Shown: one piece after another, positions 1-64,000 of the stretch
Numbering within the stretch: position 1 is the stretch's first letter
Layout of the letters: the number at the start of each line of letters is the position of its first letter
Source of the DNA: Dongia rigui
GTDB lineage: Bacteria; Pseudomonadota; Alphaproteobacteria; Dongiales; Dongiaceae
Assembly (NCBI RefSeq): GCF_034044635.1
Contig: NZ_JAXCLX010000002.1
Location: 186,001-250,000 of the forward strand
Reading direction: 5' to 3'
Length of the DNA stretch: 64,000 nt
Notes under the pieces: generated by a model
Told to the model about the DNA's origin: nothing
The model's input: the letters and a program-made list of their open reading frames with translations, nothing else
Database searches by the model: none
Translations under genes and position numbers: made by a program

Positions 1-2
1 TT

Positions 3-218
3 GGCGTCCTCGGTCAGGTAGTCGGGTCAACACGCCGCTATGACGGACCCATGGGTAAGAGTGACCGGGCGCTCGCCTTGGGCCTCCTTGGTTTGATGCT
101 GGGTGCGGGCTTCGGGCTCGGCTCCTGGATCGACTGGGAAATGATCATCGTTGCCGGCCTTGGCCTCGTCACCATCTTCAACCGCGCCCGCAAGGCGCTT
201 GCCGAGACACCCAAATGA
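3..218 (+). CDS. CDP-alcohol phosphatidyltransferase family protein, C-terminal part
   Basis: The window opens inside this gene; about 71 C-terminal residues are visible. They include the segment RYDGPMGKSDRA followed by a hydrophobic stretch and a basic tail, which is how CDP-alcohol phosphatidyltransferases of the bacterial phospholipid pathway end. These integral membrane enzymes transfer a phosphatidyl group from CDP-diacylglycerol to an alcohol. The stop overlaps the start of cdsA (ATGA), and plsC follows, so the three genes form a translationally coupled phospholipid operon. The alcohol acceptor cannot be told from the visible part. Confidence 0.7.
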   Translation, partial: GVLGQVVGSTRRYDGPMGKSDRALALGLLGLMLGAGFGLGSWIDWEMIIVAGLGLVTIFNRARKALAETPK

Positions 219-1138
219 TCTTCGACATGACGCCCAACGTCGCCACCGCGCTGGCAGCGGTGTTCGCGCTGCTGCTGGTGGCGACCGCCTTCGCCTGGCC
301 GCAGCGCAAGAAGAAGCACGAGTTGTGGCTGCGTACCCGCACCTGGTGGGTGATCATTGCGCTGTTGGGCCTGTCGATCGCCTTGCCGTCCTGGGTGCCG
401 ATCGCGCTCTTTGGCCTCATCTCCTTCCTCGCCTTCAAGGAATTCGTGACGCTGATCCCGACCCGCCGCGCCGACCACCGCGTGCTGCTCTGGGCGTATC
501 TCTCCATCCCGCTGCAATATTACTGGGTGTCGATCGGCTGGTACGGGATGTTCATCATCTTCATCCCCGTCTACATCTTCCTGGCGCTCCCTTTGCGCAT
601 GGTGCTGGCCGGCGAGACGCAGGGCTTCATCAAGGCGGCCGGCACGGTGCATTGGGGCCTGATGATCGCTGTCTTTTCGCTCAGCCATGCCGCCTTTCTG
701 CTGGCGCTGCCGGGCGCTGCCAATCCGGTCGCGGGTGGCGACGGGCTGCTGCTGTTCCTGCTGCTCCTCACCGAGATCAACGATGTCGGCCAATATTGCA
801 GCGGCAAACTGCTTGGGAAACACAAGGTCATTCCCAAGGTCAGCCCCAACAAGACGGTGGAGGGCCTCATCGGTGGCGTCGTCATCACCACGGCCGTTGC
901 GGTTCTGGCGGCACCCTATCTGACCCCGCTCAATTGGTATGAGGCAGCGGGGATCGGTTTCGTCCTGGCGCTTGCCGGTTTTGCGGGCGATGTCACCATC
1001 TCGGCGGTGAAGCGCGATCTGAAGCTCAAGGACAGCGGCACGCTGCTGCCCGGCCATGGCGGCATCCTCGACCGCGTCGACAGCCTGACCTTCACCGCGC
1101 CGCTCTTCTTCCACATCATCTATTTCCTGCATTACTGA
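215..1138 (+). CDS. cdsA: Phosphatidate cytidylyltransferase
   Basis: Converts phosphatidate and CTP to CDP-diacylglycerol, the precursor of all phospholipids, in the inner membrane. The 307-residue product has about eight hydrophobic segments and ends with the CdsA signature at residues 263-290 (S-x2-KRD...KD...LPGHGG-x2-DR-x-DS), whose acidic residues bind metal and substrate. PNKTVEG at 211-217 is a second family hallmark. The ATG start overlaps the stop of the upstream gene, and the stop overlaps the start of plsC, so it sits between two genes of the same pathway. Function is confident; regulation is not visible. Confidence 0.9.
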   Translation: MIFDMTPNVATALAAVFALLLVATAFAWPQRKKKHELWLRTRTWWVIIALLGLSIALPSWVPIALFGLISFLAFKEFVTLIPTRRADHRVLLWAYLSIPLQYYWVSIGWYGMFIIFIPVYIFLALPLRMVLAGETQGFIKAAGTVHWGLMIAVFSLSHAAFLLALPGAANPVAGGDGLLLFLLLLTEINDVGQYCSGKLLGKHKVIPKVSPNKTVEGLIGGVVITTAVAVLAAPYLTPLNWYEAAGIGFVLALAGFAGDVTISAVKRDLKLKDSGTLLPGHGGILDRVDSLTFTAPLFFHIIYFLHY

Positions 1139-1791
1139 TGATGTCGCGTTGGCTGCGGCTGCTTTTGGCCATCCTCTTCCTGCGCCCCGTCGCCTTCATG
1201 ATGCTGGGGCTGACGGTGAAGGGGCGCGAGAACCTGCCAAAGGCCGGCCCCGCTATCGTCATCGCCAATCACAACAGCCACCTCGACACACTGGTCCTGC
1301 TCTCGCTCATGCCGCTTGGCCAGCTCGACAAGGTGCGGCCCGTGGCAGCGGCAGATTACTTCCTGAAGAACCCCGTCATCGCCTGGTTCAGCCTGCATGT
1401 GCTCAACATCCTGCCGCTCGACCGGACCAACACCGGTCGCGGCGCCGATCCGCTGGCCGAAGGTGCGGCGGCGCTTGATCGCGGCGAGATTCTCATCGTC
1501 TTTCCGGAAGGATCACGCGGGAGCGCCGAGGTCATGGGCAAGTTCAAGGGCGGTGTCGCCCGGTTGAAGGAGCGCTATCCGGACGTCCCCGTGACACCCG
1601 TTTTCCTGCAAGGTGCCGGCAAGGCGCTGCCGCGCGGCGAGATCATTCTGGTGCCCGTTGTCGTCGATGCCGTGGTCGGCACGCCGGTCGCCTGGACCGG
1701 CAACCGCGCCACCTACACGCAGGCGATGGAAGACTCAGTTCGCAGCCTCGGCGCGCATCTGCCCAAGGTCTTTGACGACGACGAGGATTAA
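1138..1791 (+). CDS. plsC: 1-acyl-sn-glycerol-3-phosphate acyltransferase (PlsC family)
   Basis: Acylates lysophosphatidic acid to phosphatidic acid, the substrate of the upstream CdsA. It shows the acyltransferase block I NHNSHLD at residues 44-50 (catalytic His and Asp) and block III FPEGSRG at 122-128, where FPEGTRS is usual. Residues 5-25 are hydrophobic and probably anchor the N-terminus. At 217 residues it is of normal length. Its start overlaps the cdsA stop by one base; a second ATG lies three bases on. Its stop overlaps the stop of the convergent cupin gene. Confidence 0.87.
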   Translation: MMSRWLRLLLAILFLRPVAFMMLGLTVKGRENLPKAGPAIVIANHNSHLDTLVLLSLMPLGQLDKVRPVAAADYFLKNPVIAWFSLHVLNILPLDRTNTGRGADPLAEGAAALDRGEILIVFPEGSRGSAEVMGKFKGGVARLKERYPDVPVTPVFLQGAGKALPRGEIILVPVVVDAVVGTPVAWTGNRATYTQAMEDSVRSLGAHLPKVFDDDED

Positions 1792-2291
1792 TCCGTCAGG
1801 CGCTCGATCCAGGCTTTGTGCTGCGGAAACGCGCTGAGCAACTTCCCACGATCGGCCAGTTCGAAATCGGCAAAATCGAAACCCGGCGCCACGGTGCAGC
1901 CGGCCAGCGTGAATGCGCTGACCTTGGCCGGCAAGGCACCGAACCAATACCCGGCCGGCACAACATGCTGGGGCACTTGCCCCCGGGAAAACTCGCGACC
2001 CAGCGTCGTTTCGATCAACTGTCCGTCGGCCGAGATGGCGATGATGGTCAGCGCATCGCCTTCATAGAAATGCCAGACCTCGTCGGACTTGATCCGGTGC
2101 AGCTTCGACCGCTCACCGGCACGCAGCAGGTAATAGATCGCCGTCGCAAGGGAGCGCGGGCCGTGAAAGCGTGCGGGCAACCCCGCATTGGGGATTGTTT
2201 CGCCGGCCCGATAGGTTTCGCGGTAGAAGCCACCCTCCGGATGTGGGGCAAGATTCAGTCGGGTGACAAGCTTGTCAATTCCTTCCGGCAT
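1788..2291 (-). CDS. Cupin domain protein, DUF985/Cupin_5 family
   Basis: A 167-residue single-domain cupin. The start APHPEGGFYRETYR and the central LHRIKSDEVWHFYEGD, with its His, Glu and His residues, match the Cupin_5 (DUF985) family, whose members bind a small sugar-like ligand or metal; the reaction is not established for most. No signal peptide is seen. The ATG overlaps the end of the upstream peptidase gene by 37 bases on the same strand, so the two are probably co-transcribed and coupled. Precise function unknown. Confidence 0.75.
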   Translation of the reverse strand: MPEGIDKLVTRLNLAPHPEGGFYRETYRAGETIPNAGLPARFHGPRSLATAIYYLLRAGERSKLHRIKSDEVWHFYEGDALTIIAISADGQLIETTLGREFSRGQVPQHVVPAGYWFGALPAKVSAFTLAGCTVAPGFDFADFELADRGKLLSAFPQHKAWIERLTD

Positions 2292-3370
2292 AGCGTGCCA
2301 TCCCTTCTGGTATATTGCGCCACGGCTTGTTTCAGCAAATCATGCGGAACGGCGTAGGCGGTGCGGCCTTTGTAGCCGGTCATGGTTTCGGCGGCACAGA
2401 GAGCGTTCCAGATCGCCTCTTCGGTCGCTTCGGCGGCAGCCTGGAAGAGGGGAGTGCATTCCTCCATCCCCAGCATGCGCACATCGGTCATCTTGGATTT
2501 GAGCGGCACCCGGTTGCTGGTCGAAAACGCGAGGAAGATGTCGCCGGAGCCGTTGGAGCCGATGCCGCCCACCCAGGCGAGGCCAGTTGTCGCACGCCGG
2601 GCGAGGCGCTGGCATTGGATCGGCAACAACGGCGCGTCGGTCGCCAGAATGACGATGATCGAGCCCTGTTCCGCTTTCCGTTCGGCGTGAGCCGAGGTCA
2701 CGACATCGGTCGTGAGTTCAAGGCCCACCGGCGCATGACCACAGCGCAGCAGCGAGCGGCGGCCGTAATTCGATTGCACCAGCGCACCCACCGTCCAACC
2801 ACCGTCCTCCGCCGATAGGCGGCGCGAGGCAGTGCCGGTCCCGCCCTTGAATTCGTGGGTGATCATGCCGGTCCCGCCGCCGATATTCCCTTCCAGCACC
2901 GGTCCGGCCTTGGCTGAATCCAAGGCCTCGATCGCCATGTCGAGGGTAACGGGGAAGGTCTCGGCATCCGACAGCCAGCCATCCCACGTCTCTGCTGCAA
3001 CCGGGAGATGCCAGGCCTGATCGATGCCCCTCCTGGCCGCATGAACACAGATCGCATCGCGCGCGACACCGACCGCATGGGTATTGGTGATGGTGATGGG
3101 GGCGGCGAGCAGGCCCTGCTCGTTGATCCAATGACTGCCCGTCATCTCGCCATTGCCGTTGAAGGAATGCATGCCGGCAAACATGAAATCGGTATAGATG
3201 TCGTCCGCGGGCCACAGCGCCGTGACGCCCGTGCGCACCACATGCGGCTCATCGCGAATGAGTGTCGAGAACCCAACGCGGATGCCGTCCACATCGGTGA
3301 TGGCATTGAGCGGCCCCGGCTGCATCTGCCCCAGAGTGATACCGAGATCCCGCAACCGCGCCTTTGCCAT
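2255..3370 (-). CDS. P1 family peptidase (DmpA / beta-aminopeptidase type)
   Basis: An N-terminal-nucleophile hydrolase of MEROPS family P1, whose members cleave N-terminal D- or beta-amino acids from peptides. The 371-residue precursor begins with the family start LRDLGI...GPLNAITDVDGI, carries the glycine-rich GNIGGGTGM-x6-GGTGTASR region at 161-183, and has the self-cleavage dipeptide Gly236-Ser237 (sequence GSIIVILATDAPLLP), where Ser237 becomes the catalytic N-terminus after processing. No signal peptide is visible, so the enzyme is probably cytoplasmic. It is likely co-transcribed with the overlapping cupin gene. Confidence 0.85.
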   Translation of the reverse strand: MAKARLRDLGITLGQMQPGPLNAITDVDGIRVGFSTLIRDEPHVVRTGVTALWPADDIYTDFMFAGMHSFNGNGEMTGSHWINEQGLLAAPITITNTHAVGVARDAICVHAARRGIDQAWHLPVAAETWDGWLSDAETFPVTLDMAIEALDSAKAGPVLEGNIGGGTGMITHEFKGGTGTASRRLSAEDGGWTVGALVQSNYGRRSLLRCGHAPVGLELTTDVVTSAHAERKAEQGSIIVILATDAPLLPIQCQRLARRATTGLAWVGGIGSNGSGDIFLAFSTSNRVPLKSKMTDVRMLGMEECTPLFQAAAEATEEAIWNALCAAETMTGYKGRTAYAVPHDLLKQAVAQYTRRDGTLCRKELTSLSPD

Positions 3371-3425
3371 GATCGTTCCCCTGATTTGTTGTTGCAGGGA
3401 GATTAGGCGAGGTGGGCTGCGTTAC

Positions 3426-4334
3426 TCAAGCAACTGCTGGCAATTTCACCCAGTTGGGGATGCTGGCCGTCACGCGGGTGCCATCGACATCTATGCCGTT
3501 TGCAAGGATCGCGTCGAGATATTCGAGGCGCAGCAGCGCGAGGCCGCGATAGCCGTCGACGGCGCGGATATCGCCGACGTCCTTGCCGTCCAATGTCAGG
3601 TCGGTGCCGATGGGCGGTGGGTTACCCTCGAACCGGACCGGTAGGAGGCGTTTTCTGACCAGGCCGCGGTATTTGGTACGGGCGGTCAGCTCCTGGCCCA
3701 TATAGCAGCCCTTCTGCCAATCGACGCCGTTGAGTTCGTCGAAGCCGCATTCGAGCGGAATGGCCTTGTCGGGCAGAAGATCATGGCTGCCTTCCGGCAC
3801 GCCGAGAGCATAGCGGTGATCCTTGAAACTACCCTGGGGTGCTTCTGCAAAGCCAAGGTCGCTCAAGGTTGCGCCGTAGGTTGCGCGCGGCAGGAAGGCA
3901 TGGACACCGAGATCGGGGAGGCGTGGGTCGGTGAAGACGACGCCCCCGCCAAGTGCTTTGGCCGCACCGGCATGTGCCGCGAGGCCAATGCGTGCCAGCG
4001 CGCCGCCGCCAAAGAGATTGACCACGACGAATTCACTGTCGAGATCGTCGAGCGTCACCTGCGAGCGCAGCTTGAACATCTTGAGGCGCTTCAGGAGATC
4101 GGCGCGGCGGGCACTTTCGCAATCAACCAGATAGCGTGCGCCTTCTTCGACCAGCAGCAGGTCATAGGCGAATTTTCCCTGCGGCGAGAGGAGGGCAGCA
4201 AAAACCGCCTGCGCAGGCCCGATGCGCTTGGTGTCATTGCTGATCAGCCCCTGCAGGAACTCGGCGCGATCTTGGCCGCCGATGGCAATCATGCTGCGGG
4301 CCGGGTTGAGTTCGAAAAAAGCCTTATCTTCCAT
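3426..4334 (-). CDS. ygfZ: Folate-binding protein YgfZ (GcvT-like)
   Basis: A tetrahydrofolate-binding protein related to the glycine-cleavage T protein, needed in bacteria for repair or assembly of some iron-sulfur enzymes such as MiaB. The diagnostic motif KGCYMGQE (residues 208-215, with the functional Cys210) is present, followed by TARTKYRG. The N-terminus (GGQDRAEFLQGLISND) is typical and the 302-residue length is normal. It is divergent from the phosphofructokinase gene, with about 90 bases between starts. Confidence 0.86.
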   Translation of the reverse strand: MEDKAFFELNPARSMIAIGGQDRAEFLQGLISNDTKRIGPAQAVFAALLSPQGKFAYDLLLVEEGARYLVDCESARRADLLKRLKMFKLRSQVTLDDLDSEFVVVNLFGGGALARIGLAAHAGAAKALGGGVVFTDPRLPDLGVHAFLPRATYGATLSDLGFAEAPQGSFKDHRYALGVPEGSHDLLPDKAIPLECGFDELNGVDWQKGCYMGQELTARTKYRGLVRKRLLPVRFEGNPPPIGTDLTLDGKDVGDIRAVDGYRGLALLRLEYLDAILANGIDVDGTRVTASIPNWVKLPAVA

Positions 4335-4423
4335 GTGGCTATGCGGTACCTTCGAGTTTCGTTACTAATACTTGGAACAGTGTGCCGAAAAGGCAAGGGG
4401 CTTCCGGTAATGGGGGACGGGCT

Positions 4424-5515
4424 TTGGCAATAAAGCGGATCGGCATTCTGACCAGCGGCGGCGATTGCGCCGGGCTCAATTCCATCATTCGCGCGGTCTA
4501 TGCCCATGCCAAGGGTCATTTCGGCTGGGAGGTCATCGGCATCCATAATGGCACGGCTGGGCTGCTGGCCCGGCCTGTGGAAGCGACGGCCCTCGACGAA
4601 CGAGTCGCGGGCTCCGACATGCTGCGCCAGGGCGGCACGATTCTGGGCACGACCAACAAGGGCGATCCATTTGCTTTCCTGCAGGAGGATGGCAGCCATA
4701 TCGATCGCTCCGGCGAGGTGATCGAAGGCTTCCGTCTGCTGGGGCTGGATGCGCTGATCGGTATTGGTGGTGACGGCTCGCTCGACATCCTGCGGCGGCT
4801 GGCGATCCAGGGCGGCTTCCAACTGGTGGCCATCCCCAAGACCATCGATAACGATCTCGGCGCCACGGAATTGTCGATCGGCTTCGAGACGGCCGTGCAG
4901 ACCGCGACCTCGGCGCTGGATCACCTGCAGCCCACGGCGGCAAGCCACAGCCGCGTCATGGTGCTGGAGGTGATGGGCCGGGATGCCGGCCATATCGCGC
5001 TGTCGGCCGGCATTGCCGGCGGTGCCGACGTCATTCTCATTCCCGAAATTCGCTATTCCTTCGCGGCCATCGAGAAGAAGCTTGCCGATTTGCGCAAGGG
5101 CGGGCGCAACTTCGCCCTCGTCATCGTGGCGGAGGCGGTCAGGACCGAGAACGGTCAGTCGATCACGTCCGTGCATGGTGGCGGTGCCACGGCAATGCAG
5201 ACCTATGGCGGCATCGGCCATTACATCGGCACAGAACTCGCCAAGCGCAGCGGCGCCGAGACGCGCGTCACGGTGCTGGGGCATGTGCAGCGCGGTGGCA
5301 CGCCGGAACCCAAGGACCGGGTGCTGGGCTCGGCCTTCGGTGTGCATGCGGTCGACCTCATTGCCGAGGGCAAGTTCGACCGCATGGTCGCCTGGAATTC
5401 ACGGCGCGTCATCGATGTGCCGATCGTCGATGCGATCAAGGGTGCTGCCACGGTGGATCCGCACGGCACATTGGTCAAGACCGCGCGCGGATTGGGGATC
5501 AGCTTTGGCGATTAG
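4424..5515 (+). CDS. pfkA: 6-phosphofructokinase, mixed ATP/PPi-type signature
   Basis: Phosphorylates fructose 6-phosphate in glycolysis. With the TTG at 4424 the protein has 363 residues and starts right before the family core KRIGILTSGGDCAGLN. GGGGGACGG lies just upstream; a GTG at 4382 in frame is the alternative. The nucleotide loop reads GGDGS (115-119), as in ATP-dependent enzymes, whereas PKTIDND (138-144) has the Lys usual in PPi-dependent enzymes. In the phosphofructokinase literature the first position largely decides the donor, so ATP use is favoured but not proven. The stop overlaps the next gene. Confidence 0.83.
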   Translation: MAIKRIGILTSGGDCAGLNSIIRAVYAHAKGHFGWEVIGIHNGTAGLLARPVEATALDERVAGSDMLRQGGTILGTTNKGDPFAFLQEDGSHIDRSGEVIEGFRLLGLDALIGIGGDGSLDILRRLAIQGGFQLVAIPKTIDNDLGATELSIGFETAVQTATSALDHLQPTAASHSRVMVLEVMGRDAGHIALSAGIAGGADVILIPEIRYSFAAIEKKLADLRKGGRNFALVIVAEAVRTENGQSITSVHGGGATAMQTYGGIGHYIGTELAKRSGAETRVTVLGHVQRGGTPEPKDRVLGSAFGVHAVDLIAEGKFDRMVAWNSRRVIDVPIVDAIKGAATVDPHGTLVKTARGLGISFGD

Positions 5516-6005
5516 ACTGAACGCCGACGATTTCTGGGAATTCAGCCTGGCGATCTATTGCCGCGAGGCGGTAGCGAATGCGTGCCTGTCGCTGCAGGAC
5601 CGACGCGGCGCCGACGTCAACATGTTGCTGGCGATCTGCTGGCTGGCGCGCAGCGGCTATGCGGTGAGCGACGCGGCGCTGGAAAGCGGATTGGCGGCCA
5701 CGGCACCCTGGGCCGAGTCGGTGCTGCGGCCCTTGCGTGCCGTGCGCCGGAGTCTCGCGAGCTTTGCCGATGTGGGAGGCAATGATCGGCAATCGATCAA
5801 GCATGGCCTGCTGTCGGTGGAACTGGAAGCCGAGCGTGTCGCACAACAGAAGATCGTCGCGGCACTGGCCGGGCATATGAACGGCCTCAGGGCCGAGCCG
5901 GCGCGCAGCCTGGCGGCAATCGGGCTCGATCTTTACGCTGCTAAAATGAGTGCGGGCGAAGTCCAGGACCGGGCCGATCTCGACGCCATTCTGGCAGCAC
6001 TCTGA
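5505..6005 (+). CDS. TIGR02444 family protein (uncharacterised)
   Basis: A 166-residue cytoplasmic protein beginning at TTG 5505, eleven bases inside the end of pfkA, with GGGG about nine bases upstream. The pattern FWEFSLAIY...ACL-x2-QD-x3-ADVN-x-LL-x3-WLA and the helical remainder match the TIGR02444 (DUF2390) family, which has no assigned reaction. The open frame extends far upstream of this start, but that part is antisense-free read-through of the pfkA coding region in another frame and looks unlike protein. Overlap with pfkA implies translational coupling. Confidence 0.7.
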   Translation: MAIRLNADDFWEFSLAIYCREAVANACLSLQDRRGADVNMLLAICWLARSGYAVSDAALESGLAATAPWAESVLRPLRAVRRSLASFADVGGNDRQSIKHGLLSVELEAERVAQQKIVAALAGHMNGLRAEPARSLAAIGLDLYAAKMSAGEVQDRADLDAILAAL

Positions 6006-6015
6006 GGTAGAGGCG

Positions 6016-7464
6016 CTACTCCGCTGCCCGTGCCAAGGGCTGTGGCTGCAGCACGCGGTCGGGCGGCAGCCACAGGCTGACCGTTGTCCCAACGCCCGGC
6101 GTGCTTTCAATGTCGAGGCGCCCGCCATGAAGATCGGTCAACAGCTTGGCGACCGGCAGGCCGAGGCCGGTACTGGTCTGGCCAACATCGTGCTTGATCG
6201 CTTTCAAGCGCTTCAGGTGGTCCTGGTTCTCCAGTTGATGAAATGGCACGGTGATGCGTTCGATATGGGCGGCATCGATGCCGATTCCGGTATCGCTGAC
6301 GCTGAGGCGCATGCCGCCGTCATTGCCCAATGTGGCAGTCAGTGTCACGCGTCCTTCGGGGGGCGTGAACTTGATGGCATTGTCGAGAAGGCTACCCAGT
6401 GCCTGACGCAGCTTGGCATGGTCGGCGATGAGGCCCGGATTGCCGGCTGGGCTCGTCACGTGCAGCAGGATCCGGTCGCGCTGCGCCGCAAAAGTCACCG
6501 GTTCGACCACTTCCGCCAGCAGCGTATCGACAGCGACGCGTTCGTCCTGCAACGCGACGGTGCCCGATTCCAATTGCGACAGGTCGAACACCTGGTTGAC
6601 GAAGCCCAGCAGATGCCGGCCGCGATCATGGATGTGGTTGATGTAGTCGGCATATTGCACGTGGCCGATCGGCCCCAGCATTTCCAGTTTGATCATCTCC
6701 GAATAGCCCAGCACCGCATTGAGCGGCGTGCGCAATTCGTGGCTCATATTGCTCAAGAATCGGGTCTTGGCTTGGTTGGCCCGTTCGGCACGGTCCTTGG
6801 CGATTGATAGATGTTCGACCAGCCGCTGGTTGCCGAGCAAGAGAGCGATGTTGGACTTGAAGCCGTCATTGAGGTGCCGCGCCATGGACCACAGCAACCA
6901 GCCCCAGAAAACGACGAAGGCGGCGATGGCATAGCTCGGTTCGCCGTCGAACCAGACCATGCGCAGGCCGAAGGGGAGAAGGGCAGGAATCGTGAATGCC
7001 GCAAAGGCGATGAGGCTGTTGGTATAGCCGGCGATGGCCGACGCGCTCAGCGCTGCCATCATGAACGCGGCCACAAGCTTGGCGTGATCGGGACTGAGGC
7101 TGCCGATGAGATAGATCGAGAGGCCCCAGAGCGTGCCAGCAACACCGGAACCGACCGAAAAGGCATAGACCCAGTTCTTGGCTTCGCCGACCGAACGCTC
7201 CTGGCGCAGGTAAAGCTTGGCGAGGGCGAAGCGCAACATGGTCCAGGCAAAGAGGGTGACGGCCCAGCCCAGCAGATAAAGATGCGGCGCGCTGGTCCAC
7301 AGGGCGCCGGTCAACAGCACCATGGCTCCGATATTGGCGATGAGCAGCGGGCGCGTGCGCTGGTAGAGGCTGGCGATAAGCTCCGCCTCGACCTCTTCCC
7401 GAGCCACCGGCGCGGTGAGGTCGGTGCTCCTCGGATTGGGGGCGCCCATCGACGCGGCGGTCAT
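6016..7464 (-). CDS. Membrane sensor histidine kinase
   Basis: A hybrid-free two-component kinase of 482 residues. The N-terminal half carries about six hydrophobic segments. A short coiled linker leads to the dimerisation/H-box SNMSHELRTPLNAVLGYSEM (phospho-acceptor His) and an HATPase domain with N box LLDNAIKF, G1 box SDTGIGI and a late TGLGLPVA. The ATG at 7464 is preferred over 7485 because GGAG lies nine bases before it. No response regulator is adjacent, so this is an orphan kinase. Its signal is unknown. Confidence 0.84.
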   Translation of the reverse strand: MTAASMGAPNPRSTDLTAPVAREEVEAELIASLYQRTRPLLIANIGAMVLLTGALWTSAPHLYLLGWAVTLFAWTMLRFALAKLYLRQERSVGEAKNWVYAFSVGSGVAGTLWGLSIYLIGSLSPDHAKLVAAFMMAALSASAIAGYTNSLIAFAAFTIPALLPFGLRMVWFDGEPSYAIAAFVVFWGWLLWSMARHLNDGFKSNIALLLGNQRLVEHLSIAKDRAERANQAKTRFLSNMSHELRTPLNAVLGYSEMIKLEMLGPIGHVQYADYINHIHDRGRHLLGFVNQVFDLSQLESGTVALQDERVAVDTLLAEVVEPVTFAAQRDRILLHVTSPAGNPGLIADHAKLRQALGSLLDNAIKFTPPEGRVTLTATLGNDGGMRLSVSDTGIGIDAAHIERITVPFHQLENQDHLKRLKAIKHDVGQTSTGLGLPVAKLLTDLHGGRLDIESTPGVGTTVSLWLPPDRVLQPQPLARAAE

Positions 7465-7628
7465 GCAACGCGCTCCAGCGCGCATCCGCGTTGGATGCGG
7501 CGCACCAGTAAGCCGGCGCCCATGAAGTCGGGCGAATGCCGGTCTTATCGCGGAAGCGGCTTAACGAAGGGCTAAGGACAGCCCATTGAGAAGGCTTTTT
7601 GCTGGGATACTACACAATGATGTATGGC

Positions 7629-8138
7629 TCAGGCGGTTGGTAGCGGAAGACTGCCCAGGCTAATTTTCACCCCAGATTGCTTCTCGATCTCCTGCCGGAT
7701 CTTGGCTTCGATCTGGACGCGGATCTTCTCCTCGATTTCGGCCCGGGTCTCGGCATCGAGGCTGGCGAGTTGCTCCTCCGTGAGACCCAGATCCGCCAAT
7801 ACCATCGCCCGCATCTGTTCGGCCGGGGTCTTGCGGGCGAAATTCAGGAATTCGTCGCGGGCGTCCGGTGTCTTGTCCACGGCACCGGACTGCAGGTCGC
7901 TGACGTCGAGGGATGGCTGCGTTTCGACGCCGGCATTGATGAGCGTCGCCGAAATGACGCCATTGCCGGGCCGGCCGCTGATGGTGGCGACGTTTGACCC
8001 GGCATTGGTCTGCTGGGCGAGGAGGCTTGAGAATGCGCCCTCGGCATTGGCTTCGGTCGCTTTTTGCTCGGCATCTTTTTCCGCTTTGCCAAGGATCTGG
8101 AGACCGCTGGAGGCTGCGCTGAACAGGCTGATCGACAT
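7629..8138 (-). CDS. Hypothetical protein with charged C-terminal helix
   Basis: A 169-residue protein I do not recognise. The N-terminus MSISLFSAASSGLQIL is mildly hydrophobic but is not a clear signal peptide. Residues 10-85 are rich in Ala, Ser, Gly and Thr and look flexible. The C-terminal half (about 90-160) is highly charged and alternates Glu/Lys/Arg/Ile in a way typical of a long amphipathic helix (EEKIRVQIEAKIRQEIEKQ). Codon use is like that of its neighbours. It stands alone, divergent from the MFS gene. Confidence 0.6.
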   Translation of the reverse strand: MSISLFSAASSGLQILGKAEKDAEQKATEANAEGAFSSLLAQQTNAGSNVATISGRPGNGVISATLINAGVETQPSLDVSDLQSGAVDKTPDARDEFLNFARKTPAEQMRAMVLADLGLTEEQLASLDAETRAEIEEKIRVQIEAKIRQEIEKQSGVKISLGSLPLPTA

Positions 8139-8276
8139 CGGTTAAGGCCCTTCCTGCCGCGTATGGCTAAATTTGTCTGGTATCAAGCAAACGCCATGCC
8201 GAAAGTGTTAACAATTTCGCCTTCTGGGAATGTGTCCGCACAGCTATTGTGCAGGCGGACAAGAAGTGGGGAGTTC

Positions 8277-9443
8277 ATGTCGCAGGACCTGGCCATCGGC
8301 GCGACAACGCGGCAGCGCTTCATCGCGTTGGCGGGGCTCTATGCCAGCGTCTTCACCTTCGGCATTTCCTTTGGCGGACTGGTGCCCTGGATGGCCCTCC
8401 ATCTGGATGCCCAGGGGCTGGACGGTGCGCTCATCGGGCTTATCTCGGCGGCACACCCCGTCGGCGTCATGCTGATGGCCCCGTTCACGCAGCGCATCGT
8501 GCGCCGCTTCGGCAGTGGCAATGCCATGATCTTCTGCAGCGTCGTCGGCGTCGCTGCGATGTTTCCGTTGGGGTTGACCGATTCCCCATGGATCTGGCTG
8601 GGGTTGCGTTTCATCAGCGGGCTTTCGGGCAGCGTGCCATGGGTCGTGACCGAAACCTGGATCAACAGCGCCACCTCGTCGGAAACGCGGGGACGGGCGG
8701 TGGCATTCTACGCAGCCATCATGGCGGCAGGGTTTGCCGCCGGGCCCGAGGTGCTGAAATGGTCGATCCATTTCGGGGCATCGGCACTGCCGTGGCTGAT
8801 CGGGCTCAGCGTTCTTTCGCTGCTCATCATTCTGCCGCTGCGGCGCCTGGCGCCGGCCATGGATGACAGTGGCGGCGCCCATGTGCTGGGCGTGTTCCTG
8901 ACATTGCCGGCCTTGTTGTCGGCCGCCGTCGTATCAGGTTCCATCGACGCCTCGTTCTTCAGCTTCCTGGCGATCTGGGGACAGCGCGTCGGGTTCGAGG
9001 AATCCTTTGCCCTGACGCTGCTCAGTGTCTTCATCGCCGGCAATGTGCTGCTGCAATTCCCGGTCGGGTGGATGGCCGACCGCATGGGGCCGCGGCCCGT
9101 CATGCTGGGATGCGGCGTCGTCTGCATCATCGGGCCGCTGCTGGCACTGAGTGGGCTCACCGCCTATCCCATCTGGCTGGGTCTCGTTGCCTTCATCTGG
9201 GGCGGCTGCGTGTGGGGCGCCTATTCGGTGGCGCTGGTGGCGATGGGAAGGCGCTATGCGGGGGGTGAACTTGCCGTGGTCAACGCGGCCTTCGTGATGG
9301 CCTACACCTTTGCCAATGTCGCGGCACCGCCGGCCTCGGGCCTTGCCATGGATGTCATCGGCACCAATGGCTTGATGCTGGTGGCACTGGCGGTCGCCGC
9401 GAGTTTCACATTGCTGGTCTTCTTGCGCCGCCGCGAGTTCTAG
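8277..9443 (+). CDS. MFS transporter (YcaD-like)
   Basis: A 388-residue major facilitator with about twelve hydrophobic segments, the length normal for the family. The ATG at 8277 follows GGGGAG with suitable spacing; the frame is open another 213 bases upstream but lacks a better start. The loop between segments 2 and 3 is poorly conserved (TQRIVRRFGSG); the equivalent loop in the second half, WMADRMGPRPV, keeps the MFS A-motif. Substrate unknown. It converges on ubiX, the two stops overlapping. Confidence 0.82.
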   Translation: MSQDLAIGATTRQRFIALAGLYASVFTFGISFGGLVPWMALHLDAQGLDGALIGLISAAHPVGVMLMAPFTQRIVRRFGSGNAMIFCSVVGVAAMFPLGLTDSPWIWLGLRFISGLSGSVPWVVTETWINSATSSETRGRAVAFYAAIMAAGFAAGPEVLKWSIHFGASALPWLIGLSVLSLLIILPLRRLAPAMDDSGGAHVLGVFLTLPALLSAAVVSGSIDASFFSFLAIWGQRVGFEESFALTLLSVFIAGNVLLQFPVGWMADRMGPRPVMLGCGVVCIIGPLLALSGLTAYPIWLGLVAFIWGGCVWGAYSVALVAMGRRYAGGELAVVNAAFVMAYTFANVAAPPASGLAMDVIGTNGLMLVALAVAASFTLLVFLRRREF

Positions 9444-10078
9444 CGCCGCTTTTTCGCGGCCTTGTCCCAGCGGGTGACGTGGTCGAGGTGCAGGCCGAAG
9501 AGGTCGAGGACGCGGCCGAGGCTTTGGTCGACCATCTCCTCGATCGATTGCGGCTGGGCGTACATGGCGGGCACCGGTGGGGCGATGATGCCACCCATTT
9601 CGGTGACACTTGCCATGTTGCGGATGTGGCCGAGATGCAGCGGCGTCTCGCGCAGCATCAGTACCAGGCGGCGGCGTTCCTTCAATACGACATCGGCGGC
9701 ACGCGCGATGAGTGTCGGCGTCACGCCACTGGCGATCTCGGCCAGCGACTTTGCCGAACAGGGGGCCACGATCATGCCGAGCGTGAGGAAAGAGCCCGAC
9801 GATATCGGGGCGGCGAGATCGTCATTGCCATGCACGTGATCGGCGAGCGCCTTGACCGCAGCAAGCTTACGGTCGGTTTCGTAGGCAAGGGTCAGTTCGG
9901 CGGTGCGCGACATGACCAGATGGGTCTCGATCATCGTGTCTTTCAACAACTCGAGGAGTCGTATCCCATATAGGACTCCAGACGCGCCTGAGATGCCGAT
10001 GATCAGGCGCGAAGGCGGGTGCTGTTGGCTGGTTTGGGCGGGGTGCTTGTTCATGCGATCATTCATTCTGGAATTCAT
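9440..10078 (-). CDS. ubiX: Flavin prenyltransferase UbiX
   Basis: Makes prenylated FMN, the cofactor of UbiD decarboxylases, from FMN and dimethylallyl phosphate. The start of the fold, RLIIGISGASGVLYGIRLLE, binds flavin; SSGSFLTLGMIVAPCSAKSLAEIASG and the LKERRRLVLMLRETPLHLGHIRNM segment are family hallmarks. The 212 residues include an unconserved 23-residue N-terminal leader with ATG codons at 10078, 10066 and 10054, so the exact start is uncertain. A UbiD-family gene lies in the same window at 36398-37915. Confidence 0.9.
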   Translation of the reverse strand: MNSRMNDRMNKHPAQTSQQHPPSRLIIGISGASGVLYGIRLLELLKDTMIETHLVMSRTAELTLAYETDRKLAAVKALADHVHGNDDLAAPISSGSFLTLGMIVAPCSAKSLAEIASGVTPTLIARAADVVLKERRRLVLMLRETPLHLGHIRNMASVTEMGGIIAPPVPAMYAQPQSIEEMVDQSLGRVLDLFGLHLDHVTRWDKAAKKRR

Positions 10079-10318
10079 TCTGGCGCAGGATACGCTTTGT
10101 CGGCGTATTTGGGTCAGCGTGGCTTAATCAATCAGACAATTTTACCGTGACATCTTGAAGCGCCAAGCCCTGTCTCTCATTTACTTAGGGGCCAGAATGG
10201 CGCAGCATTCAGGGGTCGAGGCACCCTGAAACAACAGCAGGAGGGAGCAAACCAGCAAAGCGCCGTGGCTCGCAATGCAATTCCGATCCGATCACTGAAA
10301 ACAGATGGGAGAATGGGT

Positions 10319-10489
10319 ATGGCAATGACTGCGCATGTGGACTCGCTGAAGTCAAAGCACGCCGATTTGGACTTAAAGATCGCCGATGAAGAACGGCGCC
10401 CCCACCCTGATGAAGCCACCATCCACGCGCTGAAAAAGCTCAAACTGCGCATCAAGGACGAGCTCGCCGTCCTTGAAAAAACGCACTGA
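10319..10489 (+). CDS. YdcH/DUF465 family small protein
   Basis: A 56-residue, highly charged helical protein (HVDSLKSKHADLDLKIADEERRPHPDEATIHALKKLKLRIKDEL; shown here only as a pattern of short pieces: HADLD, EERRPHPDE, LKKLKLRIKDEL). This pattern matches the DUF465 (YdcH) family, small proteins abundant in alphaproteobacteria with no known reaction. GGGAG at 10307-10311 lies seven bases before the ATG at 10319; ATG 10313 is too close to it. A strong terminator follows at 10535. Confidence 0.78.
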   Translation: MAMTAHVDSLKSKHADLDLKIADEERRPHPDEATIHALKKLKLRIKDELAVLEKTH

Positions 10490-10534
10490 CGCGCACGAAT
10501 TTTCGGGCCTGAACAGGCCCTGATCTCCCGCAAC

Positions 10535-10578
10535 AGACCGCCGTAGATGGCCCCGACGTGGCCGTCCGGCGGTCTTTT
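10535..10578 (+). terminator. Rho-independent terminator after the YdcH-like gene
   Basis: AGACCGCCG (10535-10543) pairs with CGGCGGTCT (10567-10575), with an inner GGCC/GGCC pair, and is followed by TTTT. It ends the transcript of the 56-residue gene. From here to 10783 I see nothing beyond a non-coding-looking stretch. Confidence 0.75.
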
Positions 10579-10783
10579 ACTTGGCATTCGGCGGCCGAAT
10601 TAGGCCCCGGTTTCGGTCTTGACCCGGTATCCGTCCCCTGGTTAAGGTTCGCCTATGAGCAACCTGACGCAAATTCTGGCCCTTACGCTTCGACTTACCG
10701 CCCCGGCGTGCTGAATCGCGCCGGCCGCGTGGCCGCTTGGCTACATCTCCGCCAGAGATTTTCTAACGTGTCAGGGATTGCCG

Positions 10784-10855
10784 ATGATCCGCAAAATCGT
10801 CATAAGCAGCAGTGTGTTAGGGTATTTGGACCAGCCTTTTGGCGCGACCTCGCTT

Positions 10856-10876
<21 letters not shown>
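10784..10876 (+). CDS. Putative leuA leader peptide (30 codons)
   Basis: A short ORF 96 bases before leuA with AGGGA about seven bases upstream of its ATG. It reads MIRKIVISSSVLGYLDQ and ends in five arginines. Seven of the first fifteen residues are Ile, Val or Leu, including a TTA Leu codon and an ATA Ile codon, both rare in this GC-rich genome. The arginine codons lie in the 5' arm of the hairpin at 10857-10917, so a ribosome reaching the stop would cover that arm. This fits a branched-chain amino acid attenuator leader, by analogy with known leader peptides; no antiterminator is proven. Confidence 0.45.
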
Positions 10877-12673
<1,797 letters not shown>

Positions 12674-12709
12674 CGCGCTGACCGCGCTGTCATAGTGCAC
12701 GTGATTGCC

Positions 12710-12745
12710 AGGGCCGCTTGCCTCGCCAGGTAAGCGGCCCTTGTT
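12710..12745 (+). terminator. Rho-independent terminator after leuA
   Basis: AGGGCCGCTT (12710-12719) pairs perfectly with AAGCGGCCCT (12732-12741) across a 12-base loop, followed by TGTT. It separates leuA from prpE. Confidence 0.72.
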
Positions 12746-12843
12746 ATGTGCGACCAAAGGAGGGGCCTTAAATCCTTGCCTCCGTCAGGGTTATGCTCAT
12801 ACTGCGGCATCTGAGAAGGCCTAGCGAAGAAGGGTCAGTCGGC

Positions 12844-14742
12844 ATGTCGGGGAAATTCGATACCATCTATCGCCAGTCGATCGAGGCGCCGGGAACATTC
12901 TGGGCGCATGCGGCGCGCGATCTTTATTGGCACAAGAGCTGGGACGACGTCATTGACGGCAGCAACCCGCCGGCGACACGCTGGTTCGCCGGCGCCGAGT
13001 TCAACACGGCCTATAACTGTCTCGACCGCCATATCGATGCTGGGTTCGGCTCGCAGACGGCGGTGATCTATGACAGTCCGGTCACGGGCGTCGTGCGGCA
13101 TATCACCTATAGCGCGCTGCTTGCCGAGGTGGCGCGCTTTGCTGGCGCCCTCGCCGGCCATGGCGTGGTCAAGGGCGACCGCGTCATCATCTACATGCCG
13201 ATGGTGCCGGAAGCCCTGGTCGCCATGCTGGCCTGCGCGCGGCTGGGCGCCATTCATTCCGTGGTCTTCGGTGGCTTCGCCGCCAAGGAACTGGCGACGC
13301 GCATTGACGATTGCCAGCCCAAGATCATCGTCGGCGCCTCCTGCGGGATCGAGGCAGCACGCGTCGTCGCCTATAAGCCGCTGATCGACGAAGCGATCTC
13401 GCTGGCCAAGCACAAGCCGGCGCATTGCATTATCCTGCAACGAGACCGGCAGCGCGCCGAGATGCAGGCCGGGCGCGATCTCGACTGGCTCGAAGTGACG
13501 GCGGCAGCGACACCACATGATTGCGTGCCCGTGCCGGCGACCGATCCGCTCTATATCCTCTATACCTCCGGCACGACCGGCGCCCCGAAGGGGGTTGTGC
13601 GTGACAATGGCGGCCATGCCGTGGCGCTCAACTGGTCGATGCGCAACATTTACAACATGGAACGCGGCGAAGTGTTCTGGGCCGCCTCCGATGTGGGCTG
13701 GGTGGTGGGGCATTCCTATATCGTCTATGCGCCGCTGCTCTATGGCTGCACCACGGTGCTCTATGAAGGAAAGCCGGTGGGCACACCCGATGCCGGCGCC
13801 TTCTGGCGCGTCATCGAGCAGCACAAGGTCCGGACACTCTTTACGGCCCCCACGGCGTTGCGGGCCGTGAAACGTGAGGATCCCGAGGGCAAGCTTGTCG
13901 GCAATTACGACATCAGTTCGCTGCGGGCCCTGTTCCTGGCCGGCGAGCGCTCTGACCCGCCGACGCTGGAATGGGCCGAAGCCAAGCTCGGTGTGCCAGT
14001 GATCGATCATTGGTGGCAGACCGAGACCGGCTGGGCGATTGCTGCCAACTGCCTCGGCATCGAGCAACTGCCGGTCAAGCACGGTTCCCCGACACGCGCG
14101 GCGCCGGGTTGGGATGTGCGCGTGCTGGGCGATGACGGGCATCCGGCCAAGGCCGGCGAGATCGGCAACATCGTCTGCAAGCTGCCGCTGCCGCCGTCAT
14201 CCTTTCCGACACTGTGGAACGCGCATGAGCGCTACCGGAAGAGCTATTTCGACCACTTCCCCGGCTATTACGAGACGTCGGACGCCGGCTATATCGACGG
14301 CGACGGCTACGTCTACATCATGGCGAGGACCGACGATATCATCAACGTGGCCGGGCACCGGCTTTCGACCGGCGGCATGGAAGAGGTGCTGGCCAGTCAC
14401 CCGGACGTCGCGGAATGCGCCGTCATCGGCGTCACCGATGAACTGAAGGGGCAATTGCCGCTGGGTTTCCTGGTGCTGAAGGCCGGGGTCACAAAACCGC
14501 ATGAGAAAGTGGTGATCGAGGCCGTGCAATTGGTGCGCGACCGGATCGGTCCGGTGGCGGCGTTCAAGACGGCGACCGTGGTCAATCGCCTGCCCAAGAC
14601 CCGTTCCGGCAAGATCCTGCGCGGTACGATGCAAAAGATCGCCGACGGTGCCGCCTACAACATGCCGGCAACGATCGACGATCCGGCGATCCTGGGCGAG
14701 ATCGAAGGCGCGCTGAAGGGCGTCGGCTACGCCAGGAAATGA
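12844..14742 (+). CDS. prpE: Propionyl-CoA synthetase (PrpE-like acyl-CoA ligase)
   Basis: Activates propionate, or a similar short-chain acid, with ATP and CoA. The 632-residue protein has the AMP-forming ligase core: P-loop YTSGTTGAPKGV, the DHWWQTETGW block, and SDAGYIDGDGYVYIMARTDDIINVAGHRLSTGGMEE compressed into motifs A7-A8. The acylatable Lys of motif A10 is in LPKTRSGKILRGTM. DVGWVVGHSYIVYAPL and GTPDAGAFWRV favour PrpE over acetyl-CoA synthetase. ATG 12844 follows GAAGAAGGG. It stands alone; no methylcitrate genes are near. Confidence 0.86.
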   Translation: MSGKFDTIYRQSIEAPGTFWAHAARDLYWHKSWDDVIDGSNPPATRWFAGAEFNTAYNCLDRHIDAGFGSQTAVIYDSPVTGVVRHITYSALLAEVARFAGALAGHGVVKGDRVIIYMPMVPEALVAMLACARLGAIHSVVFGGFAAKELATRIDDCQPKIIVGASCGIEAARVVAYKPLIDEAISLAKHKPAHCIILQRDRQRAEMQAGRDLDWLEVTAAATPHDCVPVPATDPLYILYTSGTTGAPKGVVRDNGGHAVALNWSMRNIYNMERGEVFWAASDVGWVVGHSYIVYAPLLYGCTTVLYEGKPVGTPDAGAFWRVIEQHKVRTLFTAPTALRAVKREDPEGKLVGNYDISSLRALFLAGERSDPPTLEWAEAKLGVPVIDHWWQTETGWAIAANCLGIEQLPVKHGSPTRAAPGWDVRVLGDDGHPAKAGEIGNIVCKLPLPPSSFPTLWNAHERYRKSYFDHFPGYYETSDAGYIDGDGYVYIMARTDDIINVAGHRLSTGGMEEVLASHPDVAECAVIGVTDELKGQLPLGFLVLKAGVTKPHEKVVIEAVQLVRDRIGPVAAFKTATVVNRLPKTRSGKILRGTMQKIADGAAYNMPATIDDPAILGEIEGALKGVGYARK

Positions 14743-14763
14743 CGCCGGGCACGCAGAGGGCGC

Positions 14764-14796
14764 GCGTAAAAAGTTTTCTACCGCGCGATTTTACGC
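14764..14796. promoter_or_regulatory. Inverted repeat between prpE and the protease gene
   Basis: GCGTAAAA (14764-14771) and TTTTACGC (14789-14796) form a perfect 8-bp inverted repeat about 75 bases before the protease gene. It could be an operator or a weak bidirectional hairpin; nothing decides between these. Confidence 0.3.
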
Positions 14797-14870
14797 TTTA
14801 CAGTACCATATTTGTTCTCCCAGGATAGCGACGGGGTAATCGTCAACGGCCGACCGGCCCGGGGGAATGA

Positions 14871-16208
14871 ATGTTCGGTCAACTGCGTCAGTGCTGCGTT
14901 GCGGCGGTACTTCTGGCTGCCTGTCTGTCAATCACGGCCTGCGAGCGCACGCATGTCGAGGCGGCGCCGCTATTGGCGAGTGCAGCCTCCCAAGGCGAAG
15001 ATCTGGCGCCAATTCAGTTGGATCGAGTGGTCTTCAATCTGGAACGCGGCCAGCAGATCGGCACCTACCGCGACAACAATTTCAAGCTTTGCGGTCAGAC
15101 CATGCTGCCCCAGCCAATTCATTGGGCGGCGGGCAAAGTGACCGTACGCGATGAAGAGATGATGGACAGCTTCTATCGCGCCCTCAAATCGGCAAATTAT
15201 GATGTGGTCGGCGATCCGGATGCATTGTTTGGCAACTACACTGATGCCAAACGGAGCCCTGAATATCTTGTCGGAGGGCGCGTCGATTTCATCGCACTTG
15301 ATGTCTGTGACGAAGTTACATGGGGCGGTCGCTGGAAAGGAACGCAGAGCGGCCTTGGCCGCGTTGACGTGACCTGGCAGGTGTTTTCACCACTCGAAGG
15401 CAAAGTAGTCCTTGAGACGCGAACCAGTGGTTCCGATGAATTGAATGGAGGCGTGCCGAAGGGTGAGGTCGCGCTCATTATGCGCGCCTTTGCGGTCGCC
15501 GCCAGGAATCTCGCCGGCGATCCGCGCTTTCATGACGTGTTGTTGCGCCGGAATCATGTTCAAACGGCCGCGGCACCGCTCAATGGTTGGGGCGAAGTGC
15601 CGGCGCAATCGCCCATGGCCCTGCCGCTGACGCCGCTTTTCACAACACCGATCGGCACCAATATGGCCCGCATCCAGGCGTCGGTGGTCACCATCTTCAG
15701 TGGGGTGGGGCAGGGTTCCGGCTTCTTCATCACGCCCGAGCTGGTGCTGACCAACCACCATGTCGCCCATGACGCCAAACGCCTGAAGGTGGTGTTCATC
15801 AACGGGACCGAGGTCTATGCCACCACGCTGCGCAGCGACCCCAAACGCGACGTCGCTTTGCTGAAAGTGGAAGGCGGCCCCTATACCCCGCTGCCGCTGC
15901 GCCTCTCCGCCTTGGAACTCACCGAGGAAGTCTATGCGGTCGGATCGCCGCTGGACCCAAGCCTTGCCGGCACCGTGACGCGCGGCATTGTCAGCCAGAT
16001 CAAGGAGAACGAATTCGGCCAGCCGCTGATCCAGGCCGATGCATCGATTCAGCATGGCAGCAGTGGCGGTCCGCTGCTCGATGCCAAGGGCAATGTCGTT
16101 GGCATCTCGCAATCCGCGTTGACGGATCAAGGCGAATACTCGGTCGGTATCAACTTCTTCATTCCCATTGCCGATGGTGTGCAGCGGCTCGGATTGCAGC
16201 TGCAATAA
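14871..16208 (+). CDS. Trypsin-like serine protease, exported (probable lipoprotein)
   Basis: A 445-residue exported protein. The N-terminus is a signal sequence ending in a lipobox-like SITAC (Cys24), so it may be lipid-anchored. Residues 40-220 form a domain I do not recognise. The C-terminal S1C-type protease domain has His in TNHHVAHD, Asp in KRDVALLKV and Ser in HGSSGGPLLD, a complete triad. No PDZ domain follows, unlike DegP. GGGGGAATG precedes the start closely. It may act in periplasmic quality control, but the substrate is unknown. Confidence 0.82.
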   Translation: MFGQLRQCCVAAVLLAACLSITACERTHVEAAPLLASAASQGEDLAPIQLDRVVFNLERGQQIGTYRDNNFKLCGQTMLPQPIHWAAGKVTVRDEEMMDSFYRALKSANYDVVGDPDALFGNYTDAKRSPEYLVGGRVDFIALDVCDEVTWGGRWKGTQSGLGRVDVTWQVFSPLEGKVVLETRTSGSDELNGGVPKGEVALIMRAFAVAARNLAGDPRFHDVLLRRNHVQTAAAPLNGWGEVPAQSPMALPLTPLFTTPIGTNMARIQASVVTIFSGVGQGSGFFITPELVLTNHHVAHDAKRLKVVFINGTEVYATTLRSDPKRDVALLKVEGGPYTPLPLRLSALELTEEVYAVGSPLDPSLAGTVTRGIVSQIKENEFGQPLIQADASIQHGSSGGPLLDAKGNVVGISQSALTDQGEYSVGINFFIPIADGVQRLGLQLQ

Positions 16209-16275
16209 AGGCCAATATCCATTGTGCAGGAGCGGGAGAATCTGGCGCCAGGCGGCGTGATCTCCCAACGCAGAT

Positions 16276-16304
16276 GCATCATAATCGCAATCGGACTATG
16301 ATGC
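16276..16304. promoter_or_regulatory. Inverted repeat before the binding-protein gene
   Basis: GCATCATA (16276-16283) and TATGATGC (16297-16304) form a perfect 8-bp inverted repeat 40 bases before the periplasmic binding-protein gene, a reasonable place for an operator. No regulator is identified. Confidence 0.3.
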
Positions 16305-16345
16305 GTTAGAACAGCCAATGGTGCTAATTCATGCGGGGCCCAGTT

Positions 16346-17161
16346 ATGCGGGCATGGCAAGCGGCGCTGTCGGTCTTCATGGTTGGCAGCCTGTGCCTTG
16401 CGTCACCGGCTGCGCAGGTTCTGGCTGCCGATGCCGGTCGCGATTTTGGCTGCACCCGCCCGGTTCGCGTTGGCCTCGTCGAGTTCGGGCCGATGTATCA
16501 CCAGGGCAAGGGTGTCGATATCGACCTGCTGGACGAGTTGGCCAGGCGCACCGGCTGCCAGTTCGACATAAGGATCACGGTGCGGGCCAAACTGTGGCCG
16601 GCGATCGAGGCCGGCGACATTGATATCGCTACCAATTCGATCTCGACACCCGACCGCGCAAGACTGGCCCGGTTTGTGACCTTTTTTGGCTTCAAGAACA
16701 TGATGGTGATGCCGTCGGCCGAGGTCGGCACCACGTTTTCGATGCCGGCGTTGGTCGCCAAGGCCGGCTGGCGCCTGGGCCTGGTGCAGGGTTTCCGTTA
16801 CGGCAATTACTATGACTACCATCTCAAGATGCTGCTGGGTGACGACCGGGTCATCTTCTATGAGACGCAGGAAGCACTATTCAATGGCTTGCGCCATGGC
16901 GAGGTGGAGGCCATCCTGGCGCCGTCCATTCATTATTTCTTCTATCTGACGGCTGCGGAACGGGAGCATTTCACCCTGGTAAATGCCTCGCCGGCGCCAC
17001 CGACGCCGTCCGGCCTGGCGCTCAGCCGGGCACGGTTCAGCGCTGCACAAACCGATAATTGGCTGCGCGTCGTGGAAGGGATGCGGCTCGATCGAACGTT
17101 GCATCGCATCGCCGCCCGCCGCGTCTCGGCAGCGGCGGCCAACACCATGATCGAATACTGA
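16346..17161 (+). CDS. Periplasmic substrate-binding protein (SBP_bac_3 type)
   Basis: An exported solute-binding protein of about 271 residues from ATG 16346 (ATG 16331 is also in frame). A signal peptide with cleavage near AQVLA-AD precedes a family-3 binding fold (RPVRVGLVEFGPM, GVDIDLLDELARRTGCQFDI, IEAGDIDIATNSISTPDRAR). Such proteins deliver amino acids to ABC importers or sense ligands for a receptor. No permease or ATPase is adjacent. Instead a Cache-HD-GYP receptor follows 39 bases downstream, so a role as accessory ligand sensor for that receptor is a fair inference. Confidence 0.8.
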   Translation: MRAWQAALSVFMVGSLCLASPAAQVLAADAGRDFGCTRPVRVGLVEFGPMYHQGKGVDIDLLDELARRTGCQFDIRITVRAKLWPAIEAGDIDIATNSISTPDRARLARFVTFFGFKNMMVMPSAEVGTTFSMPALVAKAGWRLGLVQGFRYGNYYDYHLKMLLGDDRVIFYETQEALFNGLRHGEVEAILAPSIHYFFYLTAAEREHFTLVNASPAPPTPSGLALSRARFSAAQTDNWLRVVEGMRLDRTLHRIAARRVSAAAANTMIEY

Positions 17162-17200
17162 CCGCCGCGCTGATCACAGCCGCCGCACGAGGAGTCTGGC

Positions 17201-20176
17201 ATGGCACGTCCGAACCAGCAGTCCAAATCGCCCGTTGAGGTGCCCCTGTATCTGCTGGGAGCGGGCGGCATCACGCTCCTTCTCATGCTGGTGATCGCGA
17301 CCTTTGCGTGGCACACCTATCGCGGCGCGCAGACGATCCTGCTGCAGACCTCGGACGAAACGACCCGCTACATCCGCGATACCTTGAGTGAAAAGGTGCA
17401 GCGCGTGCTGCTGCCGGCCCGCAACCAGATCACCCTGCTGGCCCACAGCGGATTTTCCAATGCCGATACCCTGGCGCGACGCCTTGATGAGATGCCGCTG
17501 GTGCTGGACGCACTCAACGAGAATCCGATCACGGACGCGATCTATATCGGGTATCCCAATGGCGAGTTCGTCCTGTTCCGCCCCTTGCGCGATGAAGCGA
17601 TGCGCCGGCAGATGAAGGCGCCGCCCAATGCCACCTTGCTGGTGCAGTCGATGACCCAGGATGCGGTAGGCACGATGCTCGGCGAATTTCGATACTTCGA
17701 CGCGGATCGCAAGCTGCTCGATGCCAGGTTCATGCCGAACTACAACTACGATCCGCGCACCCGGCCATGGTTTCAGTCGGCGTTCAAAGAGCAGGGCACG
17801 ATCCTGACTGAGCCCTATCTGTTCTTCACCACGAAATCGGTCGGGATAACGCTGGCCAGCAAATCGACCGACGGCGCCGTCATCGTGGCGCTGGACCTGA
17901 CCATTTCGTCGCTGGCCGAGGCGTTCAAAGACATCAACATCACGCCGTCCTCGGAACTGGCATTGGTTGGCCCCAGCGGGCAGGTGGTGGCCTATCGCGA
18001 CAGCGCCAAGATGCTGGCGCTGCAGGCCGATGGTTCGGTCCGGTTGGTGAGCCTGGCGGAGCTCAAGGTCCCGGCGCTCGAGCGTGCCGGTGAACTCATT
18101 GGTACAGCGCGGGCGCGGTCCGTGGCCGAAATTGACGGACGTCGCTGGCAATTGTCCATGACGCGGATTCCGATCGAGGGCACCAAAGGCATCGACATGC
18201 TGATTGCGGTGCCTGAAGACGAACTGTTTGCGGGTGCGCGTGAAATTGTCGGGAAGCAGATCACAATGGCTCTGCTCATCTTGATCGCCGCCATCCTGCT
18301 GGGTTGGCTGGGCACGCGATTGCTGGTGAAGCCGATAAACCGCCTGGTTCGCGAGACGAAGGCGATCGCCTCTTTCGATCTGGAACAGGACGTCAATGTT
18401 CGCGCATCCATCAGCGAAGTGGCCGATCTGGCGCGCTCACTCAACAAGCTGAAACGGACATTGCGCAAGTTCATGGGCATCGGTCATGCCTTGGGCGCCG
18501 AGCGGGACCTCAAGTCCTTGCTGGATTTGGTGCTGCGCGAGACCATTGACCTGGTCGAAAGTGACGGTGGTGCCATCTACCTGCTGAATGAAGAAGCCAA
18601 GGTCATGCATCCCGAGATCGTGTTCTGGCATCACGCGCATGTCGGCGAGACGCGGGTGGCGCCACTCGACATGGGCGAAAGCGGCTTGCAAAGCGAGATC
18701 AGCGCCATATTGCATGACGGTCGCATCGGGCAGATCGAGCGGCGCATGGAATACAACGAACTCGAGGAATTCGGCCTCCGGGATCTGGTCGAGCGGGAGA
18801 ATGCCCATCGCCTCGCTCTGCTGATCGTGCCATTGTTCAATCGCAAGCAGCAAGTGCTCGGTGTCCAGATCCTGGTGAAGACGCGTGGCGAAGCAGACGG
18901 CGCCTGGTCGCCGAGCAACCGCCTCATTGAACTGGTACGCGCCGTCGGCGCATCGGCCGGCATCGCCATCGAGAACAAGCAGTTGCTGCAGGCGCAGAAG
19001 GAACTGATGGATGCGCTGATCAAGCTCGTTGCCGGCGCAATCGACGCCAAGTCGAGCTATACCGGTGGACATTGTGCGCGCGTGCCGGCGCTGACCAGGA
19101 TGCTGGCCGAGGCGACCTGCGCCGAAAAGACCGGACCCTTCGCGGAATTCGATCTGTCGGCGGAGGAATGGGAGGCGGTCGAGATCGGGTCGTGGCTGCA
19201 TGATTGCGGCAAGGTCACGACGCCGGAATATGTGGTCGACAAGGCAACGAAGCTGGAGACGATCTATGATCGCATCCACGAGGTTCGAATGCGTTTCGAG
19301 GTACTCAAGCGCGATGCCGAGATCGCCTATTGGCAGGGGAGGGCCGAAGGCGGCGACGAGGCATCGTTGCGATCCGAAATGGTGGCGAGGCAGCGCCAGC
19401 TCGACGACGATTTCGCTTTCGTCGCCTCCTGCAATGAGGGCGGCGAGTTCATGGATCCCGCCAAGATCGAGCGCATCAAGACGATCGCCAGCAAGGTGTG
19501 GCGCCGGACGATCAGTAATCGCCAGGGCCTGTCCTATGAAGAGAAGAAACGCATGGACCGGACGCTTGAGCCGGCCCTGCCGGTCGAGGAGCCATTGCTC
19601 GCCGATCGCGAGGATCACATCTCGCCGCTGGAGCCGCGCGACTTGATCACGCCGGACAATCCCTGGGGTTTCCAGCTCAACGTGCCCAAATACAAGATGA
19701 ACCGCGGCGAGGTCTATAATCTGTGCATCGGTCGCGGTACGCTCACCGAAGAAGAGCGATACCGAATCAACGATCACATCTCGCAGACGATTGTGATGCT
19801 GCAAAGCCTGCCGCTACCCAAACATCTGCGGGCTGTGCCGGAGATCGCTGGTGGCCATCACGAAAAGATGGATGGCACCGGCTATCCCAGACGCCTGAAG
19901 CGAGACGAGATGTCGCCGGTTGCTCGCATGATGGCGATTGCCGATGTATTCGAGGCGCTGACCGCCGCCGACCGGCCTTACAAGAAAGCGAAGAAGCTCA
20001 GCGAAGCGATCAAGATCATGGGTTTCATGAAGAAGGAAAACCATCTAGATCCGGACCTGCTCGACATCTTCCTGCGCCATCAGGTGTGGAAGCGCTATGC
20101 CGAGGAATTCCTGGAAGCGGATCAGATTGACATGCCGGATCTCGATTTCGTCCTGAACATAAAGCCAGCGGCCTGA
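17201..20176 (+). CDS. Membrane Cache-HAMP-GAF-HD-GYP phosphodiesterase-like receptor
   Basis: A 991-residue inner-membrane receptor. It has a first membrane helix at about 18-38, a periplasmic Cache-type sensor to about 345, a second helix at 350-372, HAMP (about 372-425), GAF (about 430-600) and a C-terminal HD-GYP domain. The HD motif is in WLHDCGKV and the GYP motif is HHEKMDGTGYP, followed by ARMMAIADVFEALTAADRPYKKA, so cyclic-di-GMP hydrolysis is plausible. About 150 residues rich in charged helix are inserted between the HD motif and the LTEEERYRINDH helix. It is co-oriented with the binding-protein gene. Confidence 0.87.
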   Translation: MARPNQQSKSPVEVPLYLLGAGGITLLLMLVIATFAWHTYRGAQTILLQTSDETTRYIRDTLSEKVQRVLLPARNQITLLAHSGFSNADTLARRLDEMPLVLDALNENPITDAIYIGYPNGEFVLFRPLRDEAMRRQMKAPPNATLLVQSMTQDAVGTMLGEFRYFDADRKLLDARFMPNYNYDPRTRPWFQSAFKEQGTILTEPYLFFTTKSVGITLASKSTDGAVIVALDLTISSLAEAFKDINITPSSELALVGPSGQVVAYRDSAKMLALQADGSVRLVSLAELKVPALERAGELIGTARARSVAEIDGRRWQLSMTRIPIEGTKGIDMLIAVPEDELFAGAREIVGKQITMALLILIAAILLGWLGTRLLVKPINRLVRETKAIASFDLEQDVNVRASISEVADLARSLNKLKRTLRKFMGIGHALGAERDLKSLLDLVLRETIDLVESDGGAIYLLNEEAKVMHPEIVFWHHAHVGETRVAPLDMGESGLQSEISAILHDGRIGQIERRMEYNELEEFGLRDLVERENAHRLALLIVPLFNRKQQVLGVQILVKTRGEADGAWSPSNRLIELVRAVGASAGIAIENKQLLQAQKELMDALIKLVAGAIDAKSSYTGGHCARVPALTRMLAEATCAEKTGPFAEFDLSAEEWEAVEIGSWLHDCGKVTTPEYVVDKATKLETIYDRIHEVRMRFEVLKRDAEIAYWQGRAEGGDEASLRSEMVARQRQLDDDFAFVASCNEGGEFMDPAKIERIKTIASKVWRRTISNRQGLSYEEKKRMDRTLEPALPVEEPLLADREDHISPLEPRDLITPDNPWGFQLNVPKYKMNRGEVYNLCIGRGTLTEEERYRINDHISQTIVMLQSLPLPKHLRAVPEIAGGHHEKMDGTGYPRRLKRDEMSPVARMMAIADVFEALTAADRPYKKAKKLSEAIKIMGFMKKENHLDPDLLDIFLRHQVWKRYAEEFLEADQIDMPDLDFVLNIKPAA

Positions 20177-20198
20177 CACCGCGAGCTACAAAAGAAAA

Positions 20199-20224
20199 CG
20201 CCGGCCGATGGATATCGGCCGGCG
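20199..20224 (-). terminator. Rho-independent terminator of the helicase gene
   Basis: CGCCGGCCGAT (20199-20209) and ATCGGCCGGCG (20214-20224) form an 11-bp perfect stem with a four-base loop. On the minus strand it is followed by TTTTCTTTTG, so it mainly ends the DEAD-box transcript and may also stop the convergent HD-GYP gene. Confidence 0.82.
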
Positions 20225-20251
20225 TCGCTTCGAAAACGTGATTTTGTAGGA

Positions 20252-22075
20252 TTAGCCGCGCGGCTGGCTCTTACCGGCACGGTGCGGGCGCTGGCCGGCG
20301 CCCTGGCCACCCGGCTGACCGCCGCCTTGGCGGACGCGCGGGGCTTGACCGCGGCCGTCCTGTTCGGCGCGGGCGCGGTAATCGATGCGGCGATGCTCGC
20401 CATCGGGGCGAACCGGCTTCTGCTGGTTGTCGCCACGATGCTGACGGGTAGCCGCCATCCGGCGCTCGGCCTCGAAGCGGCTTTCACCATCGTGCTGATG
20501 GCCACGCTCATCGCGATGGCTGCCTTCATGGCGGTGGCCGCGGTCGTCACGATGCGGTCGCTCTGCCCGGCTTTCATCGCGGCGCGGACGATCGGCACGC
20601 TGTTCAGCTTGGCGCACGGGAGGCTGGTTGTGGCTGCGATCTTGGCGCGCCTCGCCACGGGGCTGGGTGCTGCGGGTGCGCTTTTCGCCCAAGGACTTCT
20701 CGCCCTGGCGTTTCGCGTCGCGGTTGCCGTCCTGGCGATTGCGGTCGCGGCGCTGTTCGCCACCGCGCTGGTCGCGACCGCGTTGGCCGCCGCGGCCGCT
20801 GCCCCGACGCTCGCCATTGCGAGCCTGGTCCATTTCGCGCGATTCGCGGATGTTCTGGGCGCGCTGCAGGGTGATCTGCTCGCCACCTTCGGCATCAGAC
20901 CCAACCGCCAACGGATGATCGTCGACCACGGGGATCTTCATGCGCACAATCTTTTCGATGTCGCGCAGCAGGCTGCGCTCTTCACCGTCGCACAGGCTGA
21001 TGGCGATGCCGGTGGCACCGGCCCGCGCCGTGCGACCGATACGGTGGACATAGCTTTCCGGTTCCAGCGGCAGGTCGAAATTGACGACATGGCTGATGTT
21101 GTCGATGTCGATGCCGCGGGCGGCGATATCGGTGGCGACCAGCACCTTGACCGCGCCGGTGCGGAAGGCGTTGAGCGCGATCTGGCGGGCGTTCTGGCCC
21201 TTGTTGCCGTGGATCGCGGCGCTGGAGAAGCCATCGCGCTCCAGATTCTCGGCCACACGGTCGGCACCGCGCTTGGTGCGGGTGAAGACGATCGTGCGCG
21301 TCACGTCCGCAGACGCCAGCAGATTGCTGAGCAGCTTCCGCTTGTTGGTACGGGAAACCATATAGACGATCTGGTCGATGCGCTCGGCGGTGGTCGATTG
21401 CGGCACGACTTCGACACGCTTGGGTTTGGTCAGCAGGCTCTGCGCCAGATCGGACACGTCATTCGGCATGGTGGCCGAGAACAGCAGCGTCTGGCGGCGG
21501 GCCGGCAGGAAGCCGACGATTTTCTTGATGTCGCGGATGAAACCCATGTCGAGCATGCGGTCGGCTTCATCGAGGACGAAGAACTCAACCGAGGTCAGCG
21601 TAATGTGACCCTGGTTCATGAGATCGAGCAACCGGCCCGGCGTCGCGACAACGAGGTCGATGCCACGGCGCATGGTGTTGACCTGCGGCATCTGACCGAC
21701 GCCGCCGAAAATGACGGTCGAGCGCAGCGGCAGATGACGGCCATAGGTCTTGATGCTGTCGTTGATCTGGACGGCGAGTTCACGCGTCGGCGTCAAAATC
21801 AGCGCGCGCATCGATTTAGGCTGTGGCTGCTTGCGATTGGCCATCATGCGCTGGAGCATGGGCAGGGTAAAAGCAGCGGTCTTGCCCGTGCCGGTTTGGG
21901 CGAGGCCCAACAGGTCATGGCCTTCGAGCAGTGCGGGGATCGACTGCGCCTGGATCGGCGTCGGCTTGGTGTAGCCGGATTCGGTCACTGCCTGCATCAG
22001 CGGCTCGACCAGATTGAGGGAGGCGAAATCCGCCAGAACGTTCGTGGCGGGGGTGGTTTCGGTAAGCGTATTCAA
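20252..22075 (-). CDS. DEAD-box ATP-dependent RNA helicase (RhlE-like) with RGG-rich tail
   Basis: Unwinds RNA duplexes, typically in ribosome assembly, mRNA decay or cold adaptation. Motifs are in order: Q motif, [45 protein letters not shown] and [10 protein letters not shown]. After about residue 410 comes a tail of roughly 190 residues rich in Arg, Gly, Asp, His and Gln, disordered and RNA-binding in character. The TTG at 22075 is chosen because AAGGA lies nine bases upstream and the family homology starts soon after; the open frame upstream lacks homology. A leader of some 210 bases precedes it. Confidence 0.88.
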
Positions 22076-22406
22076 TGCCTGAAATCCTTTTCGGCAGTTG
22101 GTGTCATGCCGCAAGGTCTTGCGCTCGCACCATAAGGGCGCGGCAGGCAAATAGCCGGCGGGCGAACCCAAGGCGCGCCTGCTCAGGAATCTATGACGTG
22201 GGAATATGTATCTCGGGACGGACGCCGAAAAAGTGGCCGCGTGGAGCGGTCCAAGCCAGGGCGTAAGCGCGCAGTCCGCAAGAATTGCGAGAGAGATATG
22301 GAGCGAACCGCTGCTTAAGTCAAGGCGTTTGACGTATTAACCGACCCATACAGGGGCAACGCATCCCGCATGACCGGCAAAAATCGTTGCTGATTCAAAC
22401 CGTTAC
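22076..22406. other. Intergenic region, helicase leader and spacer
   Basis: No convincing gene is seen. The stretch holds the long leader and putative promoter of the helicase gene and, from about 22330 to 22406, the spacer to the end of the papain-like gene on the same strand. No terminator with a T-run is obvious in the spacer. Confidence 0.5.
22295..22323 (-). promoter_or_regulatory. Probable sigma-70 promoter of the helicase gene
   Basis: On the minus strand TTGACT (22323-22318) is separated by exactly 17 bases from CATATC (22300-22295). Initiation near 22288 would give an untranslated leader of about 210 bases, common for auto-regulated DEAD-box genes. Confidence 0.4.
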
Positions 22407-23099
22407 TCAATCCGGCTTGATCTTCCAAAGGGTCGCTGACCATTTCAGAAAAGATTGGAAATCGGCGTAGCCGATCAGGTATTGGCCGCTCTGGTCACGT
22501 ACCTTGCCGCCAAACTCGAGATAGGGGTTCTGCGTTGCCAGATAAACCTTGGGATCATTGATGATGAGCTGAAGGTTGTCGGGACCGCCGTCAAAGCCGA
22601 CGATAAGCACGGCGCGCTTCTCGGCCTTTGTCTCGCCCTCATTGGGGGCCGGTTCGATTTGCACCAGAACCGGTCGCTCGAACTTGATCTCCTGGATGAT
22701 GTCCTGCGGCGGGATCGTCTTGGCCTCTTCCCAGCGCATGGCGATCGGCAATTCGCCAAAGGATTCGTGAGCAAATTGCGGATAGCCTTTGACGATGCGG
22801 CTCACCGCTGTGAACTCGCTCTCATCCGGCGCCTTGTAGCAGTTCGGGGTGCCGGTCAGGAAATAAGCGAGGCTGCATTGCATGTCGCCAGGTCCGGTAT
22901 TGGGCACGTCGTAATAGACCATGATCATTTCGGCGACACTGGCCCAGGCCTGGCCGGGGCCTGTTTCGGGCGCAGGGTCGATGTCGAGCAGGCTTTCCGC
23001 GCAGGCGGGCGCTGCCCAGCCGAGGCTGCCGGCGATCATTGCGGCGCAGGCAGCCGTCTTCAACCCATTCACCCACGACCCACTATCGAGGCGCGCCAT
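22407..23099 (-). CDS. Exported papain-like (C39/AvrRpt2-type) protein lacking catalytic residues
   Basis: A 230-residue protein with a signal peptide (cleavage near PACA-ES, residue 34). The mature part has the layout of small papain-fold peptidases: a helix like the CWAA-x3-M-x3-YY helix of that group reads QAWASVAEMIMVYY, and a later strand pair reads RPVLVQI...KRAVLIVGFD...INDP. The catalytic Cys is replaced by Ala51 and the His by Arg162, while Asp182 remains. If the family call is right, this is a pseudoenzyme that binds rather than cuts. The ATG at 23099 follows GGGGAGA. Confidence 0.6.
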   Translation of the reverse strand: MARLDSGSWVNGLKTAACAAMIAGSLGWAAPACAESLLDIDPAPETGPGQAWASVAEMIMVYYDVPNTGPGDMQCSLAYFLTGTPNCYKAPDESEFTAVSRIVKGYPQFAHESFGELPIAMRWEEAKTIPPQDIIQEIKFERPVLVQIEPAPNEGETKAEKRAVLIVGFDGGPDNLQLIINDPKVYLATQNPYLEFGGKVRDQSGQYLIGYADFQSFLKWSATLWKIKPD

Positions 23100-23333
23100 A
23101 CCGGAATCTCCCCTGGAAGATGAACTCTGTCCCCAGTCGGCATTCTTGCCGCCTTGGTGGGGGCAGGGCAAGTCCGGGGGTGCCAAATTGGCCGACAAAT
23201 GCCGGTGCGAAAGGCTTCCGCGCCGCGAAAGTTCCCTGACGCCGGGCGAAATGTGGGTTCTCTTGTTGCCGAGTTGACAATGTCGGCGGCTCTGGCGCAT
23301 GCATGGGCGCCATTTACTGGGAGCTGTTCCGTT

Positions 23334-24851
23334 ATGAAACTCGACAAAGTGCTGAAGTCGCTTGGCCTTGACGGCAAAGCGCTGAAAAAGGGCGACCTCA
23401 TCGTTCGCTCGCCCATCACCGGGGGCGAAGTTGCCCGCCTTGTGTGCGACGACGCCAAGGGTGCCGCGAAGAAGATCGGGAAGGCCCAGGCGGCGTTTCT
23501 TGCCTGGCGCCAGGTGCCGGCACCCAAGCGCGGCGAGCTCGTGCGCTTGCTCGGCGAAGAACTGCGCGCCCACAAGGCAGCGCTCGGTGAACTGGTGTCG
23601 ATCGAAGCCGGCAAGATCACGACCGAAGGTCTGGGTGAAGTGCAGGAGATGATCGACATCTGCGACTTCGCGGTCGGTCTGTCGCGCCAACTCTACGGCC
23701 TCACCATTGCCTCGGAACGTCCTGGCCATCGCATGGCGGAAACCTGGCATCCGCTGGGGGTCGTCGGTGTCATCACCGCTTTCAATTTCCCCGTCGCGGT
23801 CTGGTCGTGGAACACGGCGCTGGCGCTGGTTGCCGGCAATTCGGTGGTGTGGAAGCCCAGCGAGAAGACACCGCTCACCGCCCTTGCCAGCGCCAAGATC
23901 TTCGGCAAGGCGGCGGCCCGCTTTGCCAAGGAAACCGGCACGGCGATCCCCGATGGCTTGCTTGAAGTTCTCATCGGCGCCCGCGAAGTGGGCGAAGTCA
24001 TGGTCGACGATCCGCGCGTGGCATTGGTCTCGGCCACCGGGTCGACGCGCATGGGCCGCGAAGTGGCGCCGCGGGTCGCCAAGCGTTTCGGGCGTTCGCT
24101 GCTTGAGCTTGGTGGCAACAACGCGATGATCGTCTGCCCGTCGGCGGATTTGAAGCTGGCCGAGCGCGCGATCCTGTTCAGCGCGGTCGGCACGGCCGGT
24201 CAGCGCTGCACGAGCTTGCGCCGTCTCATCGTCCACGAGGAGATCTATGGCAAGTTGCTGCCGCGCTTGAAGAAGCTCTACGGCCAGGTGCCGGTGGGCA
24301 ATCCACTGGAAGGTAAGGCTCTGATCGGTCCGCTGATCGATGCGGCCGCCTTCGAGGCGATGCAGAACGCGCTGAAACAGGCCAAGGCCGAGGGCGGCAA
24401 GGTGACGGGCGGCGAGCGCGTCAGCGTTGCCGGCTGCTCGGGCGGCTATTACGTGAAGCCCGCCATCGTCGAACTTGCGAAGCAGAGCCCGGTGATGACG
24501 CACGAGACCTTCGCGCCGATCCTTTATGTCGTGAAGTACAAGACGCTCGCTGAGGCGATCCAGCTGCAGAACGACGTGCCGCAGGGGCTTTCGTCCTGCA
24601 TCTTCACCCGCGACGTGCGCGAGGCTGAGCTGTTCACCTCGGCGACCGGTTCCGATTGCGGCATCGCCAACGTCAACATCGGCCCGTCCGGCGCTGAAAT
24701 TGGCGGTGCCTTCGGCGGCGAAAAGGAAACCGGCGGCGGGCGCGAGAGCGGCTCGGATGCGTGGAAGGCCTATATGCGCCGTGCCACCAACACCATCAAC
24801 TACTCCGACCAGTTGCCGCTGGCCCAGGGCGTGAAGTTCGATATCGGCTAA
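23334..24851 (+). CDS. amaB: Aldehyde dehydrogenase, ALDH7/AmaB type (piperideine-6-carboxylate dehydrogenase)
   Basis: Oxidises alpha-aminoadipic semialdehyde (or its cyclic form) to aminoadipate in lysine catabolism, by family analogy. The 505-residue protein has FNFPVAVWSWN (cofactor), the catalytic Glu in LELGGNN and the nucleophile Cys in GTAGQRCTS. GGEKETGGGRESGSDAW and RRATNTINYS at the C-terminus are ALDH7 hallmarks. ATG 23334 follows GGGAG; an open frame continues 180 bases upstream without homology. No other lysine-degradation genes are in the window, so the substrate is by homology only. Confidence 0.83.
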   Translation: MKLDKVLKSLGLDGKALKKGDLIVRSPITGGEVARLVCDDAKGAAKKIGKAQAAFLAWRQVPAPKRGELVRLLGEELRAHKAALGELVSIEAGKITTEGLGEVQEMIDICDFAVGLSRQLYGLTIASERPGHRMAETWHPLGVVGVITAFNFPVAVWSWNTALALVAGNSVVWKPSEKTPLTALASAKIFGKAAARFAKETGTAIPDGLLEVLIGAREVGEVMVDDPRVALVSATGSTRMGREVAPRVAKRFGRSLLELGGNNAMIVCPSADLKLAERAILFSAVGTAGQRCTSLRRLIVHEEIYGKLLPRLKKLYGQVPVGNPLEGKALIGPLIDAAAFEAMQNALKQAKAEGGKVTGGERVSVAGCSGGYYVKPAIVELAKQSPVMTHETFAPILYVVKYKTLAEAIQLQNDVPQGLSSCIFTRDVREAELFTSATGSDCGIANVNIGPSGAEIGGAFGGEKETGGGRESGSDAWKAYMRRATNTINYSDQLPLAQGVKFDIG

Positions 24852-24878
24852 GGCCGGCCCGATCTGCAGAACGAGAGA

Positions 24879-24910
24879 CGGGGTGCCAGTGATGGCACCC
24901 CGTTTTGTTT
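24879..24910 (+). terminator. Rho-independent terminator after the ALDH7 gene
   Basis: CGGGGTGCCA (24879-24888) pairs perfectly with TGGCACCCCG (24893-24902), loop GTGA, followed by TTTTGTTTT. A textbook terminator; it may serve the convergent MFS gene less well. Confidence 0.9.
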
Positions 24911-26086
24911 TCAGTGCGCGATCACCCAGAGGCGTTCCAGGCGGCGGTGATAGGCCGTGACGAGCCCTACCGCGCCGCTCGCCAAGGCGAGGAATAGGAA
25001 GAGCCCGGTCGGTCCCCAAGCCTCCATCGCAAAACCAGCGCCGAGGGGCCCGAGTGCCGCGCCGATGCCGTTGACGAACAGCAGGGCGCCAGTCGTGGCC
25101 AGTGTGCAGCCGCCGCCCGTTCGTTCGTTGGCCGCACGGTCATTGGCGAGTGCCGCGCCGACGCCATAGATCGGCGCCATGATTGCGGTCAGCAAGCCGA
25201 TGAACATAACCAAGGTGATCATGCCGCCACCGGCGAAGAGCGCCATACCCGTACATAAGGCGATGCCGGAGAAGACGATGCCCTTGGCGACCGACAGCCG
25301 CTCGCGCACCCGGTCGGACAGGTGGCCGATGGGGAACTGTCCGGCAATGCCGGCAATCGCCGCCACGGTCAGCAGCAGCGACAGATCGCCATTGCCGAGG
25401 CCGGTCTCCACCGCATAGCTCGGCAGCAGGCCATGCAGCCCGCCATTGATGATGCCGGAGCCGAAGCAGATGGCGAGTGCTACCGGCGGCACGGCGCGGA
25501 AATGGGCGATGCTGAGTGCGCCATGCGACGGCACCGGCAATTCCGCCCGGCGTGACAACAGCACGGGCAAGGTGGTGAGGGCGATGAGCGCCCCGGCGAT
25601 GATGAAGCAGATGACGCCGCCGCTGCCTTCCGCCAGCACCGCGACGGGCGAGGCGCCGGCCGTGAGCCAGGATGCCGTCATATAGACGCTGTAGAGCCGG
25701 CCGCGATTGCCGCGGGAGGCCAGCACGTTGAGCAGGCTCTCGGCGATCGTGTAGATGCCGGCCATGGCGAAGCCGCACAGGGCAGAGAGCAGCAGCCAGA
25801 ATAGCACGTCGAACAAGACGGCATGCGCCACGAGACTCACCGCGGCGAGCAGGGCCAGCAGCGCAATCGTGCGCCGGGCACCGAGTTGCAGGATGAGGTG
25901 CCGGCAGATCTGCGTGCCGCCCAGATAGCCCACGGAATAGGCCGAGGCGACGATGCCGATCATCGATGTGGAGACGCCACCATCTTCGAGGCGCAGTGAG
26001 ATCAGCGGCGAGACCAGAGCCAGAGCCGTCTCGAAGCCGGCCACCGCGATGAGGGCGGGCAGGAACAAGAAGAGGGAGGTACGCAT
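24911..26086 (-). CDS. MFS transporter
   Basis: A 391-residue major facilitator with about twelve hydrophobic segments. The ATG at 26086 follows GGAG ten bases upstream; a longer open frame exists but has no membrane-protein character. The A-motif in the second half is GHLSDRVRERLSVAKG. It resembles small drug or metabolite exporters of the YcaD/Bcr kind, but the substrate cannot be predicted. A 41-codon ORF lies about 120 bases upstream on the same strand. Confidence 0.82.
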   Translation of the reverse strand: MRTSLFLFLPALIAVAGFETALALVSPLISLRLEDGGVSTSMIGIVASAYSVGYLGGTQICRHLILQLGARRTIALLALLAAVSLVAHAVLFDVLFWLLLSALCGFAMAGIYTIAESLLNVLASRGNRGRLYSVYMTASWLTAGASPVAVLAEGSGGVICFIIAGALIALTTLPVLLSRRAELPVPSHGALSIAHFRAVPPVALAICFGSGIINGGLHGLLPSYAVETGLGNGDLSLLLTVAAIAGIAGQFPIGHLSDRVRERLSVAKGIVFSGIALCTGMALFAGGGMITLVMFIGLLTAIMAPIYGVGAALANDRAANERTGGGCTLATTGALLFVNGIGAALGPLGAGFAMEAWGPTGLFLFLALASGAVGLVTAYHRRLERLWVIAH

Positions 26087-26204
26087 GATCGGAAACTCCG
26101 GTCGGCAGGCAAGCGACAACAGCGGGTGAAGCGGGCGCGCGCCGTGAGGCGCGGTCCGTTCAGGAACGTCATCAAGCTCTAAGGATGGCGGAAGGGTCGG
26201 AGCT

Positions 26205-26330
26205 CTAGCGTTCGATGTCGCCGCGTTCGAGCGGCCCGCTCGGCGGCAGATCCGGCAGCAAGACAAGCGCATGCCGCCCGAGCCAAAGCCCGGTCATGCG
26301 TAAATCGCCATGTCGCCGCGGATAGGTCAT
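26205..26330 (-). CDS. Putative 41-residue small protein upstream of the MFS gene
   Basis: A short ORF (start MTYPRRHGDLRMTGLWLGRH) with GAGGAACTCAG directly before the ATG, an excellent ribosome binding site. The middle LWLGRHALVLLPDLPP is mildly hydrophobic. It lies about 120 bases before the MFS start on the same strand and could be a leader ORF or an independent small protein. I do not recognise it. Confidence 0.35.
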   Translation of the reverse strand: MTYPRRHGDLRMTGLWLGRHALVLLPDLPPSGPLERGDIER

Positions 26331-26541
26331 CTGAGTTCCTCGTTAAGACCGGCAAGTTAGCGGCGGAGCGCTAATAAGTCAATAATAACAGCTATATGAA
26401 ACGCATTTCCTGAATGACGGTTCACTCGGACGGTGCGGAAAATCCAGCCGAGTGCAGCGCATTAGCATACTGTTCCTATTTTGTTCTTTACAAGAAGCGT
26501 AATTCATGTTACGTCTAATCCATAATTTTTCGGAGATTGGC

Positions 26542-28134
26542 ATGGCCCCCGTCAACCCTCGTCCCAGACCCTACGCAGAGCGTCCGTCCGGCCCGCTCAC
26601 ACCGAAACCTGCCAACGACAATGTGCTCGGGACCTGGGAGAACGGCGTGTTCCGCTTCGCGTCGCCCGAGGCGAAGGAGAAGTGGCGGCGCAAATCCTAC
26701 GAACAGGGCGTCGGCGAGGAGACTTGGCATCTCGGCAAAGAGATGGACTCACAAAGCGTCGATCTCATGAAAGCGGGGCTCGGCGGTGCCAACGCAGCTT
26801 TCTATCAGGCACCCGACGGCACCTATCGGCGGATGAATCCAAAGACGATCGAAAGCCAAGAAGCGCGCGATCATCGCAGTAAGTATCTCGTCGGCAAGAC
26901 GATAGATCAGATCGCCAAAGCCAATGGCATGCCGGGTGCCGATCAGTGGGTGGCGAAGGGTAGAGAGGTTCCGGATGCCGCGAATGACAATGCCGCCGGT
27001 CTGACAGCGCTAACGCCGATCCAGTCGCTGAAAGTTCCATCCGCGGAGGACAAGAAGCCGCCATCGGCAGTGCTGCCGATACGGACCGACCAAGGTGCCG
27101 GCCAAATGATGGCCGGCCGATTTGGCGCGATGAAGCCTGCGTTGGAGAGTGCCGACAAGCAGAGCGCTGATGACCTTGGGCGCATCGCCGTGAACGCGGT
27201 CCTCGGCAACTATGGGGATGAAGCCAGGGCTGCGTTGGGCGCTACCAGTTCATTGTGGGATGGCAAGTCCTTTGCCGAGACCTACGACAGCAACCTCCAG
27301 GTCGAAAGGCAGGCAACTGCGGCGGCCCAGGAGCGACAGGGTCTGACTGGCACTGGCGTGGAACTCCTCACCAGTTTCATTCCGATCGTCGGCGATGCCT
27401 CCGGTGCTCTGGCGGACTTTAAGGATTGGCAAGAGCACGGCGACGAATGGGGCTGGAGCGACTATGGCCTCGTTGCCCTCGGCCTCATACCAGAGATGCC
27501 GAATCGAAAGGCAGTCAAAGGTGCGGAGAAAATCGGCGAGGAGTTGATTGAGGTCGCTGGCGAGGCCGGCGATGAGATAGCTGGTCTCGGCAAAAAGGGC
27601 TCAAAGGTTGCTGATGCCGCTGAAGCAGCGAAGGTCAACTACAAGGCCCTGGTCGAAGAGGCGAAGAGTAAAGTCTATCTTGAGGGTGACGCGAGGAAAT
27701 TAGATAGATCGACGCGTGGCATCATCTACGTGAAAGAAAAGGCGGGAGGTACGGAAGCGGCGAAAGAGTTCATGAAGACTCATCCTGACGTCATTTATGA
27801 TGCCGAGAACGACATGTTTCACGTCCCAGCCATATGCTACGACAACCCCAATCCCAATGGGTATCCCTTTATCAAGCTCGATGCAGCTAGCGTGTTCGGT
27901 GAGAATATCGAACTCGTACTAACTGACGTGAAGACAAAGATGGCCATCTGGAATCAGGAAACTCAGAATAAGGCCCGTGTTACGCTCGGGCGCCTGCAAA
28001 GTGCACTTAGGCAAAACCCTGGGATAAAAGTTCACTATCAATTCAAAACGCGAGAGGCCGCTGAGGCTGCCCAAAATTTTCTTGAAGCCAACGACTTCGC
28101 AGATATCGTTGTTGTCACCGTGCGGGAGCAATGA
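26542..28134 (+). CDS. Polymorphic toxin-like protein with predicted nuclease C-terminus
   Basis: A 530-residue protein; ATG 26542 has GGAG seven bases upstream, and the ATG at 26506 is less likely. Residues 1-30 are Pro-rich with ANDN, seen again at 147-150. Residues 270-330 (TGVELLTSFIPIVGDASGALADFKDW...VALGLIPEMPNRKAVKGAEK) resemble the pre-toxin regions of polymorphic toxins. The tip, about 370-530, is shared with debris downstream and has D447-x14-D462-V-K464, a PD-(D/E)XK-like spacing. No signal peptide, PAAR or VgrG part is seen, so delivery is unknown. Its stop overlaps immunity gene 1 (ATGA). Toxicity is inferred. Confidence 0.62.
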   Translation: MAPVNPRPRPYAERPSGPLTPKPANDNVLGTWENGVFRFASPEAKEKWRRKSYEQGVGEETWHLGKEMDSQSVDLMKAGLGGANAAFYQAPDGTYRRMNPKTIESQEARDHRSKYLVGKTIDQIAKANGMPGADQWVAKGREVPDAANDNAAGLTALTPIQSLKVPSAEDKKPPSAVLPIRTDQGAGQMMAGRFGAMKPALESADKQSADDLGRIAVNAVLGNYGDEARAALGATSSLWDGKSFAETYDSNLQVERQATAAAQERQGLTGTGVELLTSFIPIVGDASGALADFKDWQEHGDEWGWSDYGLVALGLIPEMPNRKAVKGAEKIGEELIEVAGEAGDEIAGLGKKGSKVADAAEAAKVNYKALVEEAKSKVYLEGDARKLDRSTRGIIYVKEKAGGTEAAKEFMKTHPDVIYDAENDMFHVPAICYDNPNPNGYPFIKLDAASVFGENIELVLTDVKTKMAIWNQETQNKARVTLGRLQSALRQNPGIKVHYQFKTREAAEAAQNFLEANDFADIVVVTVREQ

Positions 28135-28136
28135 GT

Positions 28137-28835
28137 ATGAGTAATTTTGAGTGTTTCATTCACTATCCGCCGCGCCATGAAGAAGCTGTTGAATCGCGTC
28201 ACGCTGACGTCGTGAACCGGATGAAGGCGCAAGATGGTATTTTGTCGTGGCGCAACTTGGATACTCCTGAGGCCCCATCATTTGGCAGAGAACTGATCGC
28301 ATCTTACAAGCTGATCTATCCGATACCGTCGCTGGTAGTGACGGGCCTCTATACATATCGCGGTTCAAACTACGCTTATGAAGATCGGATATCGTATGAC
28401 GACAAGCTGATTTTTGGTTTCGACATTGACCAAATCGGCGAATTATATGCGCCCATTCTGCACAAAGAGCTGCCGGCGGTGGTTGAGGCGTTTCAAGGTT
28501 ACTTGCTGCGAGCCTTCTACTCAGCTTATGCCACTAAATATCATGCACTTCACAAAGATGCGCTGGATATTTTACGTGGTAAAGGCAATGTCAATGTGAA
28601 CGGCCGTAACAACGTGTTTTCTCTTCAACCAGCTCAGTATTGGACTGAAGGGGTCTGTCAGAAAGCTATGGGTTACGGCCGCGACGAGGTGATCAAGCGT
28701 CTCTCTGGCAAGGTGCCGTTGGTGAGGCCGTTGATGGATGGGGTCTATGTCGTGTTCAACGACAATCCCGATCTCACTTTCGATGAGTTCTGCGCCTATA
28801 ATGACCGGTTGAAGCCGGTGTTGGGGCTGCAGTAA
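28137..28835 (+). CDS. Immunity-like protein 1, cognate of the intact toxin
   Basis: A 232-residue cytoplasmic-looking protein; ATG 28137 lies eight bases after GGGAG, while ATG 28131 overlaps the toxin stop. It is the first of four homologues. Residues 1-150 differ strongly from the others, but from VNGRNN onward the protein (QKAMGYGRDEVIKRLSGKVPLVRP...LKPVLGLQ) is nearly identical in all four. Base composition changes with it, from about 45% G+C in the 5' part to about 60% in the 3' part. Position directly after the toxin gene and coupling support an immunity role. Family not securely recognised; Imm52-like is a possibility. Confidence 0.6.
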   Translation: MSNFECFIHYPPRHEEAVESRHADVVNRMKAQDGILSWRNLDTPEAPSFGRELIASYKLIYPIPSLVVTGLYTYRGSNYAYEDRISYDDKLIFGFDIDQIGELYAPILHKELPAVVEAFQGYLLRAFYSAYATKYHALHKDALDILRGKGNVNVNGRNNVFSLQPAQYWTEGVCQKAMGYGRDEVIKRLSGKVPLVRPLMDGVYVVFNDNPDLTFDEFCAYNDRLKPVLGLQ

Positions 28836-28854
28836 CGCGCGGACAGTCAGGTTG
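28740..28854 (+). repeat. 115-bp perfect direct repeat, copy 1
   Basis: Covers the last 96 bases of immunity gene 1 and 19 bases after its stop. It is identical base for base to 30529-30643 at the end of immunity gene 3. Identity continues past the stop codon, so it reflects recent duplication or gene conversion and not only protein constraint. Confidence 0.9.
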
Positions 28855-29001
28855 GAGCGCGCCAAGCGAGCCGTCCAACAGAATCCAGGCTACAGATTGA
28901 TGTACGAATTCGATACTGATGAGGCAGCGGAAGAGGCGCGCATTTTCATTAGAGACAATAAGTTCTCAGCGTATGTTCAGGTTGGAGTCAGAAAGCCATG
29001 A
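28852..29001 (+). pseudogene. Toxin 3'-end remnant (last about 49 codons)
   Basis: The frame ending TGA at 28999-29001 reads LERAKRAVQQNPGYRLMYEF and continues to VQVGVRKP. It matches the end of the toxin tip at 31627-31786 at about 30 of 49 positions and that of the intact toxin at about 20 of 49 (counted by eye). The rest of the toxin is missing; the remnant is joined directly to the 3' flank of immunity gene 1. Its stop overlaps the ATG of immunity gene 2, preserving the original toxin-immunity junction. Confidence 0.8.
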
Positions 29002-29702
29002 GGCGCAGCAATTTTCGCTTTTATATCCATTCTCGTGCCAGCCACGACACGTCAATCGAGACTCGGCATACAGCATTTGCAGCTAGGATGATGAAACTGC
29101 CGCCACCACTCGGTTGGAAAGGACTCAATGTGCCTCCGGCACCTGATTGTGGAGACGAGCTCGGAGCCAGTTTTGAAATTGTGTATGCAATCCCGGGCCT
29201 GGAGCTGGATGGCCGTTACATATACCGTGGCGAGACGTACAAGTATGAAGATGAAGCGTTCTATGATGATAAGGTCTGGATCAGTTTCGCGCCAAAGAGC
29301 GCGGAGATCGATTATCGATCGATGCTTCATGAGCATTTTCCTGGCGTAGTAGTTGCCTTTGAAGGTTATGCCGCACACGGCTACTTTGGTGGTTATGTTG
29401 TCAATTTTGAAGACTTGCATGCCGCTGAACTTCAGAAGCTGCAAGATCGGCCAGATATTGATGTCAATGGCCGCAACAACATCTTCACGCTCAATGTCGT
29501 CCAATACTGGGATGCCGAGCTTTGTCAGCGCGCTCTGGGATACGGCCGTGACGAGGTCATCAAGCGTCTCTCTGGCAAGGTGCCGTTGGTGAGGCCGTTG
29601 ATGGACGGGGTCTATGTCGTCTTCAACGACAACCCGGATCTCACCTTTGAGGAGTTCTGCGCGTACAACGACCGGCTGAAGCCGGTGTTGGGCCTTCAGT
29701 AG
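28998..29702 (+). CDS. Immunity-like protein 2 (orphan)
   Basis: A 234-residue homologue of immunity protein 1. It starts MRRSNFRFYIHS and carries the shared end from VNGRNNIFTLN to LKPVLGLQ. Its variable head (for example PPLGWKGLNVPPAPDCG, YKYEDEAFYDDKVW) is clearly closer to that of immunity protein 4 than to 1 or 3, and the toxin remnant before it is likewise closer to the toxin tip before protein 4. The only toxin part left with it is a 49-codon remnant, so it is an orphan immunity gene. Confidence 0.6.
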   Translation: MRRSNFRFYIHSRASHDTSIETRHTAFAARMMKLPPPLGWKGLNVPPAPDCGDELGASFEIVYAIPGLELDGRYIYRGETYKYEDEAFYDDKVWISFAPKSAEIDYRSMLHEHFPGVVVAFEGYAAHGYFGGYVVNFEDLHAAELQKLQDRPDIDVNGRNNIFTLNVVQYWDAELCQRALGYGRDEVIKRLSGKVPLVRPLMDGVYVVFNDNPDLTFEEFCAYNDRLKPVLGLQ

Positions 29703-29722
29703 CGCGCAGATGTTCAGCCACC

Positions 29723-29803
29723 GCCGGCACGGGTGTTGTGGGTGGGTTCGGTGAGCGTGTTTGCGACCGTCGTCAGAGCAAGGTCGAGGCTCTCGCGGTC
29801 GGT
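29723..29803 (-). pseudogene. Stranded fragment of the mocR 3' end
   Basis: These 81 bases match the last part of the mocR gene at 32498-32577 with about 85-88% identity and one single-base indel; on the minus strand they read TDRESLDLALTTVANTLTEP. As at the real mocR locus, the fragment directly follows the end of an immunity gene in convergent orientation. It is therefore a scar of a duplication that took the immunity-mocR junction along. Confidence 0.85.
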
Positions 29804-29806
29804 CTT

Positions 29807-29935
29807 GAGAACGGGGTCTTCCGCTTCGCCTCGCCCGAGGCAAGAGACAAGTGGAAGCGTAAGTCCGATGAGCAGGGCGTCGGCGAGGAGACCAGGCATC
29901 TCTGCAAAGAGATTGACGGGCAGGATAAAGAATGA
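29807..29935 (+). pseudogene. Toxin N-terminal remnant
   Basis: Reads ENGVFRFASPEARDKWKRKS and on to GQDKE, matching residues 33-70 of the intact toxin almost throughout. It begins right after the mocR scar and ends at a TGA overlapping the ATG of immunity gene 3. Everything between toxin residue 70 and the last few codons is gone, consistent with an internal deletion. An in-frame GTG at 29738 exists in the scar, but expression is doubtful. Confidence 0.8.
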
Positions 29936-30624
29936 TTGATCTTTTTGTTTATAGACGCCCTGCACTGCAACAGAGTGTGGAGGATCGCTATCAAGAGATT
30001 ACAAAGAAAATGCTGTTGGTTGATCAGCCATTTGGTTGGCAAGGAATGAAACTTCCACCGACGCCATCCTTTGACGAAGATGGTCTCACTGCTCATTTCG
30101 AAGTCAGCTATCCATCCAGCAATATTCATCACCACGGCTACTTTCATCTACGCGACGCCAACTACCTGTCTGAGGATCGTGCAGCGAAAGACGATGCGAT
30201 GTCGTTTAGTATTGGTCAGCGCGATCAACCCCAATATTCGAACATCCTGCTCAAATATTTTCCCCAGCTGGTGGCCGCATTTGATGCTTACCGTGCAGTT
30301 GCCTACTTTGATAATTATGTCGTGTTGTACTATCAGACTTATGCGGAAGCGTTAAAAAAGCTAAGAACGCGGCCCGATGTGAACGTTAACGGCCGAAACA
30401 ATATTTTTACGCTTCACCCCGCCCAATACTGGGATGCCGAGCTTTGTCAGCGCGCTATGGGCTATGGCCGCGACGAGGTCATCAAGCGTCTCACGGGCAA
30501 GGTGCCGCTCGTTCGGCCATTGATGGACGGGGTCTATGTCGTGTTCAACGACAATCCCGATCTCACTTTCGATGAGTTCTGCGCCTATAATGACCGGTTG
30601 AAGCCGGTGTTGGGGCTGCAGTAA
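29932..30624 (+). CDS. Immunity-like protein 3 (orphan)
   Basis: A 230-residue homologue starting MIDLFVYRRPALQQS. The head (to about residue 150) is the most divergent of the four, while the end from VNVNGRNNIFTL to LKPVLGLQ is shared. The last 96 bases and the 3' flank are identical to those of immunity gene 1. Only an N-terminal toxin remnant lies upstream, so no matching toxin is encoded here. Its ATG overlaps the remnant's TGA. Confidence 0.6.
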   Translation: MIDLFVYRRPALQQSVEDRYQEITKKMLLVDQPFGWQGMKLPPTPSFDEDGLTAHFEVSYPSSNIHHHGYFHLRDANYLSEDRAAKDDAMSFSIGQRDQPQYSNILLKYFPQLVAAFDAYRAVAYFDNYVVLYYQTYAEALKKLRTRPDVNVNGRNNIFTLHPAQYWDAELCQRAMGYGRDEVIKRLTGKVPLVRPLMDGVYVVFNDNPDLTFDEFCAYNDRLKPVLGLQ

Positions 30625-30643
30625 CGCGCGGACAGTCAGGTTG
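30529..30643 (+). repeat. 115-bp perfect direct repeat, copy 2
   Basis: Identical to 28740-28854 (offset 1789 bases). It covers the end of immunity gene 3 and its 3' flank. A crossover between the two copies would delete or duplicate a whole 1.8-kb cassette. Confidence 0.9.
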
Positions 30644-30691
30644 CCGCAGGCGCGACACCGCCAACGCTGCTTCATCCTCTGAAGTATCCTT

Positions 30692-31786
30692 TCAGTCGAA
30701 GAGAAGAAGCCGCCATCGGCAGTGCCCCCTGCACGGACCGACCAAGGTGCCGGGCAAATGTTGGCCGGCCGATTTGGCGCGATGAAGCCTGCGTTGAACA
30801 GCGCGGACAAGCAGGGCGCCGATGACATCGGGCGCATCGCCGTCAACTCATTGCTCGGCAACTATGGCGACGAAGCCCGGGCTGGGTTGAGCGCCATTGG
30901 CTCATTGTGGGATGGGAAGTCCTTTGACGAAGCTTATGACACCAACCTCCAAGCCGAAAAGGAAGCAACTGCAGCGGCCCAGGAGCGGCAGGGTCTGACT
31001 GGCACCGGCGTAGAACTCCTCACCAGCTTCATTCCTGTCGTTGGTGATGTTTCTGGCGCCTTGGCAGACTACAAGGACTGGAAAGAGCACGGAGACGAAT
31101 GGGGGTGGGAGGATTATGGCCTCGTTGCCCTTGGCTTGGTACCGGAGATGCCGAATCGAAAGGCAGTCAAAGGTGCAGAAAAAGTCGGCGAGGAATTGCT
31201 AGAGACGGTTGCCAAGAGCGGCGACGAGGTTGCCGGTCTCGGCGAGACCAACGTGTAAGCCGAACACTCAGCGAGTGTTGGATCGATTGATCATCGCGCC
31301 AAGTTGGAAGAGGCTAAGGGAAACGTGCTTTCTTCAAAACAGGCTAGAGGTCTCGAATCTGAAAACCGGGGAGTGATATACGTTCAAGGCAATTTGCAAG
31401 GCTCCGAACGTGCTCGCGCGCACCAATCAGGTGGCACGGGTGCTTTCAGCGATATTGAGTCCAAAAAGTTCGCGGATCCCGCACTTAGGTTTGATAATCC
31501 AAATCCTCGAGGTCTCAGTTTCATTCGCTTCGATAGCGCATTCGCTGCAGCCGACAACAGCCATACGGTTCTAGTGGACAGCAAGACGAAACTCGCCACT
31601 TGGAGTAAAAGAACGCAAAAGAAGACGCTGAACACGCTGGAGCGCGTTAAGCACGCGGTAATTCAAAACCCTGGGCACAAAGTAATGTATGAATTTGACA
31701 GCGAAGAAGCAGCTGAAGCGGCGCTGACATTCATACGCAAAAACGGCTATTCGCAGTACATTGAAGTTGGGATCAGTAAGCCATGA
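30692..31786 (+). pseudogene. Second toxin gene, 5'-truncated and interrupted by one in-frame stop
   Basis: The frame reads SVEEKKPPSAVPPARTDQGAG and follows the intact toxin from residue 167 to 348 with high similarity. A TAA at 31256-31258 interrupts it, and the same frame goes on (AEHSASVGSIDHRAKLEEAK) through a full toxin tip ending ISKP. No frameshift is involved. The tip keeps the acidic/Lys pattern D-x14-D-S-K seen in the intact toxin. The first 166 residues are lost. The tip could be made alone from TTG 31304, but no ribosome binding site is visible. Confidence 0.78.
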
Positions 31787-32487
31787 AACGCAATATTCTT
31801 GATTTCTACATGCATTTTCGCGCGCGCCATGAAGAATCGATCGAAGAGCGACATGAGGCATTCGCCAATAACATGCTCAACTTGCCAACGCCTCTTGGAT
31901 GGCGAGGCCTTAAAATACCGCCATCACCAGATTGTGGCGAATACCTGGGGGCGAGTTTCGATATTGAATATCCTGTTCGGGGCCTAGAGCTTCAGGGCCG
32001 ATATGTCTTCCGTGGCGAAACGTACGAGTATGAAGATGAAGCCACTTACGATGATAAGGTTTGGATTACGTTTCCGACACACAGCCAACACTTAGACTAT
32101 CGCGAAATGCTGCATCAACACCTTGCTCGAGCCATGGAGGCATTTGGCGGATACTCTGCTCACGGATACTTCAATGGATATGTCGTAAAGTACGAGGATC
32201 TACACGGGGCGGAAATTCAGGCACTACGCAATCGCCCGGGCGTCGACGTCAATGGCCGCAACAACATCTTCACGCTCAATGTAACGCAATATTGGGACGC
32301 CGAGCTCTGCCAACGTGCGCTGGGCTATGGCCGCGATGAGGTCATCAAACGTCTCACCGGCAAGGTGCCGTTGGTGAGGCCGTTGATGGACGGCGTCTAT
32401 GTCGTCTTCAACGACAATCCGGATCTCACCTTCGAAGAGTTCTGCGCTTACAACGACCGGCTGAAGCCGGTGTTGGGGCTGCAGTAA
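31783..32487 (+). CDS. Immunity-like protein 4
   Basis: A 234-residue homologue starting MKRNILDFYMHFRARHEES. The variable head resembles that of immunity protein 2 (DCGEYLGASF, GETYEYEDEATYDDKVW), and the shared end runs from VNGRNNIFTLN to LKPVLGLQ. Its ATG overlaps the stop of the second toxin tip. It is the last gene of the array, and its stop lies directly against the 3' end of the convergent mocR gene, probably the ancestral arrangement. Confidence 0.6.
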   Translation: MKRNILDFYMHFRARHEESIEERHEAFANNMLNLPTPLGWRGLKIPPSPDCGEYLGASFDIEYPVRGLELQGRYVFRGETYEYEDEATYDDKVWITFPTHSQHLDYREMLHQHLARAMEAFGGYSAHGYFNGYVVKYEDLHGAEIQALRNRPGVDVNGRNNIFTLNVTQYWDAELCQRALGYGRDEVIKRLTGKVPLVRPLMDGVYVVFNDNPDLTFEEFCAYNDRLKPVLGLQ

Positions 32488-33876
32488 TTAGACGACTGCC
32501 GGCACGGGTCTGCCGGCGGGTTCGGTGAGGGTGGTAGCGACCGTGGTAAGAGCGAGGTCGAGACTCTCCCGGTCGGTAGCGGCGCCGAGGCAGAGGCGCA
32601 CGGCCTCGGGCGGCTGTTCAGTGACGGCGAAGGCGTCGCTTGCCACCACGGCGATGTTCTGCCGTTGCAGATGCCGCACGAAGGCCGCGCGCGGCCAGGC
32701 TTCCGGCAGATGCAGCCAGAGATGATAGGCCTCCGGTGCGGTCTTGAGCGATGTGCGCGGCAGGCGGCCGGTGGCGAGACGCTGGCGTGCCACCGACTCG
32801 TCGCGCAGCGACGATAGCAGGCGCGTGGCAATCCCTTCGAGAATCCAATGGCTGGCAAGCGCCAGCATGAGGGGCGGGGTCATCTGGCTCACCGCGCGCA
32901 ACGCACCGGCGAGGCGCTCGGCCATCCAGGCATCCGGCACGACCATGTAGGTGACGCGGAGCGCCGGTGTCAGCACTTTTGACAGCCCGCCAAGATAGAT
33001 CGTGATATCCGGTGCAAGGCGCGCCAAAGCCGGCGGCGCGTTGCGGGCGAGGAGGCCGTAGGAATCATCCTCGATGATGGTGAGGCCATTGCGCCGCGCC
33101 ACATCGGCGATCTGCTGTCGCCGTGTTTCCGACATCGTCGCCGTGGTCGGGTTGTGGAGGGTCGGCGCGCAATAGAGCAATTTGACGCGGCCCGATTGGC
33201 AGGCAGCGTCCAAGGCGTCCGGCAGCAGCCCCTCGTCGTCCATGGCAATGCCTTCCATGCGCAGGCCGAGATGCTCGGCGGCGGCACGGAAGCCGGGATA
33301 GGTGAGGGCTTCGGTGAGGATGCGGTCGCCGGACTTTGCATAGGTGGTGAGGATCGCGGTGAGCGCCAATTGCGTGCCGCCGGCGATGAGCAGGCGTTCC
33401 AGCGGAACCGCGCCGACGCGATCCTGCAGCCAACGACCGCCCGCCGCGCGGTCGGCCGCCGTCCCAGCACTGTCACGATAGGTCATCAAGGTGCCGAAAT
33501 CCGCGCGGCCGGTGATCGCCTCCATGCCGTCGCGCACCAGGCCGGCGATATCGGTGGCGGCCGAGAGCGGCGGCAGGTTCATGCTCATATCGATCGGCGA
33601 TTGCGCCGCGTCGCGCCGCAAGGGTGCCCGCACAAAAGTTCCCCGCCCGACGGTCGCGTCGATGAGACCGCGCCGTCGTGCCTCGGCATAACCGCGGCTG
33701 ACCGTGGTGAAGTCGATCCCGAGAGCCTCGGCGAGGGCGCGCTGGGTCGGCAATTGCTGGCCAGGGCTCACGCGACCCGCCTGCAAGTCAGCCGCAAGCC
33801 GGTCGGCGATCGCGAGGTAAAGCGGGCCATCATCGTCGCGCATGTCGGGCAGCCAGGGGCATGTCTTCTGTCGCAT
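32488..33876 (-). CDS. MocR-type regulator (GntR winged helix fused to class I aminotransferase)
   Basis: A 462-residue PLP-dependent transcription factor. Residues 15-85 form the GntR winged helix (GPLYLAIADRLAADLQAG, TVSRGYAEARRRGLI, GRGTFV). Residues 105-455 form the aminotransferase-like domain with HNPTT, IIEDDSYGL and the PLP Lys300 in GGLSKVL. Such proteins sense an amine or amino acid through PLP. It is divergent from an 80-residue membrane protein, with an inverted repeat between them that is a likely operator. The 3' end was copied into the toxin array. Confidence 0.87.
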   Translation of the reverse strand: MRQKTCPWLPDMRDDDGPLYLAIADRLAADLQAGRVSPGQQLPTQRALAEALGIDFTTVSRGYAEARRRGLIDATVGRGTFVRAPLRRDAAQSPIDMSMNLPPLSAATDIAGLVRDGMEAITGRADFGTLMTYRDSAGTAADRAAGGRWLQDRVGAVPLERLLIAGGTQLALTAILTTYAKSGDRILTEALTYPGFRAAAEHLGLRMEGIAMDDEGLLPDALDAACQSGRVKLLYCAPTLHNPTTATMSETRRQQIADVARRNGLTIIEDDSYGLLARNAPPALARLAPDITIYLGGLSKVLTPALRVTYMVVPDAWMAERLAGALRAVSQMTPPLMLALASHWILEGIATRLLSSLRDESVARQRLATGRLPRTSLKTAPEAYHLWLHLPEAWPRAAFVRHLQRQNIAVVASDAFAVTEQPPEAVRLCLGAATDRESLDLALTTVATTLTEPAGRPVPAVV

Positions 33877-33912
33877 GGGTCTTGCAATTCTCTGTCTTGG
33901 GCGTATATCGAT

Positions 33913-33955
33913 ACATACAAAGACAAATGAATGCAGTCAATTTAGTTTTGTATGT
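33913..33955. promoter_or_regulatory. Inverted repeat in the mocR / membrane-protein intergenic region
   Basis: ACATACAAA (33913-33921) and TTTGTATGT (33947-33955) form a perfect 9-bp inverted repeat between the divergent starts. The right half abuts the GGAGA binding site of the small membrane protein gene. It is a good candidate for the MocR operator. Confidence 0.5.
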
Positions 33956-33965
33956 GGAGAAGATC

Positions 33966-34208
33966 ATGAAGCGCTGGATCGCCGCCTATTCGGCAAGCTC
34001 GGCCGGGCTCATCGGCTTCGTTTGCTTTCTGATCTGGGCCTTCAATGATTTCAAAGGCTTGGATATCAGCTGGCAGGGCATGGCGGCCCTCATCGTCGGT
34101 TGCGTGCTGGTGACGGCCTTGAGCATCGGGCTGATGGCGGCCGTCTTCTGGAGCAACCGCGGCGGGCATGATGCCGACGCCCATGACACGACCGCGCGGT
34201 CCGAATAA
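33966..34208 (+). CDS. Small membrane protein, probable MocR target
   Basis: An 80-residue protein with two hydrophobic helices (about 10-26 and 40-63) and a short polar His/Asp-rich tail. The ATG at 33966 follows GGAGAAG. The frame stays open about 105 bases upstream without another good start. I do not recognise a family. Because it is divergent from mocR, with a shared inverted repeat, it is probably regulated by it. Confidence 0.6.
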   Translation: MKRWIAAYSASSAGLIGFVCFLIWAFNDFKGLDISWQGMAALIVGCVLVTALSIGLMAAVFWSNRGGHDADAHDTTARSE

Positions 34209-34215
34209 TTGTTCT

Positions 34216-34235
34216 ATTTTACGATCGTAAAATAA
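34216..34235. promoter_or_regulatory. Perfect 20-bp palindrome before the acyl-CoA dehydrogenase gene
   Basis: TATTTTACGATCGTAAAATA is its own reverse complement. It lies 110 bases before the dehydrogenase start, and a second palindrome CCCCAGCGCTGGGG follows at 34242-34255. Size and symmetry fit a TetR- or FadR-type operator for fatty-acid or branched-chain catabolism; the regulator is not in the window. Confidence 0.6.
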
Positions 34236-34345
34236 TACTTCCCCAGCGCTGGGGCTGAGGGTATAGCTTGGCGAATCCGGGTGGGTGGCGTATGCCCGCC
34301 TGCCCTTAACATTCGCCGCGCCTGACGCCATGGGGACCTAGACCA

Positions 34346-35512
34346 ATGCCCTTCGATTTCCAGCCGACCGACGAGCAGCGCATGCTGGTCGAGACGACAC
34401 GTGCCTTTGTTGAGAACGAGCTCTATCCGGTGGAGCGCGAAGTCGACAAGCTCGGCTACGTCCCTAAGGAAATCGGCACAGCGATCAAGGAGAAGGCGAA
34501 GGCGCTTGGCCTCTATTCGGCCAACATGCCGGAATCCGTTGGCGGCGCCGGTCTCGACGTCATGTCGCAGATGCTGTTCGAGCGCGAACTGGGCAAGGCG
34601 AATTGGGCGGTGCAGAAATTCGTCGGCCGGCCTTCCTACATTCTGATGGCCTGCAAGGACGAGCAGATCGAGAAATATCTGCTGCCGACCGTGCGTGGCG
34701 AGAAGTCGGAGGTCTTTGCGCTGACGGAACCCGGTGCCGGATCGGATGCCATGTCCATCACCACGCGTGCCGAAGCTGATGGCGACGACTACATCATCAA
34801 GGGCGGCAAGCATTTCATCACCGGCGTGTGGGAGCCGGATTTTGCCATCGTCTTCACCGTGACCGGTGTTGACGAAACCAAACGGGGTCCGCGCAAGCGC
34901 ATCACGGCGTTCCTGGTCGATCGCGACACACCGGGCTTCACCATCCGCCGCGGACCGCGCTGCGTCTCCTACCGCGCCTATGACAATTGGGAACTGTTCT
35001 TCGACAATGTCCGCCTCAACAAGCGGCAGATCCTGGGCGAGGAAGGCAAGGGTTTTGCCGTCGCCAGCGAATGGCTGCTGGGCGGTCGCGTGTTCATTGC
35101 CGCCAATTGCTGCGGCAAGGCGGAGCGCGCGATGGATCTGGCGCTCGACTGGGCGGCGACACGCAAGCAGTTCGGCCAGACTATCGGCAAGTTCCAGGGC
35201 GTCTCGTTCAAGCTGGCCGACATGAAGACCGAGCTTGCTGCAGCCGATGCCCTGACGGCCTATGTCTGCTGGAAACTGCAGAACGGCACCATGACCGATG
35301 GCGATGCCGGCATGGCGAAGCTGTTCGCGACCGAGATGCTGGGGCGCGTCACCGACCAGGCGATCCAGATCTTTGGCGGCATGGGCCTGATGGAAGAGCT
35401 GCCGCTGGAAATGATGTGGCGCGACGCGCGTGTCGAGCGCATCTGGGAAGGGACGTCGGAAATCCAGCGCCACATCATCTCGCGCGAAATGCTGCGCGCG
35501 AAAGAACAGTAA
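34346..35512 (+). CDS. Acyl-CoA dehydrogenase
   Basis: A 388-residue flavoprotein that introduces the 2,3-double bond into an acyl-CoA, passing electrons to ETF. Residues 120-160 carry the FAD/substrate segment FALTEPGAGSDAMS, RKQFGQTIGKFQ is the usual helix, and the C-terminal IFGGMGLMEELPLEMMWRD and WEGTSEIQR hold the FAD site and the catalytic Glu. Chain-length preference cannot be told. It stands alone behind a strong palindromic operator candidate, so regulation by fatty-acid or CoA-ester levels is likely. Confidence 0.88.
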   Translation: MPFDFQPTDEQRMLVETTRAFVENELYPVEREVDKLGYVPKEIGTAIKEKAKALGLYSANMPESVGGAGLDVMSQMLFERELGKANWAVQKFVGRPSYILMACKDEQIEKYLLPTVRGEKSEVFALTEPGAGSDAMSITTRAEADGDDYIIKGGKHFITGVWEPDFAIVFTVTGVDETKRGPRKRITAFLVDRDTPGFTIRRGPRCVSYRAYDNWELFFDNVRLNKRQILGEEGKGFAVASEWLLGGRVFIAANCCGKAERAMDLALDWAATRKQFGQTIGKFQGVSFKLADMKTELAAADALTAYVCWKLQNGTMTDGDAGMAKLFATEMLGRVTDQAIQIFGGMGLMEELPLEMMWRDARVERIWEGTSEIQRHIISREMLRAKEQ

Positions 35513-35516
35513 ACGG

Positions 35517-36401
35517 TTAGGACAGCAGCGTCGCGCGCAGGGCCTGCAAGGCGGCGTGGATGCCGTCATCGGCGACACGCGGGATCAGCTTGCCGAAATG
35601 CGCTTCGATATCCGCAGGCGGGGTGCCGTTGCTGCGCGCTGCCGGCTGCACGCCCAGGCGCCAATAGATGAATTCGACCAATGGCAGGCGTTCCGGCGGC
35701 AGGACCGATTCAAGTGGCTGCAGCAGCGAAGCGATCTCGGCCGCGTCGAAGTCACCGGCATAGCGCCGGTCTGATTCATCGGCATAACAAACGGGCGAGC
35801 TTGCGCTGTTGCCGGGTGCCAGTCCCGCCGACCGCTCGGTGACGATGCGGCCCATCGGGATGTCGTGCTGCTGCGGCTTGATGCTGGGCAGTTGGAACAT
35901 GGCGAAGCCGACGCCGATCACTTCGGCCGGTCGCTTGCGCGCCGCCAGCGTCCGGTCGAAGAACCCGCCACCATACCCTAGGCGATAGAGCGCCGTATCG
36001 AAGCCAACCAGCGGCGCGATGACGGTTTGCGGCGTCACCTCAAGATCGGTGGCCGGAATTGGAATATCCCAGATGCCACGCGCCATGGCGCAGCCGGGCG
36101 ACCAAGGGCGGAAGGTCAACGGCTCACCGAGCTTCTTGCCGACGGGCAAGGCGATCTCGATGCCTTCGGCCGCCAGCGTGCGCATCAAGGGGCGCAGATC
36201 CGGTTCACTGCGGAACGGCCAATAGAAGCTGATCGGCCCCTCGGCCTCCTCCAGCACCGCATGCAGCCGCTCCATGAGGGCGGCGGACATGCCTTGGCGC
36301 AGGGTCGGTGGCAAGGCGGCGCGGGCGGCGAGGATCCTGCTCCGCGCTTCCTTGCGCCAGGGCTTCACCTCGTCCCAGGGCTGGCGGGCGGGCGCCGTCA
36401 T
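35517..36401 (-). CDS. 5-formyltetrahydrofolate cyclo-ligase family protein with C-terminal extension
   Basis: Probably converts 5-formyl-THF to 5,10-methenyl-THF with ATP. Residues 15-205 have the family layout ([32 protein letters not shown], the Gly-rich [22 protein letters not shown]). About 85 further residues (from about 207) form a helical extension not found in standard 190-residue enzymes, and the last part of the cyclo-ligase fold looks altered, so activity is less certain. The ATG overlaps the stop of ubiD (ATGA). Confidence 0.72.
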
Positions 36402-37915
36402 TTCCAGATCGGCTTGCCGCTACCGGGCAGGCCAAGCTCGGCCCAGCGCGACGTGACACGGTCGACGACGTTGCGATCCATGGCGATCTTCTCGCCCCAT
36501 TCGCGATGCGTTTCCGGCGGCAGCTTGTTGGTGGCATCAAGCCCGATCTTGCCGCCAAGGCCGCTTTCGGGCGAGGCGAAGTCGAGATAGTCGATCGGCG
36601 TGCGCTCGACGAGGGTGAGGTCGCGCACCGGGTCCATGCGGGTCGAGATCGCCCACATGACATCTTTCCAATCGCGCGCGTTGATGTCGTCATCCACGAC
36701 GATGACGAATTTCGTGTACATGAACTGGCGCAGAAACGACCAGACCCCGAACATCACGCGCTTGGCATGGCCCGGATAGGCCTTCTTCATAGAGACGACG
36801 GCGATGCGATAGGAGCAGCCTTCCGGCGGCAGCCAGAAATCGACGATCTCGGGGAACTGCTGGGTCAGCAGCGGGATGAAGACCTCGTTCAGCGCTTCAC
36901 CCAGCACCGATGGCTCATCCGGCGGCCGGCCGGTAAAGGTCGACAGATAAATCGGGTCCTTGCGCATCGTGATGGCGCTGATGGTGAAGACCGGGAAAGG
37001 CTCGACCGAATTGTAATAGCCGGTGTGATCACCGTAAGGCCCCTCTGGGCGATAGTCTTCGAGCGAGACATGGCCCTCCAGCACGATCTCGGCATGGGCC
37101 GGGACCTGCAGCGGCACGGTCTTGCAATCGACAAGCTCGACCTTCTTGCCACGCAGCATGCCGGCGAAATGATACTCGGACATCGTATCGGGAACCGGTG
37201 TCACGGCAGAAAGGATCGTGCCGGGATCGGCACCGATGACGACGGCGGCCGGCAAGGGCTCGCGCTTGGTCTCGCCCCAGCGGGCATGATGCTGTGCGCC
37301 GCCGCGATGCTTCAGCCAGCGCATCAGCGTCTGGTTCTTTGAGAGCACCTGCATACGGTAGATGCCGAGATTGAAGTCGTCGGACTTGCCCTTGCCGGGA
37401 CCCTTGGTCACCACCAGCGGCCAGGTGATGAGCGGTGCCGGCTCGCCCGGCCAGCAGCCCTGGATCGGAAATTCGGAAAGATCGATCTGGTCGCCGGTAA
37501 GAACAACATCCTGCACCGGGGCGTAGCCGACTTGCTTGGGCTTCATGGCGAGCGCCGTCTTTAGGAGCGGCAGCATCTCCCACGCTTCCTTGAAACCGCC
37601 GGGCGGTTCGGGCTGCTTCAGGAAGGCCAAGGTCTCACCGAGTGCCCGCAAACCCGATGGCTCGCGGTCCATGCCCCAGGCCACACGCTCTACCGTGCCG
37701 AAAAGATTGACCAGCACCGGCATGGGGTAACGCTTACCGCTTTCCTTCGAGACGGGATTTTCGAACAGCACCGCCGGCCCGCCTTCGGCCAGCAGGCGGG
37801 TCTGGATTTCCGTCATCTCGAGATGCGGATCGACCGGGGCGGCGACACGCTTCAAGCGGCCGCTCTGCTCCAGCTTCAGAATGAAGTCGCGCAAGGATTC
37901 ATAAGGCATAGTCAA
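36398..37915 (-). CDS. ubiD: UbiD family decarboxylase
   Basis: A prenyl-FMN-dependent decarboxylase, probably 3-polyprenyl-4-hydroxybenzoate decarboxylase of ubiquinone synthesis. The 505-residue length is normal. [18 protein letters not shown] opens the protein, and [20 protein letters not shown] and [13 protein letters not shown] (with the catalytic Glu region) are UbiD hallmarks. Its cofactor partner UbiX is encoded at 9440-10078. The stop overlaps the start of the cyclo-ligase-like gene, so the two are coupled. Confidence 0.88.
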
Positions 37916-38055
37916 GGCAATCTAGCGGGTTTCGTCTGCCCGGGCTAGGCCGTGAGGCTGTCGCTTTCTTGTCGGCCACGGAACAGAAAAGCCAGGCTAG
38001 GCAGCCCTGCGCTAGGGCGAGATGCCGCCCTGTCAGGCAGCTTCCCGTTCAGCGC

Positions 38056-38901
38056 TCAATTGGCGACCAGCAGGCAGTCTCCGCCGGCGGCGTTGATATC
38101 CTTGCATGCGGCCTTGGCGGCACTGCGATCGGCGAAGGGGCCGATCTGCAGGCGATAGAAGATTCCCTTGGTGCCGAGATCGGCGCGCTCGATCTGAAGC
38201 TGCTGGCCGTCGAGGGCCGCCCCCAAGCGCTTGCGCAGGCGCTTCCATTCGCCGTCGACATCGGCTTCGTTGGCAACCGAAGCAAGCTGGAGGCGAATGC
38301 CGCTCGGCGCGTCGGTGGCGGGGAGGGAAGCGACCTGTGTCTCCGCCGGTTCAGCGGCGACTGGAGCTTCGGCGGTGGCGACCGGCTCGACTGCGGTTGC
38401 GGCAGCTGGCGCCTGGTAGCCGGCGGCGGCCTGGCTTGATTCCGTCTCGGCGGTCGCGCGCTGCGCCGGCGTCATGCGTTGCCCGACCACGGTCTGGTTG
38501 GTTTGCGCCATGATGCGCGACACACCGGGTGCCGCACCGCGCGAGGCGAGGGACAGCCATTTATAGGCCTCGGTATCGCTCTGTGGCACGCCTTCGCCCT
38601 TGGCATAGAGCACGCCCAGGCGGGACTGCGCTTCCGGCTCTCCGGCCTCGGCCGCTTCCTGCAGCAGGGAGACGCCTTCCGCCGCCGATCCGCCGTGGCC
38701 AGCGAGGTAGAGCTGCGCCAGCTTCCATTTGGCGTAGCCGTCACCGGCCGACACCAAGGGCTGCAACTCCGCGATGGCGGTATCGTATTTTTTGGCGGCG
38801 ATGGCCGCTTCGGCGGCGGCCAGATCGGCTGATGCCGGGAAAGCCAGCGCCAAGCCCACACCCAAAGGCGCGAAAGCCCATAAAATTCTCAACGAAGCCA
38901 T
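38056..38901 (-). CDS. Exported Sel1-repeat and SPOR-domain protein
   Basis: A 281-residue protein with a signal peptide (cleavage near PASA-DL). Residues 30-125 contain Sel1-type repeats (AKWKLAQLYLAGHGG, AQSRLGVLYAKGEGVPQSDTEAYKW). An Ala/Pro/Glu-rich linker follows. Residues 200-281 form a SPOR domain (GIRLQLASVANEADVDGEWKRL, FYRLQIGPFADRSAAKAACKDI) that binds denuded peptidoglycan at the septum. A role in cell division or envelope maintenance is likely. It is divergent from a small membrane protein. Confidence 0.8.
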   Translation of the reverse strand: MASLRILWAFAPLGVGLALAFPASADLAAAEAAIAAKKYDTAIAELQPLVSAGDGYAKWKLAQLYLAGHGGSAAEGVSLLQEAAEAGEPEAQSRLGVLYAKGEGVPQSDTEAYKWLSLASRGAAPGVSRIMAQTNQTVVGQRMTPAQRATAETESSQAAAGYQAPAAATAVEPVATAEAPVAAEPAETQVASLPATDAPSGIRLQLASVANEADVDGEWKRLRKRLGAALDGQQLQIERADLGTKGIFYRLQIGPFADRSAAKAACKDINAAGGDCLLVAN

Positions 38902-39090
38902 GGGTTTCCCCTCACGCGATGATGCAATTGTTGAGGAGGGTAACCCGACAATGCGAGTCGGGTCGATGCCGCATTGTGCCGGCAGCGATCACGAACTGGC
39001 GCCAATTCGCGGCAAAATGACCTCTTCGGCGCGATACCGGAACTGTGCCAGACTGGCGAGGTTGAAGTTGCGTCAGTCGCGAGAATGCCG

Positions 39091-39399
39091 ATGCCCAAAC
39101 TGGTCAAATTCATGCTGCGCCATGCCCTTATCGGCGCCGCCGCCGCGATCGTGTTCGTCGCGGCTGTCATGATGCTCGATGTCGGCGGCCTGGCGACATT
39201 GGTGAGCAACTCAACCTACGGTCCACTTGCAGTAGCGCTGCTCACCTTCTTCACCGCGCTGACCTTCGGCGGCCTGCAGATGGGCATTGCTGTGATGTCG
39301 CTGAAGGAGCGGGACGACGAGGCCGATCCCAAGGATGGCCGGCATCAGGATGCTGCCGTGTTGCAGCCGGTGCCGCTCCGCATCACGCGGCGGCGCTGA
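39091..39399 (+). CDS. Small two-helix membrane protein
   Basis: A 102-residue protein with hydrophobic helices at about 12-34 and 48-70, then a polar, charged tail. ATG 39091 has GAGA seven bases upstream; ATG 39085 is also possible. No family is recognised. It is convergent with cobT, their stops abutting. Confidence 0.6.
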   Translation: MPKLVKFMLRHALIGAAAAIVFVAAVMMLDVGGLATLVSNSTYGPLAVALLTFFTALTFGGLQMGIAVMSLKERDDEADPKDGRHQDAAVLQPVPLRITRRR

Positions 39400-41271
39400 T
39401 CAGGCGGCGAAGCCGCCCTTGCCTTTGCCGCCGCGGCGCTGATCTTCCTCGAAGAGGGCCGCCAGCTGCTCCAGCACCGTGCCACCCAGCTGTTCGGCAT
39501 CAACCAGCGTTACCGCGCGCTTGTAATAGCGCGTCACGTCATGGCCGATACCGATCGCGACCAGCTCCACAGACGAGCGCGTCTCGATCCAGTCGATGAC
39601 GTCGCGCAAGTGGTGCTCAAGGTAGTTGCCGGGATTGACCGACAACGTTGAATCGTCGACCGGTGCGCCGTCCGAGATCACCATCAGGATCTTGCGCTGT
39701 TCGGGGCGAACCGCGATGCGGTTGTGCGCCCAAAGCAATGCCTCGCCGTCGATGTTCTCCTTGAGAATCCCCTCGCGCAGCATCAGACCCAGGTTCTTGC
39801 GGGCCCGGCGCCACGGCGCATCCGCCGATTTATAGATGATGTGCCTGAGATCATTGAGGCGGCCGGGATTACCGGGCTTGCCGGCGGCGATCCAGCTTTC
39901 GCGCGACTGCCCGCCTTTCCACATGCGGGTGGTGAAGCCCAGAATCTCGACCTTCACGCCGCAGCGCTCCAGCGTGCGCGCCAGGATATCGCCGGTCATG
40001 GCGGCGACCGTGATCGGCCGGCCGCGCATGGAGCCGGAATTGTCGATGAGCAGCGAGACGACCGTATCGCGGAACTCGGTATCGCTTTCCTGCTTGTAGG
40101 AGAGCGGCAAATCCGGATTGACGACCACGCGCGGCAGGCGCGCCGCGTCGAGGATGCCTTCCTCAAGGTCGAAATTCCACGAGCGGTTCTGCTTGGCGAG
40201 GAGGCGCCGCTGCAGACGGTTGGCAAGCTTGGCCACCACGGTCTGCAGGGCCGTCAGCTGCTGGTCGAGCAACTGGCGCAGGCGCGAGAGTTCTTCCGGG
40301 TCGCACAGATCGGCGGCGTCGACCACTTCGTCGAACTGCGTGCTGAAGGGCTTGTAGGGCGCCTCGTTGCGGCGGCTGAGATCCGGTTCGTTGCGGCGCT
40401 TGGGGCTGCCGGGTTTTTCGTCACCCGTCTCGGCATCCATCTCCATGTCGGTTTTTTCGGAATCGACTTCCTCGGATTCCGCGGCGGCACTTTCGGCCGC
40501 TTCCGATTCCAGCTCCATCTGGCTGTCGGATTTCTGCTGCTCCTTGCCCTTGGTCTGCTGCTGATCGTCGTTGTTGTCCTGATCAGGCTCGTCCTGGTTC
40601 TCGGCTTCCTCGTCCTCGGGATCGAAATCGTCTTCCGAGGCTTCCAGTTCCATGTCGGCGAGCAGGCGCCGCGTCGCCTTGGCATAGGCCTTCTGGCTGG
40701 TCAGGCATTCGCCGAGGCGCTCGATATCCTCGCGCACCTTTTGCGGCAGGTCACCGCGCCACAGGTCCACCATGCCCTTGGCGAGCTCCGGCACGGATTG
40801 GCCGGTGAGCGTCTCGCGGGCGAGGAGGCGCAGCACGTCGGGGAGCGATCCCTCCTGCTGCGAGGCGACACGCACGAAGCCCTTCTGCCGGCAATGCTCG
40901 TCGAGTGCGGCATTGAGGTTCTGCCGCACACCGTCCATGCGACGCGAACCGATCGCCTCGACGCGCGCTGTTTCCAGCGCCTGGAAGATGTCACGCGCCA
41001 GCTGGCTCTTCGGTGCCTCGCGCATATGGACTTTGGGGTTGTGGTGCTTCAGCTTCAGCGCGATCGCATCGGCTTCACCGCGGGCCAGGGCCACATCCGC
41101 CGCCGGCAGGTGTCGGCCGGGAAGCGGCAGGCGCGCGTCATTGCCGCTGATCCCCGCCGGTCCCTGATTGGGGGCGAAGCTCACCTGCAGTTCATTATTC
41201 CCCGACATGGCGCGCATGGTGGCGCCGGTGACGCGGCGGAACTCTTCGACCGGATTCTTCGGCCCCGACAT
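39400..41271 (-). CDS. cobT: Aerobic cobaltochelatase subunit CobT
   Basis: Together with CobS and CobN it inserts cobalt into hydrogenobyrinic acid a,c-diamide in the aerobic cobalamin pathway. The 623-residue protein has the usual three parts: a helical N-terminal region, a long acidic tract (about 210-300, rich in Glu, Asp and Gln) and a C-terminal von Willebrand A domain with the MIDAS motif DNSGSMRG and a conserved [10 protein letters not shown]. cobS lies 20 bases upstream on the same strand. cobN is not in the window. Confidence 0.92.
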
Positions 41272-41291
41272 TGCCCTCTGGCCCCTCTGGG

Positions 41292-42290
41292 TTACGCCCG
41301 GATCTGAGCCTGGGTGGCGGAGTCCTTGAGGTCCTGGCCGAAGCAGCGCTGATAGTATTCGGCAACCACCGGCCGCTCCAACTCGTCACACTTGTTGAGG
41401 AACGAGACGCGGAAGGCGAAGCCGACATCGCCGAAGATGCGCGCATTCTCGGCCCAGGTGATGACGGTACGCGGGCTCATCACGGTCGAGATGTCGCCGT
41501 TGATGAAACCGGCGCGGGTAAGCTCGGCGCAGGCGACCATGGCATTGAGGGACTTGCGGCCCTGTTCGTTGTCATAGGTCGGCGACTTGGCGAGCGCGAT
41601 GCTCACCTCGTCGTCATGCGGCAGATAGTTCAGCGTCGCGACGATGTTCCAGCGGTCCATCTGGCCCTGGTTGATCTGCTGCGTGCCGTGATAGAGGCCG
41701 GTCGTGTCGCCAAGGCCCACCGTGTTTGCCGTGGCGAACAGGCGGAAAGCCGGATGCGGGCGAATGACCTTGTTCTGGTCGAGCAGCGTCAGCTTGCCTT
41801 CGACTTCGAGCACGCGCTGGATCACGAACATCACATCCGGGCGGCCGGCGTCGTATTCGTCAAAGACAAGTGCTGTCGGGTGCTGCAGCGCCCAGGGCAA
41901 CAGGCCTTCGCGATACTCGGTGATCTGCTTGCCGTCCTTGAGGACGATCGCGTCCTTGCCGATGAGGTCGATGCGGCTGATATGGCTGTCGAGGTTGACG
42001 CGGATGCAGGGCCAGTTGAGGCGCGCCGCGACCTGCTCGATATGGGTCGATTTGCCGGTGCCGTGATAGCCCTGGATCATGACGCGGCGGTTGAAGGCAA
42101 AGCCCGCCAGGATGGCCATGGTGGTGTCATGGTCGAAACGATAGGTCTCGTCGACATCCGGCACGAGCTCGCTGCGCTGGCTGAAGGCCGGCACCTGGAG
42201 GTCGGAATCGAGGCCGAACATCTGGCGCACCGAGATGTTGATGTCGGGCTTCGAGGACTTGTCGATTTGGGCGAGATTCTGGGTGACCAT
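41292..42290 (-). CDS. cobS: Aerobic cobaltochelatase subunit CobS
   Basis: The AAA+ ATPase partner of CobT. The 332-residue protein has Walker [11 protein letters not shown], Walker [10 protein letters not shown], a sensor region [16 protein letters not shown], and the arginine-finger region RVSFLNKCD. All are typical of CobS and its MoxR-like relatives. The start is preceded by about 190 bases without a gene. DnaJ-like, CobS and CobT genes run in this order on the minus strand, a common alphaproteobacterial arrangement. Confidence 0.93.
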
Positions 42291-42482
42291 GATGGGGCTC
42301 GTCAGCTCGTTAACATCTTAAAAAGGGTGCCCTTTCTAGGGCAATTCCAGGATGGTGACTAGGTCATTCGCTGCAAAGCAGCCCTGCTTTCCGGAAGGTT
42401 TCAACGTGGGGCTGCTTCTGTGCCCAAGAATTCGGCAAAACTGTGCCGATACAATGCCGTGCTGCGGACCGGTCAGTGCGGC

Positions 42483-43109
42483 CTAGTCGGCGATGGCAGC
42501 GCGCTTGAGCGTGCTGTAGGCCTGATTGACGACCTTCAGCTTTTCCTCGGCCACCTTGTCGCCGCCATTGGAATCGGGGTGCAGCTGTTTGGCCAAGGTC
42601 TTGTAGCGGGTCTTGATGGCATCCCAATCCACCGGCGCCACCAAATCGAGCACGGCCAGCGCCTGGTCCTCGGCCGACAGTTTGCGCCGGGCCCGCGCCC
42701 GGGCTTCTTTCTCGGCCTGGCGTTTGGCTTGCCCCATCCGCGCCTCGATATCGGCCTGGACCTCTTCCGGGAAGAGGTCGAAGCGTGTCTTGGCGTCGAA
42801 TTTGTACTGCCGGCCGCTGGCGGAACGCTGGCCTAGCTTCCAGGTCGGACGATCACCGACGATCGACGAACGCACCGATTTTTCGATGTCAGCAGCGCCC
42901 ATGCCGGCATAATAATCCCAGCTACGATTGTATTCCCGGACGTGGTCCAGGCAAAACCAATAGTAGTCGTTGAGCCGGTCGCGCGATTTGGGCGCGCGAA
43001 AGGTACCGGCTTCGTGGCAGCCGGCGTGGTTGCAGGTCACAGGGCGGGCTGGCGGGTCGGGATCGAAATGGCTCCGACGCCGGTGACGGATGGTCTGTTC
43101 TTTCGACAT
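42483..43109 (-). CDS. DnaJ-domain protein
   Basis: A 208-residue protein from ATG 43109, with an alternative start 48 bases upstream. The N-terminal part contains CNHAGCHEAGTFRAP and YYWFCLDHVREYN, a Cys/His pattern that may bind metal. Residues 80-150 are charged, and the C-terminal 65 residues form a J domain with the essential HPD (KQLHPDSNGGD). It probably recruits DnaK for a specific client; its place before cobS-cobT is conserved in related bacteria, but a link to cobalt chelation is not shown. Confidence 0.82.
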   Translation of the reverse strand: MSKEQTIRHRRRSHFDPDPPARPVTCNHAGCHEAGTFRAPKSRDRLNDYYWFCLDHVREYNRSWDYYAGMGAADIEKSVRSSIVGDRPTWKLGQRSASGRQYKFDAKTRFDLFPEEVQADIEARMGQAKRQAEKEARARARRKLSAEDQALAVLDLVAPVDWDAIKTRYKTLAKQLHPDSNGGDKVAEEKLKVVNQAYSTLKRAAIAD

Positions 43110-43225
43110 GAGATTAAGTATGAGGTGCGGCAAGCATTCTCGCAAGGGCGAGAGCACTTGCCGGAACAGATGTCGCAGGCTAAGTCAGTGCGGCAACACA
43201 TTTTTTACGAAGCGGATTTGATCTC

Positions 43226-43714
43226 ATGACGATGTGCCATTGCGGTTCTGGGAAACAGCTCGAGGCCTGCTGCCTGCCGCTCATCAACGGGGCGCCGGCG
43301 CCGACGGCCGAGGCGCTGATGCGCTCGCGCTATTCCGCTTTCAAGGAGCGGAACCTCGATTATATCGACAAGACCCATGCCAGTGACATGGACGAGCCCT
43401 TCGACCGTGCCGAAGGCGAAGTCATGATGAACGAGATCGACTGGCGCGGACTCGAAATCCGCCGCGTCGTCGCTGGTGGCGAAAAGGACGAAACCGGCGA
43501 GGTCGAGTTCATCGCGCGCTTCAAGCGCCAGGGCCAGGCTGGCGTCCATCACGAACTGGCGACCTTCAAGCGCGAGAACGGTCGCTGGGTCTATGTTGAT
43601 GGCGAGCTCAACCCGAAGGCGCCGCCGCGCCGCGTCGTGCAGGTCGGCCGCAATGATCCTTGCACCTGCGGTTCAGGCAAGAAGTATAAGAAGTGCTGCG
43701 GCGCAGCTGCCTGA
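43226..43714 (+). CDS. YchJ-like protein with two SEC-C-type zinc motifs
   Basis: A 162-residue protein of the YchJ (UPF0225) family. It begins with a zinc-binding [13 protein letters not shown] and ends with a canonical SEC-C motif, [18 protein letters not shown]. The middle has an NTF2-like fold ([23 protein letters not shown]...[18 protein letters not shown]). The SEC-C motif in SecA binds SecB and ribosomes; the role of YchJ proteins is unknown. It is divergent from the DnaJ-like gene and followed at 10 bases by the BolA gene. Confidence 0.82.
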
Positions 43715-43724
43715 GACGGGGGCG

Positions 43725-44000
43725 ATGATGGCCAAGGTTGCGGACGGCATGGCAGCGAAGCTCACCGAAGCCTTCGCGCCCACGCATCTCAACGTGATTG
43801 ACGAGACCAACCAGCACCATGGCCATGCGGCCTGGAAGGAAAGCGGCGAAACCCATTTCAAGGTGGAGATCACCGCCGCTGCCTTCGCCGGCAAGAGCCG
43901 CGTCGAGCGCCAGCGCCTAGTCTATGCAGCCCTCGCCGAAGATCTCAACGCCGGCGTTCACGCGCTGGCCTTGGTCGTGAAGGCGCCCGGCGAAGCCTAG
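43725..44000 (+). CDS. BolA family protein
   Basis: A 91-residue BolA-type protein of class II fold that works with monothiol glutaredoxins in iron-sulfur trafficking. It contains HLNVIDETNQHHGHAAW, with the conserved His region, SGETHFKVEI, and the late KSRVERQRLVYAAL. GGGGG precedes the ATG; ATG 43728 is equally possible. It is probably co-transcribed with the YchJ-like gene. Confidence 0.87.
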   Translation: MMAKVADGMAAKLTEAFAPTHLNVIDETNQHHGHAAWKESGETHFKVEITAAAFAGKSRVERQRLVYAALAEDLNAGVHALALVVKAPGEA

Positions 44001-44147
44001 CCAAAACCCGGCATCCGAAATATCCGCCGAGGCGGATTGACGCAGGGGCTGCCATTTCCTACTTGTTTTAGGCGTATCGTCGAACGCGGCGGTCACGTTT
44101 TGGTTAACGCCGCTTTTCATTCGCATATGCAGCCAGGAGTCGAGAAT

Positions 44148-44179
44148 TTTTCAAGACAGCCTTCGAAAAGTCTTGAAAA
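44148..44179. promoter_or_regulatory. Perfect 10-bp inverted repeat before the PspA operon
   Basis: TTTTCAAGAC (44148-44157) and GTCTTGAAAA (44170-44179) flank a 12-base spacer, 30 bases before the first ORF. The right arm contains CTTGAA, which with TATGTT at 44197-44202 makes a possible promoter of sigma-70 or RpoH-like type. Initiation there would give an almost leaderless mRNA. Confidence 0.5.
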
Positions 44180-44208
44180 GGATAAAATGAGTCCTTTATG
44201 TTTTATCG

Positions 44209-45360
44209 ATGGTCAAGAAACGTCGATACGAGCAATTCGGCCAGTGCCGTCTGACCCTGCACCCGGATGCAGCCGGCATCGCCGCCCTGCGCCGGTCCTT
44301 GGACGCCTATCGCGAACTGCTTCTTTGGCTTGATGAAGCCGTGCCGGCGGATCAATCGGCCGACCTCGTGGCGCTTCATCGCCAGTATTACGAATCCGCC
44401 CGCGCGCGCTCACATCTGCCGGCGCAGGCGGTGGTGTTGACGTTAAAGGATTGGGCGCAGCGGCGGCGTGGCTTGAACGTCGAGGGCATGCCCTTCGACG
44501 AAAAGCTGTTCTCCGTGCGGGACATCCAGTCGCTGTCGTTAGCGACAGTCGACGGCAGGATCAGCGTGCCCTTTGCGCTGACCGACTACAGCGAGGTTTG
44601 GCATGGCAGTGCGCCGGCAAGACTGGTCGAGCGCGGCGGCCGCTTCGAGTTCCTGATTTCCGCCGAGTTGGCTTTTGTTGAAACCGCCTTGAAGGAGAAG
44701 ACCATGGCAACGGAAAACGCTCTCAGCAGGATCGGCCGCGTGATCTCTGGCATGACGCATGCCGCCATCTCGGCCGCTGAGCAGAGCAACCCGCAGGCAG
44801 TGATGGAACAAGCGGTCCGCGAGATCGACTCGGCCGCTGACGAAGTTCGTGTCGAACTCGGCAAGGCTCTCGCCGAACAGCACCGGGTCGATGCCCGGCG
44901 CAAAGAACTGCTGCGCGAACGCGACGAACTCGACGAGAAGCTAAAGCTCGCTGTGGCACAAGGCCGGGACGATCTGGCCGAAAGCGGTATTGCGCGCCAA
45001 CTCGATATCGAAGCGCAGGCGGCGGTGCTTGACCGCTTGCTCGATGATGTCGCCGACCGCATCGCTCAGCTCAATCAGTCCCTGGACGCCGTGAATGCCA
45101 GCCGCCGCGAGGCCGAGGAGCGCCTGAAGGAAATGCTGAAATCACAGCAGGCGACGGCGCATGAGACAGCCGCGTCGGCAGGCGGCAAGATCAGTGTTGC
45201 GCGCAAAGTCGAGCGGGCCGAGGCCGTCATCTCGCGCGTGAGCGGGGTCCCCGGCGGCCCCGCATATGAGCAGGCCAAGGCTATCGACGAACTCAATCGG
45301 CTCGCACGCCAGCAGGCGATCCAGGACCGTCTTGCTCAGTTGAAGTCACGCAAGAATTGA
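44209..45360 (+). CDS. TnpB-like N-terminal domain fused to PspA/IM30
   Basis: A 383-residue ORF. Residues 1-160 resemble the N-terminal (REC/WED) part of IS605-type TnpB proteins: ALHRQYYESARARSHLPAQA, FDEKLFSVRDIQSLSLATVDG-RISVPF, and ARLVERGGRFEFLISAEL. The RuvC nuclease part is absent. Residues 166-383 are a coiled-coil PspA protein (NALSRIGRVISGM...AVMEQAVREID), which protects the inner membrane under stress. AAGGAG six bases before the internal ATG 44704 should give a 218-residue PspA alone. The upstream start has no clear Shine-Dalgarno. Two products are likely. Confidence 0.72.
   Translation: MVKKRRYEQFGQCRLTLHPDAAGIAALRRSLDAYRELLLWLDEAVPADQSADLVALHRQYYESARARSHLPAQAVVLTLKDWAQRRRGLNVEGMPFDEKLFSVRDIQSLSLATVDGRISVPFALTDYSEVWHGSAPARLVERGGRFEFLISAELAFVETALKEKTMATENALSRIGRVISGMTHAAISAAEQSNPQAVMEQAVREIDSAADEVRVELGKALAEQHRVDARRKELLRERDELDEKLKLAVAQGRDDLAESGIARQLDIEAQAAVLDRLLDDVADRIAQLNQSLDAVNASRREAEERLKEMLKSQQATAHETAASAGGKISVARKVERAEAVISRVSGVPGGPAYEQAKAIDELNRLARQQAIQDRLAQLKSRKN
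44704..45360 (+). CDS. pspA: PspA/IM30 from internal start
   Basis: Alternative product of the fusion ORF. AAGGAG at 44692-44697 lies six bases before ATG 44704, the best ribosome binding site in the region, and the predicted 218 residues match a normal PspA length. The protein is almost wholly helical and highly charged. YqiJ-like and flotillin genes follow with the same orientation, a known gene partnership in membrane-stress operons. Confidence 0.65.
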   Translation: MATENALSRIGRVISGMTHAAISAAEQSNPQAVMEQAVREIDSAADEVRVELGKALAEQHRVDARRKELLRERDELDEKLKLAVAQGRDDLAESGIARQLDIEAQAAVLDRLLDDVADRIAQLNQSLDAVNASRREAEERLKEMLKSQQATAHETAASAGGKISVARKVERAEAVISRVSGVPGGPAYEQAKAIDELNRLARQQAIQDRLAQLKSRKN

Positions 45361-45394
45361 CGTTGGGCCTCTCGGCCCGAAGAAAGGTGATGAC

Positions 45395-46108
45395 GTGAAC
45401 GACGGATCTGTTCTGGAGTTCATCTCCGGCGCTGGTACGCGGCCCTTTGCAATCGCCGGCATGATTCTGCTTGGCTTGCTGGCGATCGAGGTCATCAGCA
45501 TGTTTATGGGCGTGTCGCTGTCGGCGAAGATCGATGCCATGTTCGATTTCGATGCGCCGGATGTGCCCGACCTCGATCACGGAGGTATCGCTGCCGGCGG
45601 CCTCGACGCCCATGGCATCGAAGGCGGCATGTTCGGGACGGCCTGGGACTGGCTCAATGCCGGCCGCGTGCCGCTGTTGGTCTGGATCATGGGCTGGCTC
45701 GGCACGTTTGCTGCCTTTGGCTATCTCGCCCAGGCTTTAGCTCATCTTGTCATCGGCTTTCTGCCGGCATGGATCGTAGCCTTTCCCGCCGCGGTTGCTG
45801 CGGTGCCGGTGACGCGCAACGTGAGCCGTTTTATCGGCTATGTCGTGCCGCGTGACGAAAGCTATGCCGTGACGGCGGATGATCTGGTCGGTCTGACGGG
45901 CGTCGTCGCTTTAGGCCCCGTCACAGCCGAGAATATTGGCCGCGTGACGGTGCGCGATGCGCACGGCAACAAGCATTTTCCCTGGGTGCGTTCGGCCGCG
46001 TCCGATGTCGAAATCGCCATCGGCGCGACCGTTTTGCTCACTGAGCGGCGCGGCACCGAATACATCGCCATTCCGGCGGATCCCAAGCTTGTCGCCGGAA
46101 AACGCTAG
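45395..46108 (+). CDS. yqiJ: YqiJ/NfeD-like inner-membrane protein
   Basis: A 237-residue protein starting at GTG 45395 after AAAGGTGATG. It has hydrophobic segments at about 17-39, 85-106 and 108-135, and a C-terminal OB-fold (about 155-230: DLVGLTGVVALGPVTAENIGRVTVRDAHGN). This is the NfeD/YqiJ pattern. Such proteins pair with flotillins in membrane microdomains, and the flotillin gene follows directly, so a joint role with PspA and YqiK in membrane integrity is likely. Confidence 0.8.
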   Translation: MNDGSVLEFISGAGTRPFAIAGMILLGLLAIEVISMFMGVSLSAKIDAMFDFDAPDVPDLDHGGIAAGGLDAHGIEGGMFGTAWDWLNAGRVPLLVWIMGWLGTFAAFGYLAQALAHLVIGFLPAWIVAFPAAVAAVPVTRNVSRFIGYVVPRDESYAVTADDLVGLTGVVALGPVTAENIGRVTVRDAHGNKHFPWVRSAASDVEIAIGATVLLTERRGTEYIAIPADPKLVAGKR

Positions 46109-46182
46109 TCCACTTGCACAGTTTGATATGCCGTCGCCCAGTCTGATGGTCAGCTGTCGCGCAGCATAAGGAGGGAGCTGAA

Positions 46183-47904
46183 ATGATTGATCTGGTGATT
46201 GCTGTTGCCTTGCCGGCTTTGATCGGCCTGGTCGCCATCCTGGCGATCGGCCTGGTGATTGCAAGGCTCTATGCACGCGCCGAAAAGGACCGATCCTATG
46301 TCCGCACGGGGCTTGGCGGGCAGAAGGTCGTGCTGGACGGTGGCTCCATCGTGCTGCCGGTCTTCCAGTCCATCCGCTGGGTCAATCTGCAGACATTGCG
46401 CCTCGACGTGCGGCGTGAAAATGCCGACGCCATGATCACCAAGGATCGCATGCGCGTCGACATTGGCGTCGAATTCTATGTCCGCGTAAAGCCGGACCAG
46501 CAGTCGATTGCGCTCGCGGCACAGACTTTGGGTGACCGCACCAACGATGCCGACGCCCTGCGTGAACTGGTCGAAGCAAAATTTGTCGACGCCCTTCGTT
46601 CAGTGGCGGCGACGATGGCGCTGGCCGACCTTCAGGAAAAGCGCGCCGACTTTGTGCGCCGCGTGCAGGAAACGGTGGCAAGCGATCTCGAGCTCAACGG
46701 TCTTGAACTCGAAAGTGCCTCGCTGACCAAGCTCGACCAGACGGACACCAAGTTCTTCAACCCGAACAACGCCTTCGACGCTGAAGGTCTGGCGGCGCTC
46801 ACCAAGATCACCGAAGCCAAGCGCCAAGAGCGGAACCTTACCGTGCGCGCGGCCGAAGTGGCTATTGCGCAGCAGGATCTAGAGGCGCGCCAGAAGACCC
46901 TCGACATTGACCGGCAGAAGAAGGAGGCCGAGCTGTCGCAGGAGCGGGACATCGTCAATAAGACGGCCGAAACCCGTGCGGCGGCCGCGCTGAAAGAAGC
47001 CGAAGCGCAGCGGGCCGAAGCCGAAGCCCGCATCACGACCCAGCAGGCGGTGGCGTTGCGTGAAGCGGAAGCAAAGCAGGCGCAGGAGCAGGCGCGCATT
47101 TCGGCCGAGCTCGCCATCCAGCAGCGCAAGATCGAAGCCGACCGCACCGCAGAGACACTTGCCATCGGCAAGAAGCGGGATATCGAGCTCGCCGACCAGG
47201 AACGCGCGATTGCCGTTGCCGATCGCAGCCGCGCTGAATCCGACGCCCGCGCCGAAGCCGAAAAGGCGCGCGCACTGGCCATCGCGGCAGAAGAATCGGT
47301 GACGACGGCGCAGCAGGTGGCGATCGCGGAACGCGAACGCCAGATTGCCGTGCTGGCTGCCCGTCAGGCCGCAGAACAGGAAGCGACCAAGGTCACGGTT
47401 CAGGCCCAGGCTGAGCGCAATGCGGCAGATGATCGTGCCGAAGCCGTGCGCACGTCGGCAAAAGCGGACTCGGACGCGGCCCTCATCCGGGCCGAAGCCC
47501 AGGCCAAGACTTATGCCGTCGAGGCGGAAGGCCAGCGTGCTATCAACGAAGCGCGCAACGCCCTATCCGCGGCGATGGTCGAACTTGAGGTGATGCGCGA
47601 ACGCTTGCGTATTATCCCGGTGGCAATTGCCGAGGCCGTGCGACCGCTTGAGAAAATCAGCGACGTGCGTATCGTCGACATGGGCGGCGGTCTGCCGGGC
47701 GGGCAGATTGCCGGCGAAAATGGCGGTGGCCGTATCGACAATTTGATGAGCCAACTGCTCGCCTACCGCGCCAATGCGCCGGTGATCGATCAGCTGCTTA
47801 AGGACGCCGGCTTCACGGAAGGCACCGACCTGGTAAACCGCCTCATGGTTGGTGCGCAGCCGGTCGCCAAAACGAATGGCAGCCAAGCGCCGGCGGCAGA
47901 GTAA
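46183..47904 (+). CDS. yqiK: Flotillin (YqiK-like)
   Basis: A 573-residue flotillin. An N-terminal membrane helix (about 5-28) is followed by an SPFH domain (about 45-210: KVVLDGGSIVLPVFQSI, DIGVEFYVRVKP, LNGLELESASLTKLDQTD). A long Ala/Glu/Gln-rich coiled coil runs from about 215 to 480, and a Gly-rich tail ends the protein. It scaffolds ordered membrane regions. AAGGAGGG precedes the ATG at good spacing. It is the last gene of the PspA-YqiJ-YqiK operon; a terminator follows. Confidence 0.88.
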   Translation: MIDLVIAVALPALIGLVAILAIGLVIARLYARAEKDRSYVRTGLGGQKVVLDGGSIVLPVFQSIRWVNLQTLRLDVRRENADAMITKDRMRVDIGVEFYVRVKPDQQSIALAAQTLGDRTNDADALRELVEAKFVDALRSVAATMALADLQEKRADFVRRVQETVASDLELNGLELESASLTKLDQTDTKFFNPNNAFDAEGLAALTKITEAKRQERNLTVRAAEVAIAQQDLEARQKTLDIDRQKKEAELSQERDIVNKTAETRAAAALKEAEAQRAEAEARITTQQAVALREAEAKQAQEQARISAELAIQQRKIEADRTAETLAIGKKRDIELADQERAIAVADRSRAESDARAEAEKARALAIAAEESVTTAQQVAIAERERQIAVLAARQAAEQEATKVTVQAQAERNAADDRAEAVRTSAKADSDAALIRAEAQAKTYAVEAEGQRAINEARNALSAAMVELEVMRERLRIIPVAIAEAVRPLEKISDVRIVDMGGGLPGGQIAGENGGGRIDNLMSQLLAYRANAPVIDQLLKDAGFTEGTDLVNRLMVGAQPVAKTNGSQAPAAE

Positions 47905-47924
47905 GCTGACCACGCGATTTAATT

Positions 47925-47958
47925 GCCGGGCCGGCTTCTTAGTCGGCCCGGTCTCTTT
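47925..47958 (+). terminator. Rho-independent terminator after yqiK
   Basis: CCGGGCCG (47926-47933) pairs with CGGCCCGG (47944-47951), followed by TCTCTTT. The structure overlaps the stop codon of the convergent DUF2889 gene. Confidence 0.7.
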
Positions 47959-48565
47959 CGCCATCAGCCGGCGGCTGATAGAACTGTGGCCAGTGGCTTC
48001 GCACGACGTCGCCGTCGCTGGCCAAGGCATGACAGGTGTCGATGAAGCCCGGCCTCTTGCCGGCTGTGGTATCCGCCGGCGGGCCGTCGCGCTTGGTAAT
48101 GCCGGCATCGCGCTTGGCCTTTTCGCGATAGCCGTAGATCGTCTGGAACGCGACCGTTCCCATCGCACGCAGCATTTCAACGTGGTGCGTGCAGCCATGG
48201 GTGCCACTGAACTGGTTGCGCAAGGTGCGCGACCAACCCTTTGCCACCGTGGCCCCTTTGAGAGCGTGGAAGGCCGGCGTGATATGGCCGCAGATCTCGA
48301 AGGGCGAGGCCGCGGTGACCACGGCGATATCCTGGACCGTGAAATGGTCATCAAGCGTCAGGCGGATGATCATGTCATGCACCGCCTCACCGGGTGCGAC
48401 CGTGCCGCGCCAGTCATTGGGGAAGGCGTAGTCCTTGGTATCGACCATGCGGCCTTCGATATCGAACAGCCCGTCGGCGCGGCGGAAACCACGAAAGTCA
48501 TAGCGGCGGGTATGCAGCGGCTCGCGCGCCGAGGGCTGCGGCAGGGATTTCAGCGGTTCAGCCAT
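47939..48565 (-). CDS. DUF2889 family protein
   Basis: A 208-residue protein from ATG 48565, which overlaps the end of the CNNM-type gene by eight bases. RRYDFRGFRRADGLFDIEGRM, PGEAVHDMIIRLTLDDHFTV and FSGTHGCTHHVEMLRAMGTVAFQT are the conserved blocks of DUF2889. The Cys/His cluster of the last one suggests a metal site. No reaction is known for the family. It is the last gene of the AroK-AroB-CNNM-DUF2889 run. Confidence 0.75.
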   Translation of the reverse strand: MAEPLKSLPQPSAREPLHTRRYDFRGFRRADGLFDIEGRMVDTKDYAFPNDWRGTVAPGEAVHDMIIRLTLDDHFTVQDIAVVTAASPFEICGHITPAFHALKGATVAKGWSRTLRNQFSGTHGCTHHVEMLRAMGTVAFQTIYGYREKAKRDAGITKRDGPPADTTAGKRPGFIDTCHALASDGDVVRSHWPQFYQPPADGERDRAD

Positions 48566-49883
48566 GTGCCCGCGCTCCACTGCGCTTTCCATTTGCTCCC
48601 GGCGCGGCGACAGGGGTGGCATCTGCCGGGGGTGTCACCTTGATGCGCGTCAACTGATTGCGCTGTCGCTCCAGGATCTCGAAGCGGAAACCGTGAAAAG
48701 CGAAGACCTGGCCGGCAAAGGGAATCTGCTGCGCTTCGTGGAGCACCAAGCCGGCGACGGTCGATGCTTCCTCATCCGGCAAACGCCAGCCATATTCGCG
48801 GTTGAGGTCGCGCAGTGTCACCGTGCCGTCCATTTCCAGGCTGCCATCCGCTTGCGGTGTCACGCCAGCCACCGCCACATCATGCTCGTCGGAAATATCG
48901 CCGACGATCTCCTCCAGAATATCTTCCAGTGTCACGATGCCCATGAGGGCGCCGTATTCGTCGACCACCAGCGCGAAATGCTCGCGCCGCTCGCGGAAAG
49001 CCTCCAACTGAGCGAGGAGGTTGGTCTGGTCGGGAATGAACCAGGGTGCTGCCGCCAGGCCGACGATATCGAGGCCGTCGAGTTTCCAATGATTGGCCTG
49101 CACCGCGCGCAGCAACGCCTTGGCATGCAGCACGCCGATGATGTTGTCGGCCTCGCCGCGATAGAGCGGCAACCGGGTGTGCGGACTTTGCAGTACCTCG
49201 GCCACCAATTGCTCGATCGGCTGGTCGGCGTCGATCATGGTCATGTTGCGGCGATGCACCATGATGTCGGATACCGGCACGTCCTCGAGGTCGAGGATTG
49301 AATGCAGCATCTGCCCGGCTTCGCGGATCTCTTCATCGGCCCCGGCATGGAGTGCAATGGCGCCGCGCAGTTCTTCAATGCGCTCTTCGTTGCCCAGTTC
49401 GTTGACGACCTTGATGCCGAAGAGACGCAGCAGGCCGCTGCAGATCATCTGTGTGAGATTCGTGATCGGGCTGGTCGCCCGGACCAGAAACAGCACCAGC
49501 GGCGCCAAGGTCAGGGCTGAGCGATCCGGATGGTTGATGGTGAAGGTCTTGGGCAGTACCTCGCCGATCACGAAGATGACGATGGTGGCAACGATGCCGG
49601 CATAGACCGAGCCGGCGGTACCGAAGAAACCGACGAAGATATGGGCTGAAAGAATGGCGATGAAGCTGTTGACGCAGGCATTGCCGAGCAGGATCGTGCC
49701 GATGACCTGCTCCATCCGGCCATGCAACTGCTTGACCAGGATCGCGCGCTTGAAGCCTTGCTCCGCCAGATTGAGCATGCGCGCCTTCGATGCCGCGGTG
49801 ATGGCCGTCTCGGATCCGGAGAAGAAGGCTGACCCCATGATCAGCAGGACCAGGACGCCCAGATTCAGCAGGACCAAATCCAT
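48558..49883 (-). CDS. CNNM/CorC (HlyC) family membrane protein
   Basis: A 441-residue protein with a DUF21 membrane domain (four hydrophobic segments in residues 1-190, SAFFSGSETAITAASKAR), a CBS pair (about 205-330: VPVSDIMVHRRNM, RLPLYRGEADNIIGVLHAK, VVDEYGALMGIVTLEDILEEI) and a C-terminal CorC_HlyC domain. Members are linked to magnesium export and cobalt resistance; the older haemolysin name is misleading. ATG 49883 is taken; a GTG nine bases upstream is possible. An open frame extends upstream over unrelated sequence. Confidence 0.84.
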   Translation of the reverse strand: MDLVLLNLGVLVLLIMGSAFFSGSETAITAASKARMLNLAEQGFKRAILVKQLHGRMEQVIGTILLGNACVNSFIAILSAHIFVGFFGTAGSVYAGIVATIVIFVIGEVLPKTFTINHPDRSALTLAPLVLFLVRATSPITNLTQMICSGLLRLFGIKVVNELGNEERIEELRGAIALHAGADEEIREAGQMLHSILDLEDVPVSDIMVHRRNMTMIDADQPIEQLVAEVLQSPHTRLPLYRGEADNIIGVLHAKALLRAVQANHWKLDGLDIVGLAAAPWFIPDQTNLLAQLEAFRERREHFALVVDEYGALMGIVTLEDILEEIVGDISDEHDVAVAGVTPQADGSLEMDGTVTLRDLNREYGWRLPDEEASTVAGLVLHEAQQIPFAGQVFAFHGFRFEILERQRNQLTRIKVTPPADATPVAAPGANGKRSGARAHG

Positions 49884-49945
49884 CTTCGTCACCCAATCAT
49901 CTGAGAATGTCCGGCCCGTCGGCGAAACCTGAAGGGCGTGGGTAT

Positions 49946-51091
49946 CTAGGCGGCGATGGCCGTTTCCAGCACCGCTGTGACTTGCGCAAGATCGACATAG
50001 GCGGGATGAAAGGATTTGCCGATGCCGCGCGCCAGCACGAAGCCGATGCGCCCATCCTTCACCTTCTTGTCGCGGCCCATATGTTCGACCAGGCGTTCGG
50101 CCGACCAGAAACGCCCCTGGACGGCACCCGGTGCCGTCGGCAGGCCGACGCTGGCAAGGTGGCGCTGGACACGTGCCGCATCTTCGGCCGGGCAAAGGCC
50201 CAGTGTCACGGAAAGGTCGAAGGCCATCATCATGCCGATCGCCACACCCTCGCCATGCAGAAGCTCGTCGGAGAATCCGCATTCGGCTTCCAGCGCATGG
50301 CCAAAGGTATGACCGAGATTGAGGAGGGCGCGCGCCCCGCTTTCGCGTTCGTCGGCGCCCACAATACGCGCCTTGGCGCGGCAAGAGACGGCAATGGCGT
50401 GGCGCCGCGCCGCTTCGTCGCCCTCGACGACATCCATTCCGTTGGCTTCGAGCCAGGTGAAGAGGTCCGGTTCGTCGATGAGGCCGTATTTGGCGACTTC
50501 GGCATAGCCGGCCAGCAGTTCGCGCCGGGGCAGAGTGTCGAGGGTCGCCGTATCAGCCAGCACCAGACGCGGCTGATAGAAGGCACCGACAAGGTTCTTG
50601 CCATGGGGCGTGTTGATGCCGGTCTTGCCACCGACCGAGGAATCGACCTGGGCCAGCAAGGTCGTCGGCACCTGGATGAAATCGATGCCGCGCAGCGTGA
50701 TGGCTGCCACGAACCCGGTAAGGTCACCGATGACGCCGCCACCCAGGGCAATCAGCGTCGTGCCACGCTCGATCTTCATGTCGAGCAGCAGGCCCGTCAG
50801 CCGTTCGACTTCAGCAAAGCTCTTGGTCGCTTCGCCGGCCGGCATGATGATGCTGTCGACCTTCACGCCGGCATGAGTCAGCGCATGCTCCAATGCCTCG
50901 AGATGCAGCTTTGCCACATTGGCATCGGTTATGATGATGACGTGTTTCTTGGCCAGGAGTGGCGGAATATAAGTACCGGCGGCGGCGATGAGGCCGCGTC
51001 CGATAAGAATGTCGTAGCTGCGCTCGCCTAGCTCGACACGCACCTTCTCCGGTTGCGACCGGTCGATTGAGCGCGAAACAGCCGCGGTCAT
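49946..51091 (-). CDS. aroB: 3-dehydroquinate synthase
   Basis: Second step of the shikimate pathway: cyclises DAHP to 3-dehydroquinate using NAD and a divalent metal. The 381-residue protein has IALGGGVIGDLTGFVAA, the metal and substrate block VDSSVGGKTGINTPHGKNL, the metal Glu in GYAEVAKYG, and metal histidines in LNLGHTFGHALE and LHGEGVAIGM. The ATG overlaps the stop of aroK (ATGA), the classic coupled pair. Confidence 0.94.
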   Translation of the reverse strand: MTAAVSRSIDRSQPEKVRVELGERSYDILIGRGLIAAAGTYIPPLLAKKHVIIITDANVAKLHLEALEHALTHAGVKVDSIIMPAGEATKSFAEVERLTGLLLDMKIERGTTLIALGGGVIGDLTGFVAAITLRGIDFIQVPTTLLAQVDSSVGGKTGINTPHGKNLVGAFYQPRLVLADTATLDTLPRRELLAGYAEVAKYGLIDEPDLFTWLEANGMDVVEGDEAARRHAIAVSCRAKARIVGADERESGARALLNLGHTFGHALEAECGFSDELLHGEGVAIGMMMAFDLSVTLGLCPAEDAARVQRHLASVGLPTAPGAVQGRFWSAERLVEHMGRDKKVKDGRIGFVLARGIGKSFHPAYVDLAQVTAVLETAIAA

Positions 51092-51753
51092 GACGCGTTG
51101 CCCTTGGCCTTGGCGAAATGATCGTGCAGCGCTTCCATGACGCGGCCGAGCGTCACTTCCGGCGGCCCATCGGCGCTGTCGACGATGATGTCGGCCTGTT
51201 CGTAGAACGGGTGACGCAGCTCGATCAGTTCGGCGAGCTTGGCGCGCGGGTCGACATTCTGCAGCAGCGGCCGGTCGTTGCGGCGCGAGACGCGTTTCAG
51301 CAGCAGATCGAGATCGGCGCGGATCCAGATGGAGAGGCCGCGCTCCTTGACCAGGGCCCGCGTGCTGGGGTCGACGAAGGCCCCGCCGCCGGTCGCCAGA
51401 ATATGGACCGGGTTGCCGAGCAGGCGCTGGATCACCCGGCGCTCGCCGTCGCGGAAGGCCTGTTCGCCATGACTGGCGAAGATGTCCGGGATCGAGCAAC
51501 CGGCCGCCGCTTCGATCTCGCGGTCGGCATCGACGAAGGGCAGGCCGAGATGGCTGGAGAGGCGCTTGCCGATGCAGCTTTTACCGGCGCCCATCAGGCC
51601 CACCAGCACAATCGGCCGGTCGATCTGGGCAAGGACACTTTGGCCAAAGGCGCGGTCAAGGGCGTGGTCCGACGCATCGCGCGAACCGGCGCGCGTCGGC
51701 GCGGCGGGGGAGCTGGCGCCGTGACCGGCGGTATCTTGGGTTGTTTCGACCAT
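51088..51753 (-). CDS. aroK: Shikimate kinase
   Basis: Phosphorylates shikimate. The P-loop GLMGAGKSCIGKRL, the shikimate-binding DADREIE and GGGAF, and the lid RNDRPLL are present. The protein has 221 residues because of a polar N-terminal extension of about 45 residues that is not part of the enzyme fold; an internal start cannot be ruled out. It is coupled to aroB. Confidence 0.92.
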   Translation of the reverse strand: MVETTQDTAGHGASSPAAPTRAGSRDASDHALDRAFGQSVLAQIDRPIVLVGLMGAGKSCIGKRLSSHLGLPFVDADREIEAAAGCSIPDIFASHGEQAFRDGERRVIQRLLGNPVHILATGGGAFVDPSTRALVKERGLSIWIRADLDLLLKRVSRRNDRPLLQNVDPRAKLAELIELRHPFYEQADIIVDSADGPPEVTLGRVMEALHDHFAKAKGNAS

Positions 51754-51991
51754 TTCTCGTGGGTATCAGGCACTTAAGGGGGCCGTCAAGGCCGGGGGCA
51801 GGCAGACAAGGTTATCTAAGGGGCGGGGGCGTCACGCCGAGTTGATGCCCGTTCGAGCCAAATCATGGTTAGTATTTGAACTAGCATTCGAATCCGGCGC
51901 TATGGCATGGTGAGGTCATTCCCGACCGCTACCCGCCGAAACGTTCGGCCGTAATGTGACGGGTCATGGTTAAGCAATTGATTTTCCAGAC

Positions 51992-52135
51992 ATGAGCAAG
52001 CCACTAATCAGCATCATCGGTGTTGTCGTCGTGATCCTCGTCGGCGGTGTCATCTTCCTTGGCACTTATAAGCTGCCGGCGCCGACCCAGCAGGTCGAAC
52101 TGCAGATCCCGAATGACCGGCTCTCCCTGCAATAA
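51992..52135 (+). CDS. Small membrane protein (47 aa)
   Basis: A 47-residue ORF, MSKPLISIIGVVVVILVGGV and onward, with a single hydrophobic helix at 5-24 followed by a short Pro/Gln-rich periplasmic-looking tail ending in LSLQ. Its 3' end overlaps the start of the next large exported-protein gene, so the two are probably translated together. The single strong helix, the good ATG and the coupling argue for a real gene. No family is recognised. Confidence 0.55.
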   Translation: MSKPLISIIGVVVVILVGGVIFLGTYKLPAPTQQVELQIPNDRLSLQ

Positions 52136-53948
52136 GCCGGGTCCCGCAGTCGTTTCGCGGCGACCCGCGGCATATATCCTGCTGACCGCTTTGGCGGTCA
52201 TTCTGCCGCAGATTTCCTTTGTTCCAGAGGTTAGGGCCCTGTCGGGCGACCCGACCCCGCTTGGCGTGCCGACCACCCCGCCGCCCGGCGGTGGCGGGAT
52301 CGAGGCAGCACCTCTGCCACCCGTGCAACCGGCACCACAGCCGCCCGCCGCGACGCCTTTGCCGGCGCCGGCGCAGCTTCCACCTGCCGAGCCCGGCCTG
52401 CCTTTGCCGGCCCCAGCGGCGACATCGGCGCCTGGGGCGGCACCCGCGCCACAGTTGGGTGATCTCGGCGCCGACCTGTGGCAGGGCTCCGAGGTTTCGC
52501 GCCTGATGGGCCTGGTGCCGAAATTGCCGGCACCGGTCAGCGTTCCGTCCTTGAGCGATCTGCAGCGCCGCTTGCTGATGACCGATGCGCCCAGTACCGG
52601 TGCTGCCGGCGGGGTCGATCCGTTGCTCCCCGTTCGTGCCGACAAGCTGCACCAGATGGGCTTCAACGACGCCGCCTTGGGCCTGGGGCAAGCGACGCCG
52701 ATGACCGGCCCGATGGATCCGCAGGAAGCGGTCGAGAAAGCGTTGCTTGCCAATGATTCGAACGGCGCCTGCCAGCAGGTCGACGGCATCATGGCGCGTA
52801 ACGAGGTGCCGAGCCTGTTCTTCCGCCGCGCCGTCATCTTCTGCCAGATCATGCGGGAACAGAACGATCCGGCGTCGCTCGGGCTCGATCTCCTACGCGA
52901 GCGCAACGAGAGCGATCAGGCGACCAAGGATTTCATTGCGCTTGCAGCCCTTGCCAATGGCGAGGCCAAGCGCGTGCCGAAGAATGTCGCGGCACCCGAC
53001 CCGCTCAATGTCGCCCTGATGAAGACCGTGGGCATGCAGGCGCCCGCCGCCATCGGGACCCAGGTCGCGTTACCGATCGGGGCCGGCGGCAATGTGATGA
53101 TCGCCCGCGACGCGACGCGGCCCTTGCCGGAACGGGTAGCGGCCGCCGAACAGGCCTTCAGAGTCGGGCTCATTCCGGCGCAGGAACTCAGTGATCTTTA
53201 TTTGCAGATGCCCTCTGGGATCGCCGATCCGGCAACCGCCATCGGCATGACGGACAGTGTCGAATTGCGGGCGCAGCTCTATCAGGCCGCCTATCGGGGC
53301 GGCGCCCCGGCGCAGAAGGCGCGCGTCATCGATGCGGCGATGAAAAAGGCCCAGCAGCGCGGCGACTATCTGGCCCAGGCGCAGCTTTACGGGCCGATGG
53401 CGCAAGGCATCGCGCCGTCACGTGAATTGTCGTTCTTCGCCCCGCAGGCAGCCCGGCTGCTCTTTGTCACCGGTCAAGCCGACAAAGGTGGTTACTGGCT
53501 CAACACCGTGGCCGCCAATCCCGGCGCCTTCAGCCGGCCCGGTGAGAAGGAGGGGCTCGATCTCCTCGGCCGCATTGCTGGCCTGCCCGGCAGTGGCGAT
53601 CCCGTCGGTGCCTGGGCCAAGGCTAGCGGTACTGCCAATCCCCGGGTCGATCTCCTCTATACGCTGATGGCCGGCCTCAACCAGCCGGTGGCGTCGAATG
53701 TGGTGGGCGGGTTCCAGGCGTCGCCGATCATTGCGCCGGGCTCGGCGGCGGCGGAACTGGTGGCGGCAGCTGCCGGCAAGCGCAAGGGCGAGACGATCAC
53801 GCTGTCGCTGATCGCCATCGGCGGCGACAAGGCGATTGCGGCTGACCCCGCGACCCTGGGCAGCGCATTGCGCAGCCTGACCGATCTGGGATTGGAGGCG
53901 GATTCGCGCCGCATTGCCCGCGAAATCGCCGTCCTTGCCGGGCTGTGA
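52113..53948 (+). CDS. Large exported protein, function unknown
   Basis: A 611-residue protein beginning inside the end of the 47-residue gene. A signal-like segment (about 16-40, AAYILLTALAVILPQI) precedes a long Pro/Ala-rich stretch (about 50-125). The rest is helical and Ala-rich, with weakly repeated units such as ERVAAAEQAFRVGLIPAQELSDLYLQM and PAQKARVIDAAMKKAQQRGDYL, reminiscent of TPR-like solenoids. No enzyme motif is seen. The stop overlaps the GTG of xerD. I do not recognise a named family. Confidence 0.65.
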   Translation: MTGSPCNKPGPAVVSRRPAAYILLTALAVILPQISFVPEVRALSGDPTPLGVPTTPPPGGGGIEAAPLPPVQPAPQPPAATPLPAPAQLPPAEPGLPLPAPAATSAPGAAPAPQLGDLGADLWQGSEVSRLMGLVPKLPAPVSVPSLSDLQRRLLMTDAPSTGAAGGVDPLLPVRADKLHQMGFNDAALGLGQATPMTGPMDPQEAVEKALLANDSNGACQQVDGIMARNEVPSLFFRRAVIFCQIMREQNDPASLGLDLLRERNESDQATKDFIALAALANGEAKRVPKNVAAPDPLNVALMKTVGMQAPAAIGTQVALPIGAGGNVMIARDATRPLPERVAAAEQAFRVGLIPAQELSDLYLQMPSGIADPATAIGMTDSVELRAQLYQAAYRGGAPAQKARVIDAAMKKAQQRGDYLAQAQLYGPMAQGIAPSRELSFFAPQAARLLFVTGQADKGGYWLNTVAANPGAFSRPGEKEGLDLLGRIAGLPGSGDPVGAWAKASGTANPRVDLLYTLMAGLNQPVASNVVGGFQASPIIAPGSAAAELVAAAAGKRKGETITLSLIAIGGDKAIAADPATLGSALRSLTDLGLEADSRRIAREIAVLAGL

Positions 53949-54874
53949 GCGCCGATCCGGCCCTGGGTGCCTTCTTCGAGATGCTGGCGGCCGAACGCAA
54001 TGCCGCCGCCAACACGCTGTCGGCCTATAAACGCGATCTTGACGATCTCAGTGCCTTCTTAAAGCGTGGTTTGGCCGAGGCGAGTTCCGGCGATCTGCGC
54101 CGATATCTCGGCTTTCTCGCGGACAATGATCTGAGCCCGCGGACCCAAGCGCGGCGCCTGTCGGCCTGCAAGCAGTTCTATCGCTTCCTGGTCGAGGATG
54201 GCCGTCGCAGTGACGATCCGACGGCGGCACTCGATGCGCCCAAGCTCGGCCGGCCGCTTCCCAAGCTGCTCTCCGAAGCGGAGATGACCGCGCTCATCAA
54301 CGTCTGCACAGCGCTGGACGGCGCTGAAGGCGCACGGCTCCTCGCCATGATCGAGCTGCTCTATGCCACTGGCCTGCGCGTCAGCGAACTGGTGCGTATG
54401 CCGGTTTCCGTTGTGATGCGGGACCAGCCGTTCCTGACGGTCAAAGGCAAGGGGGGCAAGGAGCGCTTGGTGCCGCTCAACGGACCGGCGCGCGGCGCCC
54501 TTAACGCCTATCTGACGTTGCGCCCCGAGTTCATGAAGGGCATGCCGGGCTCACCCTTCCTGTTCCCGTCACGGGGCAAAGAGGGGCACCTCACGCGGCA
54601 GCGCTTCGGGCAGCTGCTGAAGGAAATCGCGCTCAAAGCCAATATCGACCCAGCGCGCGTATCGCCCCACGTCCTGCGGCACGCCTTTGCGACGCATCTC
54701 CTCGATCACGGTGCCGATCTGCGGTCGCTGCAGAAGATGCTGGGCCATGCCGACATCTCGACCACGCAGATCTATACCCATGTCCAGCAGGACCGGCTGA
54801 AGTCGCTGGTGGAAGCACACCATCCGCTCGCCAAATCTACATCCAGGAAGCGTGATATCGCTGTCAAAAAGTAA
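53945..54874 (+). CDS. xerD: Tyrosine recombinase XerD
   Basis: Resolves chromosome dimers at dif with XerC. The 309-residue protein has the SAM-like N-terminal domain (NTLSAYKRDLDDLSAF) and the catalytic set: Arg in ATGLRVSEL, Lys in KGKGGKERLVPL, His/Arg in SPHVLRHAFATHLL, His in LGHADIST, and Tyr in TQIYTHV. It starts at GTG 53945 overlapping the previous stop. The gene position and length fit housekeeping XerD and not a phage integrase. Confidence 0.88.
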   Translation: MSADPALGAFFEMLAAERNAAANTLSAYKRDLDDLSAFLKRGLAEASSGDLRRYLGFLADNDLSPRTQARRLSACKQFYRFLVEDGRRSDDPTAALDAPKLGRPLPKLLSEAEMTALINVCTALDGAEGARLLAMIELLYATGLRVSELVRMPVSVVMRDQPFLTVKGKGGKERLVPLNGPARGALNAYLTLRPEFMKGMPGSPFLFPSRGKEGHLTRQRFGQLLKEIALKANIDPARVSPHVLRHAFATHLLDHGADLRSLQKMLGHADISTTQIYTHVQQDRLKSLVEAHHPLAKSTSRKRDIAVKK

Positions 54875-54992
54875 TTTGGCCAAAGGATGCCGTTTCCGGC
54901 ACAGGTATTGTGCAGCGCACAGGCGAGGATTGACAGCAGCCCGGACCCCGGGCCAATAACTCTCGCAAACCATCTGGGCAGGACGTGAAATC

Positions 54993-55973
54993 ATGAGCTT
55001 CAAGATCGTTGAACAAGCCCCCGCGCGCCTCAACCGCAGCGAACTCGCCGTTCCTGGCTCGCAGCCGCAACTCTTTGAGAAGGCGGCCAAATCGGCAGCC
55101 GACGTGATCTTCCTCGATCTCGAGGACGCGGTGGCGCCGGACGACAAGGCCCAGGCCCGCAAGAACATCATCCAGGCGCTGCATGACATCGACTGGGGCA
55201 CCAAGCAGATGTCGGTGCGCATCAACGGCCTCGATACCCATTACATGTACCGGGACGTCGTCGACGTGATCGAGCAGGGCGGCGAGCGCCTCGACCTCAT
55301 CATGATCCCGAAGGTCGGCACGCCCGAAGACGTCTATGCTGTCGACATGCTGGTGACGCAATGCGAAGCGGCGGTCGGCCGCAAGAAGCGCATCGGCTTT
55401 GAGATGATCATCGAAACGGCGCTGGGCATGCAGAACGTGCACGCCATTTCGGCTGCCTCGAAGCGCAATGAGAGCCTGCATTTCGGCGTTGCCGACTATG
55501 CCGCCTCGACCAAGGCGAAGACGACCAATATCGGTGGTGCCAACCCGGCCTATTCGGTCCTCACCGACAAGGATTCGGGGGGCAACCGAGATGTCCACTG
55601 GGGCGATATGTGGCATTACGCCATCGCCCGCATGGTGGTGGCAGCCCGTGCCAACGGGTTGCGCCCGGTCGATGGCCCGTTCGGCGATTTTGGGGATGTG
55701 GACGGCTACAAGGCGGCCGGCGGTCGCGCCAACGTCTTGGGATGCGAGGGAAAATGGGCGATTCACCCCTCCCAGGTGGCGCTGGCCAACGAGCTTTTCA
55801 GCCCAGCCGAGGCCGAGGTGAAGAAGGCCGAACGCATCATGGAAGCCATGGCGCAGGCCCAGAAAGAGGGCAAGGGCGCCGTGTCACTGGACGGCCGATT
55901 GATCGATTTGGCTTCAATCCGGCAGGCTGAGGTGCTACTGGCGAAGGCACGACAGATTTCCGGCGCGAAATAA
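54993..55973 (+). CDS. mcl1: Malyl-CoA / beta-methylmalyl-CoA lyase
   Basis: Cleaves malyl-CoA to glyoxylate and acetyl-CoA, or methylmalyl-CoA to glyoxylate and propionyl-CoA; it belongs to the HpcH/citrate lyase beta family. The 326-residue length, the start RLNRSELAVPGSQP, the metal region DVIFLDLEDAVAPDDK, IGFEMIIETALGMQN and the CEGKWAIHPSQ block match alphaproteobacterial L-malyl-CoA lyases. A TTGACA at 54930-54935 may be the -35 of its promoter. accA follows 31 bases later. The glyoxylate route or ethylmalonyl-CoA pathway is implied but no other gene of it is seen here. Confidence 0.85.
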   Translation: MSFKIVEQAPARLNRSELAVPGSQPQLFEKAAKSAADVIFLDLEDAVAPDDKAQARKNIIQALHDIDWGTKQMSVRINGLDTHYMYRDVVDVIEQGGERLDLIMIPKVGTPEDVYAVDMLVTQCEAAVGRKKRIGFEMIIETALGMQNVHAISAASKRNESLHFGVADYAASTKAKTTNIGGANPAYSVLTDKDSGGNRDVHWGDMWHYAIARMVVAARANGLRPVDGPFGDFGDVDGYKAAGGRANVLGCEGKWAIHPSQVALANELFSPAEAEVKKAERIMEAMAQAQKEGKGAVSLDGRLIDLASIRQAEVLLAKARQISGAK

Positions 55974-56004
55974 CCATCCGCGCCGCTAGGAGAAGATTGC
56001 GAGA

Positions 56005-56964
56005 ATGGCGACCTACCTCGAATTCGAGAAGCCGATTGCGGAGCTCGACGGCAAGATTGCCGAGCTGAAGCATGTGGCCACTGGTGGTGACATCAACATC
56101 GCCGAGGAGGTCGCCAAACTGCAGGGCAAGACCGAAAAGCTGCTGAAGCAGACCTATGCGAAACTCACCGCCTGGCAGAAGACGCTGGTGGCCCGGCATC
56201 CTGAGCGGCCGCATTTTTGCGACTATGTCGCGGCGCTGGTGACCGATTACGTGCCGCTCGCGGGCGACCGTGCCTTTGCCGATGACCGCGCCATCCAGGG
56301 CGGCCTCGGTCGCTTCCGCGGCCGCCCGGTCGTGATCATGGGGCATGAGAAGGGCAACGATACGCAGAGCCGTGTCCGCCACAATTTCGGCATGGCGAAG
56401 CCGGAAGGCTACCGCAAGGCGATCCGCCTCATGGAACTCGCCGAGCGGTTCGAGCTGCCGGTGGTGACGCTGGTCGACACGCCCGGTGCCTATCCGGGCG
56501 TCGAGGCGGAAGCGCGCGGCCAGGCGGAAGCGATCGCACGCTCGATCGAAACCTGCCTCAAGATCAAGGTGCCGCTCATTTCCGCCATCATCGGCGAGGG
56601 CGGTTCGGGCGGCGCCATTGCTTTGGCGGCCGCCAACCACATCATCATGCTGGAACATTCGGTTTATTCGGTGATTTCGCCGGAAGGCTGCGCGTCCATC
56701 CTGTGGCGCAGCGCCGAACAGGCGAAGGATGCGGCCGAAGCGTTGAAGTTGACGGCGGAAGATCTGAAGCAGCTCGGCGTCATCGACGAAATTGTCCCCG
56801 AGCCGCTGGGTGGTGCGCATCGTGCGCGCGGCGAGACGGCATCGCGCCTTGGCGACGCCATCGAGGCCGCGCTGGCGAAGTTCGACAACCAGTCGGGTGG
56901 CGATGTGCGCGCGCAGCGACGCCAGAAGTTCCTCGACATGGGCCGGCAGGGCCTGAATGCTTAA
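56005..56964 (+). CDS. accA: Acetyl-CoA carboxylase carboxyltransferase subunit alpha
   Basis: With AccD it transfers the carboxyl group from biotin to acetyl-CoA, the first step of fatty-acid synthesis. The 319-residue protein begins [18 protein letters not shown] and has [43 protein letters not shown] and [10 protein letters not shown], all standard. GGAGAAGATT precedes the ATG. The stop overlaps the next gene by eight bases. Confidence 0.95.
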
Positions 56965-57325
56965 GCGCGCGCGGCGGACGGGCCGGATCGCTGTCGCCGG
57001 AATCCTTCTGTCAGTCGGCGTTGCGCAGGCGCAGGAAGATCCCTTCATGCCCGGTGTCATCGGTGCCGAGTCCGGTATGTCGGCGATCGATTTCGATTCC
57101 GCGCGGATGAGCTTCTTCAACGAGGCCGACACGAACGGCGATCTGCAATTGTCGCCCCAGGAAATGAGCGAGGCGATGGCCCATGGTGGCTCGCCTCTGT
57201 TCCAGGGTGTCGATATCGATGGCAACGGCTTGATCAGCCTCGATGAATATATGCAGAGCGGCAACGACCTGTTCGACCGCCTGGATGCCGATGGGGATGG
57301 AACCCTGACTTCCGGGGAAATGTAA
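56957..57325 (+). CDS. Exported EF-hand protein
   Basis: A 122-residue protein with a signal peptide (cleavage near AQA-QE, residue 26). Three EF-hand loops are visible: [24 protein letters not shown] and [12 protein letters not shown], the last one at the very C-terminus and cut short. It should bind calcium in the periplasm. The start overlaps the accA stop, which is an odd partner; a separate promoter is possible. Confidence 0.75.
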
Positions 57326-57440
57326 CGCCCCGTCTGTCCCTGGGGCCGTCCCTGGCCGGGCCCGCGCAGGGTCCGCCGCCTGGTGCCGTGTAACGTCATG
57401 AAGGGGCTGCAAGGCAGTCCGACATGACGGAGTAGCGGTA

Positions 57441-58070
57441 ATGAAAAATTCCAATCGTCTCATGCTGTTGGGTGGTGTTCTCGGCTTGATGCTGGGTGCT
57501 GTGGCGCCGGCTTTGGCCGATTTCGGCCCGTGGCAAAAGGCGGATACCAACAAGGACGGTGCCATCGACCGCGCCGAGTTCGACGCCCAGGGCGCTGAAC
57601 GGTTCAAGGCGATCGATGCCAATGGCGACGGTTTCGCCACCAGCGACGAAATGAAGGCATACCACGAAGCCCAGCGCGCCAAGTTCGAGGCGGGCAAGGG
57701 CGATATGGCGGCCAAGTTCCTGAAGCGCCTCGACAAGGACAATGACGGCAAGATCAGTGCCGCGGAATGGCCCAAGGACGGCCGCTTGAAGTTCGAGAAG
57801 GCCGATGCCAATGGCGACGGCTTCGTCACCAGCGAAGAAATGGCGCAGGCGCATAAGCCGCGTGATGGCGGCAAGGGTGACCCGGCCGATCGTCTTGCCA
57901 AGCTTGATACGGATAAGGACGGCAAGATCAGCGTCGCCGAATGGAACGTCATGGGCGAGAAGATGTTCGCGCGTCTGGACGACAACAAGGATGGCAAGAT
58001 CTCGGCCGACGAGATGCCCAAGCATGATCGCATGAAGCACGGAGACGGCGAACCTGAGGCGCAGCCGTGA
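57441..58070 (+). CDS. Exported protein with six EF-hands
   Basis: A 209-residue protein with a signal peptide (cleavage near ALA-DF, residue 29). Six calcium-binding loops follow in pairs: DTNKDGAIDRAE, DANGDGFATSDE, DKDNDGKISAAE, DANGDGFVTSEE, DTDKDGKISVAE and DDNKDGKISADE. All have Asp at loop position 1 and an acidic residue at 12 or near it. It is a periplasmic calcium buffer or sensor. An inverted repeat (CGTCATG/CATGACG, 57394-57429) lies in front of the gene. The ECF sigma operon follows. Confidence 0.8.
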   Translation: MKNSNRLMLLGGVLGLMLGAVAPALADFGPWQKADTNKDGAIDRAEFDAQGAERFKAIDANGDGFATSDEMKAYHEAQRAKFEAGKGDMAAKFLKRLDKDNDGKISAAEWPKDGRLKFEKADANGDGFVTSEEMAQAHKPRDGGKGDPADRLAKLDTDKDGKISVAEWNVMGEKMFARLDDNKDGKISADEMPKHDRMKHGDGEPEAQP

Positions 58071-58115
58071 TCTGACGGTCAGACCTGAAGGCAATCGGCT
58101 GAAGAGGCTGGCAAG

Positions 58116-58808
58116 ATGCGGGATGGCATGGCCATAATCGCCACCGAACACGGCCCTGGTTCCCGGATAAGCGGAACCAGGGTCGTCACGGCGGGAGTTG
58201 CCTTGGTATCACCAACACGCGATCAGCAACCGGCCAGCGGTCGGCCGGCCAATGATGACGGTCCGCAGGCGGGCGATGAAGACGATCGCCTGCTGCAGGG
58301 CGTTGCAGAGGGCGACCGATCGGCCTTTGCGAAGCTGCGGGAGCGGCATCTAACCCGCGTCTTTTCGCTGGCGCTGCGCGTGACCGGTTCGCGGGCCGAT
58401 GCCGAAGATGCGGCGCAGGAAGCCTTCACGCGGGCTTGGCGCAAGGCCAATAGCTGGCAAGCCGGCGAGGCGAAGTTTTCGACCTGGCTTTATCGCGTGA
58501 CGATGAACCTGTGCATCGATGCGCGTCGCAAGCCGCGGGCAGAGCAGCTCGACCCGGCCCTGCCCTTGGCCGATCCCGGCCCTGGTGCCGAATCGCAGTT
58601 GATCGCGGCGCAACAGGAAGCGCGGGTAAGGGCCGCCATGGCCGCGTTGCCGGAGCGGCAACGTGAGGCGATGGTGCTGTGCTACACGCTGGGGCAGAGC
58701 AATGCCGAGGCCGCAGCAACGATGGAGATTTCGGTCAAGGCGTATGAATCGCTGCTGGTGCGGGCCAAGAAAGATATCCGCGCCAGACTGGAAGGAACGG
58801 AAACATGA
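58116..58808 (+). CDS. ECF-type RNA polymerase sigma factor
   Basis: Up to 230 residues. Region 2 (about 75-140) contains AFAKLRERHLTRVFSLALRV and DAEDAAQEAFTRAWR; region 4 (about 170-225) contains LPERQREAMVLCYTLG and the helix-turn-helix SNAEAAATMEISVKAYESLLVRAKK. The first 50 residues are unconserved; a TTG at 58204 with GGGAG in front is an alternative start. The next two genes overlap it and encode a probable anti-sigma factor and a periplasmic sensor, so activity is set by an envelope signal. Confidence 0.85.
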   Translation: MRDGMAIIATEHGPGSRISGTRVVTAGVALVSPTRDQQPASGRPANDDGPQAGDEDDRLLQGVAEGDRSAFAKLRERHLTRVFSLALRVTGSRADAEDAAQEAFTRAWRKANSWQAGEAKFSTWLYRVTMNLCIDARRKPRAEQLDPALPLADPGPGAESQLIAAQQEARVRAAMAALPERQREAMVLCYTLGQSNAEAAATMEISVKAYESLLVRAKKDIRARLEGTET

Positions 58809-59089
58809 CGAAACACATGCGGGATGATGAGTTCGAGGCGCTGTTAGGACAGGCCCTTCGGATCGAAGCGGCACCGGCACATCTGGCGCAGCGGATCGAC
58901 CGGACAACGGCGGGGCACGGTCTTTGGCTGACGGCGCTGCTGTCGCCGGCGCGCATGGCGGCCAGTGCTGCGATCCTGTCTTTGCTGATGGGATTTGCGA
59001 TGGGCTGGGGCAATGCGGTCCCCAGCGACGACCAGGAACTGGATGTGGCGTCCGTGCTCTACGCCGCCAATGATGTTGGGGAATTCTGA
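58805..59089 (+). CDS. Probable membrane anti-sigma factor
   Basis: A 94-residue protein, starting ATGA over the sigma stop. An N-terminal cytoplasmic acidic segment (MRDDEFEALLGQALRIEAAP), one membrane helix at about 51-69 and a short periplasmic tail make the layout of a small CnrY-like anti-sigma factor. Its position between the ECF sigma and a CnrX-like sensor supports this. No zinc motif is present. Confidence 0.6.
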   Translation: MTKHMRDDEFEALLGQALRIEAAPAHLAQRIDRTTAGHGLWLTALLSPARMAASAAILSLLMGFAMGWGNAVPSDDQELDVASVLYAANDVGEF

Positions 59090-59532
59090 TGACCGTTTCG
59101 GGCGCAAAGGCAAAGTGGCTGTTGGCCGGATTGGTGGTTTCGGTCTGCCTCAACCTCTTTCTCCTGGCGGGCATGGTTGCAGGCCGCATGCACGGGCCGC
59201 TGGGCGGTCCCGAGGGCAAGGGCGGCATGGTGATGGCAACGGTGCCGCCAGAACTGAAGTCGATCATCCGTGACAAGCTGAAAGCGCGCGGCCCTGAGTT
59301 CCGTGAGGAAAAGGAAAAGATGCGCGACCTACGCCTGCGTGTGGCAGATGCCTTGGCGGCGGAGCCCTACGATCCCGCCAAGCTCGATGCCGCCTTGACC
59401 GAGCTTGAGCAATCGGCCGGCAAACTGCTGCATCATGCCCAGGAGGGTCTCGCCCAGATCGCCGCCGAACTGACGCCGGAACAGCGCAAGCAATGGGCCG
59501 AGGGCTGGCGCAGCTTGGGGCCGCGCCCCTAA
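59089..59532 (+). CDS. Periplasmic heavy-metal sensor-like protein (CnrX/Spy type)
   Basis: A 147-residue protein with an N-terminal membrane anchor (about 10-30) and a helical periplasmic domain. The hairpin of helices with VPPELKSIIRDKLKARGPEF and LTPEQRKQWAEG is the pattern of CnrX, ZraP and Spy proteins. It starts one base inside the end of the anti-sigma gene. It probably relays a metal or folding-stress signal to the anti-sigma factor. Metal-binding His residues are few (HH at about 126), so metal sensing is uncertain. Confidence 0.7.
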   Translation: MTVSGAKAKWLLAGLVVSVCLNLFLLAGMVAGRMHGPLGGPEGKGGMVMATVPPELKSIIRDKLKARGPEFREEKEKMRDLRLRVADALAAEPYDPAKLDAALTELEQSAGKLLHHAQEGLAQIAAELTPEQRKQWAEGWRSLGPRP

Positions 59533-59551
59533 GGAATCACTCGGCCAAGGA

Positions 59552-62500
59552 TCACTCGGCGGCGCGCGGATGCGTGGCGGAACCCGCTGGCTCAGCCGCC
59601 TGAAATTTGGCCAGCAAGGCGGCACGCTGCGAAGCGACGCGGGCGATCGCCGCTTCCTTCACATGGCCAAAGCCGCGAATCTGCTCTGGCAGTGATGCGA
59701 GCGCTATCGCGGTTGTGAGATTGGCGGCAGTGAGTTTCGCGAGCAGGGCGTCCATCAGCTCTTCGTAATCCGCGATCATCTGCCGTTCGGCCCGGCGTTC
59801 CTCGCTGCGGCCGAAGATATCGAGTGCCGTGCCGCGCAAGCCTTTGAGTTTGGCCAGCAGACGGAAGGCCCAGATCATGCCCGGCCCGAATTCCTGCTTC
59901 TTCAGATGGCCGGTCACGGCATCGCGCTTGGCGATGAGCGGCGGCGCCAGATGGAAATGCAGCTTGAACTCACCCTCGAAGCGATCGGCGATGTCCGCGG
60001 CGAAGCGGCCATCGGTATAGAGCCGCGCCACTTCATACTCATCCTTATAGGCGAGAAGCTTCGCGTAGTTCCAAGCGACCGCCTTGGCGAGATCATCGCT
60101 GCCGAGGCGGATCTGCTGCTCGGCGGCGTGGACCCGCTCGACCAGTGCCTGGTAGCGATCGGCGAGGGCTGCATTCTGGTAGTCCGCAAGATGCCGGCGC
60201 CGATGCGCCACGAGACTGCCGAGCGTCTCGGGCAGGATTTCTTCGGCGCGGGCCGGCGCTACCGCCTTCTCGACGCCATCCATGTCGAGTGCTGCCTGGC
60301 GGCCCCAGGCGAAGGCCTGGCGATTGGCCTCGATCGCGACATTGTTGAGCTTGATCGCCTGGTCGATGGCCGTGGCGCTCACCGGAATGAGTCCACGCTG
60401 ATAGGCAAGGCCCAGCATGAACAGATTGGTGGCGATGGAATCGCCCAACAGGGCGGTGGCAATGCGTGTCGCGTCGAGGAATTCAATGGCATCGTTGCCG
60501 ACGGCTTTGATGAGGATCTGCTTCAAATCGCCGGCCGGGAAATCCCAGTCGGGATTGCGGGCAAAATCGCCGGTCGCGATCTCATGCGTGTTGATGAGCG
60601 CTTTGCTGCGGCCGACATCGAGTTTGGCCAGCGAATCGAACGAGGCCGATACGACAATGTCGCAGCCGAGCAGCAGATCGGCATTGCCGGCGGCGATGCG
60701 GGCGGAAAAGAGATCGCTAGGCTTCGCTGCCAAGCGCACATGGCTGAAGACCGCGCCGCCTTTTTGGGCAAGCCCCGCCATGTCCATGACCGAGCAACCC
60801 TTGCCTTCAAGATGCGCCGCCATGCCGAGGAGCGCGCCGATGGTCACGATGCCCGTGCCGCCGACACCCGTGACGATGATGTTGTAGGGGCGATCCAAAT
60901 TGGGCAGGACCGGCTCGGGAAAGTTCGCGACATCGCGTTTCTTCGGGTGCGGTTGGCGCAGCCTGCCACCATGCACGGTGACGAAACTGGGGCAGAATCC
61001 GTTGGTGCAGGAAAAATCCTTGTTGCAGCCGGACTGGTCGATCTGACGCTTGCGGCCGAATGCGGTCTCGGCGGGAGCAATGGCGACGCAATTCGACACC
61101 TTGCCGCAATCGCCGCAGCCTTCGCAGACACGCTCGTTGATGAAGGCGCGCTTGGGCGGATCGACCATCAGCTTGCGCTTGCGCCGGCGACGCTTTTCGG
61201 CAGCACAGGTCTGATCGAAGATGAGGACCGTGACGCCTTTCATCTCCCGCAGGTCGCGCTGGATCTCATCCAGGCGGTCGCGGTGATCGATGCTGGTGCC
61301 GCTCGGGAAATGGCTGTCACCGCCATATTTTTCCGGCTCATCGCTGAGGATCGCGACATGGCCGACACCTTCGGCAGCGACTTGCTGTGCCACCATGGCG
61401 ACCGAGAGTGGCCCATCCATCGGCTGGCCGCCGGTCATGGCGACGGCGTCGTTGAACAGGATCTTGAAGGTGATGTTGACCCCGGCGGCAACGGCGGCGC
61501 GGATGGCGAGGAGTCCGGAATGGTAATAGGTGCCGTCACCCATGTTCTGGAAGACATGCTCGGTCTTTGAGAACGGCGCGCGGCCGATCCAGGTGCCGCC
61601 TTCGCCGCCCATATGGGTGAAGGTCGCGGTGTTGCGGTCCATCCATTGCGACATGAAATGGCAGCCGATCCCGGCGAGCGCCGTACTGCCGTCCGGCACC
61701 TTGGTCGAACTGTTATGCGGGCAGCCGGCGCAGAAATAGGCAATGCGCTTGATGGGTGGGTTGAAGTTCTTGAGCGCCGCTTCCTTGGCATCGAGAAACT
61801 TCAGACGCTCCTCGATGCGCGGGCTGGTGACGTAGCGCTCGATTCTTTTGGCGATAACGCGGGCAATGCGTGCTGGGGTCAACTCGTCGGCGGAGGGGAG
61901 AATCCAGTCGCGGCCCTCGTCGAATTTGCCAATGACGCGCGGGCGCACATTCTCGTTCCAGTTATAGAGCTGTTCCTTGAGCTGGTTTTCGATGAGGGCG
62001 CGCTTTTCCTCGACCACCAGGATTTCGTCCAAGCCTTCGGCGAATTGTCGGATGCCGTCGCGCTCCAGCGGCCAGGTCATCCCGACCTTGTAGAGCGAAA
62101 GGCCGATCTCGCGCGCATAGTCTTCGTCGATGCCGAGGTCTTCGAGCGCCTGGCGCACGTCGAGATAGGATTTGCCGCAGGTGACAATGCCAAAGCGCCG
62201 CTTCGGCCCGTCGATGACGGCGTAATTCAGTTTGTTGGCGCGGGCGTAGGCGAGGGCGGCATAGAGCTTGTACTTGTGGAGGCGCATCTCCTGTTCCAGC
62301 GCCTGGGCCGTCGCAAACGGCGAGGCGGGCAGGCGGATGTTGAGACCACCTTCCGGCATGTCGAAATCGGTCGGAATGGTGACCTGGAAGCGCTCCGGAT
62401 CGAGAGAGACGGAACCGGAGGTTTCGGCCGTGTCCGCCACGACCTTCATGGCGACCCAGCAGCCGGAATAGCGCGACATAGCCCAGCCATGGAGGCCGTA

Positions 62501-63106
62501 ATCGAGAATCTCCTGCACCCCTGATGGATTGAGCACCGGAATGCCCGCATCCATGAAGGCATATTCGCTTTGATGCGCGGTGGTCGACGACTTGCAGGTA
62601 TGGTCGTCACCGGCCAGCAGCAGCACGCCGCCATGCTTGGCGGAACCGGCGAGGTTGCCATGGCGCAGCACGTCGCCGCTGCGGTCGACGCCGGGGCCCT
62701 TCGCGTACCACATGGCGAAAACGCCCTGGTATTTGCTGTCGCCGAACAGATCCGTCTGCTGGCTGCCCCAGATGGCGGTCGCCGCCAGGTCTTCGTTGAC
62801 GCCCGGCTGGAATTTGATGTTGTGCTTATCAAGGAAAGTCTGCGCCTGGATGAGCGCCAAGTCGATGCCCCCCAGCGGCGAGCCGCGATAGCCGGTGACA
62901 TAGCAGGCGGTGTTGAGGCCGGCCCGCTCGTCACGCCGGCGCTGCATCATGGGGAGGCGGATCAGCGCCTGGAGACCGGTCAGGTAGACCCGCCCGGTGT
63001 CGACCTCATACTTGTCGTCAAGCGAAACGGCGGCGAGCTTGGTCACGGGCGGTGGCTCCGGGGCTGGCGGTTCCTGAATGAGGGCAACGTTCGACCGATT
63101 TGCCAA
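59552..63106 (-). CDS. Indolepyruvate ferredoxin oxidoreductase, fused form
   Basis: Oxidises aryl- or branched 2-oxo acids from amino-acid degradation to acyl-CoA, reducing ferredoxin. The 1184-residue protein fuses all subunits. The N-terminal TPP-enzyme halves (VTGYRGSPLGGIDLAL, IGCHFMSQWMDR, GGEGGTWIGRAPF, QNMGDGTYYHSG) are followed by a cysteine-rich iron-sulfur region (RVCEGCGDCGKVSNC, CNKDFSCTNGFCPS) and a gamma domain (VTGVGGTGIVTIGALLGMAAH). Archaeal counterparts are two separate genes. The ATG at 63106 faces a DUF1345 gene divergently. Confidence 0.9.
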   Translation of the reverse strand: MANRSNVALIQEPPAPEPPPVTKLAAVSLDDKYEVDTGRVYLTGLQALIRLPMMQRRRDERAGLNTACYVTGYRGSPLGGIDLALIQAQTFLDKHNIKFQPGVNEDLAATAIWGSQQTDLFGDSKYQGVFAMWYAKGPGVDRSGDVLRHGNLAGSAKHGGVLLLAGDDHTCKSSTTAHQSEYAFMDAGIPVLNPSGVQEILDYGLHGWAMSRYSGCWVAMKVVADTAETSGSVSLDPERFQVTIPTDFDMPEGGLNIRLPASPFATAQALEQEMRLHKYKLYAALAYARANKLNYAVIDGPKRRFGIVTCGKSYLDVRQALEDLGIDEDYAREIGLSLYKVGMTWPLERDGIRQFAEGLDEILVVEEKRALIENQLKEQLYNWNENVRPRVIGKFDEGRDWILPSADELTPARIARVIAKRIERYVTSPRIEERLKFLDAKEAALKNFNPPIKRIAYFCAGCPHNSSTKVPDGSTALAGIGCHFMSQWMDRNTATFTHMGGEGGTWIGRAPFSKTEHVFQNMGDGTYYHSGLLAIRAAVAAGVNITFKILFNDAVAMTGGQPMDGPLSVAMVAQQVAAEGVGHVAILSDEPEKYGGDSHFPSGTSIDHRDRLDEIQRDLREMKGVTVLIFDQTCAAEKRRRRKRKLMVDPPKRAFINERVCEGCGDCGKVSNCVAIAPAETAFGRKRQIDQSGCNKDFSCTNGFCPSFVTVHGGRLRQPHPKKRDVANFPEPVLPNLDRPYNIIVTGVGGTGIVTIGALLGMAAHLEGKGCSVMDMAGLAQKGGAVFSHVRLAAKPSDLFSARIAAGNADLLLGCDIVVSASFDSLAKLDVGRSKALINTHEIATGDFARNPDWDFPAGDLKQILIKAVGNDAIEFLDATRIATALLGDSIATNLFMLGLAYQRGLIPVSATAIDQAIKLNNVAIEANRQAFAWGRQAALDMDGVEKAVAPARAEEILPETLGSLVAHRRRHLADYQNAALADRYQALVERVHAAEQQIRLGSDDLAKAVAWNYAKLLAYKDEYEVARLYTDGRFAADIADRFEGEFKLHFHLAPPLIAKRDAVTGHLKKQEFGPGMIWAFRLLAKLKGLRGTALDIFGRSEERRAERQMIADYEELMDALLAKLTAANLTTAIALASLPEQIRGFGHVKEAAIARVASQRAALLAKFQAAEPAGSATHPRAAE

Positions 63107-63242
63107 GCTTGTCCAGAGGCTTGGGAGGCGCTGAGACAGTTAGATCGATTTTGTCGCGTGCGTGGCTCGTGCTAGCTTGAAATTGCGCGCGGCGTAGGTC
63201 GTGGCGCATCAGAATTGTTGCTGCAGCGCGGCGAAGGGGAGC

Positions 63243-63929
63243 ATGAGTTCGGGTATGAAGACGAAGCGGCGGCGCAGTTGGGGATCGCATGTGAAAGGGC
63301 GGCAGCGTTTGCTGGCCGGCGCCATCGCCTTTGCCGTCGCTTATCCGATTTTATCCAGTGCCGGCCTCGGCACCGCGCTGCCGCTCACCTTTGCCTGGGA
63401 CATCGGCATCCTGGTCTATCTTCTCCTCTCTAGCCTGATGGTCTTTCGCTCGACGCGTGAGCAGATTGCGCACCGGGCGCGGGAACTGGACATCAGCCTG
63501 GGCGAGATCGTCCTGCTCTCACTGCTGGCCGGCGGCGCGAGCCTGTTGGCCGCTGTCCGCGTGCTGGTGCTGGCCAAGGATGTCGGCGGGCAGCTGGGGC
63601 CGCTCTATTTCACCACCGGCGCCGTGACCATCGTGCTGTCATGGTTTCTCGTGCATATGCTGTTCTCGATCCACTACGCGCATGAGTTCTACAACGAGGG
63701 CGAGAACGGGAAGCCCTTCGGCGGCCTCAATTTTCCGGGCGAAAAAGCGCCGGATTATCGCGATTTCATCTATTTCTCCGCCGTCATTGGCATGACTTGC
63801 CAGGTCTCCGATGTCACCATCGAGCGGCGCGAGCTGCGCCATCTGGTGACCGCGCATGGCATCATCAGCTTTTTCCTCAACACGGTGATCGTGGCGCTCA
63901 GCGTCGGCATCGCCGCCAGTCTCATCTAG
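63243..63929 (+). CDS. DUF1345 family membrane protein
   Basis: A 228-residue inner-membrane protein with about five hydrophobic segments (roughly 20-38, 45-63, 90-112, 123-145, 205-226). The conserved core, TTGAVTIVLSWFLVHMLFSIHYAHEFY and DFIYFSAVIGMTCQVSDV read as short blocks, is typical of DUF1345. No function is established. GAAGGGGAGC gives a strong ribosome binding site before ATG 63243. Divergent from the oxidoreductase gene. Confidence 0.82.
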   Translation: MSSGMKTKRRRSWGSHVKGRQRLLAGAIAFAVAYPILSSAGLGTALPLTFAWDIGILVYLLLSSLMVFRSTREQIAHRARELDISLGEIVLLSLLAGGASLLAAVRVLVLAKDVGGQLGPLYFTTGAVTIVLSWFLVHMLFSIHYAHEFYNEGENGKPFGGLNFPGEKAPDYRDFIYFSAVIGMTCQVSDVTIERRELRHLVTAHGIISFFLNTVIVALSVGIAASLI

Positions 63930-63938
63930 GAAAGACGA

Positions 63939-64000
63939 ATGGACTCACGCGATCATTTCTTGAAGACCTCGCTCGACGACCTGCTGCGCCCGGGCGAAAG
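63939..64000 (+). CDS. Start of an unidentified gene, cut by the window end
   Basis: AGGAAAGACGA precedes ATG 63939, after which MDSRDHFLKTSLDDLLRPGE can be read before the window ends. Ten bases separate it from the DUF1345 stop, so it is probably co-transcribed. The visible 20 residues do not allow a family call. Confidence 0.45.
   Translation, partial: MDSRDHFLKTSLDDLLRPGE

What the first reader, a model, noticed from the sequence alone, without database searches (positions are those of the whole stretch)
44209..45360. TnpB-like N-terminal domain fused in frame to PspA
Seen: 160 residues with the REC/WED-like pattern of IS605 TnpB proteins continue without a stop into PspA, and the RuvC nuclease is missing. 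Known: TnpB is the ancestor of Cas12, and nuclease-dead TnpB relatives can act as RNA-guided repressors. Inference: a domesticated TnpB fragment, possibly RNA-binding, that regulates or localises the stress protein, or a decayed transposon gene that happens to stay open. I know of no description of such a fusion.
Basis: partly seen in the sequence, partly recalled or inferred. Interest (0 to 1): 0.85.

Follow-up and report, generated by a model that had tools for sequence, protein, structure and literature searches.

The report
Half a TnpB fused to PspA
Many alphaproteobacteria carry a membrane-stress protein (PspA) fused to the DNA-reading half of the transposon nuclease TnpB, an ancestor of CRISPR Cas12, and the gene sits behind its own unique palindromic DNA site, which suggests that a transposon relic was turned into a self-regulating membrane-stress switch.

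Summary
Window 44209-45360 is one open frame: residues 1-165 are the whole pre-RuvC (WED+REC) half of a TnpB, and residues 166-383 are PspA. Three independent tests show TnpB ancestry: reciprocal tblastn, profile-profile comparison (99%, E 2e-18, ending just before RuvC-I), and a predicted fold whose eight best PDB matches are all Cas12f, TnpB, Fanzor or TranC. The fusion is not a decayed remnant. It occurs in at least nine alphaproteobacterial families, arose once, is under purifying selection (dN/dS 0.04-0.19), and is always followed by yqiJ (then flotillin where seen). It is annotated only as 'PspA/IM30'. Two features were not noticed before. (1) The PspA part has its own start codon, with a strong Shine-Dalgarno in 31 of 35 loci, so the gene probably makes both the fusion and free PspA. 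(2) A 21-bp palindrome (AAAGSAC-N7-GTSCTTT) lies inside the promoter of every copy, including one copy without pspA. The exact pattern occurs at one place per genome, or nowhere. Best model: the TnpB half is a guide-free DNA-binding autoregulator, coupled to membrane stress through PspA. Ancestry, conservation, internal start and unique palindrome are shown; DNA binding and stress release are inferred.

The parts
44173..44178 (+). -35-like hexamer TTGAAA, overlapping the left arm of the operator
   Evidence: CTTGAAA conserved at this place in most relatives
44177..44197 (+). 21-bp palindrome AAAGGAT-AAAATGA-GTCCTTT, putative operator
   Evidence: present in all 37 loci compared, both arms covary; exact pattern at one place per genome in 8 genomes, always at this gene, and absent from genomes without the gene
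44197..44202 (+). -10-like hexamer TATGTT, 18 bp from the -35; predicted transcript start about 44209, at the ATG itself (leaderless)
   Evidence: no Shine-Dalgarno before the long start in the relatives
44209..45360 (+). fused ORF, long form: TnpB WED/REC half + PspA, 383 aa
   Evidence: same fusion in G001, G004 and in at least 9 alphaproteobacterial families
44209..44703 (+). TnpB-derived domain (WED + REC, everything before RuvC-I), residues 1-165
44692..44697 (+). internal Shine-Dalgarno AAGGAG
   Evidence: kept in relatives with different linker codons
44704..45360 (+). PspA/IM30 with its own ATG, putative short form, 218 aa
   Evidence: PF04012; internal ATG in 34 of 35 fusions
45395..46108 (+). 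yqiJ-like membrane/OB-fold protein, 34 nt after the fusion
   Evidence: PF21001, PF07290; directly downstream in all loci tested
46183..47904 (+). flotillin (SPFH/Band 7)
   Evidence: PF15975, PF01145; third gene of the operon in the annotated relatives

Best explanation
A TnpB lost its RuvC nuclease and zinc ribbon, and its WED+REC half (the part that reads the short T-rich motif next to the target) was fused once, long ago, in frame to pspA at the head of a pspA-yqiJ-flotillin operon. The gene makes two proteins: a long form from a start with no Shine-Dalgarno right at the predicted transcript start, and free PspA from an internal Shine-Dalgarno start. The TnpB half no longer uses a guide RNA. 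It binds, as a dimer or higher oligomer, the 21-bp palindrome inside its own promoter and represses the operon. On membrane damage the PspA part is drawn to the membrane with YqiJ and flotillin, the long form leaves the promoter, and more PspA, YqiJ and flotillin are made. Shown here by computation: ancestry and domain boundaries, single origin, wide conservation, purifying selection, internal start site, unique promoter palindrome, operon. Inferred: that the long form binds the palindrome, that binding represses, that stress releases it, and that both forms are made.
For: TnpB ancestry. Fusion and operon conserved. Fused PspAs form one clade (support 89/88) and the trees of the two domains show the same main groups. 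dN/dS 0.04-0.19 for the TnpB half, near that of PspA. The palindrome lies in the -35/-10 spacer, usually 10-12 nt before the start codon, in all 37 loci, with covarying arms (CAC/GTG, GAC/GTC, ACAC/GTGT). The exact pattern occurs at one place per genome in 8 genomes, each time at this gene, and is absent from the searched genomes that lack the gene. With one mismatch allowed, further hits are no more frequent than for the reversed control pattern. It is also present in G005, where the TnpB half stands alone without pspA, so it goes with the TnpB half and not with PspA. Upstream neighbours differ between lineages, so no other linked regulator is conserved. Internal Shine-Dalgarno: mean -9.1 kcal/mol against -2.2 for 102 other in-frame ATGs and 0.1 at the long start. 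In B. subtilis an SPFH protein and two membrane proteins bring PspA to the membrane (PMC8581546).
Against: No binding, expression or mutant data exist. The TnpB half is about neutral on average (mean net charge 0.1 against +7.6 for the TnpB halves compared; some TnpBs are also neutral or acidic), which does not favour strong DNA binding. The regulator of the palindrome could be an unlinked protein. Bradyrhizobium-like members lack the CTTGAAA part of the -35. In a few loci the internal Shine-Dalgarno is weak. The structure model rests on three sequences and its Foldseek E-values are only 3e-3 to 4e-2. The fused-clade support is moderate.
Confidence: 0.5

Rival explanations
1. The TnpB half is a protein-protein adaptor or cap, not a DNA binder: it covers the membrane-binding N-terminus of PspA or docks PspA on YqiJ/flotillin, as CesT/Tir-like partners may do in other PspA operons. 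The palindrome is bound by an unlinked regulator.
For: CesT/Tir-PspA dyads occur next to band-7 and YqiJ genes (PMC11237479). Near-neutral charge of the domain. Fusion to the PspA N-terminus would block its amphipathic helix (inference).
Against: A palindrome found at only one place per genome and only with this gene is unusual for an unlinked regulator. In G005 the domain is kept without a fused PspA.
Confidence: 0.25
2. The domain binds its own messenger RNA: the palindrome is an RNA hairpin just before the start codon and the long form represses its own translation.
For: Hairpin with a short loop usually 10-12 nt before the start; covarying arms; TnpB WED domains contact RNA. Fold stronger than shuffles in L030 and L004 (z -2.3 and -3.1).
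Against: The -35 and -10 boxes flank the palindrome in most loci, so it should not be transcribed. The window's own hairpin is no better than shuffles (z -0.2). Symmetry is kept with few G-U pairs.
Confidence: 0.1
3. It is still RNA-guided, like TldR: the WED/REC half binds a guide RNA encoded elsewhere.
For: WED and REC contact the guide RNA in TnpB; TldRs are nuclease-dead TnpBs used as RNA-guided regulators (PMC13418256).
Against: RuvC is absent, not merely mutated. The TnpB half runs straight into pspA coding sequence, and yqiJ follows after 34 nt or overlaps, so there is no room for a guide next to it. No Rfam hit. Much basic charge lost.
Confidence: 0.05
4. Decayed transposon fragment that happens to stay open.
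For: RuvC is missing, and loss of the nuclease half is a common form of decay.
Against: dN/dS 0.04-0.19, at least nine families, single origin, conserved promoter palindrome; no PF01385 TnpB found in the Dongia-family genomes searched.
Confidence: 0.01

Closest known systems
TnpB of IS200/IS605 and IS607 elements (NF040570; PDB 8exa, 8ex9, 8h1j)
   Same: Residues 12-160 align over the complete pre-RuvC half; same beta-alpha-beta order; shared L17, Y61, R65, D97, T113, G116, R117.
   Different: No RuvC, no zinc ribbon, no adjacent guide RNA; more neutral charge; fused to PspA.
TldR, TnpB-like nuclease-dead repressors (PMC13418256)
   Same: Domesticated TnpB without nuclease activity, linked to a non-transposon gene, with a proposed role as repressor.
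   Different: TldRs keep an inactivated RuvC and use a guide RNA. Here the RuvC is gone, no guide was found, and the proposed site is a palindrome in its own promoter.
PspA/IM30-YqiJ-flotillin operons, including CesT/Tir-PspA dyads (PMC11237479, PMC8581546)
   Same: Same PspA, YqiJ and flotillin genes, with an extra gene in front of pspA.
   Different: The front partner is a TnpB half fused in frame. Ravi et al. report >98% of PspAs with little architectural variation and name NlpC/P60, PspAA and tandem repeats as exceptions; the paper does not contain the word transposase.
E. coli PspA-PspF control
   Same: PspA level and localisation feed back on operon expression (from general knowledge).
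   Different: There PspA inhibits a separate sigma-54 activator; here sensor and putative repressor would be one chain.

Membership tests
TnpB / IS605 OrfB | WED + REC fold before RuvC | tested here: met
TnpB / IS605 OrfB | RuvC nuclease with catalytic D-E-D and zinc ribbon | tested here: not met
   alignment ends before RuvC-I; no PF07282/PF01385 hit
TnpB / IS605 OrfB | adjacent guide RNA | tested here: not met
   TnpB part runs into pspA, yqiJ 34 nt later; no Rfam match in 43000-49000
TnpB / IS605 OrfB | transposon ends | not tested
   not searched separately; the gene sits in a conserved chromosomal or plasmid operon
TldR | inactivated but retained RuvC | tested here: not met
TldR | guide-RNA-directed DNA binding | not testable with these tools
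   no adjacent guide seen; needs RNA co-purification
PspA/IM30 | PspA_IM30 helical domain | tested here: met
   PF04012 E 7e-11; own start codon
PspA/IM30 | membrane binding and oligomerisation | not testable with these tools
   needs biochemistry
autoregulated operon | specific site in own promoter, confined to this gene | tested here: met
autoregulated operon | encoded protein binds the site | not testable with these tools
   needs a binding assay

The most novel reading that the evidence does not exclude
The motif-reading half of a TnpB, freed from guide RNA and nuclease, became a palindrome-binding repressor, and by fusion to an ESCRT-III-like membrane protein became a one-protein membrane-stress switch that controls its own operon and also yields the free effector from an internal start.
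Probability: 0.42. Interest if true: 0.93.

Novelty: new variant of a known kind. Interest (0 to 1): 0.86.

Why it matters
It would be a route of TnpB domestication that keeps only the DNA-reading half and drops both the nuclease and, apparently, the guide. That makes testable whether the TAM/PAM-reading surface of the TnpB/Cas12 lineage can work alone as a sequence-specific DNA binder. It would also give a regulator for PspA-YqiJ-flotillin operons in many alphaproteobacteria, including plasmids of Agrobacterium, Rhizobium and Shinella, where the gene is annotated only as PspA.

Tried and rejected
Direct family searches of the N-part (Pfam, NCBIfam, PHROGs, PDB by sequence) gave nothing above noise; only profile-profile, tblastn and fold comparison worked. 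Viral contigs: no relative; phages: only weak hits. Rfam: nothing. Decay was rejected by dN/dS and conservation. An RNA-hairpin reading of the palindrome was weighed and lowered because the promoter boxes flank it and the window's hairpin is no better than shuffles. Residue-by-residue mapping of the TAM contacts of ISDra2 TnpB was not done, because no aligned copy of that half was obtained (one search aligned only the RuvC half).

Full report
OBSERVATION. The window lies in a Dongia-like alphaproteobacterium: genus-mates include a MAG named Dongia mobilis. ORF 44209-45360 (+, 383 aa) is continuous. Its C-terminal 218 residues are PspA/IM30 (PF04012), followed by yqiJ (45395-46108) and flotillin (46183-47904). 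No curated family model matches residues 1-165.

ANCESTRY OF RESIDUES 1-165. tblastn against plasmids returns the same fusion in Shinella, Bosea, Rhizobium and Agrobacterium (E 1e-17 to 6e-21), then annotated TnpBs of Allomeiothermus (6e-5) and Rhodothermus (1e-2). The reverse search from the Allomeiothermus TnpB half finds TnpBs/transposases and then two Shinella PspA fusions (2-3e-3) among the rows shown. hhalign of 36 N-domains against 12 TnpBs: probability 99.0, E 2.4e-18, aligned to TnpB positions 7-167, while RuvC-I (GVDLG) begins near 170. The predicted fold (three-sequence alignment, pLDDT 72.5, pTM 0.72) finds AsCas12f, SpCas12f, ISDra2 TnpB (8ex9, 8h1j, 8exa), OsCas12f, Fanzor2 and LaTranC as the eight best PDB matches. 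The entry 8ex9 is itself a TnpB with its RuvC unresolved. The domain is therefore the complete WED+REC half of a TnpB.

NOT A REMNANT. The profile finds the domain in 7 of 387 genomes sampled over the class and in 26 of 397 of one order. The carriers belong to at least nine families, besides plasmid-borne copies. In every whole-genome hit the frame stays open into pspA, except G005, where the domain is a gene of its own ending in TGA and followed directly by yqiJ, with no pspA in between. yqiJ follows in all loci tested. dN/dS of the TnpB half is 0.04-0.19. Fused PspAs form one clade (89/88) next to two unfused PspAs of similar operons, and the trees of the two domains show the same main groups. 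This means one old fusion, passed on since as a unit. No PF01385 TnpB was found in the window's own or the sampled same-family genomes.

TWO STARTS. In 34 of 35 fusions an ATG stands exactly where a normal PspA begins (the other, L070, has a valine codon there). A Shine-Dalgarno precedes it: mean duplex energy -9.1 kcal/mol against -2.2 for 102 other in-frame ATGs. Different lineages encode it with different linker residues (KEK, KKE, EEN, MEE), so it looks selected as a ribosome site and not as a peptide. Three copies are weak (-2.9). The long start has no Shine-Dalgarno (mean 0.1) and lies where transcription should begin, so the long form is probably translated from a leaderless message. 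A two-product gene is the natural reading, but it is inferred.

THE OPERATOR. Immediately before every copy lies a 21-bp palindrome, AAAGSAC-N7-GTSCTTT or a close variant, in most loci between TTGAAA and TATnnT boxes and usually 10-12 nt before the start codon (window 44177-44197). The arms covary: CAC/GTG in most, GAC/GTC in Dongia and L060, ACAC/GTGT in L068-L070. The exact pattern was searched in 34 genomes. It occurs in eight, at one place each, and each time at this gene; genomes without the gene have none. Other carriers have variants that miss the exact pattern. Allowing one mismatch, extra hits are as frequent as for the reversed control pattern. G005, with the TnpB half but no pspA in the operon, keeps the palindrome. 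G017 and G054, with pspA-yqiJ but another small gene in front, lack it. Upstream neighbours differ between lineages. The palindrome therefore goes with the TnpB half.

MECHANISM (inferred). A one-target palindrome in the gene's own promoter is the mark of an autoregulator. The TnpB half is the part that, in TnpB and Cas12f, reads a short T-rich motif (TAM/PAM) in duplex DNA (general knowledge of these families); the palindrome arms end in CTTT. PspA binds damaged membrane, and in B. subtilis it is brought there by an SPFH protein and two membrane proteins (PMC8581546). Together: the long form represses its operon until its PspA part is drawn to stressed membrane, and the internal start supplies free PspA. 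Loss of basic charge (mean +0.1 against +7.6 for the TnpB halves compared), the absence of RuvC and the lack of room for a guide argue against RNA guidance.

LITERATURE. No paper in the held open-access library discusses such a fusion: the only paper holding both TnpB and PspA concerns pneumococcal vesicles, and none holds TnpB with flotillin. The broad PSP survey (PMC11237479) lists other PspA fusions but does not contain the word transposase. TldRs (PMC13418256) are the nearest functional comparison, but they retain RuvC and a guide. Most subscription papers and preprints were not searched, so absence here is not proof of novelty.

Noticed in passing
L036:3998-4528 (Thermobacillus composti plasmid NC_019898.1): A free-standing 176-aa TnpB N-half without RuvC, matching the fusion-domain profile at 1.6e-16 and TIGR01765 at 2.3e-9: possibly a second domestication or a truncated copy.
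   Followed up: partly
L004:1501-1974 (G005): The TnpB half as a gene of its own, with the palindrome, followed directly by yqiJ; pspA is missing from this operon.
   Followed up: yes
L005:2175-2696 (-) and L006:884-1516 (+): In the two closest unfused pspA-yqiJ operons a small protein of unknown family, looking ribbon-helix-helix-like by eye, takes the place in front of pspA (no Pfam match above cut-off).
   Followed up: partly
window 44148-44157 and 44170-44179: A second inverted repeat, TTTTCAAGAC-N12-GTCTTGAAAA, just before the operator; kept in L024, partly in L025.
   Followed up: no
L080:1301-1738 (Rhodothermus marinus pRMAR01): Unannotated TnpB N-half, probably a truncated copy.
   Followed up: no
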